DNA of 64,000 nucleotides, taken from the NCBI GenBank assembly GCA_029204225.1, contig CM055102.1:23095390-23159389 (forward strand), in the 5' to 3' direction. The DNA is from Diphasiastrum complanatum. Lineage: Eukaryota > Streptophyta > Lycopodiopsida > Lycopodiales > Lycopodiaceae. The position numbers were made by a program, and so were the translations under genes. Positions 1 through 64,000 of this stretch are shown here, one piece after another. Position 1 is the first letter of the stretch. Every line of letters begins with the position of its first letter. The notes beneath the pieces were generated by a model. It saw only the letters and a program-made list of their open reading frames with translations. It ran no database searches and was not told where the DNA came from.

Positions 1-210
1 TTTCTGTTCTGCATATGCTCATAATTATGTCAAATGGTGCTGACTTTTGGAAGTAATATATGCTGAAGTTTTACTTGTTGAAGACTGTACAATCAAGGCT
101 TTGGCTTGTCAAAGGCTGCAGACTGTGGCAAGTCAGATTCTTTGCAAAGCTTCGACAATGGTTCCTATTCTCAATGTTTACAAGCCGCTGCACACTTGAG
201 GAGGGGAATA
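1..210 (+). mobile_element. 3' internal tail of an LTR retrotransposon with polypurine tract
   Basis: This stretch holds no usable reading frame. It ends in a purine run (GAGGAGGGGAATA, 198-210) directly followed by TGTGG, the usual layout of a polypurine tract before a 3' LTR. A closely similar tail, sharing the block GCCGCTGCACA plus the purine run, lies at 32062-32091, so both belong to one widespread element type. The coding part lies to the left of the window. Confident as an LTR-element tail; the family is not determined. Confidence 0.6.
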
Positions 211-1583
211 TGTGGTGACTTGGTTTCAACAATTTGTTAATGATTTCGGCTTTTTATTGCTAAATCTTAAGCCTTTGCTTTGTCATTGTGTATAGCCTAA
301 TCATAAGTTGCATTCAGTGGGGTACAACTTAAATTTGTTTTGTGGCATTAAGACAGCCCTTTTACTGCTTATAAATTTGGCATATGGCTGTGCCTAGCTG
401 TTGCTCTTTTAAGTTATAAAAGTCATTGGTGTAAGAAGGCACGAACCTTTGTCAAGCTGTACTTAAAGGTTATAGTCATATTCTAAAGCCCAGTCGCCAT
501 TCTCGCATTGTTCGGCTTTGTGTGAGAGTCAAGTTTCAATGGCAGTTTTAGCGGCTGAACCCGCCATCTTTGCAATTTTTTTTAAGAAAACTGCTATTTT
601 CAAAGGCAAGGCACTACAAATCTAAAGGGCCATTGTCGCACATTGCCCACTATTCAAGATTTTTGGAGCCTCGTTCATTCTTTAGTGCCTACCTCGAAGC
701 ACCTCCACGCAGCCAGAGACTCCCACCTTCGCATTTCTTAAGGATAGTTGTCGCACTTCTTAAAGGCAGCTTTGCACTTTTCTCTCTCTCTCTCTCTTCG
801 GATTCTTGTAGGGCAGGCTTCGCTCTTTATCTCCAGCCAACCATCGTGCTTCTTTTGGAGCGTGAACCAGCAGTTAGGGCTGCTTGATCTTATGATCATT
901 CTCCAGGATGCAACCATATACAAAGATAGATTTCAGATGGCATATGCAATGACAACCATCTTCGTTCTTTAGCGACAGTTACCAGTAGCCAACGACAGTT
1001 CCAAAGGCAGTTTGGGCAGCCCACGCATTTCCATCTCAAGCGGCTGTTTGCAGGTGTCATGGCTATTTGCAATGGAAAGCGACTTATTTCACCACTCTGT
1101 TGGGCTGTTTTCAGACAGTTTTGAGCCAGTGGCCCTCATTCATCCTTCATACAGTTGTTTTCCTTGCACAAGGCAGTGACCTTGAATTCCAACTGTCGGC
1201 TATTTGTTTGCAGCATTCCATTGGCTCATGGGCAATCATTTCCAGATGTCAAATATTTATTTGTTCTCTCTTTGGAGACAGTTATCAAAGCCCATAGCCT
1301 CTAGCACATTTTCTATTTGGCTATAAGTTGTCAGACTTATGCCATTGTAAATCATTCAGACACAATGTAGAATAGAGGCTCAGAAGCTTTGTTGGTGCTT
1401 TAATGTAGATTTACTGCTTTTTCTATTCATCTACAAGTTCAAAACCTTTGTGTACTCAGATTCTTGTATAGAGGTGTAGCAATCCCTCTTCTTTGTAGTG
1501 TCTAGACTGTAATGGATATATCTTTGTACTTTGCAAATGGTGAATACAGATAATGTAAATCTGAGTGTTCTGAATCACACACA
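211..1583 (+). mobile_element. Putative 3' LTR
   Basis: Starts TGTGG right after the polypurine tract. A plausible right end is the ACACACA at 1577-1583. The interior is non-coding, with a short CT run at 780-797 and many loosely repeated GGCAGTT/ACAGTT words. No second copy is in the window, so the right border rests only on the TG...CA rule and could be elsewhere. Confidence 0.4.
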
Positions 1584-2104
1584 ATTTGTTTCTATTGTGA
1601 ATACCTTATGTGCTTTTCATGGTGATTCATTTTGGTAATAGGAAGTTTATGGCACTGTATTGTTTGTGCCTATACACAGTGACTTGGACTGGAATTTATT
1701 AGTGAAGTGTCTCTAGCCTTCAATCTTGTGATTTGCGAAGATCATAGGAGTTAGATTCATGATAAGCTACTGTCAAGATAACGGAAACACTGTGTGGCTT
1801 TCACTTTTGCCGAAGTATTTGCTTTCTTGAGTTCACTCCCATTTGAATATGAAAACCATAATGAAGTATTCAGTATTTTTCTCCTGGGTGTTTGATTTCT
1901 TTATATGGTTGTATTGGCAGCCCCTTGTGGAAACATCTATTGATGACCAGTTTGCAATCACTTCTCCTCTCCACTCCATTCCTTCTTAGTTATTTCTGGT
2001 TTTGCACTAATAATGACAGTATTAGCCTTTTTATTGCTCTCTAGTAGGAACGATACCCATTTATACTACAAATATCAATCATTTTGTTGTTCGCATGCTG
2101 CGAC
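1584..2104. other. Non-coding stretch, nothing recognised
   Basis: AT-rich DNA between the LTR above and the truncated 5' LTR of the next element. I see no coding frame, RNA gene or clear repeat in it. Confidence 0.5.
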
Positions 2105-2412
2105 AAGATCAATATAGATAATTTCTCTTGTTGTCTGATCTTGAATGCAAATGCTTCTGCTGTTAATCATGTGTCTGAGTTTTCTTGTTCATTTTAATTT
2201 CGCACCTTGGTTGAAACTATGTTGAATGCTACATTAATTTTAGAAATGTAGATCAACAGTGCCTGACTACATTGTGGAGGATTGTAGGAGTGATTCAGCT
2301 GGCAGTGTCCAACGATCGCATCTAAACTCCATCCGAGTTGCAAGAGGATCGTGGTTCCTTCGAGAAAGCTTCACGGATGCAAAATCCAAATCGCAATTCA
2401 TGAACCTCATCA
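2105..2412 (+). repeat. 5' LTR remnant of beta1 (3' portion only)
   Basis: The LTR ends in CA at 2411-2412, just before the primer-binding site. Its first 93 bp match the far right end of the 3' LTR. Nothing upstream of 2105 matches that LTR, so the 5' LTR has lost most of its left part. Confidence 0.6.
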
Positions 2413-2413
2413 G

Positions 2414-2424
2414 TGGTATCAGAG
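2414..2424 (+). other. Primer-binding site (initiator Met-tRNA)
   Basis: TGGTATCAGAG is complementary to the 3' end of plant initiator methionine tRNA, the usual primer of copia elements. It sits one base after the LTR end and fixes the + orientation of the element. Confidence 0.85.
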
Positions 2425-2527
2425 TTGGTCATCCTATCATATTCTGACATAGCCAAGAAGCTAGTAGATCCAAGAGGCTACCATTCAAACTAACAACCAT
2501 CAACAAGAGAAAAGACTCCAAGAAGCA

Positions 2528-3405
2528 ATGGCAATCAGCAACATGCAGAGCAAGATCTGCACAATACTTGATTCTTCAAGATCTAACTTTCTAGCCTAGA
2601 AAGTTATAACATCTTTGATACTCAAGGGTGAAGGAATATTCCCCTGGGTGGATGTCACAAAAGAAATGCCTACGACAACAGGCAAGGAGCTACGTGAATG
2701 GAGGGAGAAAAATGACAAGGCAGTAGCCTTGCTATCATCTTCCATCGAAGATAGTCTCACACTTGACCTGGATACACTCTCCAAAGCTAAGGAGATGTGG
2801 GATGCATTACTCAATAGATTTTAGACAGAATCAAGAAGTCAAATCATGATGTTGGAAGATCAGCTGACAAATTTGCAGTGGGATGGAAAATACCTCACTA
2901 CTTTCGTAAGAAAGATGAAGGATCTTTTTCTGTTACTACATAACTATGGAATAGAGAACGTTGTGTCAGTTGAGAAGCAACTCACATACTTGTTGAGAGC
3001 CTTACCCAGATCATTCCAGACGACAAGAACCCTGCTCAAGAAAGATCCTACCATGAACCTCGAAAAGGCGATTGTCGAGATTCGAGAGGAAGTCGAGGCC
3101 AGAGAACATGTTGATTACAAAGATGGTTCTGACCAGGCCCTCTACGGCAACAAAGAAAAATCAAAGAAGCAATTTAAACCTAAGAGGGAGTCCAATCAGA
3201 GGTAGGATCGTGACCAGCAAGCAGAGGGAACAAGCAAAGGCAACTGGAAGACAAAAGGGAGATCGAAACAACAAGGTGCAAACAAGAAGACTTGTGTGAG
3301 ATGCAGAAGAGATGGGCATACAGTAGATACCTGTTGGCTCAATCCCAAGATTGAGTGTAGCCATTGCCACAAAAAGGATCACGCAGCCATGGATTGCCAC
3401 TAGAA
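2528..3405 (+). pseudogene. copia gag (UBN2 type) with two zinc knuckles, broken
   Basis: Gag would form the retrotransposon particle and bind its RNA. The first ATG (2528) follows the primer-binding site by about 100 bp. The frame is broken early by TAG near 2597 and again at 2822-2824; the following stretches align by eye with the beta2 gag at 11331. Two CX2CX4HX4C knuckles follow, CVRCRRDGHTVDTC (about 3294-3335) and CSHCHKKDHAAMDC (about 3356-3397). Frame changes between 3200 and 3300 separate the capsid part from the knuckles. Non-functional as it stands. Confidence 0.8.
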
Positions 3406-3429
3406 CCCGAGAAACAAGTCAGCATAGAA

Positions 3430-4920
3430 CAGACAGGAGAACAACAATAGTTCATCCTATGTCGAGGAGCCCAAGAGATCAAAAAATGGGCAAAGAAAGA
3501 ATAAACAGAAATCGTTCGACTGCCTATATCTGTGAAGACGTGTGTGCAGCATCAACATTTGACACACATGAGGTGATCCTAAATTCAGGAGCCACCTCAC
3601 ACTTTGTGACATCAAGATGAATCATGTCTGATTTCAGAAGTGCAGATCCCTCAAGATTCATAGTTCTTGGAGATGGATCTAGACATCAAGTGAACGGTAT
3701 TGGTTCACTATGGTTCAACACCAATGGCAGAGATAAACGGCTCGAAGACATTCTGTTCGTGTCTACTCTGCAGCAAGACTTGCTCTTTGTAGCAAGAATA
3801 GCAGATGTAGAGATGCGTGTGATGTTTTCTGACGAAGCATGCAACGTGATTGATGCAAGTACCAGTACTCTCATCGCTCAAGGCAGAAGAAAAGGGAACC
3901 TATATTATTTGAAGGTATGCCTACTTGCAGATCAAGTGCATCAGACTCATGATGACTCGCTAGACACTCTGTGGCATAGAAGACTTTGCCACATAAACTC
4001 AATGGCACTTACCAGGCAATCCATCATGGAGTGATAACAGGGGTCAGCATCTCAAATGCAACCAGTTTGACCACCTGTGATGCATGTTTTAAGGGCAAGA
4101 TGTCAGGCACACCATTCATCAAAGACTCCTACAAAACGACAAAGATTCTAGAGCTAGTGCACTCTGACATCTGCGGACCATTCAACATGATCTCAATAGG
4201 AGGTTCAAAGTATTACATAACCTTCATTGATGATTATAGAGATTTTCCAGAGTGTACTTCATTTAGAATAAATTTAAATCACTTGATAAACTCACAGAAT
4301 ATGTGAATTGGGTAGAAAGATGCACAAGCAGCAAAGTGATGCAGATCAGAACAGATCAAGGTGGCGAATACATCTCGAATCGCTTCACTGACTTCTACAA
4401 TGATCGTGGCATCATTCACAGAAGAACTACAGCCTACACATCGCAGCACAATGGTGTTGCTGAATGAAAGAACAAGACCCTGATGGAAGTAGCTAGATGC
4501 ATGATGGCCTACTCGAAAGCTCCAAGGGCACTGTGGGCTGAAGCAGTAGCTACAGCCGCATACATCCAGAACAGAACATGCAAGTATGGTGTTTCTCACA
4601 CGACACCATATGAGCTATGGTGGGGTAGAAATCCCAACCTGTCTCACGTTAGAATCTTTGGCTGTGCAGTTTATGCACATATTTTTGATAAGCTTCGAAA
4701 GAAGTTTGATGAGAAAGCCAAGTAGGGATGCTTGGTAGGTTATGACAACAACTCGTCATACTATAGAGTCTACATGCCAAACACGAACACTGTGAAAACA
4801 ATGAGAGATGTCAGATTTGATGAGAGCAGGACAATGGCCAATGACGATCCTGTCAGTTACAAAAATCTAGAGAGATAGTACTATGACCTGCCGCCAATGA
4901 CAGAGGGAGCAGAGTAGGAA
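3430..4920 (+). pseudogene. copia protease and integrase region, broken
   Basis: The aspartic protease motif reads NSGATSH at about 3582, where the family has DSGATSH: the catalytic Asp is Asn. A pre-integrase motif LWHRRLCHIN follows near 3970. The integrase core is recognisable: VHSDICGPF (about 4155) with the first Asp, RTDQGGEY (about 4348) with the second, and NGVAE (about 4450) with the Glu, followed at once by a stop in the basic stretch. The C-terminal part VRIFGCAVYAH (about 4648) and GCLVGY (about 4728) flank another stop at 4723. At least four stops or shifts make this a dead copy. Confidence 0.85.
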
Positions 4921-5149
4921 CACAAAAATGAAGATTTTTGAGTCGTCTCCCATTTGAGCAACGAATCTGATGAAGAAAGATTCGAGAGGCAACCTGCTGT
5001 CGCGGTTCTTGTAAACCAAAATGGTTTCGAACCAAGAAGAGCAGACAAGGGCAAAGGCATATCTGTTCCAGGAGGATCTCCCAGAAGATTGACAAGACCA
5101 TGAAGAGTGCCAACAAGATATGTGCCAAGCAGCTCAGCTTTCACATCAG

Positions 5150-6690
5150 AAGAGTTCTGCAGGTTCAGTGGCAAATCATAGACTTTCGAGGAGACGATTG
5201 AAGGTCCAGAAAAGAACAGATGGATCCATGCCATGAATGAAGAGATGGAGTCTATGAGGAAGAACCAGGTATGGACGTTGGAGCCATTACCACATAAGCG
5301 CAAGACTGTCACATGCAAATGGCACTTCAAGCTCAAATACGGACCAGATGGGAATGTAACAAAATACAAGGAAAGACTGATAGCGAAAGGTTTTTCTCAG
5401 AGATACAATATTGACTAGTCTGAAACCTTCTCTCCCGTCATCAAATATTTGTCCCTACGTCTGTTATTTGCATATGCAATAGTTTATGACCTCAAGATCC
5501 ACATTGTGGACGAGAAGACAACCTTCTTGCATGGCGAATTAGACGAAGAGGTCTACATGGATCAACCCCTAGGATGTCTCGAATTTACTTCCTGACTATG
5601 CATGCAGAATACATAGAAGCATCTATGGTCTGAAACAATCAGCCCGACAATGGTACAAGAAGAAAGATCAAGTCCTGAAATCACTAGGATTCAAGCCTCT
5701 GTTGGCTGATTCCAATGTCTATGTTAGAGTTACAGATGGGCAGATCATCATTGTGGCAATGTATGTGGACAACACTCTAATACTTTGCAGGAGTGAGCAG
5801 CTAATTGCAGATGTTACCTAGGCTTGTAAATTGAAGGGACTATGAGGGAGGTAAGTTATACCTTCACCAGTCCAGATACACCCAGAATATCCTAGAGGAA
5901 TTTGGGATGCTGAATTGCAAAGGAGCGAACACTCCAATGCTCGCAGGGACGGTGCTGACAAATGATGACTGTCCAAAGACTGAGAAAGAGAGAGAACATA
6001 TGTAGCTCACACCTTACAGGAAGCTGATAGGATTACTAATTTACCTTGTTGACAATACATGTCCTGATATTGCTTATGTAGTATTCAGGATGAGCCAATT
6101 CTGCACGAATCCAAGCTCGACACATTGGAAGATCGCAAAACAAATTTTGCAATATCCTCAATTAACGAGGGATTATGGCTTGTGTTATTGTCGTGGTGTA
6201 GGTTTCAGGATACTTTCCTACAACGATGCTAGCTGGGCATCTCTCAAGGATGACTGTAAAAGCGTCTCGGGAGGATGCACCATCGCATCAGGAGCAACAG
6301 TTCTATGGGTCAGCAAGAAACAGACCGTTGTAGCCCAGTCATCCTACGAAGTAGAATATGTTGCAGTAGCAAAGATGGCCAACGAAATAATCTGGCTAAG
6401 ACAGTTCCCGGACAAATTGGGTGAAACAAGGAACGAGCCCCTGGTCTTGCAGATGGACAACACCTCTACAATACAGCTGACGAAAGATCTTGTGTTCCAT
6501 TCCAAAACAAAGCACATTGCGATCAAGTACCACTTGATCAGGGATCTAATTGAGAAAAAGATGCTGCAGAACACCTTCATCTGAACAAGAGACATGGTTG
6601 CTGACATCTTCACTAAAGCCCTAGACAAAGGACTCTTTAAGAGACAAAGGAGCAGTCTCGGGATCGTAAAGCTATTATGCTTTGAGAGGG
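5150..6690 (+). pseudogene. copia reverse transcriptase and RNase H, broken
   Basis: The RT begins around NEEMESMRKNQVWTL (5236) and continues through KERLIAKGFSQ, with a stop at 5416-5418 just before the SETFSPVIKY motif. The catalytic box reads YVDN (about 5762), not YVDD, so the second Asp is lost. Frameshifts occur around 5600-5800 and 5820-5860. RNase H from about 6100 is the best-kept part: SYNDASWAS, SSYEVEY and QMDNTS supply the expected acidic residues, and the tail ALDKGLFKRQRSSLGIV is the normal copia end. It is broken by TGA at 6582-6584. Confidence 0.85.
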
Positions 6691-6708
6691 AGCTGAAGAA
6701 ACAGAATG

Positions 6709-7908
6709 TTTCTAATTACAAAGCCTTGCTAGCTTTCAGCCCTCAGTCCGACAAAGACATTTGCACAAAAAGTTTCGCGAACACGAAAGTCAAAGCAGAC
6801 GAAGACAAATAGTTTGCGAACATGAAAGATTCACGAACAAGAATCTTTTGTGTTCCAGTATGAGAACGAAACCTTCTCTTGCCCTCCATGCTCCAAAGAG
6901 TACCAATGAGATCATGCAAGTACATAGAAGTACAGATATCTGATCTGATGGCATGACTTCAGCAGATACATTTTAGGTCGTGGCGAATCTGCCACTCTTG
7001 CAATTCCCTGATTAGTTGTAGATGCTTAATCACCCTAATCTTAGATTTACATAGAGCGACCATACTTACTGGATGATACTTGACATATAGATCAACAAAA
7101 TACACATACAATACAAGGTAGTAGTCTGATGCTAGTAAGTAATCAAGACAAAATACAGACAACAAGTCTGCCTGCGTTCGAGACGAGCTCTGTGATCAGG
7201 ATCCATAGAGATCCAACTGTCCGCTAGTAAAGCGAGACGATTACTCGTGCGTTGGTGTGGGAGAAACACATGGTTCGCGAACAAGAAAGATTCATGAACG
7301 AGAATCTTTTGCGGTCTAGTACGAGAGAAGGCCAATGACCAAAACAAAACCAACGACAGAAATGAAACCTTCTCTTGCATGCATGCTCCAAACAGTACCA
7401 GCAAGATCATGCAAGTACCAAGAAGTACAGATAACTGATCTGATGATATGACATCAGTAGATACCTTTTAGGTCGTGGCTAATTTGCCACTCTTGTAATT
7501 CCTTGATTAGTTGTAGATGCTTAATCACTCTAATCTTAGATTCACATAGAGCGACCATACTTATTGGATGATACTTGACATATAGATCAACAGAATACAC
7601 ATACAGTCTAATGTAGTAGTCTGATGCTAGGAAGCAATGAAGATGATATACAGACAACAACTCCGCCTGCGTGCGAGACGAGCTTTGTGCTCAAGATCCA
7701 TAGAGATCCAACTGTCCGCTAGTAAAGTGAGATGATTATTTGTGAGAGAACCATGTTTCTCCCACGCCAATGCACTGCGTGGATTTGCATGCAGTGCTTG
7801 AAGAAAGCAGAGAAAGATCAATATAGATAATTTCTCTTGTTGTGTCTGATCTTGAATGCAAATGCTTCTGTTGTTAATCGTGTGTCTGAGTTTTCTTGTT
7901 CATTTTAA
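6709..7908 (+). repeat. 3' LTR of beta1, internally duplicated and cut at its right end
   Basis: After the pol end, a purine-rich stretch (about 6686-6708) precedes TGTTTC, the likely LTR start. The LTR holds a tandem duplication of about 460 bp and ends, by comparison with the 5' remnant, about 215 bp short of its true end, where gypsy sequence takes over at 7909. The left border is tentative. Confidence 0.5.
6813..7772 (+). repeat. Tandem duplication, period about 461 bp
   Basis: Unit 1 is 6813-7273 and unit 2 starts at 7274. Both contain, in the same order, TTCGCGAAC/TTTGCGAAC, the stretch around TGATCTGATG, TAGATGCTTAATCAC and the block TAGAGATCCAACTGTCCGCTAG. Divergence is roughly 10 percent by eye. 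The end of unit 2 (about 7744-7772) carries the 28-bp block of the unit 1/2 boundary in inverted orientation. Confidence 0.75.
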
Positions 7909-9830
7909 AATCCATAGATATACTTTTCCATCATTTTTGAGGAATATCTAGGGGATGTAACAACTCTCTAGTCTTTAAGCATTCAGCTTTGACTAATTGA
8001 CAAGGTCTACATTTAATCACATAAGACTCGACAAATGGCTTGAGTTTTGGGCAATAAAACTCTCTTCTGATCAGGTCCAAAGTCATGTGTATGTCCGGAT
8101 GACCTACAGAGAGAACATCATGGCACTCATAAAGAATCCTCTTCTTTATCTCATCATCCACTGGTACACAAATCCATTCCCAAATAGTAAACCACCTCGA
8201 ATAGAGAATTATTCTGCTATTTTCTTATCTTTCTTAGGAACCTAAGACCCTTGTGAGTAAATCTCTATTCCACTCTCATTTTTTCCTTTCTCCACCATTT
8301 CCAGATGGGACCAAAATGAGAATCCGATTTACACCTCTCTCTTAGTGAAAGATATAGATCAATGGAAATCCGGGTGAATGAAAGTTCATTTAGTTCACCA
8401 ATGCAACTAAGCGCATCCGCAACTTGGTTAGAGCTGCCCTATCGGATCTCATGATCAAATTTATGCATAAGCTCAGCCCAGCGAGCTTTACAACCCCTTA
8501 GATGGTTCTGATTACAGAAGTACTTTAGAGACTGGTGATCTGTACACACTATAAACTGACTACCATAAAGGTAATGCCTCCAAGTCTTAAGTGCATGTAT
8601 CACAACTCCTGTAGAAGAACTGGCCCTATCGCCGAATCACTCACGTCAGTTCGCACGACGTAAGGTATATCAGAAAAAAAAATTTCACAATCTATAAAAC
8701 AGGAGTTGAAGCAACCATTTGCTTGAGTTTCTCAAAGCATTGGTTCAATTCATGATTCTACTCAATAGGTGGACTAGGTTGACCTCTCTTTTTCTTTTAG
8801 TAACTCTGCCTTTGGTCAAATCACTTATAGGTGCCGCAACTTTTGCATACCCTTCAATTGACTTACGAAAGAAAACTATAAAACCAAGAAAAGATTTAAC
8901 TTCTCTATCTATCTTTGATATTGACTACTCAAGCATTGTTTTGACCTTACTCTCGTCAATCTTCAATCCACTATAGGTGATCTTATGACCGAGGTACAAT
9001 AACTCATGCTTAATGAACTCACATTTAGATTCCTTAGTATAAAGTTTCTCTCATTTGAGAATATCTAAGACAATCTTAAGATGACTTAAATGCTCCTTAA
9101 GTGTCCTACTGTAAATGAGAATGTCATCTAAGAATACAACCACACACTTCCCTAGATAAGGACAAAAAAGATCATTCACCATTTGTTGGAATGTAGCTGG
9201 TGCATTTGTCAACCCAAAAGAAAGCACGAGAAATTCATAATGACCGAATCTCGTCTGAAAACCTGTCTTTTGCACATCATTCAGATGAATCCTGATCTGA
9301 TAATATCCAGTTCTAAGATTTATCTTTGTGATGTATTTAGCTCCACCTAATCGATCTACCAAATCATCCATACGAGGCAAATAATATTTATTTTTATAAG
9401 TTACCTTATTCAACCCGTTGTAGTCCACACACAACTTGAAGCTTCCATTTTTCTTTGATTTAAGAAGAACACGAACACCCCAAGGTGACTTACTTGATTG
9501 AATATGACCCATCTTCAAGTAATTTTCAATTTTCTTAGTAATCTGTATCTCTTCTTTCTGAAATAACCTATAAGGTTGTCTAAAGATAGGGTGACTACTT
9601 GGAATTAACTTTATCTTATGGTCTACCGATCTGGACGACGGTTTTCCATCAAGTAATTCTTTTGAAAATACATCTTTAAATTCAGACAATATCTTATTCT
9701 TCTCAATTTGCTCTTGATATAAGTCTCCAGAGTTAAGAATCTTTGACAATTCACAATTACTTAGATGCCTTGCAGATAAATCCAAAATCAGCTTAGCAAA
9801 TAAAGAATAACCTTCATACTACGAATAAAA
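7909..9830 (-). pseudogene. Ty3/gypsy pol relic: RT, RNase H, integrase N-terminus
   Basis: On - the order is RT, RNase H, integrase, which defines gypsy. RT runs from about 9785 with [39 protein letters not shown], the catalytic [11 protein letters not shown] (YxDD-type box near 9115-9145) and ends near 9051. RNase H is broken by stops at 8240-9050 but shows the motifs TDHQSLKYF and VADALS. The integrase zinc-binding domain (HHCC) is at 7931-8161: H, GH, FYCP and CRPCQ. The relic stops inside the integrase at 7909, where the beta1 LTR begins, and is cut at about 9830 by AT-rich DNA. The 244-codon RT frame is the longest intact piece. Confidence 0.9.
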
Positions 9831-9839
9831 AATTTCTAT

Positions 9840-10610
9840 TACATTAAACATGGTGACCAAAAAAAAGAGAAATGACATGAAGATCCATTTTTTTTAATTT
9901 TTTAATTTTTTTTAGAATGCCTATATTCAAAATGCTTTGCAAATTTTATATTATAATGCAAAAAATATATCATTTTTTGTTAAAAGCTAAAATCATACTA
10001 AAAATGTTAGATATAGAATTTTGACAACATATTCAATTTTGCACGTATTTTAAACTAATTAATAAAGAACAAAATCATTAAATATAGAAATACTAAAGTC
10101 AACAACAACAATTATTTTAATCATTTAAAAACTATTTAGTATCAAATATTTTAAAATGATTCGAAAAGATTTATGTAATTTAGGTCTATAACACATAGAC
10201 TATAAAATATCTACTTAAATACACATCTAGAACTACATGACTTTTGAAAATTGTAAAATTTTAAAAAAAGAATCTTATCCTTAGTTACATCATAATTAAG
10301 AAGTTGAAATTTTATAAATCAGTTTTAATATTTAAAAGATAAAAAAATATTACCAAGTTTGATAATATTCATTAATTTTTTGAGAATACAATTTTAGAAT
10401 AAACTCAAAACAATATTGTCATTCCAAAATAACATTCATTAAAATAAACATTTATTAAATGTATATTTAAAGAATAACATTGAAAATAAAATTTAAAATA
10501 TTTTAGATAGCAAATAATATAAAAAAATACAAATGAATTTAAAAACTTTATTTCACAAAAGTTTGAAATTCATATATAATTTTCAAAATGATAAAATAAT
10601 CATGTACATT
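9840..10610. other. AT-rich non-coding DNA
   Basis: Very AT-rich with frequent A and T runs. It lies just 3' of the methylase-like exon and probably includes its 3' untranslated and downstream sequence. I see no gene or repeat structure in it. Confidence 0.5.
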
Positions 10611-10615
10611 GCTTC

Positions 10616-11243
10616 TCAAAAATCATCAAGGTCGTTGACGTCTTTGGGATTTTCTGGAGCAGCTTCAGTAGACAGAACGACAACCTCTTCAACAATTTTT
10701 TCTACAATAATAACATTATAATCTTAAACTAGGACATCTGCAAAGTCCCTTGTGTCACCCATTTTCTCACTAGCGGGAGGTTGCGGTTCTTTCGATTGAG
10801 GAATTATACAGTCTTCATCATCTGTAGACTTTTTTGCCTCAGCTAATTTGTCTGGCAAAACTGATATGAATTTCATTCGTATTTTTATAAATTCTACTAA
10901 ACTAGAATCTAATTCTACAGTAGTAATATCTTTGTCTTTTGGCACAGCGCATGCGCTTGTAGTGCCACTTCCGCTAAACAAATCTAACACCCAATCTGTT
11001 GGGTGGAAAAAAATTTCAATAATATGATTAATCAATTGTTGTGGCTTTTGATAAGGACAAGACACGGAACCTATCATCGAATTTTTCAATTTTTTTGTGA
11101 CTGTTGAAAATTGGAACAAATTTCCAAAGCTAGTCAAGCCGGTAGTGTTGTAATACAGCACAGATCGTTTGCCATCCAATGAATAATAACCAATAGTTAT
11201 ATTCAGTCGTGCACCACCAGCATTGCGAATATTGGGCTTGTAT
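10616..11243 (-). CDS. DNA N4/N6-methyltransferase-like protein, last exon (possibly a pseudogene)
   Basis: The translated exon carries the C-terminal half of an N6_N4_Mtase domain: PYQKPQQLINHIIE, then VLDLFSGSGTTSACA, the AdoMet-binding motif I (about 10960-10990), then an acidic-ended strand TTVELDSS and EFIKIRMK. In this family the enzymes put methyl groups on cytosine N4 or adenine N6. A strong splice acceptor (T run plus GTAG) borders the exon at 11243, where a split codon starts. The catalytic SPPY/DPPY motif would lie in missing upstream exons: copia gag sequence begins less than 100 bp upstream. A TAA at 10724-10726 interrupts the frame, but the same frame stays open for 35 more codons to TGA at 10616-10618, with an acidic tail. 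Real gene fragment versus transposed pseudogene cannot be settled here. Confidence 0.65.
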
Positions 11244-11330
11244 CTACAAAAAAAAAAAAAATTATTATTTTAAACAATGATCTATGCTAAACATAGAACA
11301 TATAAAACAATGAAAGAATTGTAAACCAAT

Positions 11331-12165
11331 AATGAGACTCAATCTTGTAATCAGATCATGTTCTTGAAAGGCCAATTAACTTACCTACAATGGGACGACA
11401 AAGGCCTGAATACATTCGTGCGAAGGATTAAAGATCTGTTTATTTCCTTGTAGAATTCTGGTGCAGAAAATACAATTTCTAAGGGAAAACAGCTTAGTTA
11501 TTTTCTTCGAGCCCTATCCAGGTCATTCCACACAACTCGAATCTTATTGGTAAAAGATATGACAATGACACTTCAAAAAATAATAGACGGAGTTAAAGAG
11601 GAATTAGAAGCTCGTGAACGCTATGACAATAATGGTGATTCTAAAAATGCTCTATTTACTCAAAAGAATAAATCTTCTAAGAAGTCTAAGTTTAAGAGGG
11701 AGTCATCTAAGAAGAATGAGTCTAAGACAAATGAACAACAATCTGGAAAACAACAGAAGAATTCTGGTGATAAGAAGATCTGCAACAGATGTAGAAGGTC
11801 AGGTCACACAGAAGAAAAGTGTTGGTTAAATCCAAAGATTGAATGTATTCATTGTCATAAACGGGATCATACAGTAGTAAACTATTATCAAAATCCTATA
11901 ACAAAAAGGAACAGAATCGAAGCGAACCTTCAGATTCAAACTATGTTGAAGACAAAGCAGAAGGCTCCAGAGCAGCAGAAGACAGGACAACAAGAAACTC
12001 AGCAGCTTGTGTTGGTGCTGATCTATGTTGTTCATCTAATTTAATTCGAGAGGTAGTACTTGATTCGGGAGCAACCTCACATTTTGTTTCTCGAAACAAA
12101 TATTGTCTAAGTACAAGAAGATGAACTATTCAAAATTTATTATACTTGGAGACAATTCTATCTGA
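11331..12165 (+). pseudogene. copia beta2 fragment: gag, two zinc knuckles, start of protease
   Basis: Aligns by eye with beta1 gag from about its residue 100 onward: QLTYLQWDDKGLNTFVRR, RALSRSFHTTRILL. A long open stretch at 11547-12044 ends in two knuckles, CNRCRRSGHTEEKC (intact) and CIHCHKRDHTVVNY, whose last Cys is Tyr. The protease follows with VLDSGATSHFVS in a shifted frame (about 12058), keeping the catalytic DSG. The fragment stops near 12165, where LTR-like DNA starts. No LTR of its own family adjoins. Confidence 0.8.
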
Positions 12166-12935
12166 AATATTTGAGATCGTTAGCATTCAGAACAAGTCTG
12201 CATAAATACATTACTTTCGTGACAGTCTGCAAAAATACTCTAAGTGTCACGACAATCTACAGAAATGAACTATGTTTTCCACAGTGTCACCTTTTTTGTA
12301 TTTTCCCAAAATGCGAAACTAGCATAGTTCAACAGTTTAAACTATTTTGCCACAGTTCAAAGTTCAACCATTTTTAGGGCACCTTCTACTTTCTCGCAAA
12401 ATGCGAAGAGAGAGAAAATTTTTGAAGATCATCTACTTTTAAGAGTTGAACTGTTTTAGGGCACCTTCGGCTTTTTCACAAAATCTTGAAGAGAGAGAAA
12501 AATGTCGAAGGTCATCTACTTTGAACGAGGAATGTTCCCAACCACTTTCCAAATTTGCGAAGTGAGAGAAAGCCACTTCCCTTATAAAGCGAAGTGAGAG
12601 AATTTGCAATGCCCTCATCCACGTCAACATTCCCTATGGGTTGACAGTGTACAGTTGTCACAGAAGCCATATACTTCCAAGTACAATGGCTTACCTAATT
12701 AGGTGACAATCATTTATTGTAAGTAATACACGGATGAAATCTATAAATAGATCTATAATTTATGTTGAATCTGATTTCAATAGTACTACACACAAACCAT
12801 CTCTAATCTCTTCGGTGGACTATACTCTTGTTTTTAGAGTATGAATTAATTTTTAAGATCCTGTTGGGCAATCAGAACGCATAAAGCTATGGTTATTGTT
12901 GATTTCACACGTGTGGATTGTCCACTACATGTACT
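12166..12935 (+). repeat. LTR-like segment with tandem 84-bp repeat
   Basis: Non-coding. Two units of about 84 bp (12361-12443 and 12444-12527) share GTTTTAGGGCACCTTC, AAGAGAGAGAAAA and ATCATCTACTTT. A TATA-like TATAAATAG lies at 12743-12751, followed by about 180 bp ending near GATTTCACA (12900-12908), which resembles an LTR promoter and R-U5 region. There is no partner copy, so the assignment is tentative. Confidence 0.35.
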
Positions 12936-13631
12936 TGTGATCTCCTAAGGTGTGTAGATGCACCAAGATCAAGACTAGATTGATATTCAAGATCAATCTT
13001 AGATCCTATGGCAAAAACACACTACTACATGCATTTAATCACTTCCAACTCTCACTCACACGTGTGGGAAGTATTCAAAAAATATTCTAAGTAAAAACAA
13101 GCTGCACTCCTCGGGTAGAGAGAGAAAAACATCAGGAGCTCTCGGGTAGAGAGAGAAAGCTAGAAATCCAATAACACTCAAAATCCACATAATCACCAAA
13201 TCAATTAGCTTCAAAATGAGGAGTACAATGATACTAGTAGATCCACGAGCTACCACTATGCTTAGCTATGATTGAACCATACTTTGTCACCTCTTAATCC
13301 TATTGGACCATTGATCCATGCACCTCTTAATTCTATTGGACTATATTCAAGCACACCTCAAATTCCTATTGGACCTCATATGGTTCCACCTCTAAATCCT
13401 ATTGGACCTCTTAGAATTCCTCAAAAGAAAGCATTACACTTGTCTACACTCTAATTGGCACAAGTTTAGCCTCTTACTCTATTTTGGCTCAATAGTGGCA
13501 TTACAAGTGGAAATGCATAATTTGCCATCTATGCCATATTTGTTCCTATCAACATCCTACACCTAGATGCTTGATGTAAAAAACATAAGACCCCTATATC
13601 TAACATATATAATCTTTTTCAATTCTTCACA
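12936..13631 (-). repeat. 3' LTR of copia alpha1
   Basis: On - it begins TGTGAAGAATTG, exactly as the LTR at 60370-61070, and directly follows the polypurine tract of alpha1. The other end is TGTGATC at 12936, giving 696 bp, which matches the 684 and 701 bp of the related LTRs. It contains an ACACGTGT G-box palindrome at about 13058-13065. Confidence 0.75.
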
Positions 13632-13646
13632 CTCCTAAAAAATTAT

Positions 13647-15372
13647 CTATGAAGATTTGGGCATTGATCTTGATATAACTCCAAGATTAGATCTATGCTT
13701 GATGAAAGCACTTTTGCTCAAAGGCTTGGTGAGTAGATCGGCAATACAAGAGGACGAGTTGACATGCTCCTCAAATAAGTTTTTATCTCACAAAATGGTG
13801 TGCCACTTCTATGTTCTTGCTTCTTGCATGAAATATGGGATTATTGGCAAGAGCTTGGGCTGAGATGTTATCAAACTTGATCATTAGTAGATCACCTTCT
13901 TTGATGCACTTTAGCTCCATTAGTAACCTCTTGATCCAAGGCACCTCTTTGGTAGTTGTAGTGAGTGCTTTGTACTCGGCCTCACATGAAGAGAGAGATA
14001 TAGTATCTTGCTTTTTGGAAAGCCAAGATATTAGATTGCCTCCAAGAAAGATAGTGTATGCACTAATAGACTTTCGATCCATCTTGTCACTTGCAAAGTC
14101 CGAATCCGAGTAGCCAACAATGGATAGATCTTCACTTTTATAGAGTAGACCATAATCAAAAGATGAAGAGACATATCTTAGAAGCCTCTTGGCCATCTTC
14201 CAATGATGGATCTTAGGATCTTGCATAAATTGACTCAATTTGTGCACACAAAAACTTAGATTGGGCCTAGTAATGGTAAGCCAAATTAAGGAGCCTACAA
14301 GACTCCTAAAAAGTGTGATGTCCTCAAAGGATCTTTCATCACCTTTAGTAGGATCTTTTACAATTTGCTCCATTGGAGTATCTATGCTCTTAGAATTTTC
14401 CATATGGAATTTTTTCAACATAGAGTGAGCATATCTAGATTGACATATAAAGACATGATTTTCATAAAAATCAATTTCTAGGCCTAGAATGTAATGTATC
14501 TCTCCTAGATCTTGCATTTTAAACTCACATACAAGTGCTAGCTTAGTTTCATCAACTAGCTTGATACAACTTCCACAAAGAATAATGTCATCAACATAAA
14601 TTAGAAGAATGACAATATTGCTATTAACAAACTTTAGATACATGGAAGGATCATAGTCACTAAGAGTAAATCCTAGTGAGATAAGAAAAGAATTAAGTCT
14701 TGAATACCATGAACTTGGTGCTTGCTTGAGTCCATAAAGACTTTTGAAGAGCAAGCACACTTTGGACTCATCCTTGATGAATCCTTGAGGTTGTTCCATA
14801 TAGATCTCCTCCTCAAGATAACCATTTAGAAAAGCATTGGATACATCTAATTGGAACACCTTCCACTTGAAGAAACAAGCAAGAGAAATAAGAATTCTTA
14901 TTGTCACCATCTTTGCAATGGCTGCAAAGGTCTCCTCATAATCAAGGCCATGGATTTGAGCAAATCCTTTGGCACATAATCTTGCTTTATGCTTGTTGAT
15001 GGTGCCATCATGATTGAACTTGATCCAAAATACCCACTTGCAACCAATCACATGCTTGTTGGATGGAGGATCCACAAGCTCCCAAGTATTGTTGGTGATC
15101 AATGCATCATACTCTTGCTTCATGGCATCATACCACTCCTTGGTATTGAGTGCCTCTTGTACATTCTTTGGCTCTTCATGAGAGACATAAAAAACATAAT
15201 TAGTGGAATCAAGATCCACTTGTTTGCCTTTGTCAACATATGAGAGCCTCTTAGGCTCGGATCTATCTCTCATGGATCTTCTTGGTGAAAAAATCCGAGG
15301 AGAGTCTTCTTCAAATCTCGACTCCATCACATCATGATTGTCTTCAAAATCAATAATTGGTGATGCATCCAT
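13647..15372 (-). pseudogene. alpha1 reverse transcriptase and RNase H, nearly intact
   Basis: An open frame of 529 codons (15372-13783) covers the end of the integrase linker, all of RT and most of RNase H. RT motifs: NNTWELVDPP, ARLCAKGFAQ, QLDVSNAFLNG, LYGLKQAP and the catalytic YVDD (about 14585-14597). RNase H keeps the acidic residues in YSDSDFA, SCEAEY and KFDNISA. A few-base indel near 13785 shifts the frame; the normal tail with ADLLTKPLSKSAF continues in another frame to TAG at 13647-13649. Only this small lesion separates it from a full C-terminus, so it is younger than the other pol relics here. Confidence 0.9.
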
Positions 15373-16690
15373 AGATTTCTTGATCTCGGCCTCTTCAAAA
15401 GATGAGTGTTGATCTTCATGAAAGACAACATCTCTACTTTCAATAACTTGAGAAGTAGAGAGTATAAAGACTCTCTAGGCCTTCTTGGTGGATGAGTATC
15501 CAACCATGATCCCTTTGCATGCACTAGGATCTCCCTTCTTCCCTCTAAAAACTCTAAGGTGATCAACCTTAGGCTTCTTCAAATATAAGATTTCATATGG
15601 TGACTTTCCTCCAAGAGCTATATGTGGTAGCCTATTGCAAAGATAATTTGCACAATTAATGGCTTCTCCCCAAAAATCTTTGGGCAAAGATGCCTCGATT
15701 CTCATAGATTTTGCACATTCACATAGAGATCTATTATTTCTCTCGGCCACTCCATTTTGAGATGGAGAGTAGGCACAAGAGAACTCTCTTTTGATGCCTT
15801 CAAGCTCACAAAAATCTTGAAATTTATTGGAGAGATATTCACCACCTCCATCACTTCTAAGAGCTTTAATATTGAATGAGAATTGCTTCTTTACATAAGC
15901 TTTGAAAATAAGAAAAATGATCAAACACCATAGATTTAGAAGCAAGAAGATATATCCAAGTGAATCTTGTGAAATCATCAATGAAAGTAACAAAACAAGT
16001 GGCTCCTCCCTTGCTTGTAGTTGATGAGAAATGCACATCCGAGTGGATTAACTCCAAAGGATGCTTGCTTTTGATAGAAGATCTCTAAATGGCTTTTTAT
16101 GAGATTTAGCAATATCACAAGCCTCACAAGGCTTGATCTTCTTGGAGAATGACTTTGGCAAGCCAATAGCTTTGGCTTCTTTGATCATAGAGAGCATGGA
16201 TTTGTAGTTGGGATGTCCCAACCTCCTATGCCATAATTCCTCCATAGAGAGCTTGTTCACAAGAGCAACATTACAAGCATTCACATACTCATTTGGATCT
16301 AGTTTATAGATGCCTCCAAATCTAGATCCTAATGCAAGTATCTCATCATTCTTCTTGATAGTGCAAGTATCAACATTAAATTTTACATCAAGGCCATTAT
16401 CAAGCAATTGGCCAACACTAATAAAATTCTTAGTAAGCTTAGGTACATAAAGAACTTTAGAGAGAGAAAGAACTTTAGAGGATGCAAGCTTCAAGGGAAT
16501 GTTCCCTATGCCTTCAATAGGACATTCAAAATCATTTGCTATTTATATTGATTTCTTGACTCCATCATAAGGTGCAATAGAAGAGAAAGAGTCCTTAGAG
16601 CTACACATATGTGAAGAGGCTCCACTATCAATATACCATAGGCTGTCCTTCTTGAAAGGAGTACATGAGAAACTAGAGATCATAAGAGAT
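15373..16690 (-). pseudogene. alpha1 protease and integrase, broken
   Basis: Protease: WYIDSGASSHMCSS near 16640, catalytic DSG present. A clean stretch at 16494-16048 holds VLYVPKLTKNFISVGQLL and the pre-integrase LWHRRLGHPNYKSM with CEACDIAKSHKKPF. The integrase core is split by a shift near 15890: IHSDVHF and VTFIDDFTRFTW in one frame, RSDGGGEYLS and YSPSQNGVAERNNR in another, so all three DDE residues are visible. A small in-frame loss removes part of the LRVFG.... loop. A stop at 15475-15477 follows. Confidence 0.85.
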
Positions 16691-17420
16691 CCCTCTCCAT
16701 CACTTGCAATAGTGTCTTCCTTCTCATTGGTGATGTTGGCTTGCTTGAGTTGATTCTTCTTCTTGAAGCAATTGGTGGCATAATGGCCTTTCTTGCCACA
16801 ATAAAAGCACTTGATCTTCTTCTTCTTGATCTTGGATGATGAAGCATTAGAGGAATCATCTTCCTCCTCATCTTTGTCTTTGGATTTGACTTTGTCCTTG
16901 CATGAGGATTATTGATGTTGGTTCTTGCTCCTCCCTTTGTGCTTATCCTTGGCAAAGAGAGCTTTGTCATCATTATGAGTGAGAGAGAGCTTGTCCATCC
17001 TCAAGAGCTTGTACTCTTGTCTTGATTATTCTGAAATTAGCACACTTTGGAGAGCCTCCAAACTTGGTAGCTCCTCCTTAATGGCATAGGATTGGACAAG
17101 GTTATCAAATTCACTTCTCAAGCCATTGAGAATGACTTGAACTAGCTCATTTTGATTGATGGAATCACCAATACAAGCAAGTTCTCTATGAATATCTTTT
17201 ACTCTCAAAACATAACTAGATGCACTCTCTTGGCTACTTTGAAAGATTTGATTCCTAAGAGTGAGAAGCCTAGAGGTATTCTTAGCCTCATAGATAGTCT
17301 TGAGACAATCCCAAGCTTCTTTGGTTGTTGTACAAGTACCTATCTACCTCAATATCTCATTAGAGACATTCATCTTAATGTAGTGGAGAGCCATCCTAGC
17401 TCTCTTTTTGTATTTTTGAG
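16691..17420 (-). pseudogene. alpha1 gag (UBN2) with zinc knuckle, N-terminus missing
   Basis: From 17420 on -: ARMALHYIKMNVSNEILR, EAWDCLKTIYEAKNTSRLL, SYVLRVKDIHRELACIGDSI, then a lysine-rich linker and one CX2CX4HX4C knuckle, CFYCGKKGHYATNC (about 16770-16811). It is similar throughout to the gag of alpha2 and alpha3. One or two stops lie at 17028 and near 16910. Confidence 0.8.
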
Positions 17421-17930
17421 CCTTACATCAGAATTAGTCATAAACTGACTGAGAGAGCTTACTGCAAAATCTATGTCTGTGGCCTGGTATAGATCGTGGC
17501 GTACATAAGAGATCCTATAATAGAATGGTAAGGATACTCATGCATTTGTTGCTTCTCATGGATTGTTTGGGGACACTGGTCTTTTGACAATTTGAGACCT
17601 GGTTCCATTGGTGAGAGAGATAACTTGCAATAAATCAGATTATATCTGACTAACATGTTGTAGATGTACCTCTATTGTGTAATGTAAACCAACTTCTGTT
17701 TTCTGTCTCTGTGAATTTGTATACCAAGGCCGAAATGAGCTTCACCCAGATCAGTCATGTCGAATTTGGAAGATAGCATTGTCTTGGCTTCTTTTATCAG
17801 ATTGGTACTGTTGTTGAAAAGCAATGTATCATCAACGTATAAAGTGATAATGATAAAAGACTGCTGCACTACTTTGAAGTAACATGTTGGTATCAAAACA
17901 GCTTCAAATTATCTGTTGAATTCACAATTA
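17421..17930 (-). pseudogene. copia RT fragment, family epsilon, inverted
   Basis: On - it reads KVVQQSFIIITLYVDDTLLF, FDMTDLGEAHFGLGIQIHR, SPMEPGLKLSKDQCP and GSLMYATIYTRP, with YVDD intact. It closely matches the + strand RT at 25266-25740, so it is the same family in opposite orientation. It lies head to head with an epsilon gag that starts at about 17945 on +, and its other end abuts alpha1 gag. Confidence 0.8.
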
Positions 17931-18402
17931 TTACCATTCCTAGATTGTTCCTAGATTTGGTTGATCAATAAATTCAATGGTGATGACTTCCACATGTGGA
18001 AGTTCAAAATGAGGATGGGACTAATCAAAAAAATTATGGGGATAAATCAATGGTTCGATAGCCAAACTAGCTGGAACCTGAATTGTTGCTTGGAAAGCAA
18101 AAATTGACAAAGCATTAGCCATCATATCTCTAAATCTAAAATATTCACAATAGCTCATATAGCAAATTGTTCCACTTCCAAAGAGGCTGGGGACATTTTG
18201 ACTAGTTTGTACGAAACTATAGATGTCACGACTCATCTTTTTCTGAGAAAGAAATTTCTATCACTCAAAATGAGTGAAGGAACTTCAGTTAGCGACCATC
18301 TGAATGATTTTAAAAAAACTACTTACTCAGCTACATGTGATAGGTTCGCTAGTATCAGATGAAGCTAATACACTCTCTACTATCTAGTCTTTCTCTCTCT
18401 TA

Positions 18403-18440
18403 AGCTCAAGAGTATTGCTCTTGAGCAATACTCTTGAGCT
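18403..18440. repeat. 38-bp near-perfect palindrome
   Basis: Two 18-bp arms (18403-18420 and 18423-18440) are exact reverse complements around a 2-base centre. It would form a long hairpin. It lies inside the epsilon gag relic. Confidence 0.9.
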
Positions 18441-18526
18441 ATCTCTACAGAAGCTGAGAGCAAGTTTACTGAGTAGTACTCTTGAGCTGTCTCTATAGAA
18501 GCTTACAACAAGTTTATTGTAGAAAG
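18431..18526 (+). repeat. Two 48-bp tandem units
   Basis: CTCTTGAGCT plus about 38 following bases occur at 18431-18478 and again at 18479-18526 with about 80 percent identity. The right arm of the adjoining palindrome is the start of unit 1, so palindrome and tandem repeat share sequence. Confidence 0.75.
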
Positions 18527-20553
18527 AAATAAAAAGAAAGAGTTTATCTTCATCATCTACCAAGACAGTCACCCTATATTCGAATAAGCACTAGTCCTAG
18601 AGGAAGAAGAATCTAAAGGACAAAAAGAAAAAATCTGAGCAAACCGATTCAAATTAGCAACAACAACACAATAGACAACAAAAAAAGTTGAAGACCGTAA
18701 CTCTTTTGAAAGTACTGCAAGAGAACCAATAACAACATCAAAGGCTATCGAGTTCTTAAACACAACAAAAAAAAAAAAGTTGTAACAAGAAGAAGCAAGT
18801 TTTGATTCGGGTCAGAAACTCCCACGAAGATTCAAAATTGGTGATGATACAAGATCAACGAAATAGAGATAACCTAGCAATGATGCAAGTACCTATTCAA
18901 AGAACTCACAACATTAGATTCAAAGTACATACACGACGGTGACTTAAGCTCTCACAAGATCGAAGGCCAAGGATCAATTCACTTTCAATTTTCAGATGGT
19001 GTTTCTAGGATTCTTTACGGTGTACTTTATGTATCCAAATTAACAAAGAACTTATTGTATATTAGCAATATCATAGATCAAGGCTATACAACTTTGTTTA
19101 ATTCTAGACAATGTACCATCTTGGTTGAAGAATCTAATGAAATTCTCTCTGCAAACAGAGAAGGCCATTTCTATATCTTGAGTCATGAATATGAAATTTT
19201 TACAAATAAGAGTAATTCTAACGCCCAATTATGGAATAAAAGACTTAGGACATTTAAACATGAGATCTATCTTGTAGATCTATCACAATAGTCTAGTCAA
19301 GGACTTAAGCTTAAATGCTATCTCCACGTACATTGAACTATTTGTGAGATGTGCTTACCAGAAAAACAGCCTAGATCAAGATTCCCAAAAGGACAAGCCA
19401 ATAAAGCTAAGTCCATATTTTAATTGATACATTGTGATATATGTGGCCTTATGAGAGAACACCCTCTCTAGGTTCTGCATTGTATTTTATCACTTTTATG
19501 ATGATTACTTGAGATTCACCAAGACAATGTTCATCAAGATCAAGCCTAAGGCATTCAACTAGTTCAAAAAATTCAAGCAGTTTGTTGAGACACAGACTAG
19601 CCGAAGTTGAAGAACCTACTCACAGATTGTCGAGAGAAATATAGGTCAAACAAAATGTTTGACTACATATCTTCATGCAACATACATCATCCATGGACCA
19701 CCAACTACACTCCATAGTAAGATGGAGCAACCAAAAGGAAGAACTGAATATGCTTGAGGCAGCATGAACAATGCCATTGAATGCTCAGCTACACAAGAAA
19801 TTTTGGGCTGAAGTAGTTTCGACAGCTTGCTATCTACAAAACTATTCGATCACCAAAGTAGGTGACTAAAGGACTCCCTTCGAAGCCTATTATGGCTACA
19901 AGATGAGTCTGAAGCACCTTCAAGGATTTGGTTGTCTATGATATGTGTAGATTCCTATTGATTTGAAGAAGAAGCTTGATCTTTTCAACTGCAAAAATAT
20001 CTTTATTGGATACTCATCCTTGCAGAAAGGCTATTGAATTTATGATGTCGAATCAGGTGAATCTCAATCAAATAAGATGTTGTCTTCTTAGAATACAGAT
20101 TCTATGACTTTAAACAGAAGTAGCCAATATAGGAATTTGTTCCAACAACTTCATTCACCATCAATAGGCCTCGACCTATGAATGTTTCGATGACTCTAAT
20201 AAAAATCAAGGATATCTCTCAGTCACGCAAAGCATCAACTCAACAACCGACAATTGTTCAAAATTCTACTCAAATCCGACATAAACCTAATCGATATATC
20301 CCTTAGGCATTCATCAGTCATGATGAACCTATCTTAGTTGTAGAAGCATTGTCAAGTTCAGATGTAGACAACTGGCATAAAACCATGAACGTTGAGTATC
20401 ATTCATTGATGAAGAATAAGATCCGGTGTCTTGTCAAACCTCATCCAAATGCAAAGATCGTCGACACAAAATGGATCTTCAAGGTGAAGCTTAACCTAGA
20501 TAGTTCAATATCCAAATGGAAAGCTTGACTAGTCACTAAAGGCTACAAACAAG

Positions 20554-20832
20554 TGTTGGAGGATGCAAGCTACGCACAAAGTCGTTGCGTCTGAAAAGGC
20601 ACCAAAAAGAGTGCATTTGTCCCATAAGCAAATGGAGACTATAATAGAACCCAAATATAAGCTCATTGTAGACAATGTACCCTTGTCCCCTGGTACCAGT
20701 CCATTTGGGGTCAAAGGGAAATGATGGCGGGTGGCTAGGCGGTGGGGATGGGATCCCGCATGTGGCTCACAGGCGAGCACGACGTGCCACATGGTCTACT
20801 GGACCGTCTTTGCTACTGACAAAACTCTGAGT
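20554..20832 (+). repeat. TRIM left terminal repeat
   Basis: Starts TGTTGGAGGATGC; GC-rich middle around GCGGGTGGC; ends just before the primer-binding site at 20833. Confidence 0.8.
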
Positions 20833-20844
20833 TGGTATCAGAGC
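20833..20844 (+). other. TRIM primer-binding site
   Basis: TGGTATCAGAGC, complementary to the initiator Met-tRNA 3' end, immediately after the left repeat. Confidence 0.8.
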
Positions 20845-20908
20845 AAGTGTTCGTGTCCTAAATGAGCAAGTGGGGGTTTCCTTCACCCTGTGTTCGCTTG
20901 ACTGGGGA

Positions 20909-21188
20909 TGTTGGAAAATGCAAGCTACACACAAAGCGACTGCATCCAAAAAGGCACCAAAAAGAGTGTATTTGTCCCATAAGCAAATGGAGACTATAAC
21001 AGAACCCACATATAAGCTCATTGTAGAAAATGTACCCTTGTCCCCTGGTATTAGACCATTTGGGATCAAAGGGAAATGATGGCGGGTGGCTAAATGGTAG
21101 GGATGGGATTCCGCATGCGGCTCGCAAGCGAGCACGACATGCCATATCATCTACTGGACCGCTCTCCGTTGCTGACTAAACTCTGAGT
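20909..21188 (+). repeat. TRIM right terminal repeat
   Basis: Starts TGTTGGAAAATGC after the purine run and mirrors the left repeat to CTCTGAGT. The next bases, TGGATCAGA, again resemble a primer-binding site, so this repeat could also once have been the left repeat of a neighbouring copy. Confidence 0.75.
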
Positions 21189-21736
21189 GGATCAGAAAGG
21201 ATGAGCATGCAATGGCGATCATCATTTCATCCATCAACAAATAACTACTCATACAAATTGAAGACTATGAAAATAGCCATGCAGCATGGGAAAGACTAAA
21301 GCAGAAGTATGAAGTGAGGAATCTCCCTTCAGTGATGCATCTTCACAATCAGCCGCAATATATATGATGGGATGACAACCAGTTGGATCAGCATGTTGAG
21401 AAGATCGGAACGATCTTCGTTCAGCTCGCTGCATCAGGTCAGGAACACCAGGTCCTAGCACCACACCAGTTGATGTACTTCATGAAGTCTCTACCTACAT
21501 CCTATCAGTCGTTGAGAATGCTCATATTGAGTCTACCAGATATGACATTCGACAAAGCAATCATTCTTGTCACTAATAAGAGACTGATGAGGGACGAAGG
21601 AGAAGGAAATAGTGATTAGGAGAAAGCTCTCTTCACAAAGGGGAAGAAGAAAAAGAAGAAGAACAAGCCCAGATTCAACAAGACAAAGTCTTCAAGCAGA
21701 GGCAGTGATAATCAACAATCTTCTTCATGTGATCAT
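21189..21736 (+). pseudogene. copia gag fragment (UBN2)
   Basis: On + it reads KDEHAMAIIISSIN, then YENSHAAWERLKQKYEVRNLPS, LDQHVEKIGTIFVQLAASGQ, and a lysine-rich run KGKKKKKKNKPRFNK. Stops occur near 21242, 21364 and 21618. It joins tail to tail with the - strand gamma RT at about 21737. It lacks its N-terminus and the zinc knuckle. Confidence 0.75.
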
Positions 21737-24440
21737 GTCTTGTTCGATGAGAAATGTGTTGATCCTCTGAAACCAAGCTCTGGCAGATTGTTTCGAGCCG
21801 TAAAGTACTTTGTGGAGTTTACGGACATGATTCCTCATACCTTCCAAAAAGTATCCTTCGGGCTAGATCATGTTGATGTCTTCTTGTATAACTCCATTCA
21901 GATAAGCTGTTTCTACATCAAGTTGATGTACTTTGAGGTCGGCAGCTCCAGCATAAGACAGGAGTGTTCGGATCGACGAATGTTTGACTACTGGACTAAA
22001 AGTCTCGTTGTAGTCGACGTTGGGGATCTGAGTGAATCCTCGTGCTACCAGTCTTGCCTTCCTTCGATCAATTGCTCCGTTGGCATTGTATTTAATCTTA
22101 AAGATCGATTTGAGATCGATGATATTGCAACCAATAGGAGCTTTGACTAGTGACCACGTCTGGTTCTTGATCAGAGAGGAATACTCTCTGTCCATAGCTT
22201 CTCTCCAGAGTCTAGTTGACTGAGTGCCTCTTCGACTGTCGTCGGTTCTTGTATCAAGAGACATGCAGACTCAAGAGTATACCTTGTGGGCTGTGTGCGC
22301 ACTCGACTTGACCTTTTGGGAGGACTCGACTGATGAACCACTCCTGGGACTTGTTGCTGGATACCAGCAACGTCTTCGTTTGATTTGCTATCAAAAAGTG
22401 GGTCGACAATAGACACGTCCGAGCTAGAAGCTCGGACAGTCGTGTCAATGGCAGGTGATGAAGGTTATCCTGGAGCAATACCCTTGCCTTTGATGTCGAC
22501 GAACTGATCCTCGATAAAGACTGTATCCAGGCTATACAAGATTTGTTGGGTATCAAGATCATACAGCTTGTATGTATTATCAGATAAAGTATATCCAATC
22601 AGGATGGTCTTGAGACCTTGGAAGTCCAATTTCTTCCTCGTGTCTTTTGGGATCTGCGCGTAGGCAACGCATCCAAATACTCTTGGGCTCTTCACAGAAG
22701 GCTTAGAGCCTGTCCACACCTCGTGGGTGTCTTGCCTGTGAGGGCCTTGGTCGAACATCTATTCTGGACATAAGCTGTAGTGGAGACAGCTTCGGCCCAG
22801 AATCTCTTGGGCAGCGATGCATGCGCTAGCATACATTTGGCTGATTCAACCAAAGTACGATTCTTCCTCTCGGCTAAACCATTAGACTGAGGACTGTAGG
22901 GAGTGATGAATTGTTGCTCAATGCCTTGGCTTTGGCAGTACTCCTTAAACTCGGTAGAGATATATTCTCCACCATTGTCTGACCTTAGGGCCTTGATCGT
23001 CCTTCCAGTCTCCTTTTTTGCACGCTCCTTGAAGATTCTGAGGCAGTTGAAGGCTTCTAATTTTTTCTTTATAAAGCACACCATAGTATCAATAAAAGTT
23101 ATAAAATACTTAGCATCCTACAGGGAAGGATTTTTCATCAGGCCACAAATGTCTGAATGTACAATGTCTAACAATCTCTAGCAATATGTTGATGGCTTGA
23201 TTTGAATGGTTTCCTAGTCTGTTTACCAACTAGACAGTCTTGATAGACAAGTAACTCGACTTTATCACGAGGATAGTCGAGATCAAGAACAATAGATTGT
23301 CTAGACATTTGTTGTACAACAACATGATTCAAGTGACCAAGTCTATAATGCCAAAATAAACTTTTATTTGCATGAATAGAAGTATTGAGCGCCTAACTAG
23401 AGGCAGAAAAGCAATGACTTAATTTATACAAGTATCCATGTCTCTTTTCGAGTGCTAGGATCTTGGTTGTCCTATCAACTACTTTGCACTGATCACATTC
23501 GAATTCTACTCTATGTCCTAGATCTGTGATTCTACTTATAGAGAGCAGATTCGTAGATAAATTTGGTACATACAAGACTTCAGAAAGTAGCTTAGATTGA
23601 TCATTTGCAAAGCTTAATCTTACAATATCTTCACCTTTAATAGCTTGTGTGCGATTGTCGCCAAGGTGAACATATTTCTAGGTATTGTAAGGTGTATAGG
23701 ACTCAAAACAGCCAATGAGACTGGTCATGTGCTAAGTGGCTCCAAAATCCAGGAACCAAGAACTGTCCCCGGATGCTCTTTGATGGCTGGTCATGAAGGC
23801 ATCATGATCCATTTCTTGAATAGGCTGTGGAGCTTCTGTACTGCATTTGCCACTTGATTCGACTGCCCCTTGCTGTTGTTCTTTGCTTGCAGTATCCGAC
23901 AGTCTTGAATTTTGTGGTTGTTTTGCTTGCAATATCTGCAGAACAACTATTTCTTCATCTGTGGATTCGACTGTTCTTTGTGCTGTGCTGGATTCTGGTC
24001 TGGCTTTGATTTCTTCGGGTCTTTCTTCTTCTTCTGCTTAGTCATGCTCTTGTTGGTGTATAAGGCATGAGAATCAGCTAAGGAACTTGAGGCTTCATTC
24101 CTCTGTGTGTCTTCCTACAACAACATAATAATGACTCTCGAAAGATTCAGTTCTGGATGTGTTGTGATGATCATCACCCAACTGACATATGAGCTTGGGA
24201 AGCTTGTAAGCAATTGCATCACTGCGTCTTGATCGTCTATGATAGATCCGAAAATGATCATTTGCATCAGCAGGTTCTTGAATTGGTTGATGTGATTCTG
24301 CAGGGAATCACCATTCGCCATCTTGAGGGAGTAAAACTTCTTCCTGAGATGTAGCTTGGAAGCTATATCTCACACTTCATATAGTGTGCTCAAGATGTCC
24401 TAGACTTCTTTCGATGTCTGAGCCTCGAATACATGGCCGG
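21737..24440 (-). pseudogene. Ty1/copia element gamma: gag to mid-RT, no LTRs
   Basis: On - from 24440: gag (KMANGDSLQNHINQFKNLL, FPSSYVSW), knuckle CRYCKQNNHKIQDC (about 23900-23945), protease WFLDFGAT (about 23735-23760) where Ser of DSG is Phe and a stop follows, pre-integrase NLLSISRITDLGHRV, and integrase RSDNGGEYIS, YSPQSNGLAERKNR, RFWAEAVSTTAY and VFGCVAYAQIPKDT in two overlapping frames. RT starts WREAMDREYSSLIKNQTWSL and ends shortly after SARAWFQRINTF, before the catalytic box. The 21863-22264 RT and 22692-23084 integrase frames are open. Truncated at both ends. Confidence 0.85.
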
Positions 24441-24539
24441 TGTGGAGTTTACAAGAGAGTTAAAATAGAAAATTACAAGACAAGTCTATGCTAATCAACT
24501 AGTTAGTTATTCTTTGTTATTGCTAACTCCTTCAGCTGA

Positions 24540-25257
24540 GTGTGGAGTTCAATATGCCACGCTCATCGAGCTGCTAGGTGGCACTTCGAATTGTTTTATT
24601 CATGTCTATGTCTATCTTGCACATGTCATATAGGCTCCTCATGTTCAGATGATACATTCTTCTGTGCCAGAGATGATCTTCATTTTCTGATGCACTTAAT
24701 ATGCTATCAGAATTGCTGATTATCTTGGCTTGGTAGAGATTTCCTTCTCTGCATCCAACTATCAACAATTTGTTTGTTGTTTTCTCGATTATTCAGCATG
24801 TATTGCCATCGAATAAAACTCAAATTCCAAGATCTGCCATCTTGGACATTGATATCAGGTCTTTTCTCAGTGAAGATACGTAAATTGTTCCTAGCAGCTT
24901 TGCTTGACCTGATAGTGTTTGCACCTATAGAGTCCCAATGCTCTTGACATCATGTCAGCTCCCATCACCTAGAATCATTGCTCTATTATTTTTTAGTTCT
25001 TTGAAGTCGATCAAGATTCTTTTGTTGCAGGTGATGTGTGAGGTTACTTCTGAATCAATGACTACATCGTAGTCTTGTTCAGTGTAGCTTGGTGAAGCTT
25101 CATCGAATATTGTGAAAGCTTCATCACCTTTGTCTGCATCCTTGGACGACTCTGCAACATTTGCTTTGGCAGCTTTGTTCTTTCTTTTCGGGTTTAATCT
25201 ACAATCGTATGCAGAGTGCCCCTTATTCTTGCAGTGCATGCAAGGTATCATTGGGTT
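24540..25257 (-). pseudogene. copia fragment delta: zinc knuckle, protease, pre-integrase
   Basis: On - from 25251: knuckle CMHCKNKGHSAYDC, a linker, then the protease VVIDSEVTSHITCNKR, where the active-site Gly of DSG is Glu. After further stops, GCREGNLYQAKI and the pre-integrase HLWHRRMYHLNMRSLYDM. It ends near 24540. A different family from gamma, to which it is joined at about 24440-24540 by DNA I cannot place. Confidence 0.75.
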
Positions 25258-25265
25258 GAACCATC

Positions 25266-26349
25266 ACTTATTGGCTGTGTCCTAGTTTGTGAATTCAAAC
25301 CAAACACTGCTGATTGCAACATCTATTCCAAGTAAGTGCAACAATCCTTCATCATCATCACCTTATACGTGGATGACACGTTGCTCTTCAGCAACAATAC
25401 CAATTTGGTCAAGGATTCTAAGCAGATGCTATTTTCAGAGTTCGACATGACTTATCTGAGCGAAGCTCACTTCTGTCTGAGCATTCAGATCTACAAAGAC
25501 AGAGCGAGACGACTGATTTACTTCACTCAACAAAGGTCTCTTCACAATGTTCTTAACAGATACAAACTAATGAATTGTAAATTAGCTCACTCATCGATGG
25601 ATCCAGGCCTACATTTGTCAAGGGACCAATGTCTCTAGACCAAGTAGGAAGAGGAGCAAATGAGAGAGTATTCTTATCGGTCGATACTTGGATCTCTCAT
25701 GTACGCAATGGTCTGTACAAGATCAGATATCTCTTTTGCAGTAAGCTCACTCAGCCAATATATGGCTAATCCTGGCATTACCCATTGGAAGGCTCTCATA
25801 AGAGTCATGAGGTATATTTGAGCTACCATGGACCAGTGCATCTGCTATGGAGATATCAACAACAACAATCTTCATCAGCTCAGTGGATATTATGATGCAA
25901 GCTAGGGAGGAGATGTAGACAATCGTAAGTCCACATTTGGATTTACATTCTTCTTCAACGACGGTCCTATCTCATGGAATAGTCGTAAGCAAACCTCTAT
26001 CACACTTTCTTCTACAGAAGCAGAATACATTGCTGCTTCTCAATCTATTAAAGAAGCGTTTTGGTTGAGAAATCTATTGTCAGACATTAATTTGTATCAG
26101 TACAACCCACAATCTTATTCTGCAATAACCAGAGTGCTATTGCCTTATCAACCAACCCTAGATTTCACTCTAGGAGTAACCACATTGAAATCAGATATCA
26201 CTACATCAGGAGCAAAGTTCTCAACAAGGAGGTTAGAACGCAAGGCATGGTTGTAGATATATTCAAGAAAGCATTAAGTGTTAATGCACACAACAAGTTT
26301 TGTGCATTGCTTAGTCTGAAGATCAAGGCATTCACCGATCCAGATTAAG
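25266..26349 (+). pseudogene. copia epsilon RT (C-terminal part) and RNase H
   Basis: It begins FKPNTADCNIYSK (about 25280), then after a stop QQSFIIITLYVDDTLLFSNN with YVDD at 25366-25377, FDMTYLSEAHFCLSIQIYK and SLMYAMVCTRSDISFA (about 25690). RNase H shows YYDAS, NRKSTFGFTFF and STEAEYIAAS (about 26015), and the 3' tail reaches the polypurine tract. It could be the missing C-terminal half of the element at 17945-20553, although about 110 RT codons between the two are absent. Few lesions: stops at about 25315, 25639 and 25820. Confidence 0.8.
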
Positions 26350-26355
26350 GGGGGG
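26345..26355 (+). other. Polypurine tract
   Basis: TTAAGGGGGGG immediately before TGTTGG, the site for plus-strand DNA priming of the epsilon element. Confidence 0.75.
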
Positions 26356-27390
26356 TGTTGGATTTATCTCCTCTACTCTTCTAAATCCTATTTTAATCTA
26401 CCTCCATTCATGCTGCATTTTTACTCATGTTGTCACACAGTCTGCATATTTACATGTAAAATAAGACAGGCGAAAACTCGACTGTCTGCATAAATACAAG
26501 TAAATTTCCATAGGCGAAAAAGGCAAAAAGACCGACACTATGTTCTTACACATGATTTGTGACAGGCGAAAAAGGCGACACTGCCTTACAAAAAATGCCA
26601 AAGGTGTCCCAGGAAAAGCGAAGGCACTCTATAAATCAAATCCTAAGGCATTTCGTCAAAGTGTCACATTTTTTGCATCTTCACCAACGTTCATTTCAGC
26701 GAAGGCTGATGTTGCAGCCTTCTCACGCTCGTCCCATGCAACTGTGCAATCAGATTTGACAACAACAACAGCCACCCACAATCTCCTACAGACAGCACAT
26801 CTATTTTGTACTTTCTTCATCTGCACACCTATAAAATTATGTATATATATTGGATACCATCCGCGTATCCAATGTGTGTGTAAAATAGAGCATGTATCAG
26901 AAGCCTATCAGAGATAGACGAAGTAGATGCCCTCGCGCATTGATTCTTTATTGTCAGTAATAGGATCATTTTTTTTACAGATTGAATTAGCTTTGTAGAG
27001 CACGCGCTTTTGTCCCCTATTGTCTTGTGCTCTACCACATTATTGACATGTATATTTTGCTATACTTAATTTGATAACAGCTCTTTTGTTTAGCATAGAT
27101 TTGTGTCAATATTGTTATGCATTTTTTCATTCTGTCTGACTATCTTGTTGCTCAATCTGGTAATCTATTCTTAGCGAGTTATTATTAGGCTAGTTGCTGA
27201 CAACTAATATTTAGTCTTGCCTTTCGCGACTAATTCACGACTGATTATCAGTCGAGCTCAGTCTAGCTCTTCGTGAATCATTCGCGACTAATAATTTGTC
27301 TGGCTATTTCACGACAAATTATTCTTCTGGTGTTTTGTTGCTTAAATTTTGGCTACCTAATCAGATCGACCGTGATTTCCATCACTAACA
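26356..27390 (+). repeat. 3' LTR of epsilon
   Basis: Starts TGTTGGATT after the polypurine tract. A TATA-like TATATATATTGG is at about 26838-26850. The proposed end CACTAACA at 27390 follows the TG...CA rule; no partner LTR is present to confirm it. It contains repeated GGCGAAAAAGGC words in its first third. Confidence 0.5.
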
Positions 27391-27588
27391 TTCTGTTCAT
27401 TTTTTATAGGCATAGTCATGCTTAGGGAAGGAGTAATATAGCTCATTCCACTGCGCACAACCACATTCCATTCGAGTTTGTTTCTCATTCGAGTTTCGAG
27501 TTCGCTTCTTTTCGTGTTCGTTTTCTTTTTGAGCTATTTTTGTTCCTCACACTCACACACCCTCTTTCCCCAAACACTAACTACACAG
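27391..27588. other. Short non-coding stretch with pyrimidine-rich right end
   Basis: Repeated TTCGAGTT words at 27471-27500, then a pyrimidine-rich run with CTAAC and ACACAG at 27577-27588 that resembles a branch point and splice acceptor before the next reading frame. Confidence 0.35.
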
Positions 27589-28164
27589 AAAGCTCGTGCA
27601 ATCAAAATAGAAGAGTTACCTCTATCTATTGCAATCACCCCAACGTCGAAGGAAATACCATCAAGAGTTGACAAACCAAGTGGCAGCATCACAAAGAAGA
27701 ACAATGTAACATATCCACTACTGAAGTCAGTATTTCAGCAATATCAGCAAAACTTAGCCCTCTTCCTACCCCCTCTGTACAGTCCCAAACTTCAATGGAG
27801 ATTAGATTATCTCCTTTTACCTAGACTTTTGGGATATACCAAAGAACAATGGGAAAGTCCTTGGACTTATTCCAATCTTTATCATTTTTGGGCCAAACTA
27901 TCAACTCATCAAAAAGGCATATTAGCCCTAGCCTTTGCACAAAACCAGTTCAATGCTCAAGTTCAGCATATTAGTTTGATTACATGATGTTTGCCCATGT
28001 ACATCCTTGAATATCTTAGACATAATATTTTACTTGCTCTGGATGAACAGGAGAATAAACTAAACACTATAAATCTTTTTGATGTTTATGGAATTAAATC
28101 TAGTTTTGATCCTATCTCTGTTTCAATATCTAATTTACCATATTTTCATGATAAGTGGTCAGTA
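27589..28164 (+). pseudogene. Unrecognised reading frame, interrupted by copia alpha2
   Basis: A frame of about 190 codons opens behind a splice-acceptor-like site and runs to the edge of the alpha2 LTR at 28165. It has one in-frame TGA at 27985-27987, after which the same frame continues (PMYILEYLRHNILLALDEQ). The protein is rich in Leu, Gln and aromatic residues (LQWRLDYLLLPRLLGYTKEQW); I see no known motif, signal peptide or membrane segment. There is no in-frame ATG near its start, so it may be an internal exon or a decayed element gene. The part beyond the insertion is not found to the right of alpha2. Confidence 0.35.
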
Positions 28165-28848
28165 TGTGAAAGGACTATACTTTAGGACCATATTAAATGG
28201 ATCTACAAGAGATCCAGAAGAGTGATTGGATGCCTGCTTAACAATCTATCAAAAACTAGACACAAGAAAGTTGATCTAGATTGGCAATTTGACAAACAAC
28301 AAGCATTAACAATCAAAAGCATTGATCAACATTGAAATCCGAGCCCACACGTGCAAGCCACAGCCTGTTGTACGGCCTGTAGACTAAGAATAAAGTAGAA
28401 ATCAATTTGTTTTCATTTGGATCACAAAAACTCAATATACATAGTGAACTAGCTTGAGCTTGCCAATGAGCTCCAAAAATATTCTATCTTCTCACTATGG
28501 GATCTTGGAATACATAGCAAATTTGACTTCCTTTGTGAAGTTAGGTGGATTTCCAGCATGTAATGAGGAAGTTAACTAAGCCTTTTTGCCCTAAAATGAA
28601 ACCCTAGTCTATTTCCTAGAGTCATGCTTGGTAGATAGCTAGTTGGTCAATTTTCATCTTAAATCTAGGATTTAGGTCCTATAAACTAGGAATCACTACC
28701 AAAATGACATGACCAACCCTATGGGCTTGACCTAACCTACATTAGGAGTGTATTTCCATGTGGCATCTTGGCCTCACATGTGTGGAATCCGTTATACTAC
28801 ATGGCTTTTGATCAAGCTAGATTTACCAATTTTTTGCAAGTCTTCACA
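28165..28848 (-). repeat. 3' LTR of alpha2 (684 bp)
   Basis: On + it runs TGTGAAAG...CTTCACA, giving 6-bp inverted ends. It is the clear homologue of 31557-31972 and 60370-61070. CACGTG is at 28348-28353. The flanking CAGTA at 28160-28164 would be one target-site copy; its partner is lost with the 5' LTR end. Confidence 0.85.
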
Positions 28849-28862
28849 CTTCTCTTCAAATT
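28849..28862 (-). other. Polypurine tract of alpha2
   Basis: On - TTTGAAGAGAAG directly precedes TGTGAAG, the LTR start. Confidence 0.7.
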
Positions 28863-28869
28863 TAGCTTG

Positions 28870-29820
28870 ACCTATTTACAACTCTCTTGATAGATGAATG
28901 AAAGCTTTTAGAAGTGTCTAAAAAATCTAGTTACAAAGAAGGAACTTTTGAGACTCCAATAGAGAATGATGTCCATGAAGGATCTTTGACCACCTCTTAA
29001 AGGATCCCTTACAAGATGTTCCACAAATGTGTCTATACACATGTAGCACACTTCAAAAACTATACATCATGCCAAGCCATAGATTCCAAGGCATTTTGTG
29101 CACTTGTAGATACATCAATTAAACTATTAAGTGCATAAATAATGTTGCCAAAGACAACTTGCCTTGCTTGATCCATATGATTGAGCCTTGATGGCTCCAT
29201 CTTGATACTCAAAGTTCTTCTTGGAGTCCTCAGGTCTTGAGCTTGCTCCTCCACTTGACTTGACTCCAAACCATCAATGAATTGAGGTGTTGATCCAAAG
29301 GTGCTTCTTTAAGTTTACATATCTTCCACTCTTGAAAGACCACATTTTCACCATTGACAACTTCTTTGATGGAAAACAAGTAGATTATACAATCTCTACT
29401 TGAAGAGCAAAACACTACCATTATTCCTATCCTTGAAATAAGATAATCTTTGGTGCTTACATTAGAATGATCATGCTCAAAGCATGTGGACCCAAAGATT
29501 TCCAATACAAATGATGTTTCATCTTTCATGACACTATTCAAACTATTACAAAAATAGTTATCCAATGAAATTGCTTTATCAACAACAAATGGAGATTTGA
29601 AAGCATCTAATTTCATTGTCTTGTCATAAAGAGTACTAAACATCATAGATCTTAAAGATAAGCAACAAGACACTCCATGTCTACTAATACTATCCAAAAA
29701 GTCTTCAAAGATAGTAGACTCTCCAATGCTTACCATCCTTGCAAGATGCACACTTGAATGAAAAATTTGCATGCAATTTGATGACTTGGCCTTTGTCATT
29801 GATCCATACTTATTGAGGAT
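28870..29820 (-). pseudogene. alpha2 pol remnant: integrase C-terminal part plus RT stump
   Basis: On -, SLNSVMKDETSFVLEIFGSTC and FCSSSRDCIIYLFSIKE correspond to the integrase end (compare HLRVFG...GYSS...YR.Y in other copia), and QNALESMAWHDV corresponds to the start of RT. Only about 25 bases later comes the EHL...ERSFMD block, which in alpha1 lies about 235 codons downstream. The intervening RT, including YVDD, is gone; after a further ~20 codons the RNase H is gone too. Confidence 0.75.
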
Positions 29821-30859
29821 TCTAGATACAAAGAGATGGTACCAACACATCTTCATCACTTGCAGTAAAGACAATCTTTTTGGCATCATTGAATGAGTGT
29901 AAGGTTGAAAAAAAATCCTTTTCACAAGACATGTGGGAGCTAGCCCCACTATCAATCCACCAAGTGTCTCTTGAATTGCTATTGCTTGTTGGTGAGAATG
30001 TAGATGCCATCAAGAATACATCAACTTCATCCTCCTCCTCCTCATGTGCAAGGTTTACTTGTTTGTCCTCCTCCTCTTGTGCTCTTAGCCTCTTGTAGCA
30101 TTCAGATGCATAATGCCCCTACTTTCCACAAAAGAAGCAATTTTGCTTTGACTTGTCCTTTGAAATTGATGCATCATCCTCTTCTTCGACCTCCTTTGGA
30201 TGCTTCTTCTTTCCATTGGTCTTCTTTTAGCCCTTGAATGAGAAATTGGCTTTCTCATCTCCATCCTGCAAGGACAATGAACTCATTCTTGCCTTGGTGT
30301 GGAGCATCCTACACTCTTCAGGAACTATACACTATGAAGTTTTTCTACACTTGGCAAAGTGTCTTGGATGGCAAAACTTTGGACCAAATTTGCAAAGTCA
30401 TCTACTAGACCATTAAGGACAATTTGTATAAGCTCTCCATCATGAATCTTCTCTCCAATAGAAGCCAACTCCCTATTTAGGGACTTGATTCTATGCACTC
30501 TCCTCACTTCTTCTCATGCTTTGCAAAATCTAATTTCTAAGCATGAGGACTCTTTAAGTGTTGCTAGATTCATAGATTGATTTTAAAGACTCCCAAGCCT
30601 CTTTAGCACTAGTACATGCTAATACTTCTCTCAACAAATCATTGCTTACATTCATCTTTACACAATGAAGTGCAAGCCTACATCTCTTCTTGTATTTAGA
30701 TGACTCCTATGCACCTAGAGGTTCATCTTCATCCTCAATCAAGAACTCATAAAGGTCTTGAAGCACCATGAGTGACTCCATCCTAACCTTCCAAATAGCA
30801 TAATCAGTAGAATTCAATCTCTCACGATCTTCTAGAAGGTATGCTCCAATAGATCCCAT
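29821..30859 (-). pseudogene. alpha2 gag, zinc knuckle and protease
   Basis: The gag start ATG is at 30859-30857 (MGSIGAYLLE). Gag shows EKIHDGELIQIVLNGL and AIQDTLPSVEKLHSV. The knuckle CFFCGK*GHYASEC (about 30094-30135) has a stop in its middle. Protease: WWIDSGASSHMSCEKDF (about 29920-29970), catalytic DSG kept. Several stops break gag at 30500-30700. It is the same protein as in alpha3, more decayed. Confidence 0.8.
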
Positions 30860-31544
30860 CTTACTAGTGAGTTCTACACACAAGAAATATATTTGATTGA
30901 CTTGAAACTCACAAAGGTCTCACATTTGTAGTGTTTCACTCAAACTTGATTTCTAATCCAACAAATGGACTTATAATCATAGTTCTATCACTCCTTAACA
31001 AAGTTGGAATGAAGATAAGATGATGTGAAATCTACTTACAATAAAATCTTGCCAAGTTCTCACTCTATTGACTACTCTTGAGAAAATCAATGAACACAAA
31101 GTAGATTGAACTTATTGACCCCCCTAAGTTCTTTTCCAGAACTTTCCCACTATAAACTTGCTTGAAATGCACAAAGATTCAAGTAGCAAGATCCCCTTGA
31201 TCTTGAATCAAAAGAACTTTTTTTGGAAGGATCCTACAAAACAATGCTCAAGAAAATTGGTTTTGATTTGAACCTAGAAACTCACAAAGGTTTCAATTTG
31301 TCTTGATTACTTCAAATCAAAAGCTCACAAATTGAATTTCTTTGGATCAAATGAATATCATGCATTAAATGCAAGTTCAGAGGTTCTCACACGTGTAAAA
31401 AGTATAGATTTGGATCCCTACCAAGTTTGGGATCAAATCCCCTCACCAAAATCAAGATTCTAGCTTGCCCTCTCAATACTAGTTTTTAGCACCAAAACTT
31501 GCTAGAAATGGATTTGCTTTTGATCAATAATGCTCTTGTACTTG
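30860..31544 (-). other. alpha2 5' leader between primer-binding site and gag
   Basis: About 690 bp with no coding frame. Its gag-proximal part (about 30888-31058) is homologous to the unit that is duplicated in alpha3. A packaging role is expected of such leaders in the family, but nothing here shows it directly. Confidence 0.55.
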
Positions 31545-31556
31545 GATCTGATACCA
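31545..31556 (-). other. Primer-binding site of alpha2
   Basis: On - TGGTATCAGATC follows the LTR end TTTCACA without a gap. It is complementary to the initiator Met-tRNA 3' end and confirms the - orientation and LTR border. Confidence 0.85.
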
Positions 31557-31972
31557 TGTGAAAATACTGTACTTTGGGACCATAAATGTATCTACAAAAG
31601 ATCCACAAGAGCGATTGGATGCTTGCTTAACAATCTATCAAAAAACTAGACACAGAAAAGTTGATCTAGATTTGCAATTTGACGAACAACAAGCATTAAC
31701 AATCAAAAGCATTGATCAACATTGAAATCCAAGCCCACACGTGCAATCCATAGCCTGTTGTATGGCCTGTAGATCGATAATGAAGTAGAAATCGATTTGG
31801 TTTCATTTGGATCACAAAAACTCAATGTACATAGTGAACTAGCTTGAGCTTGCCAATGAGCTCCAAAAATATTCTTTCTTCTCACTATGGGAGCTTGGAA
31901 TACATAGCAAATTCAACTCCCTTCGTGAAGTTAGGTGGATTTCCAGCATGTAATAAGGAAGTTAACTTAGCC
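31557..31972 (-). repeat. 5' LTR of alpha2, truncated
   Basis: Matches the first 416 bp (+ orientation) of the LTRs at 28165 and 60370 with roughly 93 percent identity by eye, then stops at 31972, where an unrelated copia tail begins. CACGTG is at 31738-31743. About 268 bp are missing. Confidence 0.85.
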
Positions 31973-32392
31973 TTCAAGAAAATGAAGTCGGAGTAAAAGC
32001 AGTTTTCCTCAGAAAACTAGCCACTAGAAAGCGAGCCAGAAGGACCTCAACATAATGTTTGTGAGCCGCTGCACAATTGAGGAGGGGGGTATGTGGAGGC
32101 CTACATTTCCACATTATCCAATTAATTGCCATATAGTGTCAATTTTTTAAATTTTTGTAACATGTAAATATGCAATAAGGCCTAGACGCATGTAAGGCCT
32201 ATTGCATTTTAGAATTTCATTGCATTAAAATGCTTGTATCATTTCAGAATGACACACAACTATTGCCAACCGATTTTTTATGGTTGATAAGTGACGCCCT
32301 AGCCGTGTCCGCGTCGCTCTGAATTTCAGATTACTAACTTGGATTTATAGGTTAACATCTACACGGAGACTATTCTAATCAATTGTACTACA
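31973..32392 (+). mobile_element. 3' tail, polypurine tract and short LTR of another retrotransposon
   Basis: 31973-32091 is a non-coding tail ending in GAGGAGGGGGG, sharing GCCGCTGCACA with the element at the window start. TGTGGAGG at 32092 starts the LTR; TACTACA at 32386-32392 is a possible end (301 bp). The coding part is absent: it is fused directly to the broken alpha2 LTR. Confidence 0.5.
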
Positions 32393-34560
32393 GGGGAGGA
32401 TTCTGAAGGTGTGAAGCATACACATAATTAGAACATGGCTTTCACTTTCTAAATGAGTATATGTTGCTCAGATAAAGAACTTTTCTGTTATTTGATTTGC
32501 TTGCTAAATTGTGATAAAGAGCTAATTCATTGTATACATTGTTAAGGATCAACAGCCTATCCGATTCTGCCTTGTGGGATCTGTCTGCTTGTTTCTGTCA
32601 AAAGGTTGCTTACTGTTTATCTTTGATTGTCTGAAGGAGAAAGTACATTTTCCATTCGGAGACCTTGACCAAATCCTTTCATATCGGTGTTACTGGATGC
32701 CAATTTAATCAATATCTTTGGATAACCAGCTTCTCCATTGTAATATTCAATTCTAAATATTACACACTTTCCATCCAACACTACCCATTTTACACTTATC
32801 ATCCAAAAGAGTATATTTATCTCTCTCTGGGAGAATGATCTACCTTTTACACTACTCATTTTAACCCAAATAGTGGAAATCTGTAATGACTAGGGTACCA
32901 CAATCACTTTTGTGTAGTTGATGTTAGATTTCTACATTGTCAATGTGCTAGATGTGTTGACATTCATAACCAACTAATTCGATCTTAGTGATTCATATTT
33001 CTTCACACACATTACCATACACCTATTAGTTCTTTATGATGGAATGTGGATGAGAACTTGGATTTGTTTCAAGGTCTAAGCTAGTATTTACCAATGAGAA
33101 TATGGTATATAGATCGTCAGAGATAAATTTATTTAAAAGTTTCCTTGAGAGTGAATCGTTATCTTTCGAAGTTGATAAGGACATATAAGAGATTCTTTGT
33201 ATTTATATTGTACATGACTTAAAAGAATGGCGGTTAAAGAATTGCATTCATTTTGAGTATTTGAAAATAGTCAAGAGATTCGTATGCCATCATTTGACAG
33301 AGGTTATGCTAGAGTTATTTTGAAGTTCCCGAGTCTAGAAGTACTTGAGTTTAGAATAAGTTAGCTGATATTGGATTTAGGGATAAAGGATTTCCTTACT
33401 GATAAAGATAATTATATTAAGTCTAAGACTTGGGACTAATCATAGTTACTAAAAGAACATGCATTAGAAGTTGTCGATCTTATAAGCACTCTTAGAAATA
33501 TGGCATGGGCCACTAGCTATAAAGGAATGAGTTTGTAAGGCTTGGACTATTAGACGAACTGTGACCCTCCATCCCTTGGTTGTGACAACTTAATGAGTTA
33601 GTTGGACTATAATGGTATGAGATGCCATGTTTAGTTCCTAAAAGAGACATGTAGAATGTTGTGTAAAAAATTACTCCCAACCTGGGAGTGAGCGTGCTTT
33701 AGTGGTTTTGGTGATTCACGTGTCCATATCCTTGTTGTTTGGTTACTTAGTTTGGATTCATTTTAGGATTATATTTGTGGGGGACAAGACGAACAATTTC
33801 AACTGAATGTTATTGATCAAATATTTCATGATTGTAATAATCTCTACAAGTTTTGCAATGTTATTTGCCTTGCATTAGTATCATTAGGCATACTATTTAC
33901 AATATATAGACACGTTTGAATGTGACACCAATTTTGAGCAAGTGGACTCCTACACGTGCAAAACATGATTTCAAACGTAGATATATGCAACAACAAAATT
34001 GATGTTTAAAAAGTGCAACTCAAGTGCATGGGATGATGAAAAAAAAATCTCTTCCTCAAGGTTTGAGATTTATTCTTGAGCCCATGGGAAGACATCATGT
34101 TGTACATATGGAACTACCCACAAGAACATTAGTTTCAACATAATATAATCTCACAGAAGATATTTATGCCATGACTCAATTTTTTCTCAATGAGATCTTG
34201 AATTAATGAGTCTGATTGCTAGAAGACCTTGGGGACTATCTCACACCTTGTACATGCCACAAAATAAACCCTCTGGGCAAACCCTTCTATTGTTGGTGTA
34301 AGACATGCCATCAGCGCTATCAGCACAATCATGGATCGTGGTCAAGTCATTTTCACTCCATTCTACTCATCTAGACTAGGGAAAACACAATGAAGTAAAG
34401 AGTTTGTTATGCAAGGCCAATGGTCTAATCCCTCCTTTCTCTTGGTTTAGAATTGTGGCTTGCTTCCAAGCTACCTATGCATTGTGTAGATGGTAAAACA
34501 GAGCATCTTGTGGCTCTCGTTTGTTGTTCATCAACATTAACACTAGAATTGTTTTCAGCA
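32393..34560. other. Non-coding DNA, no feature recognised
   Basis: AT-rich, only short frames in all directions, none with a recognisable motif. Probably old, decayed transposon or intergenic DNA. Confidence 0.45.
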
Positions 34561-34588
34561 CACTTTTGTGCGCATGCGCACAAAAGTG
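34561..34588. repeat. Perfect 28-bp palindrome
   Basis: The 28 bases are identical to their own reverse complement, centred on GCGCATGCGC. After one mismatched pair two more bases pair on each side. It is GC-rich in the middle and stands in AT-rich DNA. Confidence 0.95.
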
Positions 34589-34719
34589 CGCATAAAACCC
34601 TTGGTCACTTGACTAGACATAACATGTCATCAAATGATTGAATTGTATGTGGAACTAGAATTGACTCTTCATTGTGTTATCGGGAGACATAAAACAAATT
34701 TTTCTCAATTGATGGCAAT

Positions 34720-34870
34720 TTACCCTGAAAAAAATTCAATTTTCAGCACTTTTCAATACTTCACATGGGTAACTTTAGGTGCACTTATATATCTCTATAG
34801 GACTCCAAATTTTGATTTTTTTTCTATAGAAATGTTTCTTTGGTCATAAAGAATTTTTGAAAGTAGATAG
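34720..34870 (+). repeat. Dispersed repeat, copy 1
   Basis: Contains CACATGGGTAACTTTAGGTGCAC, TATCTCTATAGGACTCCAAA and GGTCATA(A)A...AATTTTT in the same order as copies at 39690 and 39890. About 70-75 percent identical by eye. Confidence 0.65.
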
Positions 34871-36218
34871 CCAACTAGCTACGCAATTTTGTCCTAATTC
34901 GAGTGGAATAAAAAATCTAAAGAATGCACTGTATGCAACATTGATAATTGAATTATTGAGATTGTGTAGTAATTTCATGATTTGTTGAAATTTCAAAATA
35001 TAGTACAAATTAATTAATGGTTTGTCTTGTGATGCTAATCGTAGGCATATATTGTATTGAAACTGAGATACAAAAATTCGTAGTCAAAGGATCGTCATTT
35101 TTTATTATTTTCAGTTCATTTCAATGACATAAGACATGATTTGTTTAACATCTTTAAAAAAAAAAAGTTTACAAAATTTAGTTTTTTGAAGTAAATTTTG
35201 TATTCGTAATACATGTGTTAGATGTCGTCGTATTGTAACTAAAAAGAAGTTGCATTTTCAAAACTAGAATAACAAATAACAAAATATAATAGGAGTCTAT
35301 CTCTCTATCAAAGACAAAATTGTCATTGCCAAAAAGATACATGTAATCAAGTACTTACTAATTACAAGACTTAGATGGATGTACTAACAACGTGAAAGCT
35401 TATAATTAAACTGAGATTTTAGAGTTCTCATTAGTTAGTCATATTACTTATATATAGATCAACTTTGGAAATTCATTTTTTATTTCAACAAAGTTATTTT
35501 TGGACTTGAAAATATTATAAAAGGGAGACCAACATTGACTTTAAACAATTTGTAACAAGTTTCAATTCTTCTTTCATGAGTATCTCTTTTTTATTAAATC
35601 TACCATTTAATTATTCAACTATTGTGATCATAATTGTCATGGAACGAAAACAAGCGAATGTGTCGCATACATGGTGTTGCACAAGAATCAAGTTTCAGTT
35701 CTTTTTATAAATCTCTGTCTTATGAGATGAATTCATTCTTTAATTACTTTGTAATAAGTGCCCTTACTTCTAAACAATTTGTATCAAATTTCAGCACTTT
35801 TTTTTTATTATTTTCTCATGAATTTATCATTTAATTGCTCAATGTCTTCTTAATTCGTGTGTATGATTATTGACATGGTTATTATAATCTTATTTAGAAA
35901 TTTAGCTATAGATCTCAATATACTATGAAATTGTAAGTAGAGTATTATAAATTGGGTTTTGCTACCAATCAATCAACAAGCTAACTTACCATTCTGAGCT
36001 TAGGCTTCATACACATGTTCATTTGTTTCGACTAAATTATCCTATCAAAAAGTAAAGGGCATTGTAAAAACAAATTTGAATTTTACTAAGAATTTAATAA
36101 TATCATTATTGTTATTTGTCAAGAAAAAAATCATTGATCGTATATTTTGTTCTATTTGCTAATTTTATTTTCCATTAGTTTTACTCCACTTTGCAAGACA
36201 TATCATTCATTATTTTTA
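34871..36218. other. AT-rich non-coding DNA
   Basis: No coding frame longer than about 65 codons and no clear repeat. Confidence 0.45.
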
Positions 36219-36480
36219 TTTGAGAAAACATTGAGAGAGCTTTGTAGAATATTTGAAATATTCTCATAATGTTAGCATTTGTTAGAAAAAGTCTTTTTGA
36301 TCAAGTATAAGATGCCAAAAAAGAGGTGGCAATTTTCCTCTCAATTTTATAAACTAAGAGATTCGCCTTTCTCCAAAAGGCCACTGCAATATGAAAAATG
36401 AAATTCGAAATTGCCAATTGCAAATTGCCATGGAATATTTCAAATAGTCTACAAAGCTCGCACATTGTCTTTTCAAACAA
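36219..36480. repeat. MITE-like inverted-repeat element, about 260 bp
   Basis: Arms of about 45 bp (36219-36264 and 36434-36480) are inverted copies, about 85 percent identical, sharing GAGCTTTGTAGA and ATTTGAAATATTC. The interior has no coding capacity. Size and structure fit a miniature inverted-repeat transposable element; a target-site duplication is not clear. Confidence 0.55.
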
Positions 36481-38750
36481 TAGTTTTTGTTCTATATTTC
36501 TTGAATTTTAATCACAAAAATAGCATAATATACAATTTTATGATCAATTAAAATTTCTCATGATTTGGTACATTCTTTTTTTCATATTCTTACAAATATG
36601 AAAAACGTATATGTTTGGAAATGATTCTATTTTTGTAAATTATATCAAAAAAAGAAAAAGTTATAAGATAAAATTATCAGTCTGTTTCTTAAGAAAGAAT
36701 CATAATTATGATTTTTCTTTGAGACTGATTTTAAAATTTTGGAGATTTTTTGAAACATGATTGAGAAATCAGTTGACAACTGGCTTGGAGGTCAAATTTC
36801 GAAGACTCCATAAATCTACAACATACAAACCCCTATCCTAATTGCACTTGCATTTCGCCTGTTTTTCTACATGCAAGCTCCATTGCTTTTCTACATCAAA
36901 AGAAAAAAGAAAAAGCTCATCTATTGCAAAGCTTCATTGTTTTCCTACAAGATTGCATCACCACTACTTTCCTACATGCCTTTCTACGAACAACTACCAC
37001 ACATGAAGTTCCTATTTTATGCATAAAATCAAAATCATTGATTACAACACTATCAATGCTACAGAACATGCCACATAGGTATGCTCTCTAAGCAGATAAC
37101 ATGAATTCAAGTATAGGACAAAATTGTAACCAACCTACCTGAGCTTATGTACTAAATTATAGATGATAAGTCCAACTTATCCGAAGAACAAGAATGATAG
37201 GTTGAATACGTATGTCAAAGGCATTCAGTGCTACACTTGTCCTAACAAAGATTCATTACTCATGAAATAATATTTCTATAGTTACTTGGCGGAGGCGATA
37301 TTGATGCAAAAAGCACACTTGTGTTTCTTGCACTCGCATACCTACTACTGCTACAGCGATTGACAAAATCAATCGAAAAGCAAAAGAATGGATTATGTTA
37401 ATGTTTCAACGACTATCCTTGGCTCCACAAAAATTAATATGCGATTTTTTGATTATTCTATATGTTTGTTAATGACAAACAATCTATCTTTTACGTATCG
37501 TTTTATCTCCTAAATTCAGGTAATTGATATTACTTTTTAATAAGTCATCTATGAAATTATGAATTTCATCACATGCTCTAACAACATCCAGAAAGTTAAG
37601 TGCAAAGTTAACCTTTTTCATCAACTATCTATTACGAAAATGATTGCAAAATACCTAGAAAACTTCCAAAATCTTGATAAGCAATGTATAGAGAAAACAA
37701 AACTCCACCATTTTTCTGCTTGGTGCTGATTTTATGCTCATACACTGAGATTTCGAAGCAGTCTGATAATCAATCTGTAGCAGCATGCATGAAATCGCAG
37801 TAGGTTCAATGTATCGATAGATGAATTAACTACCTATATACATGACTGAACTTACGTGCATAGATTTGCCACCAGCAGCAACAAGATGTACAAGACTGTG
37901 TACAAGTCTGATCAGGCAGCAATAGGTTTCAAAAACTTAGAGCAATACAATTATTGACAGGTTACAGGTTGCAAGGGCACAACTATGGAGAAGATACTAC
38001 ATTGCTTGCAATTATTACTACAAGGGCATACTATACGGAATGGAACGAGAATCATGATGGTTGAGCTTGAGGGAAGCATAGCAGTGAAATGCTAGCACAC
38101 TTAGGGAAAGCAGGTGCTAAACCGCTCCAATCTAATGGGGATACCTACCAAAAAGACTAATCTGACAGCCATGATTCATCACTACCACTAGCAAGCTTCG
38201 TTAGGTCAGCATGAGAAAGATCAACTGATCATGCACGTTTCTCGCGCTCTCTGCACTTTATAAGGATTTGCTTAGTATGACCATTCCAAAGCTACACGTA
38301 CCAGAAGAAAAGGAATTCCAATTCATGCAAACACAGAAGAATTGTAGTTGCATATTGTTTTGGAAAACGTGGCTGGAAACTACCTGAAAAATTTCAGAAG
38401 TTGTGATTTTTTTAGTCTCTTAGATGCGCGTTGATGCTACCAATCACACAAGTCCACTTGCAAATTACTGTTGCGATCCCTGCAGGTGTAGCTTAGTAAC
38501 ATGCGTAGAGTAGACCTCCAAACTAATCGCTGATGAGAGAAAGACAGGTCTGGTAGGAAACTATACGTCTACATAGAATACATCTCTAAACTTATCGCTG
38601 TTCAGAGAGACAAGTTTGGCAAGAAACTGATCGTTGATGAAAGAGAGACAAAGAGATTTGTGATTTGTGAATTCGTTGGTTAGACAGATTCCAAAAAAGC
38701 AAATTTCAATTTGCACATTCACGGTGCATGCAAAAACAACTCCACTTCAA
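36481..38750. other. Non-coding DNA, no feature recognised
   Basis: AT-rich at first, more balanced after about 36800. No gene found. Words such as AGAGAAAGACAGGTCTGG/AGAGAGACAAGTTTGG near 38536 and 38603 hint at an old local duplication. Confidence 0.4.
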
Positions 38751-38751
38751 C

Positions 38752-38894
38752 GCTGGTGTGGCAGCAAACTGGTCCGTGAGCACATGCACTTCAACACTGA
38801 TCTTTTAATAGCAGAGATTGATAGTAGACTCGTGTGATAGCAAACTGGATCGCTGGTGTGGCAGCAAACTGACCGTTGTGCACATGCTTCAAAC
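38752..38894 (+). repeat. Pair of direct repeats, 102 bp apart
   Basis: GCTGGTGTGGCAGCAAACTG followed by a similar stretch (TCCGTGAGCACATGC / ACCGTTGTGCACATGC) occurs at about 38752 and again at about 38854. Confidence 0.7.
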
Positions 38895-39445
38895 GATCAT
38901 CAAAAACATAAAAAGTCCACTAGTTTCATGCAATCATGAGACACACTACATGCAATAAAAAGACACCGCGAACAGAGAAAAACATTCTCAAGTACACTTT
39001 GCGGTGAGAGAGAGAGAAAGAGAGAGAGAGAATTAACTTAGACGCTGCTAAGCAGACATCTCAGGTTTGCTCTGTAATGGGTGTCTCTACTCAGAAAAAA
39101 GTTGTGGACAGCAATGTATTGCTTTAGCTTGCAGAATGAGGAGGACGTTACAAGCTTGAAAAAGGAGGCCACCAGAAACTGATGAAATAGAGGCAGATCA
39201 TGAAACTTACAGCTGCTCTATGTGTAGCAAGTCTTTCCTTGATGAGCATAGTGCATTCATCATCATTGATGCGAAGCTCTACATCTATAACCACCGCCTC
39301 CCACCGACTTCCACAACGGCCACCTGTGTGTCATTTGTCTATCTCCAACCGCCTCCAACACAACTACGGCTCTCTCAGGCCTATACTCATGCGAACGAGA
39401 GAGAAATATAGAGAGAAAGAGCTCGTCTCTCTCAGCCTTGTACTC

Positions 39446-39448
<3 letters not shown>

Positions 39449-39497
<49 letters not shown>
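39449..39497. repeat. (GA)n microsatellite
   Basis: About 24 uninterrupted GA units, preceded by several shorter GAGA runs from about 39396. Confidence 0.95.
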
Positions 39498-39501
<4 letters not shown>

Positions 39502-39689
39502 TCTTGCTCTCTTTAGAAAGTCACGTCGACAGATGGACTTTCTATTTTATTCAATGTCAAATCATAACCTTTCATCTTAATGCATATCTACGTTCTATAA
39601 TATGCCATGTGGTTACTTTCTTTGAGCAGATAGCTCAAATTTGGGTATAGGACAAATTGTAAAGAAAGGATTGTAAAAAGCAACTCCAA

Positions 39690-40045
39690 AAGAGATGCAA
39701 CTTTTTAGCACCTTTCAATAATTTTTAGCACGACATGGGTAACTTTAGATGCACGTATCTATCTCTACATAACTCCAAATCGGAAAAAAAAATTGAGAGG
39801 CATGCTTTTATGGTCATATAATACTTTTTAATGTAGACAACCCAAAAAATATTGTTAAAATCATGGTGTTATACACTCAAATATGATATTACTAGTTTCG
39901 GTGATTTTTATCAGCACTTAAATGAGTAACTTTGGATGCACGTATCTATCTCTATAGACCTCAAAATTCAAATTTTTTTAATAGGCATGTTTTTATAATC
40001 ATATAGAATTTTAAAGAGCAGACAGGCAAAAAATGAATGTAAAAT
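39690..40045 (+). repeat. Dispersed repeat, copies 2 and 3 in tandem
   Basis: Copy 2 (about 39690-39850) and copy 3 (about 39905-40045) each contain GGGTAACTTTAGATGCACG / GAGTAACTTTGGATGCACG, TATCTATCTCTA and GGCATG(C/T)TTTTAT.GTCATATA. The single copy at 34720 has the same order of blocks, so this is a mobile or old segmental repeat. Confidence 0.65.
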
Positions 40046-41639
40046 TCACAATAATGTAGTCCCATATATGAAAATATTGAAGTTTTTAACAGTACCCCCA
40101 CATATCTTACATATAAGTTGCTCAAAATGAAGGTCTCAAGTTTTTTAATCGGTGAATGTAGATATGATGAACACACATGTGAAAGGATTTGATGTTATTC
40201 ATCATAGTTGATGAGATATGATTTTTTGAATAAGTGCTTGAATTGCACACTTTTGCGCATTTGGTGATGACTCTAATGTTAAAGAATAAATGAATGATAG
40301 GGAGAAGAACAAGGGAGGGGAGTGAGAGAAGATTCTGGAGAAGCTTTGGTGAAATTCAATTCTCCAAGTGCAAAAAAATAGGTTCACATCGAACCACTAG
40401 AGAAGGTGAGTTTGGGCTTGTCTGGTCCGCAATAGAAAATGGCATTTACCCATTCTTTGAGCCAAAATGTTTGAGCAATAAGTTGATTTCTAAGCGATGG
40501 TTGTTGTCTATCTATTGTTGGCTTTCTAGTGGTTCAATGCTAACACTATGTGTGATGTTTGACTGGCCACTAGAAGGTCATAGGGCAAAGTCCTAGGTTG
40601 GCCTACTAGGTTGGGTTCTTGATATAAAATCTGCAAGAAGCACTACATTCATTGAGTTGTTGTAAGATCGTGTTGGGGAAAGAGCAATGAGCATTGTGAA
40701 TGATTTATAATCACGTCTGCTCGAATACAATATTAAAGAAAATGGAATGTGATCTCATGTCTCTCTCTAGCTCGAAGTTCTTTTTGGGAATGAGAATGAT
40801 GATCAATCTTGTTATGGTCTACCAACAACAGTGCTGGGGAGACATGCGAAGGAGCTACTTGGAAGTTTGTTAGTTTCGAATGAACTGATAATCACTCTAA
40901 CCCAATACAAGACGAAATATTGGGTCTCCAAAATAAATCTTTAAGTCATTTTTTATTGCTGGAATTGTTCTCAACAATTATGATGAATTACATGACTGTG
41001 TGTGTGTGTGCGTGTGTGTGTGTGTTGTCACTCTGAATGAAAAAATCAGGCTCTTAGTAGGTGTCTGTAACAACCATTGAAGAAAATAAAGCAATAGGTG
41101 TCTGTGACAGTCTTTGCTATCTTCGAACAAAGAACTAATTACTTCACAACGTGTATACAATTTATGTAATATATACAAATAAGTAATGCAATAAACAGGT
41201 CAAATGTATTACTCTTTGCAAAAAAAAGATTTATATTCACCACATTTTAGTTTCAAAATTAAGATTTATTTTCACTTTTTAGTCGATCAATTGACTGATT
41301 TATTACTCTAATTCATCGACATCTTCATACATATTGAATCCAACAAGATTAAACCACTAACATCTATTCATCTTTACGTGAAATCATTTGCTCATTCATG
41401 AATCGACCATGTTGTTTCTATCGATGGATCCATCACTCTACATTGATCAAAAATAAAATATTGGAATAGATTTTTTCTTTTGCCATGTGGCAAATCTCCG
41501 AAGGGTTTTTCGTAATTGATATTGCCACTTGTGGCCAACCCAAAAAAATGATTATTATTGAGTGAGTGATAATTAATAACAAATATTGTGGCATTGCCGC
41601 ACGTTTTTATTTTTTGCCAGTTTTGAATTTCTATATCAA
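40046..41639. other. Non-coding DNA, apart from the TG repeat
   Basis: No supported gene. A weakly gag-like stretch at about 40630-40950 is discussed under rejected items. Confidence 0.4.
40998..41025. repeat. (TG)n microsatellite
   Basis: About 14 TG units with one CG interruption. Confidence 0.9.
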
Positions 41640-42460
41640 AAAACAATCTAAAAATGTATGGGGCACCCACCATGCCACAACATTTTGGGCTGAAATTGTC
41701 TTTAATCACATTATTAGCAGGTGGCCTTGCCAAAAAAGAAAAATTGGCATCGATCTACCACGTGTGAAATCATCTAGAAATCTGATAGAAATCTTTATAT
41801 ACATTTCCTATGGATCAATTGTCAATTGAATTCTAATTCACTCCAGCTTGTTGTTGTCCTCGTTTTTGGGCATATCAAGTGATTCAAAAGATTTTGACAC
41901 AATATATATGCCAGGGGTCAACGGGAGAGCCAATGCTTAGGGAGAGAGCCAATCTATATGCCCTGGTCAAGGGGAGAGAGAGCCAATGCTTAGGGAGTAT
42001 AAAAATGACACATTATTTTGACTGGCGGAGGACTAGGAGATGATTTTGCCGGAGTTTATCTTACTCCTCATCTCAATCTATGTTTTTTCTTTTTCTTTTT
42101 TCATATATTCAGAAATGTACAAGTACAAAAAGATGGCAATCTATGTTTTCAACTTTTGATGATCTGTATATAATAATTTATTTAACAAGCTACTCTCAAA
42201 AATATGCTATAAATAAGTGAAAAAGGACAACTACTGAAAATAGAAGAATACAGCATAGACACTAATCAAAATGTTTGGATCTTATGCACATTGAGAAAAC
42301 CATGGACTCCCTTGTACATCTCCACCAAGCCAAGCCTACAAACCTTTTATTCAAGTGCTAAAACTCACAACACTCACTCCTAATGTGATTAAAGACAATT
42401 TCAGCCCAAAATATTGTGGCGTTGTGGGTGCCACACATGCATTTTAAATTTTTTAAACAT
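41640..42460. repeat. Inverted-repeat pair flanking about 670 bp
   Basis: About 60-75 bp at 41640-41714 recur inverted at 42383-42460; both hold TTTTGGGCTGAAATTGTCTT, TAATCACATTA and GCCACAA. The enclosed DNA has no gene but carries a 50-bp tandem duplication. It may be a MITE or two opposite copies of a small element. Confidence 0.6.
41905..42000 (+). repeat. Tandem duplication, about 50-bp period
   Basis: Two units share TATATGCC, GGTCAA, GGGAGAG and AGCCAATGCTTAGGGAG, the second with small indels. Confidence 0.8.
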
Positions 42461-44016
42461 TCTGACTCATGTTATAACCTGACAGAGGCTCATGTCTCGG
42501 GAGATTGCTCAGTTCTTCTTTGCTGAGAAGGAAAATTATCCCCTAATTCTCCAACTTGTGTTGATCAAAGACTTGCTTGGCCATTTTTTTCCTATTTTTA
42601 GAGCTTGGGCTGCAAACTCGCTATAAACAGCTGATTTAGAAGGAGATATTCCTCCCTTTCTCCCTGCCTAAGATCTTACTGTTTGAAATGAGCAGGAACA
42701 TGTCCAATACAGACATCTCAGATTTTGGATGGATGTTCTGGGTGGGATGACATTTTGTACAATGTCCTGTGGAATGCTGCACAGCTACGATCTCAGTACA
42801 ATAGTACAGTTGAAAAATGTTATTTTTTGCTTTAAAAAGTAGCAAAACGTTGGGCAAGCCAACAGCCACACTAGATTTGAGTTAAAACTATTCTTCGTCC
42901 CAGATTTCAAACAGGACGCAACCTTTTACATCAATATATCCACATATCTACCCAGTGAGTCAAGTTCCTTGCGGTATGGCTCAGACATATATTGTATGCA
43001 AAGCTGAACACATACAGACAATGAGGTTACTCAGCAACACCAAGCTCGAATTTAGCTAAACTACGATAGGCATACTAAGTAGAATACTTTGTTCATTTAT
43101 GACTTTGCTGATGAGGATCCTTGGATATAAGCAACTTCATCATAACATATTATTGTAAACACATCCTTGCTTTGTTAAAGGACATTAAGCTGATGTATTG
43201 ATTATAATGCATGACTTACTGCTGAAAACAACATACCTAGTAAATTCTTTATCATAAGTGCATGAATGCCCAAGAATTATGTACACAAAAATGTGATTGT
43301 TTAGTACATCCAGCATCAAAGCCTTTTTTATTAAGTTCAAGGGGGTCTTACTCACTAGAATGCGTGCCTTTTGTGTAAAATGCCCAATTTCTGAAATTCA
43401 TCGATACTATCAAGCACCATCCAAACGTACTAGGAAAATAATTTTTTAACATTCTAGATTATTGAGCTCAGACCAGCACTACCATCAATAAAAAAGTTCC
43501 AGATACTGTACTGATTCAAAGCCTTTTTTCAAAGTTGGAAAGGTAAGAGCTCACAAAAATGCATGCTTTTCGCATAAAATTCACAATTCCTTAGATGCAT
43601 TAATATTATTTAGCACTAAATCCAAAGGTACCAGGGATATAGTTTTGTAGCAAATACTTCCCACTGATGTTTGGTACCTTAACTTTTTCTCTTGTGTATT
43701 TCAACTACCAGAGATAGCACAACATAAAAGGTCATGTTGTTTTACAAGTTCTAATGCAAAACTTTCTTTTGGACAGACTTAAAACCATTGAATCAAAGAA
43801 CCTATAGCTTACCGATAGGCTTGGCAAGAGTTGATCCCTTCCTAGCAACCAGTTCCATTATAATCCTCGTTTGGTTCTCGGAACGGCAACAGGAAGTACA
43901 TACCTAACTGCAGGTCATGAACTTCGCATTGTTGTCAAACACACAAAATACATAAAGACAATGATTTTGAACCAGTACACTCATCTTTGCCATTTCAGCA
44001 TATTGAGTAACTGTCA
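42461..44016. other. Region 3' of the PPR gene
   Basis: Non-coding. It presumably contains the 3' untranslated region and polyadenylation signals of the PPR gene on -, though I could not place them. A diverged tandem duplication lies at 43315-43650. Confidence 0.4.
43315..43650. repeat. Diverged tandem duplication, period about 202 bp
   Basis: About 135 bp starting CAAAGCCTTTTTT occur at 43318 and again at 43520. Shared blocks include AGCACCA/AGCACTA, CGTACTAGG/GGTACCAGG and AT(G)CCCAATTTCT/ATTCACAATTCCT. Roughly 65-70 percent identical. Confidence 0.6.
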
Positions 44017-47000
44017 TCACCAATAGTCATTACAAGAACATGTCCCATCCTTCGAGACATGATGAAACCGTTTCCCATCTCTCACAATAATGTCTCTTCC
44101 TGTCACCTTACAGATGAATTTTGTTGCCACGTGACAATCAGGACACACCCTGAGATTCTTGATGATCCGCAAAGGTGTTCCCGGAGGTGTGGTTATAAGC
44201 CCATAACAAATTGCCAGCCTCTCACTATGAGTGTTAAGCAACCATTCTTTTTCCTTTTCGCTTGCCACATTATGTAGTACCTGTGAAGTGTCAGGTACAT
44301 AACCTGCCTTCTTAATTGCTGCTGTCAATCTTTCCAACTCAGCATATATTTCCTTTGACCTGGGGTGTGACCTATCTCGAACCATAAATTCATGCATCTT
44401 CCCATGAACCTCAATAGCGCTAATACCTGGCTGCTTTTTTATACCCTTCTCTGCCATCACTCTTCTCACCCTGGCTTTTGCTTCCCACCTGCCAGATGAA
44501 GCATATATATTAGAAAGCATGACATATGGTGCGGAAGTTTGTGGATCTAACTGAAGAAGTTTCTCTGCTGCTCGTTTCCCTCTATCTACGTCCCCATGTA
44601 CTCTGCAGGCTCCAAGCAAGGCCATCCACATTGCTTTATCATCTTTGTATGGCGTCTTGGCAATAAAGTCTTCAGCCTCATCCAAGCGTCCTTTCTGGCC
44701 TAGAAGATTGACCATCGAACCATACTGCTGAACACTCTGTTGTATGCCTTTGTCAACAATCTTGGAATTGAAATAATCACAAGCTTCTTCCAATGGGCCC
44801 ACATTACTGATTGCGTTAAGAACATTTGCTAAAGAAGCGTTATTAGGCTTTATGCCTTGCTGCTGCATCTGCGCAAATAGTTGAAGAGCAAATTTGCCGC
44901 TTCCCTCCTGAGCATAAGCTGAAATCAATGTACTCCATGTGACAGCATCCCGATTCAGCATTTTATCAAAAACTTCTTTTGCTTCTTGCAAACTTCCACA
45001 TTTAACAAACATGTTCACCATAACGTTGCCAGCTTCAACATCCAAGTCAACTTCGTAGTCATCAAGGCGGGTGCTGATCATTTTGGCATCTGAAAGGACT
45101 TTCAATTTAGCACATACATTGAAGATACCCAACAAATTGGTTCTATTTGGCCTTCCACCTTCCAGCTGCATTTGCTTAAAGAGCAAAAGAGCATCTTTGT
45201 CAAGATTATTCTGGATATATAACTTTACCATGGTATTCCATGCACTTGAATCTCGGTGTGAAATTTTCTCAAACATTTGGCGAGCATCTGCTACAGTCCC
45301 ACATCTACCATACATATCCACAAGAGCAGTCCCCACGACAACATCTGTTTCTAAACCCTTCTCAATCGCACAAGCCTGTATAAACTTACCATCTTCTAAG
45401 GATGTGGCTGTGGTACAGGCACTCAGAAGGTTGACAAAGGTGAACCTATCTGGTTCCAAATCTTCTTGCTGCATCGTCTTGAAGAGTTCAAGGGCCACCT
45501 TCTGATTCCCCTCCCGAGCATAAGTAGCAATTATTGCATTCCAAGCAGCAACATCTCGTTGAGAAAGTTTGTCAAATGTTTGGCGAGCCTCCTCACGGCT
45601 ACCACAATTGTCATACATACTGATGAGAGAAGTGCCCACTACAACATCTAGCTCTAAGCCTTCTTCACGAATTAAATTATGGATATTTCTACCCTCCACA
45701 AGCTCTTCTGGGCTGCTACAAGCACCCAGAATGCTCACAAAGGTCGTTTTGTCATATTGCATACCTTCTTCTGGCATCTGGTAAAAAAGTTTACGAGCCA
45801 TTGAGGAATCCCCAATCTGAACACATGCTGCAATCATGGCATTCCATGTTGCAGTACTCCGTTCAGGCATTCTGTTGAAAATTTCAAGAGCACACTGAAG
45901 ATCTCCGCATCGCCCATACATAGAAATGAGAGCATTCCCTACAGCAAGATCTGACTCATATTCATTTTGGATGATGTGCACATGAATAATCTTTGCTTTT
46001 GCCAATTGAGACGGATTGACAAATGCACCAAGCAGATTCAAGAATATGTGCTTGGTTGGTTTTATCCCTTCTTTCTGCATAGAGTCATAAAGTTGAGCAA
46101 CCTTATTGCCATCTCCATTATTGGCATACGCGGCAATCATGGCATTCCATGAAGCCACATCTTTCTCTGGCACTCTGTCAAAAATTTGTCGTGCTTCATC
46201 CAAATTCGAGAACTTTCCATACATGTAGATAAGTGCAGAACTTACAAGAACATCACGTTCCCACTCAGTGCCAAAAAGCGATGAATGAAGCTGCTTGCCC
46301 TCTGCTAATAATGCACAATTCGCACATGCATTGAACAAGTGTACGTAGGTATGCTTGTTACCCTTAAAGCCTTCACGCTGCATTCTGGCAAACATTTCAA
46401 GAGCTCTCAGACCATTGGATTGATGAGCAAAAGCGCCAAGCAAAACATTCCAAGACGACAAATCCTTCTTAGGCATTCTTTCAAATAGCACTTGAGCCTC
46501 ATCAACAAGGTCACACTTTATATACATATGCATGAGAGTATTGACTACATCTATGTCCAAAGATAAACCCCTTTCAACAATTAGGGCATGAATTAACTTG
46601 CCCTCTGCAAGTGAAGCAGGGCCAGACAAAGCTCTAAGGATGCTTAACACAGTGGACTTGTTTGCTACTAGACCTTCTTGCTGCATTTGGTTAAATAATT
46701 CCAGAGCTTTTTTCTCTTGACCGTTCTCTCCGTATGCTGCTATTAATGCATTCCAAGCTTCAACTTCTTTTTTGACTAGTTTTTCAAAGATTTCTTGGGC
46801 AGTATCCAAGCTTTTGCACCTCCCATACATGCGAATAAGAGCACTTGTGACTAGCAAGTCTGAATCAAATCCGTTTTCAACTATCAAAGAATGAATAAGT
46901 TTGCCTTCTGCTAAAGATGCCGGGCTCGTACACGCCCTAAGAACAGTAATTAGTGTTTCCTTGCTCGGAGGAACACCCTCCCACTGCATTTGGCTAAATG

Positions 47001-47589
47001 CTTGAAGTGCAGCTTTCTCCCTACCATTTTCGACTAGAGCTGTAATCATTTCAGTCCATGTCTCAACATTCCTGTCTGCTATCTTTTCCAAAATCTTCCG
47101 TGCATTCTCCAGACTTCCATACTTTCCATACATGTGGATAAGAGCAGTCCCAACATGAACATCAGATTCCAACTCAGTATATGCAATACTTCGATGGATT
47201 CGTATGCCCTCTTCGAGGGTTTCAGAAGTCTGAGAGCATGCCCAAATACGGCTAAGCAGTGTTGGTATATCCACATTCGACACATCTGGCCTCTGAAAGG
47301 GCACTATTGGTGGCCGCCTGCGCTGATGAGAATATGCCCCATTCACGGGGATTGAAGAACGCGCTTCCTTTTGAACAACTGTGCCAAAACTTCTGCTACT
47401 AGGTGATACTCTGTAATACATGCTCACAACAAGGTTGGTGTGGACACTGTGTTGTTTGTGGGCCTCCCATTTGCCTGATCTGATGCCACAGGTTTGGGTG
47501 GGGGGCCTCCCTTTTGGCAACACTCTCAAACCGCAGAACTCCGGCAGTAGCCGTGCGCAGTGGGTTTGGTAGCCCATGACCAGCACCAT
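44017..47589 (-). CDS. PLS-class pentatricopeptide repeat protein with DYW domain
   Basis: One intronless frame of 1190 codons. Residues 1 to about 100 are Arg/Ser-rich with few acids, fitting an organelle transit peptide. A long run of P-L-S pentatricopeptide triplets with about 100-residue spacing follows, each with the pattern W-N-A-(M/L)-I, (E/A)-G-K-x-I-H and ALI-x-MYG(K/R)-C. After the last repeats come the E1/E2 region and PG box (GYVPDTS), then a complete DYW deaminase domain: HSE at 1121-1123, CPDC at 1149-1152, HH near 1176, CSC at 1184-1186 and the terminal DYW at 1188-1190. All zinc and catalytic residues of the family are present. DYW proteins of this class bind one or few organellar transcripts through the repeats and deaminate a cytidine to uridine. 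The number of repeats is at the long end for the class. No frame lesion is seen, so I take it as functional. Target and organelle are unknown. Confidence 0.95.
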   Translation of the reverse strand: MVLVMGYQTHCARLLPEFCGLRVLPKGRPPTQTCGIRSGKWEAHKQHSVHTNLVVSMYYRVSPSSRSFGTVVQKEARSSIPVNGAYSHQRRRPPIVPFQRPDVSNVDIPTLLSRIWACSQTSETLEEGIRIHRSIAYTELESDVHVGTALIHMYGKYGSLENARKILEKIADRNVETWTEMITALVENGREKAALQAFSQMQWEGVPPSKETLITVLRACTSPASLAEGKLIHSLIVENGFDSDLLVTSALIRMYGRCKSLDTAQEIFEKLVKKEVEAWNALIAAYGENGQEKKALELFNQMQQEGLVANKSTVLSILRALSGPASLAEGKLIHALIVERGLSLDIDVVNTLMHMYIKCDLVDEAQVLFERMPKKDLSSWNVLLGAFAHQSNGLRALEMFARMQREGFKGNKHTYVHLFNACANCALLAEGKQLHSSLFGTEWERDVLVSSALIYMYGKFSNLDEARQIFDRVPEKDVASWNAMIAAYANNGDGNKVAQLYDSMQKEGIKPTKHIFLNLLGAFVNPSQLAKAKIIHVHIIQNEYESDLAVGNALISMYGRCGDLQCALEIFNRMPERSTATWNAMIAACVQIGDSSMARKLFYQMPEEGMQYDKTTFVSILGACSSPEELVEGRNIHNLIREEGLELDVVVGTSLISMYDNCGSREEARQTFDKLSQRDVAAWNAIIATYAREGNQKVALELFKTMQQEDLEPDRFTFVNLLSACTTATSLEDGKFIQACAIEKGLETDVVVGTALVDMYGRCGTVADARQMFEKISHRDSSAWNTMVKLYIQNNLDKDALLLFKQMQLEGGRPNRTNLLGIFNVCAKLKVLSDAKMISTRLDDYEVDLDVEAGNVMVNMFVKCGSLQEAKEVFDKMLNRDAVTWSTLISAYAQEGSGKFALQLFAQMQQQGIKPNNASLANVLNAISNVGPLEEACDYFNSKIVDKGIQQSVQQYGSMVNLLGQKGRLDEAEDFIAKTPYKDDKAMWMALLGACRVHGDVDRGKRAAEKLLQLDPQTSAPYVMLSNIYASSGRWEAKARVRRVMAEKGIKKQPGISAIEVHGKMHEFMVRDRSHPRSKEIYAELERLTAAIKKAGYVPDTSQVLHNVASEKEKEWLLNTHSERLAICYGLITTPPGTPLRIIKNLRVCPDCHVATKFICKVTGRDIIVRDGKRFHHVSKDGTCSCNDYW

Positions 47590-48696
47590 GGATGGAAACC
47601 GCTACGCCTAGCCTTAGCTACTAGCAGAAACAACAACAAAATGCCGTAATCACTTGCAACCAGCTAAAGCTTCTGGTGCTTGCTTGGACTTACACGATCT
47701 TTGTATATGCCTCTTGACTCGCCTCCAACCCAAGCAAAGCGAATGTGGGCATTAGGAGTGCTCCAGACCCTAAACCCTAATACAAAGATACACCAGATTC
47801 TGGTCGTTGAGAATCAATAAATGTAATGGAACCCTAGTCCTAAAGCTCTAGCCCAAAATATAGTCTGCTAGTAAAAAAAACAAGCAAAAACACACCAAAA
47901 TCCTAACTAAACATCACCGTTACTACACCTCCAGCAATCTTGCAGACATCAAACACACCATTCTCAAAACACGCAACAGAGCAATATTAGCTGCACAGAA
48001 ATCTTCAGTGACAGGTTTAAACCCTAAGACGTGAAATTGAGCTCACAAATCCGATGCAATAACTCGCACTTTTCGAATCTCAGCTAAATGCAATGAACGT
48101 GAAAATGTAAACCTTCTGTTTTTTGTGACTATATTCCAGCTACAGGCACTGCGATCTTTTGGGCTTGACAGGTTTTCAACGGCGGACTTCAAAGCGCACA
48201 ACAGGCTTACACAATGAAATTCTTTAACGACATTGAAATGCGTTACAAAAACACGATCATAGCCCCAAATCTGCAGCTTTTCAGGCGAATGCAATCACAG
48301 AAACCTAAAAGATCAACTTAAAACAAACTGAGATGCGATTTGGTGTAGCGACAATGGAAAGAGTACAGGGACCTTGCTCCAGAGCACTCTATGGGCTGAT
48401 TTTAGATGAAATCTCCAAATGCCACTGCATCTTCGGCCACTAAGCTTCTGCGATCAGCCTCCTTCACAAAACCAGAAAAGAAGTACAGAAGCTAAACTAG
48501 ATGATCTCTATTCCCCGCATTCCAGACCTTTCTCTCTCTCGAAGATTCTAGAGTTTTCTTCCTTGTTATTGACCGGCTCCTGCCGGTCACCTAGGATTTA
48601 GGGCAAACGTGGCCTTAATTAAAAGGAGCAACGCGTTTTGTTCATTGTGGGCGTCTGAAGTGATAAGGATACGATTCGCTTGGCTCTTGAGTCCTA
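47590..48696 (-). promoter_or_regulatory. Presumed promoter and 5' untranslated region of the PPR gene
   Basis: On - upstream of the ATG there is no frame or transposon signature for about 1.1 kb, in contrast to the rest of the window, which suggests it is kept for gene expression. A small hairpin GACCGG...CCGGTC lies at about 48573-48590. No TATA box could be placed with confidence. Confidence 0.35.
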
Positions 48697-48900
48697 CATG
48701 TAACCTCATATATTTTAGTGAGAGAGTGTCCCATGCCTACTCCCCCTATGTCACGCACCCTATTTTTCCTATGTCACTCTCTTTCTCTTTCTATGTCCAT
48801 GTAACCTCATATATTCTAGTGAGAGAGTGTCCCCATGCCTACTCCCCTGTGTCATGCACCCTATTTCCCTTGTGTCACTCTCTTTCTCTTTCTATGTCAC
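48697..48900 (+). repeat. Tandem duplication, period about 101 bp
   Basis: Unit 1 48697-48797, unit 2 48798-48900. Both start CATGTAACCTCATATATT, continue with AGTGAGAGAGTGTCCC and end CACTCTCTTTCTCTTTCTATGTC. About 92 percent identical. Confidence 0.9.
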
Positions 48901-48947
48901 GCTCCCCACATGTTCAAAAAATGCTTCAAAAATGTTTCCCTCCCCCG

Positions 48948-48951
<4 letters not shown>

Positions 48952-49004
<53 letters not shown>
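48952..49004. repeat. (CT)n microsatellite
   Basis: About 25 CT units. Further CT/CACA-rich words continue to about 49230 (CACCCGTCTCTCTCTC repeated twice). Confidence 0.95.
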
Positions 49005-49010
<6 letters not shown>

Positions 49011-49517
49011 GTCATCCTTCTCTCTTGCGCGTTCTTGGCATCCTTCTTGGATTTGTCTCTGGTGTGTTCTTGAATTTGTGTGTCGCACGTTATTGACATC
49101 GTTCTTGGATTTGTGTGGGCAATTCATTCACAACCAGTCGCGCTCCTCCATGGCACCCGTCTCTCTCTCACACACACTGCACCCTCCATCGCACCCGTCT
49201 CTCTCTCTCTCACACACTGCGCCCTCCATCGCTGGCTATCACGTATCCTTCTTGGCATCGTTCATCAGCGTAGTTCAGGAGGAAAGATGATCCCATAACT
49301 ATCAGTGCTTCTCCTCCTGCAGCTACAGTTAATGATTCTTCGCCAAATCTGCAGCTCACGTCTTGCAAAGGAAATCAGAATTCAATCTCACCGACGCAGG
49401 GATCCAGGTTTGTCAAAGCTTTTCATTTGTAACCAATCACCAACCGACAAGCCATCTTTTGCTCATATGGCAGCTATTGATGATCAGAAAGGTAAGACAA
49501 CTGCTAAGTTATCTTAT

Positions 49518-50079
49518 TGTAAGGATCGCCTAGTGAAGATCCGACTAGATCTTGTTGCATACAACCAAAAGGACACTAACTAACAGGAAATGGCTAGTCA
49601 ATACTCTAACCACTTCACCCTCATGCCATGGTGAATGAATGCAAGCGCGAAGGGGCTTCTAGCTTCAAGGATCAGAAAATCCAATAGGTAGATGGGCGAG
49701 TTTCCACTAGTATATATTCTCTCCCATGAGGAGAGAATATTTCTCTTAGGATCCCATGCAACCTGGATTAGCAATTGACCTCTTATTCTTGCATTATAGC
49801 AGTCTGCAAGTGCTCCAATTATAGGTCTGGGCCCTCATATGATTATTAATTACTTTATTGGCCAAGCCCGGAATGACGAGGCATAACTAATAACCACATA
49901 CACTTGAGTGACCGGTTGTCCATGTCAGGAATTATTCTGAATCCCTCATATTGGACATGAACGTAACATTCTTCCCCCCTTAAACCAGTTTTGTCCTCAA
50001 ATCGAGTAACTAGAGAAGTCCCAATTTGTATGCTCTTAACTGTTTCCCATGAATCAATATCCTCAATCTGACCAACCAA
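49518..50079 (-). mobile_element. Ty3/gypsy 3' end: pol tail, polypurine tract, LTR
   Basis: On -, a pol tail (EDIDSWETVKSIQIGTSLVT, 50079-49985) runs into the polypurine tract AAGGGGGGAAGAA (about 49969-49981), followed by TGTTACG, a typical gypsy LTR start, at 49968. The LTR would end at 49518 (TGTAAG on +; 451 bp). A TATA-like ATATATAC is at about 49707. The rest of the element is missing: copia sequence follows at 50082. Confidence 0.65.
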
Positions 50080-50081
50080 CT

Positions 50082-51321
50082 ATGAAAATGTCAAAATCAT
50101 GCTTGATCTAGGCCAAATCTATGGACATATCATGATTACACGTGTGTGGAGTCTGTTCCCACGTGTGAATTAAATGCATTTATCATTTAGATCAATCATA
50201 TAAGTTGTACATATTATTTTATTTAAGATCTAGTGGCTAAAATGGCCAAAATCTAGTTTTATAGCTATATGCCACATGGCACCTTTTTATTGGTAGAATG
50301 TGCTACAACTTTGAGTTTAGGATTGATCTCCCATGTGTAGAGGTTTGTTCACATTTGTGGAAAAATCAGTAGAAGTCGAGTTTAGAAAACTAGCTAATAT
50401 TGAGGTAGCGAGTTTGAATGGATAGCTAGAACCAATATATTTGTACCAAATCTTGATGTGGGCTGCAGGTGTACTTTCCACACGTGTGGGGCTGTATAAA
50501 ACCTATTTTGGACAGTAAAATTTAGTTTGGTGCATTTAATGCTTCATACACCCAAAACTAGTCAATCTAGTGCATTTTTCAAGCTTTCACTTGTATTGTT
50601 TCTATTCCATTGATTTGTTTTTGGTTTAGATCAATCATATACCTGATTTTGAAGCTTGATTACAGTATATTAAAGCTGATTCTCTAATGTTTTGAGTGTG
50701 CATTGAAGTTGAGAGAGAAAGATTGCCAATAATCATAGATTAAGGAGTGATTTTGCAAGATTGAGACTATAATATATAAATCCATCATTCAAGATTTGTT
50801 CAAGAGTGATAGGGTCGGGTCTACAAGCTTATTGATTGCTAGAAGACACTATAGGTTCAGATCTCTAAGTGAAACCATTTAAGTTTCAAATGCTTTTTCA
50901 CTAAAAATGGCATCAATGAGTGGTTCCTTGCTTGAAGCCAATGAAAGGCTCACATCCACTAATTATGCTATTTGGAAAGTTGGAGTCTTTGTTAGTACTT
51001 CATGATCTTTATGACATTGCCCTTGATGTGGAAGAAGAACATCAAGGTGGTCAAGATTTAGTAAAGTACAAGAAGAGATCTAGATTGGCATTACATTACT
51101 TAAAGATGAATGTAAGTAATGACCTATTGAAAGAAATCTCATATTGTAACTCATCTATGAGGCATGGGATTCACTAAAATATATTTATAAATCCAAAAAT
51201 ACTTCAAGAATACTCATGCTAAGAAATCACATACTTCAAAGCATGAAAGGAAGTAATGAAAGTGCCCAAGATTATGTTCTTAGGATCAAATCTTTGAATT
51301 GAGAGTTGTTTTCTATAGGTG
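50082..51321 (+). pseudogene. copia alpha-type 5' fragment: LTR/leader and gag N-terminus
   Basis: Gag starts at ATG 50907 (MASMSGSLLEANERLTST) and matches alpha2/alpha3 gag: SLLVLHDLYD, KYKKRSRLALHYLKMNVSN and SNDLLKE, with frameshifts near 50983 and 51158. It ends at 51321 in the SIGEKI block. Upstream DNA (about 50082-50860) has the ACACGTGTG palindromes of alpha LTRs at about 50140, 50157 and 50488 and a degenerate primer-binding site GGTTCAGATC near 50848. It is the only alpha copy on +. Confidence 0.75.
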
Positions 51322-51842
51322 CGTAGTATACCTATGGGTTTTTCGTGTTCACCAACAAGGTGTGATTGGTATTTATCCTTCTTTGAGTCACAATTTATAA
51401 AGAGACTTGTCAGACTAGGCCTTACCTCTTTAATGAATGACATGACATATGTTTCATCAATAATCCTAATATTGAGCTTTTCATGGATAAAACACAAACA
51501 AGAACCCCAAAAAACCCTTACTGGATCTACCCTTTAGACTTTTTGGAAATAGAAAGAAAAACTTCAGATGGTAACATTACCAGCTTTCTAAATATATCCA
51601 TGGCCTTTGATCAAAATTGTAGTCTAACACACCTTTCAAAGTTTGACAAAAGAAGGGAATTACCTTTTTCTTTTTTGCAATATATGCACCTGGCTTCAAA
51701 TAGACCAATCTATAAAGAATGGATTTATGAGGGATACACTATGTCTTAATACTTGTTTCCAAGTTTTGTTTCCTAATATGACGATACAATTATTGATCAT
51801 GAAATCATTATGTTGATAGAGTGAATTTATATCAAGAGTGTC
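51322..51842 (+). pseudogene. Penelope-like RT, C-terminal half (+ strand)
   Basis: On + immediately after the gag break: IPMGFSCSPTRCDWYLSFFE matches the RT box G-x-PMG-x-x-x-(A/S)P...E. LMNDMTYVSS lies where the FIDD catalytic box is expected, with the first Asp replaced. Then comes a TSDGNITSFLNISMAF / LSKFDKRRELPFSFL block, corresponding to the T.FLDL and YDKRDDF blocks of Penelope-like RTs. Frames shift between 51480 and 51540. This and the - strand feature 51845-54274 look like two halves of one protein in opposite orientation. Family assignment is from memory of motif order, not a search. Confidence 0.55.
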
Positions 51843-51844
51843 TC

Positions 51845-54274
51845 ATTCGTGTGATTGCTTTTTATCCCATGACCATTTGAAAACTTTGTGAATGTGATTC
51901 CATCTATAATAAAGTATATCACATTTGAAATGTTTGAAGATGTATTTAATTGCCTTTTTCATGACAGTCTTTAGTCCTTCTGGACCATCCGAAGGTATAT
52001 TCTTGTCACATTTTGAAATATCTGCAACCCAAAAATTGGTAATCAGGGGTGGTAGATCTAGATAGAAATCCATAGATGACGCACATTGCCAATGTAAAAT
52101 TGTATCTGCTCTTAGGATACTCCTGTATGTATTTGTCGTAAGGCCTGCACCCTCCATTAGGAACGGTGACAGCATACCCATAGCTCTTGTGAGAAATTTA
52201 CCAAGTATAGTGAAGCAGCAATCACGAACATTGGTAATCCATCTAAATGAACCTTTGTGGGCTTTATAGGTGCAGAGAAGATATGGTAGAGAATCATTAC
52301 CCAAGAAAAATTCTGGAAAAAAACTTAGTAGTAGTGTCCATTATATATGACAGGGAATCCTCAATAGAGTTAGATTGTTCATTGGGAAAAGGAGTAAAGT
52401 CTGGACTGTTAAGTCTTTGTATGGCCAACTTTCGTACAAAGTATTTAAACATGAAATAGGGGTTGTATTGTGCTTTATCGATACCATTTACGTAAAGAAA
52501 GGTGGTAAGTCATTGTAGTTCATCATTGACAATCCTATCTTATTAAGATTGGAAGTATTTCCATGAAGCCATTTACCCTTTCTGATGTAGCTCAAGGCAA
52601 TATCTTTGCAAAAACTAGCATACTTCAATTTTGTAGTTTTGTCCATAAGTGCGTACGAAGGTAAAAGTTTCATAAGCTTGAACCATCCATTATAAAGTTC
52701 GGAAGCGACTTCGTTCACATTAGCCTGTCGTAAAGTAATATGGTTTAAGCCTCTTTCTAAAGATTTTCATAAGGTGGAACTTTTGACAATACTATAATCT
52801 GTGCATATGACGTGACCAAATTTTTCTGAGATGAAATTTTTGAAACCTTTGAAAGTAAGACAATGACAAGAATGCAGATTTTCTATATCAAATTCGCAAA
52901 AAACATCATAAGGGAAATATCATTCACATTTAACACTTGGTAGATACGACCAGCCAAAGATAATATCATGAAAGAGTTTATCTACAATACCAAAAAGTCT
53001 GCGTAAAACGTGAGCGTAAAAGTGCTTCACATGGATAGTCTCAAAAACTCTATTACGGTAACATAAATGTAAAAAAAGTCTCCCTGTGTCGTTGCTAGTG
53101 GTGAGTTGGAGACGGCCAGTCACTGATATACTGATTTCCCATCTAATTGTCCCATCTTCGTCCTGCACATCGATTAGGATCTGTAAATTCAGTTTTTTGA
53201 TTGGTAGAACATCTTTGGTGCCACTGCTTTGTCCTTCCCTTCCTTTGAAATCTGAAAACCGCTTTTTCTTTCTTGTTCCTGATCTAGACATGATTGAGTT
53301 CGGATTGTTAAGATTGAAAGAGCCAGTTCTTTTGTTCAAGTTCTGGAAGTACTTATCTTGGAGGGTAGAAAAACTAGGAGATTTTAGAAGCTGCCATATT
53401 TCTCGAATGTTTTTGGCATATCCCAAAGGTGCGAGAAGTTTTGTCCTTGGCAAGTTCGATGGAAGCGTCAATCATGTATTGGTGGATAAAAAGAAAAGTA
53501 ATGGGTGATTTTACTACATCCCTGGCAGGTTTATGAAGACACATGAAGAATGCATTGAACTGATTTTGGAGGGAAGCACAAGGAAAATTTTTGGCTAGCT
53601 TATTCATCATGAACCATATAGCATGGTCAAACCAAATGATGGATGAGTTATTTTTGCATTTTTCACCACATCTACATTTGAAAAAAGGTCTTTTCTAGTT
53701 CTAGATTCTGGCTTAGTATAGGTTCATTCTATTGAAGCTGGTTTCAAAGTGTTCTTTAATTATGGCCTAGTTTTGCTCAGAGAGGCAGCATGATGGCTCA
53801 AATTTGTTCATACGAATGATGGTGTCGAAAGAAATAGGGGTCTCAAGTGAAGGATTTTTATGCAGGGTGGCCAACTTGCAAACTTTGTATTTCTTTTTTT
53901 GTCAAATGAGTCATCATGATCCAAAGATCAATAGGGATGGGTGCAAGAAAATTGACAGAAGGTAGACTCCAAAGTTTATAAGACGTGAGGGTGGATTTGT
54001 ACTCAATAATTCTACCAGGAACAAAGGGTACCTAACAACTTTTAGATTGGTAGTAGTCATAAGAGAAAAGGTGATCAATGTCACATATGTCTTGAGAAAA
54101 GTTCTCGAGCTGAGAGGCACTATCCTCATCAAGGTCATCAGTAAAAACTAGAGGATGTGGCGATAGTGGAGCACTAGATATCTTATGCATATTCATACTG
54201 TCTAAGACCGTTTTATTGGTAAGAGTGGCATTAGTAAAACCAAAAAAAGGTGTTTGATGTCCATCGTTGGACAT
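51845..54274 (-). pseudogene. Penelope-like retroelement, N-terminal region and first RT boxes (- strand)
   Basis: On - from ATG 54274: an acidic N-terminal frame of 80 codons, later a Cys cluster KCRCGEKCK (about 53665), LHKPARDVVKSPITFLFIHQY (about 53500), a basic region with SRSGTRKKKRF, and VASELYNGWFKLMKLLPSYA (about 52705). RT follows in an open stretch 52304-51843: LPYLLCTYKAHKGSFRWITN is box 1-2 of the LPYLYxTxKxHK type and FWVADISKCDKNIPSDGPEG is the box with the first catalytic Asp. Stops and shifts break the frame at least eight times. The PMG and catalytic boxes expected next are found on the opposite strand at 51322-51842. Confidence 0.55.
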
Positions 54275-54577
54275 GATACACCTTATCCCAATGATTCATC
54301 ACTTATAAATGGAAGCCTAAGCACCTGTCCATCGCTGGACACCTGCACTCATTTATGCTTAAGTTGAAGCCACGAAAAGGCAATTGATAATGCCCTTCCA
54401 TCACTGCCCATATATGATACAAAGTGAAGCACTTAGATGAAAATGCGAATAATCGCTACTACTAAAGCAAATCCATAGAGGGATGTGAAACATTGAAGTG
54501 TCATGATCGTGGCCAGTATGGCGCGCTACAATCATCTCCATTTCATACAAAACTCTCAAACTGTCCATTGCTGGATA
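54258..54577. repeat. Three copies of a small stem-loop motif
   Basis: TGTCCATCGTTGGACA (54258-54273), TGTCCATCGCTGGACA (54326-54341) and TGTCCATTGCTGGATA (54562-54577): 6-bp arms around a 4-base loop. They lie just upstream of the N-terminal frame of the Penelope-like element. A weaker version is near 54395. Confidence 0.7.
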
Positions 54578-55103
54578 GGTTTCCCTTTCCACAAAGAAAT
54601 TTGATAAACAACATCTATTGTTGAGTATGGTTAGCCATATCCAAGCATAAGCTTACAAAGGCAACATATCCAAAGCTACAAGCAGCAAGAGAGCAAGCAA
54701 CAATAGTAAAATGTTGGAAGAAGAAGTACTTACCGTATGAAAACTTTTGTCAGGTGACGAACTGGTAGGGCACATTAGCAGTAGCAGAGAAAGCAGCAAA
54801 CTCTTCGCAGTGTAGTGTGGAGTAATCGTCAAAATTGCATGCTTCATAATGTCATGCGTGTGGTTTTCCAGAAGGTACGAATAAGAGAGAGAAAATCAAT
54901 TTCACTCCAGAATTCAAAAAGCCTTGTAGTGTTTTTTCCTTTAAACCATGAAGTGGAAAATCTTTTTAAGTTTAAACAAAGGAAAACTATTTTATGTAAG
55001 TTTAGAAGGTTAATTAGACCTTGCAATTTTGAAGAAATGGTTTGTCAATTGTTGTCCATTTGTTCGATAGCATAGCAGGGTAGAGATAGACAAAGGAGCA
55101 TCC

Positions 55104-55105
<2 letters not shown>
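54578..55105. other. Non-coding DNA, nothing recognised
   Basis: No supported gene. Two short Leu-rich frames are the only open stretches and look incidental. Confidence 0.4.

Positions 55106-55170
<65 letters not shown>
55106..55170. repeat. (GA)n microsatellite
   Basis: About 32 units, separated by 46 bp of unique DNA from the next, longer run. Confidence 0.95.
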
Positions 55171-55174
<4 letters not shown>

Positions 55175-55213
55175 GCAGGATGCTATCGCTAAAGTGGCAG
55201 CTCATGTCACATC

Positions 55214-56330
<1,117 letters not shown>

Positions 56331-57615
56331 GTGCTAACCCTAAACCCCTTATTGTTGGTAATCCAAAAATTTCACTTAGCTATCAATGCTCATTTTTGTG
56401 GACAAGGAAAAGCAAGTTGGAAAGGGGCGTACATTTTGTACTTCATTTGCTGAGTTTTGTAAGAAGTCCATTTGAATTCTAAAGTATGGAATGAAAGGTG
56501 GTTGTCATATCTACTTACTCTTGAGTGTGCTAGAAGTAAGCATGACATTTTCATTTATAAGTTGAAAAATTTTGACTTCATTTTCAAAGAGGCAGATTGT
56601 GAACCTTGTATGAGAGTAAGTGAATCATCCTTGAAGGACACTTATATCCATACAAGTGTATTTGGCCTCATTAGTTTCAAGTTCAACAAGTATGTAATGC
56701 AAATTGCTAGTGGTAAGCAATTGTGGACTAGTAAATTTGGTGTAAATAATCTTGGTGATTGTTTTGTTAACTTGAAAGATCATATTGAGAATGAGAACAT
56801 TCATGTTTGGAGACTTGAAAACAAAGTCCTTGAGAGTCTTGAAGAAGATCATGGTTTGGATCCATGTTTTCAGCATCAACACCAAGAGGGAGTGAGATGA
56901 AGAAAAAGGACATCAAGGAGGAACCCGATAAGGAGCACTTGTCTCAAGGAAAAAGAGACCTGAATCTACATCAATATGAAGGTTTGGGTAAAGAGAAAGG
57001 ATCAGCAAGGAAGTTTATCCATATCTCCCTTTACTCATCTTATTTTGTGTTTGATGTCTTGTATTTGACAAAGTCCTTTGATGAAGCTAGTATGAATATT
57101 GTTTCTCATCCTATATCTTATGATGATGAAATAGTGATCATTACTACTTTGATTGGAGTTTCAAATATGTATTCAAAGGCCTCATCTTGTGATCCATTCA
57201 CTCTTGAATTTCCAAGAAAAGAAGACCTTCATTGGAAGGATGCCAAGTTGGAGTTCATTGTTTTGGTGGATAAAGTCAAGATGGTGATATCTCAAACTTT
57301 GATTGTATGTGCTTCATACAAAAGTTGGATCTTATGGAAAGCTACTGTTTTTCATGTTTATTTTGAGGAGGAGACTCACATTTTGTAGCCCAAGGTGATC
57401 ATTCAACAACCTACCAAAGACAAAGGTTGGACTTGAAGACAACCTTTATGGAGCTCTCTGACTACATTTGACAACTTGGAGTTTAAATTATGTTTTTATT
57501 GTAATGAGTGATCATACTCACTACATACATCAAGAACTTGTTAATTATGTTGTTTTTAAGCATGTAATTATTATTGATCCAGGATAGTCTCATCAAGCTA
57601 AATTGTGAGGCGGAG
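56331..57615 (+). pseudogene. Unrecognised retroelement-like frames ending at a putative polypurine tract
   Basis: Two open frames, 56472-56900 and 56864-57388, overlap by 37 bp in different frames. I recognise no domain in either. The second is followed by about 230 bp of non-coding DNA ending GTGAGGCGGAG before TGTTGAAATT, the usual polypurine tract/LTR junction. Both may be decayed 3' genes of an LTR element or captured host sequence. No catalytic motif is visible. Confidence 0.35.
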
Positions 57616-58070
57616 TGTTGAAATTTCACAATCCTAGCTTGACCAATTTTGGTCACATGCATTGTAATTGGCAAGATGGCTATGTAAATAGATGCCACAC
57701 ATGCCAAATAGAATAGTATGATTTCCCAAGACTTCATTCCTCATATTACATTGTGATAGCATCTTTGAAATTAGGCCAAAGTGTGCTTAGATAAGCTAGA
57801 GAAATTCTAGGAGATAAAAATAGCATGTTTTACATTGTTTTTGGATCTTGAGATCTTGACCCCATATTAGGGTGGATCCAATGACCTATTAGGTTAGATG
57901 TTATGGTTAGGTTATGATAAGTACATATAGGCGCTAAAACGTTCAGATCCAAGCTTGAAATGTATAAATGTATGACGGGATCTCCATCTAAATATGAAAA
58001 AAAATTGAGTTTTCCTACTTCTATCATCATTCTCTTTTGATGGCAAGTTCTAACTATTCGATGTGAGTGT
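57616..58070 (+). repeat. Putative LTR start
   Basis: Begins TGTTGAAATT after a purine run; non-coding. The right end is not determined and is set only roughly at the drop in similarity to LTR-like composition. Confidence 0.35.
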
Positions 58071-58528
58071 TTTTATGCATTAATTGCTTGGATTGGAAGG
58101 TACTGAACCTGTTTACAGTTTTAAGAAGCTTGTTGTACTTTACTTTGGTTCATTTGATCAAATCTATGTGCCTAATGTGGAGTTGAATGCCAAATTTGCT
58201 AGTTTTATTAACTAGTCTTGATTCTAGCTTATAGTTTGGATCTAGATGTTTGATTTGTGCATCCTCCATTACTTTTAGGATTGATTGGAATTCAGTTTGC
58301 TGTAAAATTTTGTCAGTTTGCATACCATACAAACATATTCTAAAAATGACGCATTTTATTCGGTTTTCCGTAATCGTTCTACTACCTGCATAGTCATAGA
58401 CAACACATATAAATACATGTAAAGTATATAAAAAAAAATCTAATATATACTAAGAATACGTATCATTGATTTTTAAAAAATATTTTATGGTTTTTCTAGT
58501 TACCATGTTATAAAAATAGGAAATTCAC
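58071..58528. other. Non-coding DNA downstream of the RPA-like exon
   Basis: Probably intron or downstream sequence of the RPA-like gene. No further OB-fold or zinc-finger exon is recognised. Confidence 0.35.
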
Positions 58529-60044
58529 CTCTTTCATGATGTCGTTTCCACGAGTGTGCACTTCATGAACTGTATGTAATCGAGCTTTGATTTGTCCAAA
58601 AGGAATGTGGCCGAAAATAGTTTTTGGCGACACTGCAAATTGGAATGGATTGGCCTTTTTCCAAATGCCCAAATTGCGTATACTATACATGTACCATTGA
58701 TTGTTATGGTATTCATCAACGATTTTGTTATACGTCACTTGTGTGTCCTCCCAAAATGTTATCTGTGAAATCCGGTGCCAAGTTAATATATATAGATATA
58801 AGCGTACAATATATTAAAAGCAACAAATACAAACTTTTTTTTGTGTACATGTGCTTGATCTTGTTGCTCAAAACTGTCCGCAACAGTTAACATGCAGCGA
58901 CGATGTGTAACAATGTCAATGATAACAACAACGATTGTGCCTAAAAGCATTGAATTATGGATGTCCTTGTTCTCAGCCAACAAATATATGTAGTCATCAT
59001 GAAAATCTGCTAAACATATTTCGGGAAAAAAGGCCACGTCCATGGGCAAAGTACGAATATGAACAATTTCGATACTTTGTCTGAACACCATGGTGAAGTT
59101 ACATGACCCGTAATCATTTTGCAAATTCCTTTTTTCAACTCCAAAGGAAACAATACGAATACATTTTCCAATTTCAAGTTTATCTATAATGCCACAGTAG
59201 TATGTTTCGTAAATTGACAACGTGACAGTACCAGCTTCATGCATGTCTATAAAATCTAATTTCAAGTACCGTGCGTATGGCTTGTTCATCATAAAATTTT
59301 CATATTTGCAAAGTATCTGTCCCTCAAAATGTACATTAGATAGACCAAGTGCAATATCTGCAACAAATACTTGATGCGAATTTGTTGGAGAGGCTAGTGA
59401 TGAATCATGATCAATGTGTAAACGCTTACTATCATCACCACATTCCCAAAAAGTTTTTCTCTTTGACATCAACGACGCATCTATATCTACCGGGTGTAGA
59501 TCAACAATGGACACCACGGCCGATGCACTACTACTAGTTGATGGCATATGCAACAATGCAAGTCTATTAGATATGTTCCAAAATTGTCCCAATACCTGAC
59601 AATTAGGTTCTTGGCTTACATTCATGGATCCTTGTACACAATCATTGTAACTAGTAATAGGTGGATTTGTCGAAAGACATTCTACAAAAAGCATAAAAAT
59701 AAATAATCAATTTTATTATATAATGTTACAATGAAATGGCCACATGGATATGTATGAGTGTATATGTATATGCACATACACACATACATTTCAATGTACA
59801 TATAGATGGCATGTTGTTAAAGCTTTGTACCTCTCTCGCTCAATGAGTTCTTCAAGATCAAATTCTTCTGTTGAGAACAAATACATGTATTTTTAATAAA
59901 TTTTTTTTTTGCAATTTAGTCAAAAACAAGTAGATTTTATAATTGCAAAATGGTATCTACCGTCATTATATTGGTGTTCCCCTGTTTGGGCTCCATGTTC
60001 ATTGAACTCATCTGAATCGCCGGTTTGTTTCATTTGTGATAGGC
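58529..60044 (-). CDS. RPA1-like single-strand DNA-binding protein (tandem OB folds), multi-exon
   Basis: The main exon (59681-58885) holds a linker, then an OB fold matching RPA70 DBD-A: ADIALGLSNVHFEGQILCKYE, VTLSIYETYYCGIIDKLEIG, DYGSCNFTMVF and EIVHI. A second, DBD-B-like OB fold starts at LAENKDIHNSMLLGTIVVVI and continues across an intron (58884-58762, GT...ACAG, phase 0) into an exon 58761-58529 with ITFWEDTQVTYNKIVDEY, ending at a GTGAAT donor. Upstream, exon-like pieces with good splice sites lie at 60044-59961 and 59867-59831, encoding acidic residues. The first joins the main exon in frame only if the 37-nt piece is skipped. RPA1 binds single-stranded DNA in replication and repair; RPA-like genes also occur in plant Helitrons, but no Rep/helicase is seen here. 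No downstream exon could be placed, so it may be a partial gene. Confidence 0.6.
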
Positions 60045-60100
60045 CTGCAATAGCAAATAATTATAGTACTTTGTTTATAGGACCCCCTTGATATGGAAAG

Positions 60101-60369
60101 AATAAACTGTGAATGTTCTTTATTATTTTATGTATTTTAGATGGTGGTTTTTTTTTCACGGTACATGAAAACTATTATTAATATTTTGATTGCCAAGATC
60201 TGCAAGATCAAGGTATTAAACAAATTCGTGGGATTGTACAAGAAAATGAATGAATGAACAAAACAATTTAACCAATCATAAACTAGTTGAATTTAAGTTA
60301 AAAGTTGTACGTAATTAATATATTTTAAATGCTACACAATAGGTTTGCATTCTTTGTTATCATGATTTT
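60101..60369. other. AT-rich non-coding DNA upstream of the RPA-like exons
   Basis: It contains poly-T runs and no frame. It could hold the first intron or promoter of the RPA-like gene on -, and is cut by the alpha3 LTR at 60370. Confidence 0.35.
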
Positions 60370-61070
60370 TGTGAAAGTACTGTACTTTAGGACCAGAAAT
60401 GGATCTACAAAAGATCCACAAGAGTGATTGGATGCTTGCTTAACAATCTATCAAAAAACTAGACACAAAAAAGTTGATCTAGATTGGCAATTTGACAAAC
60501 AACAAGCATTAACAATCAAAAGCATTGATAAACATTGAAATCCGATCTCACACGTGTGTACTACAGGCTATAGTACAGCCTTCAACCTGAGAAACAAGTA
60601 GAAATTGATTTGGTTTCATTTGGATCACAAAAACTCAATGTACATAGTGAACTAGCTTGAGATTGCCAATGAGCTCCAAAAATTTTCTATCTTCTCACTA
60701 TGGAGAGAGGGAATACATAGCAAATTTGACTTCCTTCTTGAAGTTAGGTGGATTTCCAGCATGTAATAAGGAAGTTAACTCACTCTCCTTGACCTAAAAT
60801 GAAACCCTAGTCTATTTCCTAGAGTTATGCTTGGTAGGTAGCTAGTTGGTCAAATTTTCACCTTAAACTTAGGTGTAGGTCCTATAAAGTAGGGATGACC
60901 ACCAAATAGACATGACCAACTCTCTTGACTTGACCTAACCTACATTAGGATGGGTTTCCCATGTAGCATCATGGACTCACATGTGTGGGACCCACTTGTG
61001 TACACAATTTACACTATTCTACATGGTTTTTGATCAAGCTGGATTTGCCAATTTTTGGCAATTCTTCACA
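60370..61070 (-). repeat. 3' LTR of alpha3 (701 bp)
   Basis: On + TGTGAAAG...CTTCACA, homologous to 28165-28848 over the full length. CACGTG at 60551-60556, 181 bp from the left end as in alpha2 (181-183 bp). Confidence 0.9.
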
Positions 61071-61084
61071 CTCCTCAAATTTAG
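61071..61084 (-). other. Polypurine tract of alpha3
   Basis: On - AAATTTGAGGAG just before TGTGAAGAATTG. Confidence 0.75.
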
Positions 61085-61126
61085 CTTGATCTATTTACAA
61101 CTCTCTTGATAGATCAATGAAAGCTT

Positions 61127-62336
61127 TTAGAAGTGTCTAAAAAATCCAGCTACAAAGAAGGAACTTTTGAGACTCCAATAGAGAATGATGTCCATGAAGG
61201 ATCTTTCACCACCTCTTAGAGGATCCCTTACAAGATGTTCCATAAATGTGTCTATATACATGTAGCACACTTCAAAACTAAACATCATGCCAAGACATGG
61301 ATTCCAAGGCATTTTGTGCACTTGAAGATACATCAATTAAAATATTAAGTGCATAAATAATGTTGTCAAAGACAACTTGTCTTGCTTGGTCCATATGAAT
61401 GAGCCTAGATGGCTCCATCTTGATACTCAAGGTTCTTCTTGGAGTCCTCGGGTCTTGAGCTTGCTCCTCCACTTGACTTGACTCCAAACCATCAATGAAT
61501 TGAATAAGGTGTTGATCCAAAGGTGCTTCTTCAAATTTACAAATCTTCCACTCTTGAAAGATCACATTTCCACCATTGACAAATTCTTTGGCTGAAAACA
61601 AGTAGATTCTACAATCTCTACTTGAAGAGCAAAACACTACCATTATTCCTATCATTGAAATAGGATAATCTTTGGTCCTTACATTGGAATGATCATGCTC
61701 AAAGCATGTGGACCCAAAGATTTCCAATACAAATGATGTTTCATCTTTTATGACACTATTCAAACTATTACAAAAATAGTTATCCAATGAAATTGCTTCA
61801 TCAACAACAAATGTAGATTTCAAAGCATCCCATTTCATTGTCTTGTCATACAAAGTAATAAACACCATGAATATTAAAGGTAAGAAACAAGTCACCTCAT
61901 GTCTACTAATACTTTCCAAAAAGTATTCAAAGATAGTAGACTCTCCAATGCTCACCACCCTTGCAAGATGCACACTTGAATGGACAATTTGCATGCAATT
62001 TGATGACTCGGACATTGTCATTGAGGACTCCCTTGGAACTCTCATGCTTTGAGGCTGATCCTCAATATCTTCCTCCTTTTGATGCTCCTCCTCAATGCAA
62101 GCAAGATCACACTTTGCCAAGATCTCCTCTTGAGTGATCTCCTCCTTTGCCAAGCTCATTCTTTTAAAAGCAACACTAGCTTCCAACTTAAACAATCTTC
62201 CATGTTTAAATCCCTTTGCAATGCAAACATCATTCTTCAAGATGAAGCAAACACCATGCTTAAAGTGGACATCCAAACCACTTTCTAAGAGTAGACCAAC
62301 ACTAAGCATATTCTTGGTGATTTATGGTACATAAAG
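61127..62336 (-). pseudogene. alpha3 fused pol remnant: protease end, integrase remnant, RT stump
   Basis: The open frame 62309-61278 starts MLSVGLLLESGLDVHF (post-protease block). It then has a Glu-rich linker (EEEHQKEEDIED) where the pre-integrase LWHRRLGH block should be, and an integrase remnant LNSVIKDETSFVLEIFGSTC with SSSRDCRIYLF and NVIFQEWK. It ends at QNALESMSWHDV, the first block of RT. An overlapping frame gives DPLRGGERSFMDI, which in alpha1 lies far downstream in RT. There is no YVDD, no RNase H and no DDE core. The long open frame suggests it was translated until recently. Confidence 0.75.
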
Positions 62337-63434
62337 GACATTTTCTAGATCCATGCATTTTGAGGATTCTAGACACAAAGAGATGGTGCCAACACCATCT
62401 ATCCTACACTCTTCATCATTTGCAATAAAGACAAACTTTTTAGCATCATTGAATGAGTGTAAGGTTGAGAAAAAGTCCTTTTCACAAGACATGTGGGAGC
62501 TAGCCCCACTGTCAATCCACCAATTGTCTCTTGAATTGCTATTGCTTGTTGGTGAGGATGTAGATGCCATCAAGAATACATCTACTTCATCCTCCTCCTC
62601 CTCCTTTGCAAGGTTTCCTTGTTTGTCTTCCTCCACTTGTGCTCTTAGCCTCTTGTAGCATTTAGATGCATAATGCCCCTTCTTTTCACAAAAGAAGCAT
62701 TTTTGCTTTGACTTGTCCTTTGAGCTTGATGCATCATCCTCTTCTTTGGTCTCCTTTGGATGCTTCTTCTTTCCATTGGTCTTCTTTTTGCCCTTGAATG
62801 AGAAATTGGCTTTCTCATCACCATCCTACAAAGACAAGGAACTCATCCTAGATTTTGCATGGAGCATCCTACACTCTTCGACCACTAATACACGGTGAAG
62901 TTTTTCTATAGTTGGCAAAGTGTCTTGGATGGCAAAACTTTGGACAAAATTTGCAAAGTCATCTCCTAGACCATTAAGGACAATTTGTACAAGCTCTCCA
63001 TCATGAATCTTCTCTCCAATGGAAGCCAACTCCCTATTTAGAGACTTGATTCTGAGTACATAATCATGTGCACTCTCCTCACTTCTCCTCATGCTTTGCA
63101 AAATTTGATTTCTAAGCATAAGAACTCTAGAAGTGTTGCTAGACTCATAGATTGATTTTAAAGACTCCCAAGCCTCTTTAGCATTAGTACAATCTGATAC
63201 TTCTCTCAACAAATCATTACTCACATTCATCTTCACACAATGAAGTGCAAGCCTAGATCTCTTCTTGTATCTAGCTAACTCCTGTGCACCTAGAGGTTCA
63301 TCTTCATCTTCAATCAAGAACTCATAAAGGTCTTGGAGCACTAAGAGTGACTCCATTCTAACCTTCCAAATAGCATAATTTGTAGAATTCAACCTCTCAC
63401 TAGCTTCTAGAAGGTATGCTCCAGCAGATCCCAT
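62337..63434 (-). CDS. alpha3 gag-protease (gag apparently intact)
   Basis: The ATG at 63434-63432 (MGSAGAYLLEAS) is chosen because it matches the alpha2 start; an in-frame upstream ATG at 63458 would add 8 residues. Gag is open for about 200 codons with the UBN2 pattern: NYAIWKVRMESLL, KRSRLALHCVKMNVSNDLL, EAWESLKSIYESSNTSRVL and HDGELVQIVLNGLGDDFANF. After a stop near 62826, an intact CX2CX4HX4C knuckle CFFCEKKGHYASKC (about 62657-62698) and protease WWIDSGASSHMSCEKDF (about 62480-62530) follow. Gag would form the particle that packages this element's RNA. Confidence 0.8.
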
Positions 63435-63464
63435 CTTACTAGTGACTTCTACAAACAAGAAATA

Positions 63465-63830
63465 GATTTGATTGACTTGAAACTCACAAAGGTCTCACAC
63501 TTGCAGTGTTTCACTCAAATTTGATTTCTAATCCAACAAATGGACTTATAATCATAGTTCTATCACTCCCTCACAAAGCTGGAATGAAGATAAGATGAAG
63601 TGAAAACTACTTTCAAACAAATCTTGCCAAGAAATGGATTTGATTGTCTCTAGAAACTCACTAAGGTCTCTCTCTTGTAGTTATTCACTCAAATTAGATT
63701 TCTAATCCAACAAATGGACTTATAATCTCAGTTCTAGCACTCCCTCACAAAGTTGGAATGAAAATAAGATGATGTGAAATCTACTTACAATCAAATCTTG
63801 CCAAATTTGGCTATTTTTGGACAAAAAAAT
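63465..63830 (-). repeat. Tandem duplication in the alpha3 leader
   Basis: Two units of about 165-180 bp (about 63470-63650 and 63655-63805) share AAACTCAC.AAGGTCTC, TTCACTCAAAT, TTTCTAATCCAACAAATGGA and AATCTTGCCAA. The alpha2 leader has only one unit. Unique leader DNA follows to the window end. Confidence 0.85.
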
Positions 63831-64000
63831 GACTTAATCTCTTTCTTCCTTCTTGGTGTACTTTCAAGACCTGTTTTTAACCTTAATAGAACTTGAACTC
63901 AACCTAGATTAATTAGATTCCATGAAACAAATTCAAATCTAATCAATGGCAAATGATCTTGGTAGATTATCCTAGGATCTCCACCAAAAATTACACCAAT

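Follow-up and report, generated by a model that had tools for sequence, protein, structure and literature searches.

An amino-methyltransferase exon in the Diphasiastrum complanatum genome as a probable relic of a many-copy DNA transposon

The window analysed in the current study is a 64,000-nucleotide stretch of the lycopod Diphasiastrum complanatum (GenBank assembly GCA_029204225.1, contig CM055102.1, positions 23,095,390 to 23,159,389), which contains a single methyltransferase exon flanked by sequences of other mobile elements (Table 1). From its motif I and PYQKP block, the original prediction had taken this exon for the C-terminal half of an N6_N4_Mtase enzyme, an assignment that is borne out by profile searching. 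The Pfam family N6_N4_Mtase (PF01555) matches the exon with 48.6 bits (E 1.3e-12; curated cut-off 26.7 bits), the match covers profile positions 135-217 of 221, which is the C-terminal half only, and no other family was found in the exon at E 0.001. A PHROGs search likewise returned DNA methyltransferase families, and a PDB search matched RsrI (E 4.4e-8) and CcrMI (E 9.6e-8), in agreement with the Pfam class. Read on the minus strand from position 11245, the frame runs RYKPNIRN...CPYQKPQQLINHIIEIFFHPTDWVLDLFSGSGTTSACAV..., and the peptide is given as RYKPNIRNAGGARL...PYQKPQQLINHIIEIFFHPTDWVLDLFSGSGTTSACAV. The acceptor reads ...TTTTTTTTTTTTTTGTAG, directly followed by ATACAAG with 11243 as the first exon base; its quality, also remarked upon originally, is evident from the relatives as well, since seven of the eight examined have AG in the same place (L010 is the exception). 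The exon limits first proposed, 10616 to 11243, held in part: the start agrees with the acceptor, whereas the end passes through the TAA at 10724-10726, and the homologous exon ends at about 10619. In the alignment, the window exon also has a five-residue gap near its start relative to other copies.

Table 1. Positions of the methyltransferase exon, the transposon fragment and the adjoining elements within the window
Feature	Position	Strand	Basis
Surviving right-hand (3') transposon fragment: right end, 3' part, last methyltransferase exon	9847..11307	-	right-end pattern; DNA similarity
Right terminal inverted repeat, + strand reading AACATGGTGACC...	9847..9877	-	pattern search
Last methyltransferase exon, motif I DLFSGSGTT and PYQKP block	10619..11243 (homologous extent)	-	translation, Pfam, alignment with other copies
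In-frame TAA stop removing the exon's C-terminal tail	10724..10726	-	other aligned copies stay open there
Splice acceptor AG behind T-rich tract	11244..11245	-	sequence comparison with relatives
Repeat adjoining the fragment's left side, another element	11304..12160	+	CCHC motif, Copia gag-like by eye
Reverse transcriptase frame RVT_1 (E 4.9e-23), Gypsy-like by eye	9051..9818	-	Pfam; just outside the transposon's right end

The similarity of the window to other loci does not end with the exon. At the DNA level, the similarity to L009, L014 and L026 falls between 9969 and 11307, and in exon E, the segment to which the window exon corresponds, the nearest relative is L026 (87% identity over 523 columns), followed by L009 and L014. 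When compared with two long relatives, the only element sequence present in the window is the last exon and the nearby 3' sequence; the same DNA and translated comparison found no upstream exons, putative transposase or left end in the window. The repeat adjoining the fragment on its left yielded no Pfam match, and is found near L026 and L027 as well. As judged from its sequence, the window copy represents a DNA transposon present in many copies, of which it is a truncated pseudogene. Because a lone exon remains and carries a stop inside, the copy should make no enzyme and is expected to be inert.

The extent of this family became evident from a PF01555 search of the source genome (1,744,706,496 bases in 5176 contigs), in which the best 150 of 1605 loose candidates were scored. 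All 150 exceed the Pfam cut-off, including the window copy (E 1.6e-9), so the domain match in the window is not a chance one. The matches of this best 150 occur on all 24 of the first-numbered contigs, which together hold 123 of them. A second genome search was made with exon D of the methylase gene (best 150 of 2309 candidates scored), and the two lists combined give at least 278 distinct places with a methylase exon, at least 225 of them on contigs 1-24, a count to be read with the caveat that small contigs may repeat chromosome sequence. Twenty-two places are common to both lists, and in every one exon D precedes exon E on the same strand. Head-to-tail arrangements, either of the element or of the methylase portion, also occur, as observed in L017 and L020 and the stretches downstream of them (L029 and L031); the spacing between such matches is about 7.5 kb on C6 and 4.4-4.6 kb on C22 (G000:C22:12333634-12347569).

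The original prediction had also argued for a nuclear gene rather than contamination. The nuclear part of that claim stands, given the spliced appearance of the exon and its location in a large genome rather than in a bacterial contig, but the copy is a many-copy transposon pseudogene and not an ordinary host gene. Bacterial contamination is ruled out by the introns, the spread over large contigs and the low identity to phage and plasmid methyltransferases. All 609 matching phage records are less than 60% identical, as are the 5000 plasmid records covered (of at least as many matching), and among the matches listed identity is 29-38.5%, over parts of the C-terminal half. A search for prokaryotic and viral relatives with back-translated patterns gave 38 and 86 pattern-matching stretches, none of which was confirmed.

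The anatomy of the methylase gene was read from 20 loci of 10 kb, mostly picked for a good score and an open frame, whose comparison revealed five conserved coding segments, A to E. Segment D carries QGDxRxI...TLCIADIPY and segment E carries FSGSGTT; motif IV therefore precedes motif I, which is the beta order. Both halves match the profiles of bacterial and phage beta-class methyltransferases (RsrI, CcrMI, YhdJ and that of Lactococcus phage P1048), and in a profile comparison with four phage methyltransferases the motif IV half (D) reached E 4.7e-6 and the motif I half (E) reached E 1.6e-13. To our knowledge, such bacterial and phage enzymes have neither introns nor a transposase partner. In the present gene, the D-E intron has a GT donor in 6/6 and an AG acceptor in 8/9 of the copies printed, and the acceptor preceding D is AG in 4/5. 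Segment A resembles ParB/Srx by eye, and hhalign pairs its GGIHSLQA and AWDHN with ParB motifs, though below significance (E 0.076, probability 0.7%; unrelated control E 0.19); searches of Pfam, PHROG, PDB and phage sequences returned no significant match for it. None of the 22 copies read (the 20 loci, L044 and L045) has all five methylase segments uninterrupted.

A search of the same genome for upstream exons with SPPY or DPPY had been suggested originally. Relatives of the window copy, from which exon D is absent, do possess an exon with a D-x-P-Y motif, but by eye the motif is DIPY in 13 of the 17 copies showing it (the exceptions are L025, L028, L045 and L053) and SPPY in none. It is plausible on sequence grounds that DIPY is a catalytic variant, differing from the classical D/S/N-P-P-Y, because DLPY occupies the equivalent place in the enzyme of phage P1048. 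For the window copy, these motif counts, together with its truncated, many-copy nature, speak against what was originally envisaged, a rare gene of the host related to the N4-methylase of liverwort sperm. A related scenario, a single methylase acquired horizontally from bacteria or viruses and working as the liverwort or bdelloid N4 methylases do, would account for the Pfam domain being the same, for the beta-class order and for the named matches being bacterial, plasmid and phage methyltransferases. It is nonetheless exceedingly improbable for the window copy in view of the at least 278 distinct places with a methylase exon, the truncation and internal stop of this copy, and the predominance of DIPY here versus the SPPY described for the bdelloid enzyme (PMC8885841). 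Orthology of the window methylase to the bdelloid or liverwort N4-methylases is unlikely.

One locus on C17, L044, retains the element in complete form, with both ends and both genes contained in 9084 bases (oriented 804 to 9887, about 9.1 kb). Its terminal inverted repeats are AACACGATGAC and AACATGATGACC, such that the element reads from AACACGATGAC... to ...GGTCATCATGTT, and the consensus of the inverted ends is AACAYGATGAC. The right end pattern is also found in the window and in L020, and no right end was found in L045, the second long copy. The left ends of L012, L013, L014, L017 and L025 begin at nearly the same base, and their flanks are unrelated. L044 is flanked by a 4-bp target duplication, AACT, a length that rests on one insertion. 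When its flanks are joined with one AACT removed, they read through as PFEKWGIDFMGPIHPASSSRKHHIVVATNYFTKWAEARVVAKDNAKETTWFLLE, which is Gypsy integrase-like by eye; a Pfam scan of the 67-residue peptide across this empty site gave no family at E 0.01 or better. The uninterrupted 47-base site occurs at six other genome places at 3 mismatches (backward control 0). When up to 3 mismatches are allowed, the 31-base left end of subfamily 1 is present 772 times (393+379) in the genome, and its backward control 0 times; these were counted by end sequence alone, and copies lacking a methylase may account for some of them. The inverted ends, the 4-bp duplication and the retained introns rule out Helitron or LINE-type mobility.

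Translated comparison of both strands revealed a second gene in the 5' half of the element, on the strand opposite to the methylase. Pfam DUF7869 (PF25273) was matched by three of the 10 putative transposase pieces scanned (E 2.3e-16, 5.9e-18 and 2.6e-19), and the DUF7869 gene displays the conserved acidic motifs VIDGMDQ, LQLDN and VGHTHDQID, with LQLDNTARENKN among the sequences of its pieces. Such pieces lie upstream of the methylase, always on the opposite strand, in 7 of the 20 loci (L010, L012, L013, L014, L016, L017 and L021), loci that belong to three subfamilies; the fetched stretches of the other 13 contain none. The linkage is also apparent genome-wide. The best 150 of 2309 exon D candidates and the best 150 of 2750 putative transposase candidates form 18 pairs no more than 12 kb apart, 15 of them divergent and three of other layout. 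Contigs 1-24 hold 16 of these pairs, compared with a mean of 0.28 and a maximum of 3 over 2000 random rotations. With the best 150 of the PF25273 search in place of the latter list, seven pairs are obtained with exon D, five of which are divergent (null mean 0.27, maximum 3 in 1000), and the best 150 PF01555 and PF25273 matches form three pairs within 20 kb, two of them divergent. All of the best 150 of 2953 PF25273 candidates exceed the cut-off, and the best matches represent a related lineage; one of its members, L042, shares 28-35% identity with the pieces of L044 and L045. This related lineage (L036-L043) has VGHTHEDID, ADNCWRENKNKF and long open frames, for example 471 aa in L042. At two places on C6, G000:C6:63469111 and 63678703, exon D is followed 4.2 kb downstream by a putative transposase match on the same strand, as another layout or a rearrangement. 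The one of these non-divergent loci that was read, L053, has putative transposase pieces on the minus as well as on the plus strand and appears rearranged by eye. Inverted pairs of putative transposase matches about 4.2-4.3 kb apart were encountered at G000:C21:21671492/21675766 and G000:C1806:32435/36675.

These features place the exon within a DNA transposon with short inverted ends, two divergent genes and a beta-ordered amino-methyltransferase. Because the methylase is carried beside a transposase-like gene, it has to be regarded as part of a mobile element rather than as an ordinary host gene. The suggestion that transposon-borne methylases be included in a phylogeny of the exon has proven fruitful. 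One might conversely regard the copies as a host methyltransferase multigene family grown by tandem and segmental duplication and rich in pseudogenes, a scenario compatible with the retained introns, the head-to-tail copies after L017 and L020 and the roughly 4.5 kb spacing of matches on C22. However, such a family would be highly improbable alongside the sharp common left end with unrelated flanks at five loci, the 772 dispersed left ends, the target duplication with its six empty-site matches and the linkage to the DUF7869 gene.

Three subfamilies can be distinguished in exon E, and selection was compared between and within them, with the qualification that copies were partly chosen for open frames, which biases dN/dS downward. 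Overall, comparisons between subfamilies yield median dN/dS values of 0.06-0.29, and those inside subfamily 1, the largest, yield 0.34-1.01. Between subfamilies, the median for exon E is 0.15-0.18 (dS 1.2-2.1); 17 pairs of exon D yield 0.10 and four pairs of exon A yield 0.11, and the DUF7869 region has values of 0.06 (2 pairs) and 0.29 (4 pairs). A separate computation for exon E with 194 pairs gave a median of 0.18. Within subfamily 1, they are 0.43 for exon E, 0.38 for exon D, 0.34 for exon A and 1.01 for the DUF7869 region. Within subfamily 2, where dS is high, 21 pairs of exon E give 0.22, and exon D (3 pairs) and the DUF7869 region (1 pair) both stand at 0.11; within subfamily 3, six pairs of exon E give 0.26 and the one pair of exon D gives 0.37. 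The contrast of within versus between is clear only in subfamily 1, since dN/dS is low inside subfamily 2 as well. This pattern would fit a lineage that needs both proteins while its single copies decay, most clearly so in subfamily 1. It also bears upon whether the methylase could be an unused passenger whose conservation derives from recent common descent. No copy read is intact in all segments, as a passenger might be expected to appear, but exons A, D and E have median dN/dS of 0.10-0.18 between subfamilies separated by dS >1.2, as opposed to 0.34-0.43 within subfamily 1, and a passenger role is thus improbable.

The reading we favor, with a probability of roughly 0.87, is that the window exon survives from a decayed DNA transposon in which a putative DUF7869 transposase is accompanied by a presumed accessory amino-methyltransferase. 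Several steps can be proposed for such an element. Firstly, the DUF7869 protein would act as the transposase. Secondly, the methyltransferase, an accessory enzyme predicted to be active, would modify adenine N6 or, with lower probability, cytosine N4 of DNA within or close to the element; adenine is the preferred candidate because motif IV has an aspartate. Thirdly, the mark on the element DNA may help it to escape silencing or may couple or time transposition to replication. Provided that the methylase is active, we consider the odds of self-marking to be about even. More tentative, and rather doubtful, is the possibility that the element represents an undescribed plant DNA-transposon superfamily, defined by its DUF7869 transposase and 4-bp duplication, in which the methylase marks its own DNA and transposition or silencing escape depends upon that modification. 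The enzyme might instead antagonize or rewrite host chromatin genome-wide, with the element not being its main target; the sequence contains nothing that restricts the target, and the long N-terminal region could conceivably read DNA or chromatin, though we judge this alternative unlikely.

Mobile elements with DNA-modifying enzymes are known, and the element proposed here shares some of their qualities. According to PMC5890265, dinoflagellates and charophytes harbor retrotransposons with C5-DNMTs, which in Symbiodinium are reported to occur in hundreds of copies. These are likewise eukaryotic mobile elements with a DNA methyltransferase, whereas the present one belongs to the DNA transposons and its enzyme, encoded with introns, is an amino-methyltransferase of bacterial type. 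TET/JBP dioxygenase-encoding DNA transposons of fungi, as portrayed in PMC12730594, similarly carry an accessory DNA-modification enzyme, but of a different chemistry, methylcytosine oxidation. The bdelloid N4CMT, according to PMC8885841, is also a PF01555 beta-type amino-methyltransferase with introns in a eukaryote, yet its gene belongs to the host and its product combines SPPY with a chromodomain, while the present gene has mostly DIPY and resides inside a transposon; no chromodomain was detected in the methylase pieces scanned with Pfam. PMC8885841 also assigns DPPY to bacterial N6A enzymes and SPPY to most N4C enzymes, and describes both specificities as having evolved repeatedly. The Marchantia sperm 4mC methylase, as cited in PMC8885841 and PMC12344493, is another amino-methyltransferase gene in a land plant. 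Compared by description only, it lacks extra N- or C-terminal domains and acts genome-wide, unlike the present gene with its long N-terminal part and mobility. Our literature search found no paper describing such an element and none naming DUF7869, and an amino-methyltransferase under purifying selection in a many-copy plant DNA transposon is unpublished as far as we have searched.

Whether transposons write 6mA or 4mC in plant genomes is a contested matter, of which the element offers a direct test; if self-marking is true, this genome would carry element-made 6mA or 4mC, a use not known in plants. Caution is warranted too, as anyone screening plant genomes for rare N4/N6 methylases of the host may land on transposon relics. 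Elsewhere in the window, the minus strand at 44017-47601 encodes an intact PPR-DYW gene. Its 1194 aa are read in one frame and comprise PPR repeats, E motifs and a DYW deaminase domain; it is of the organelle RNA-editing type, consistent with a land plant.
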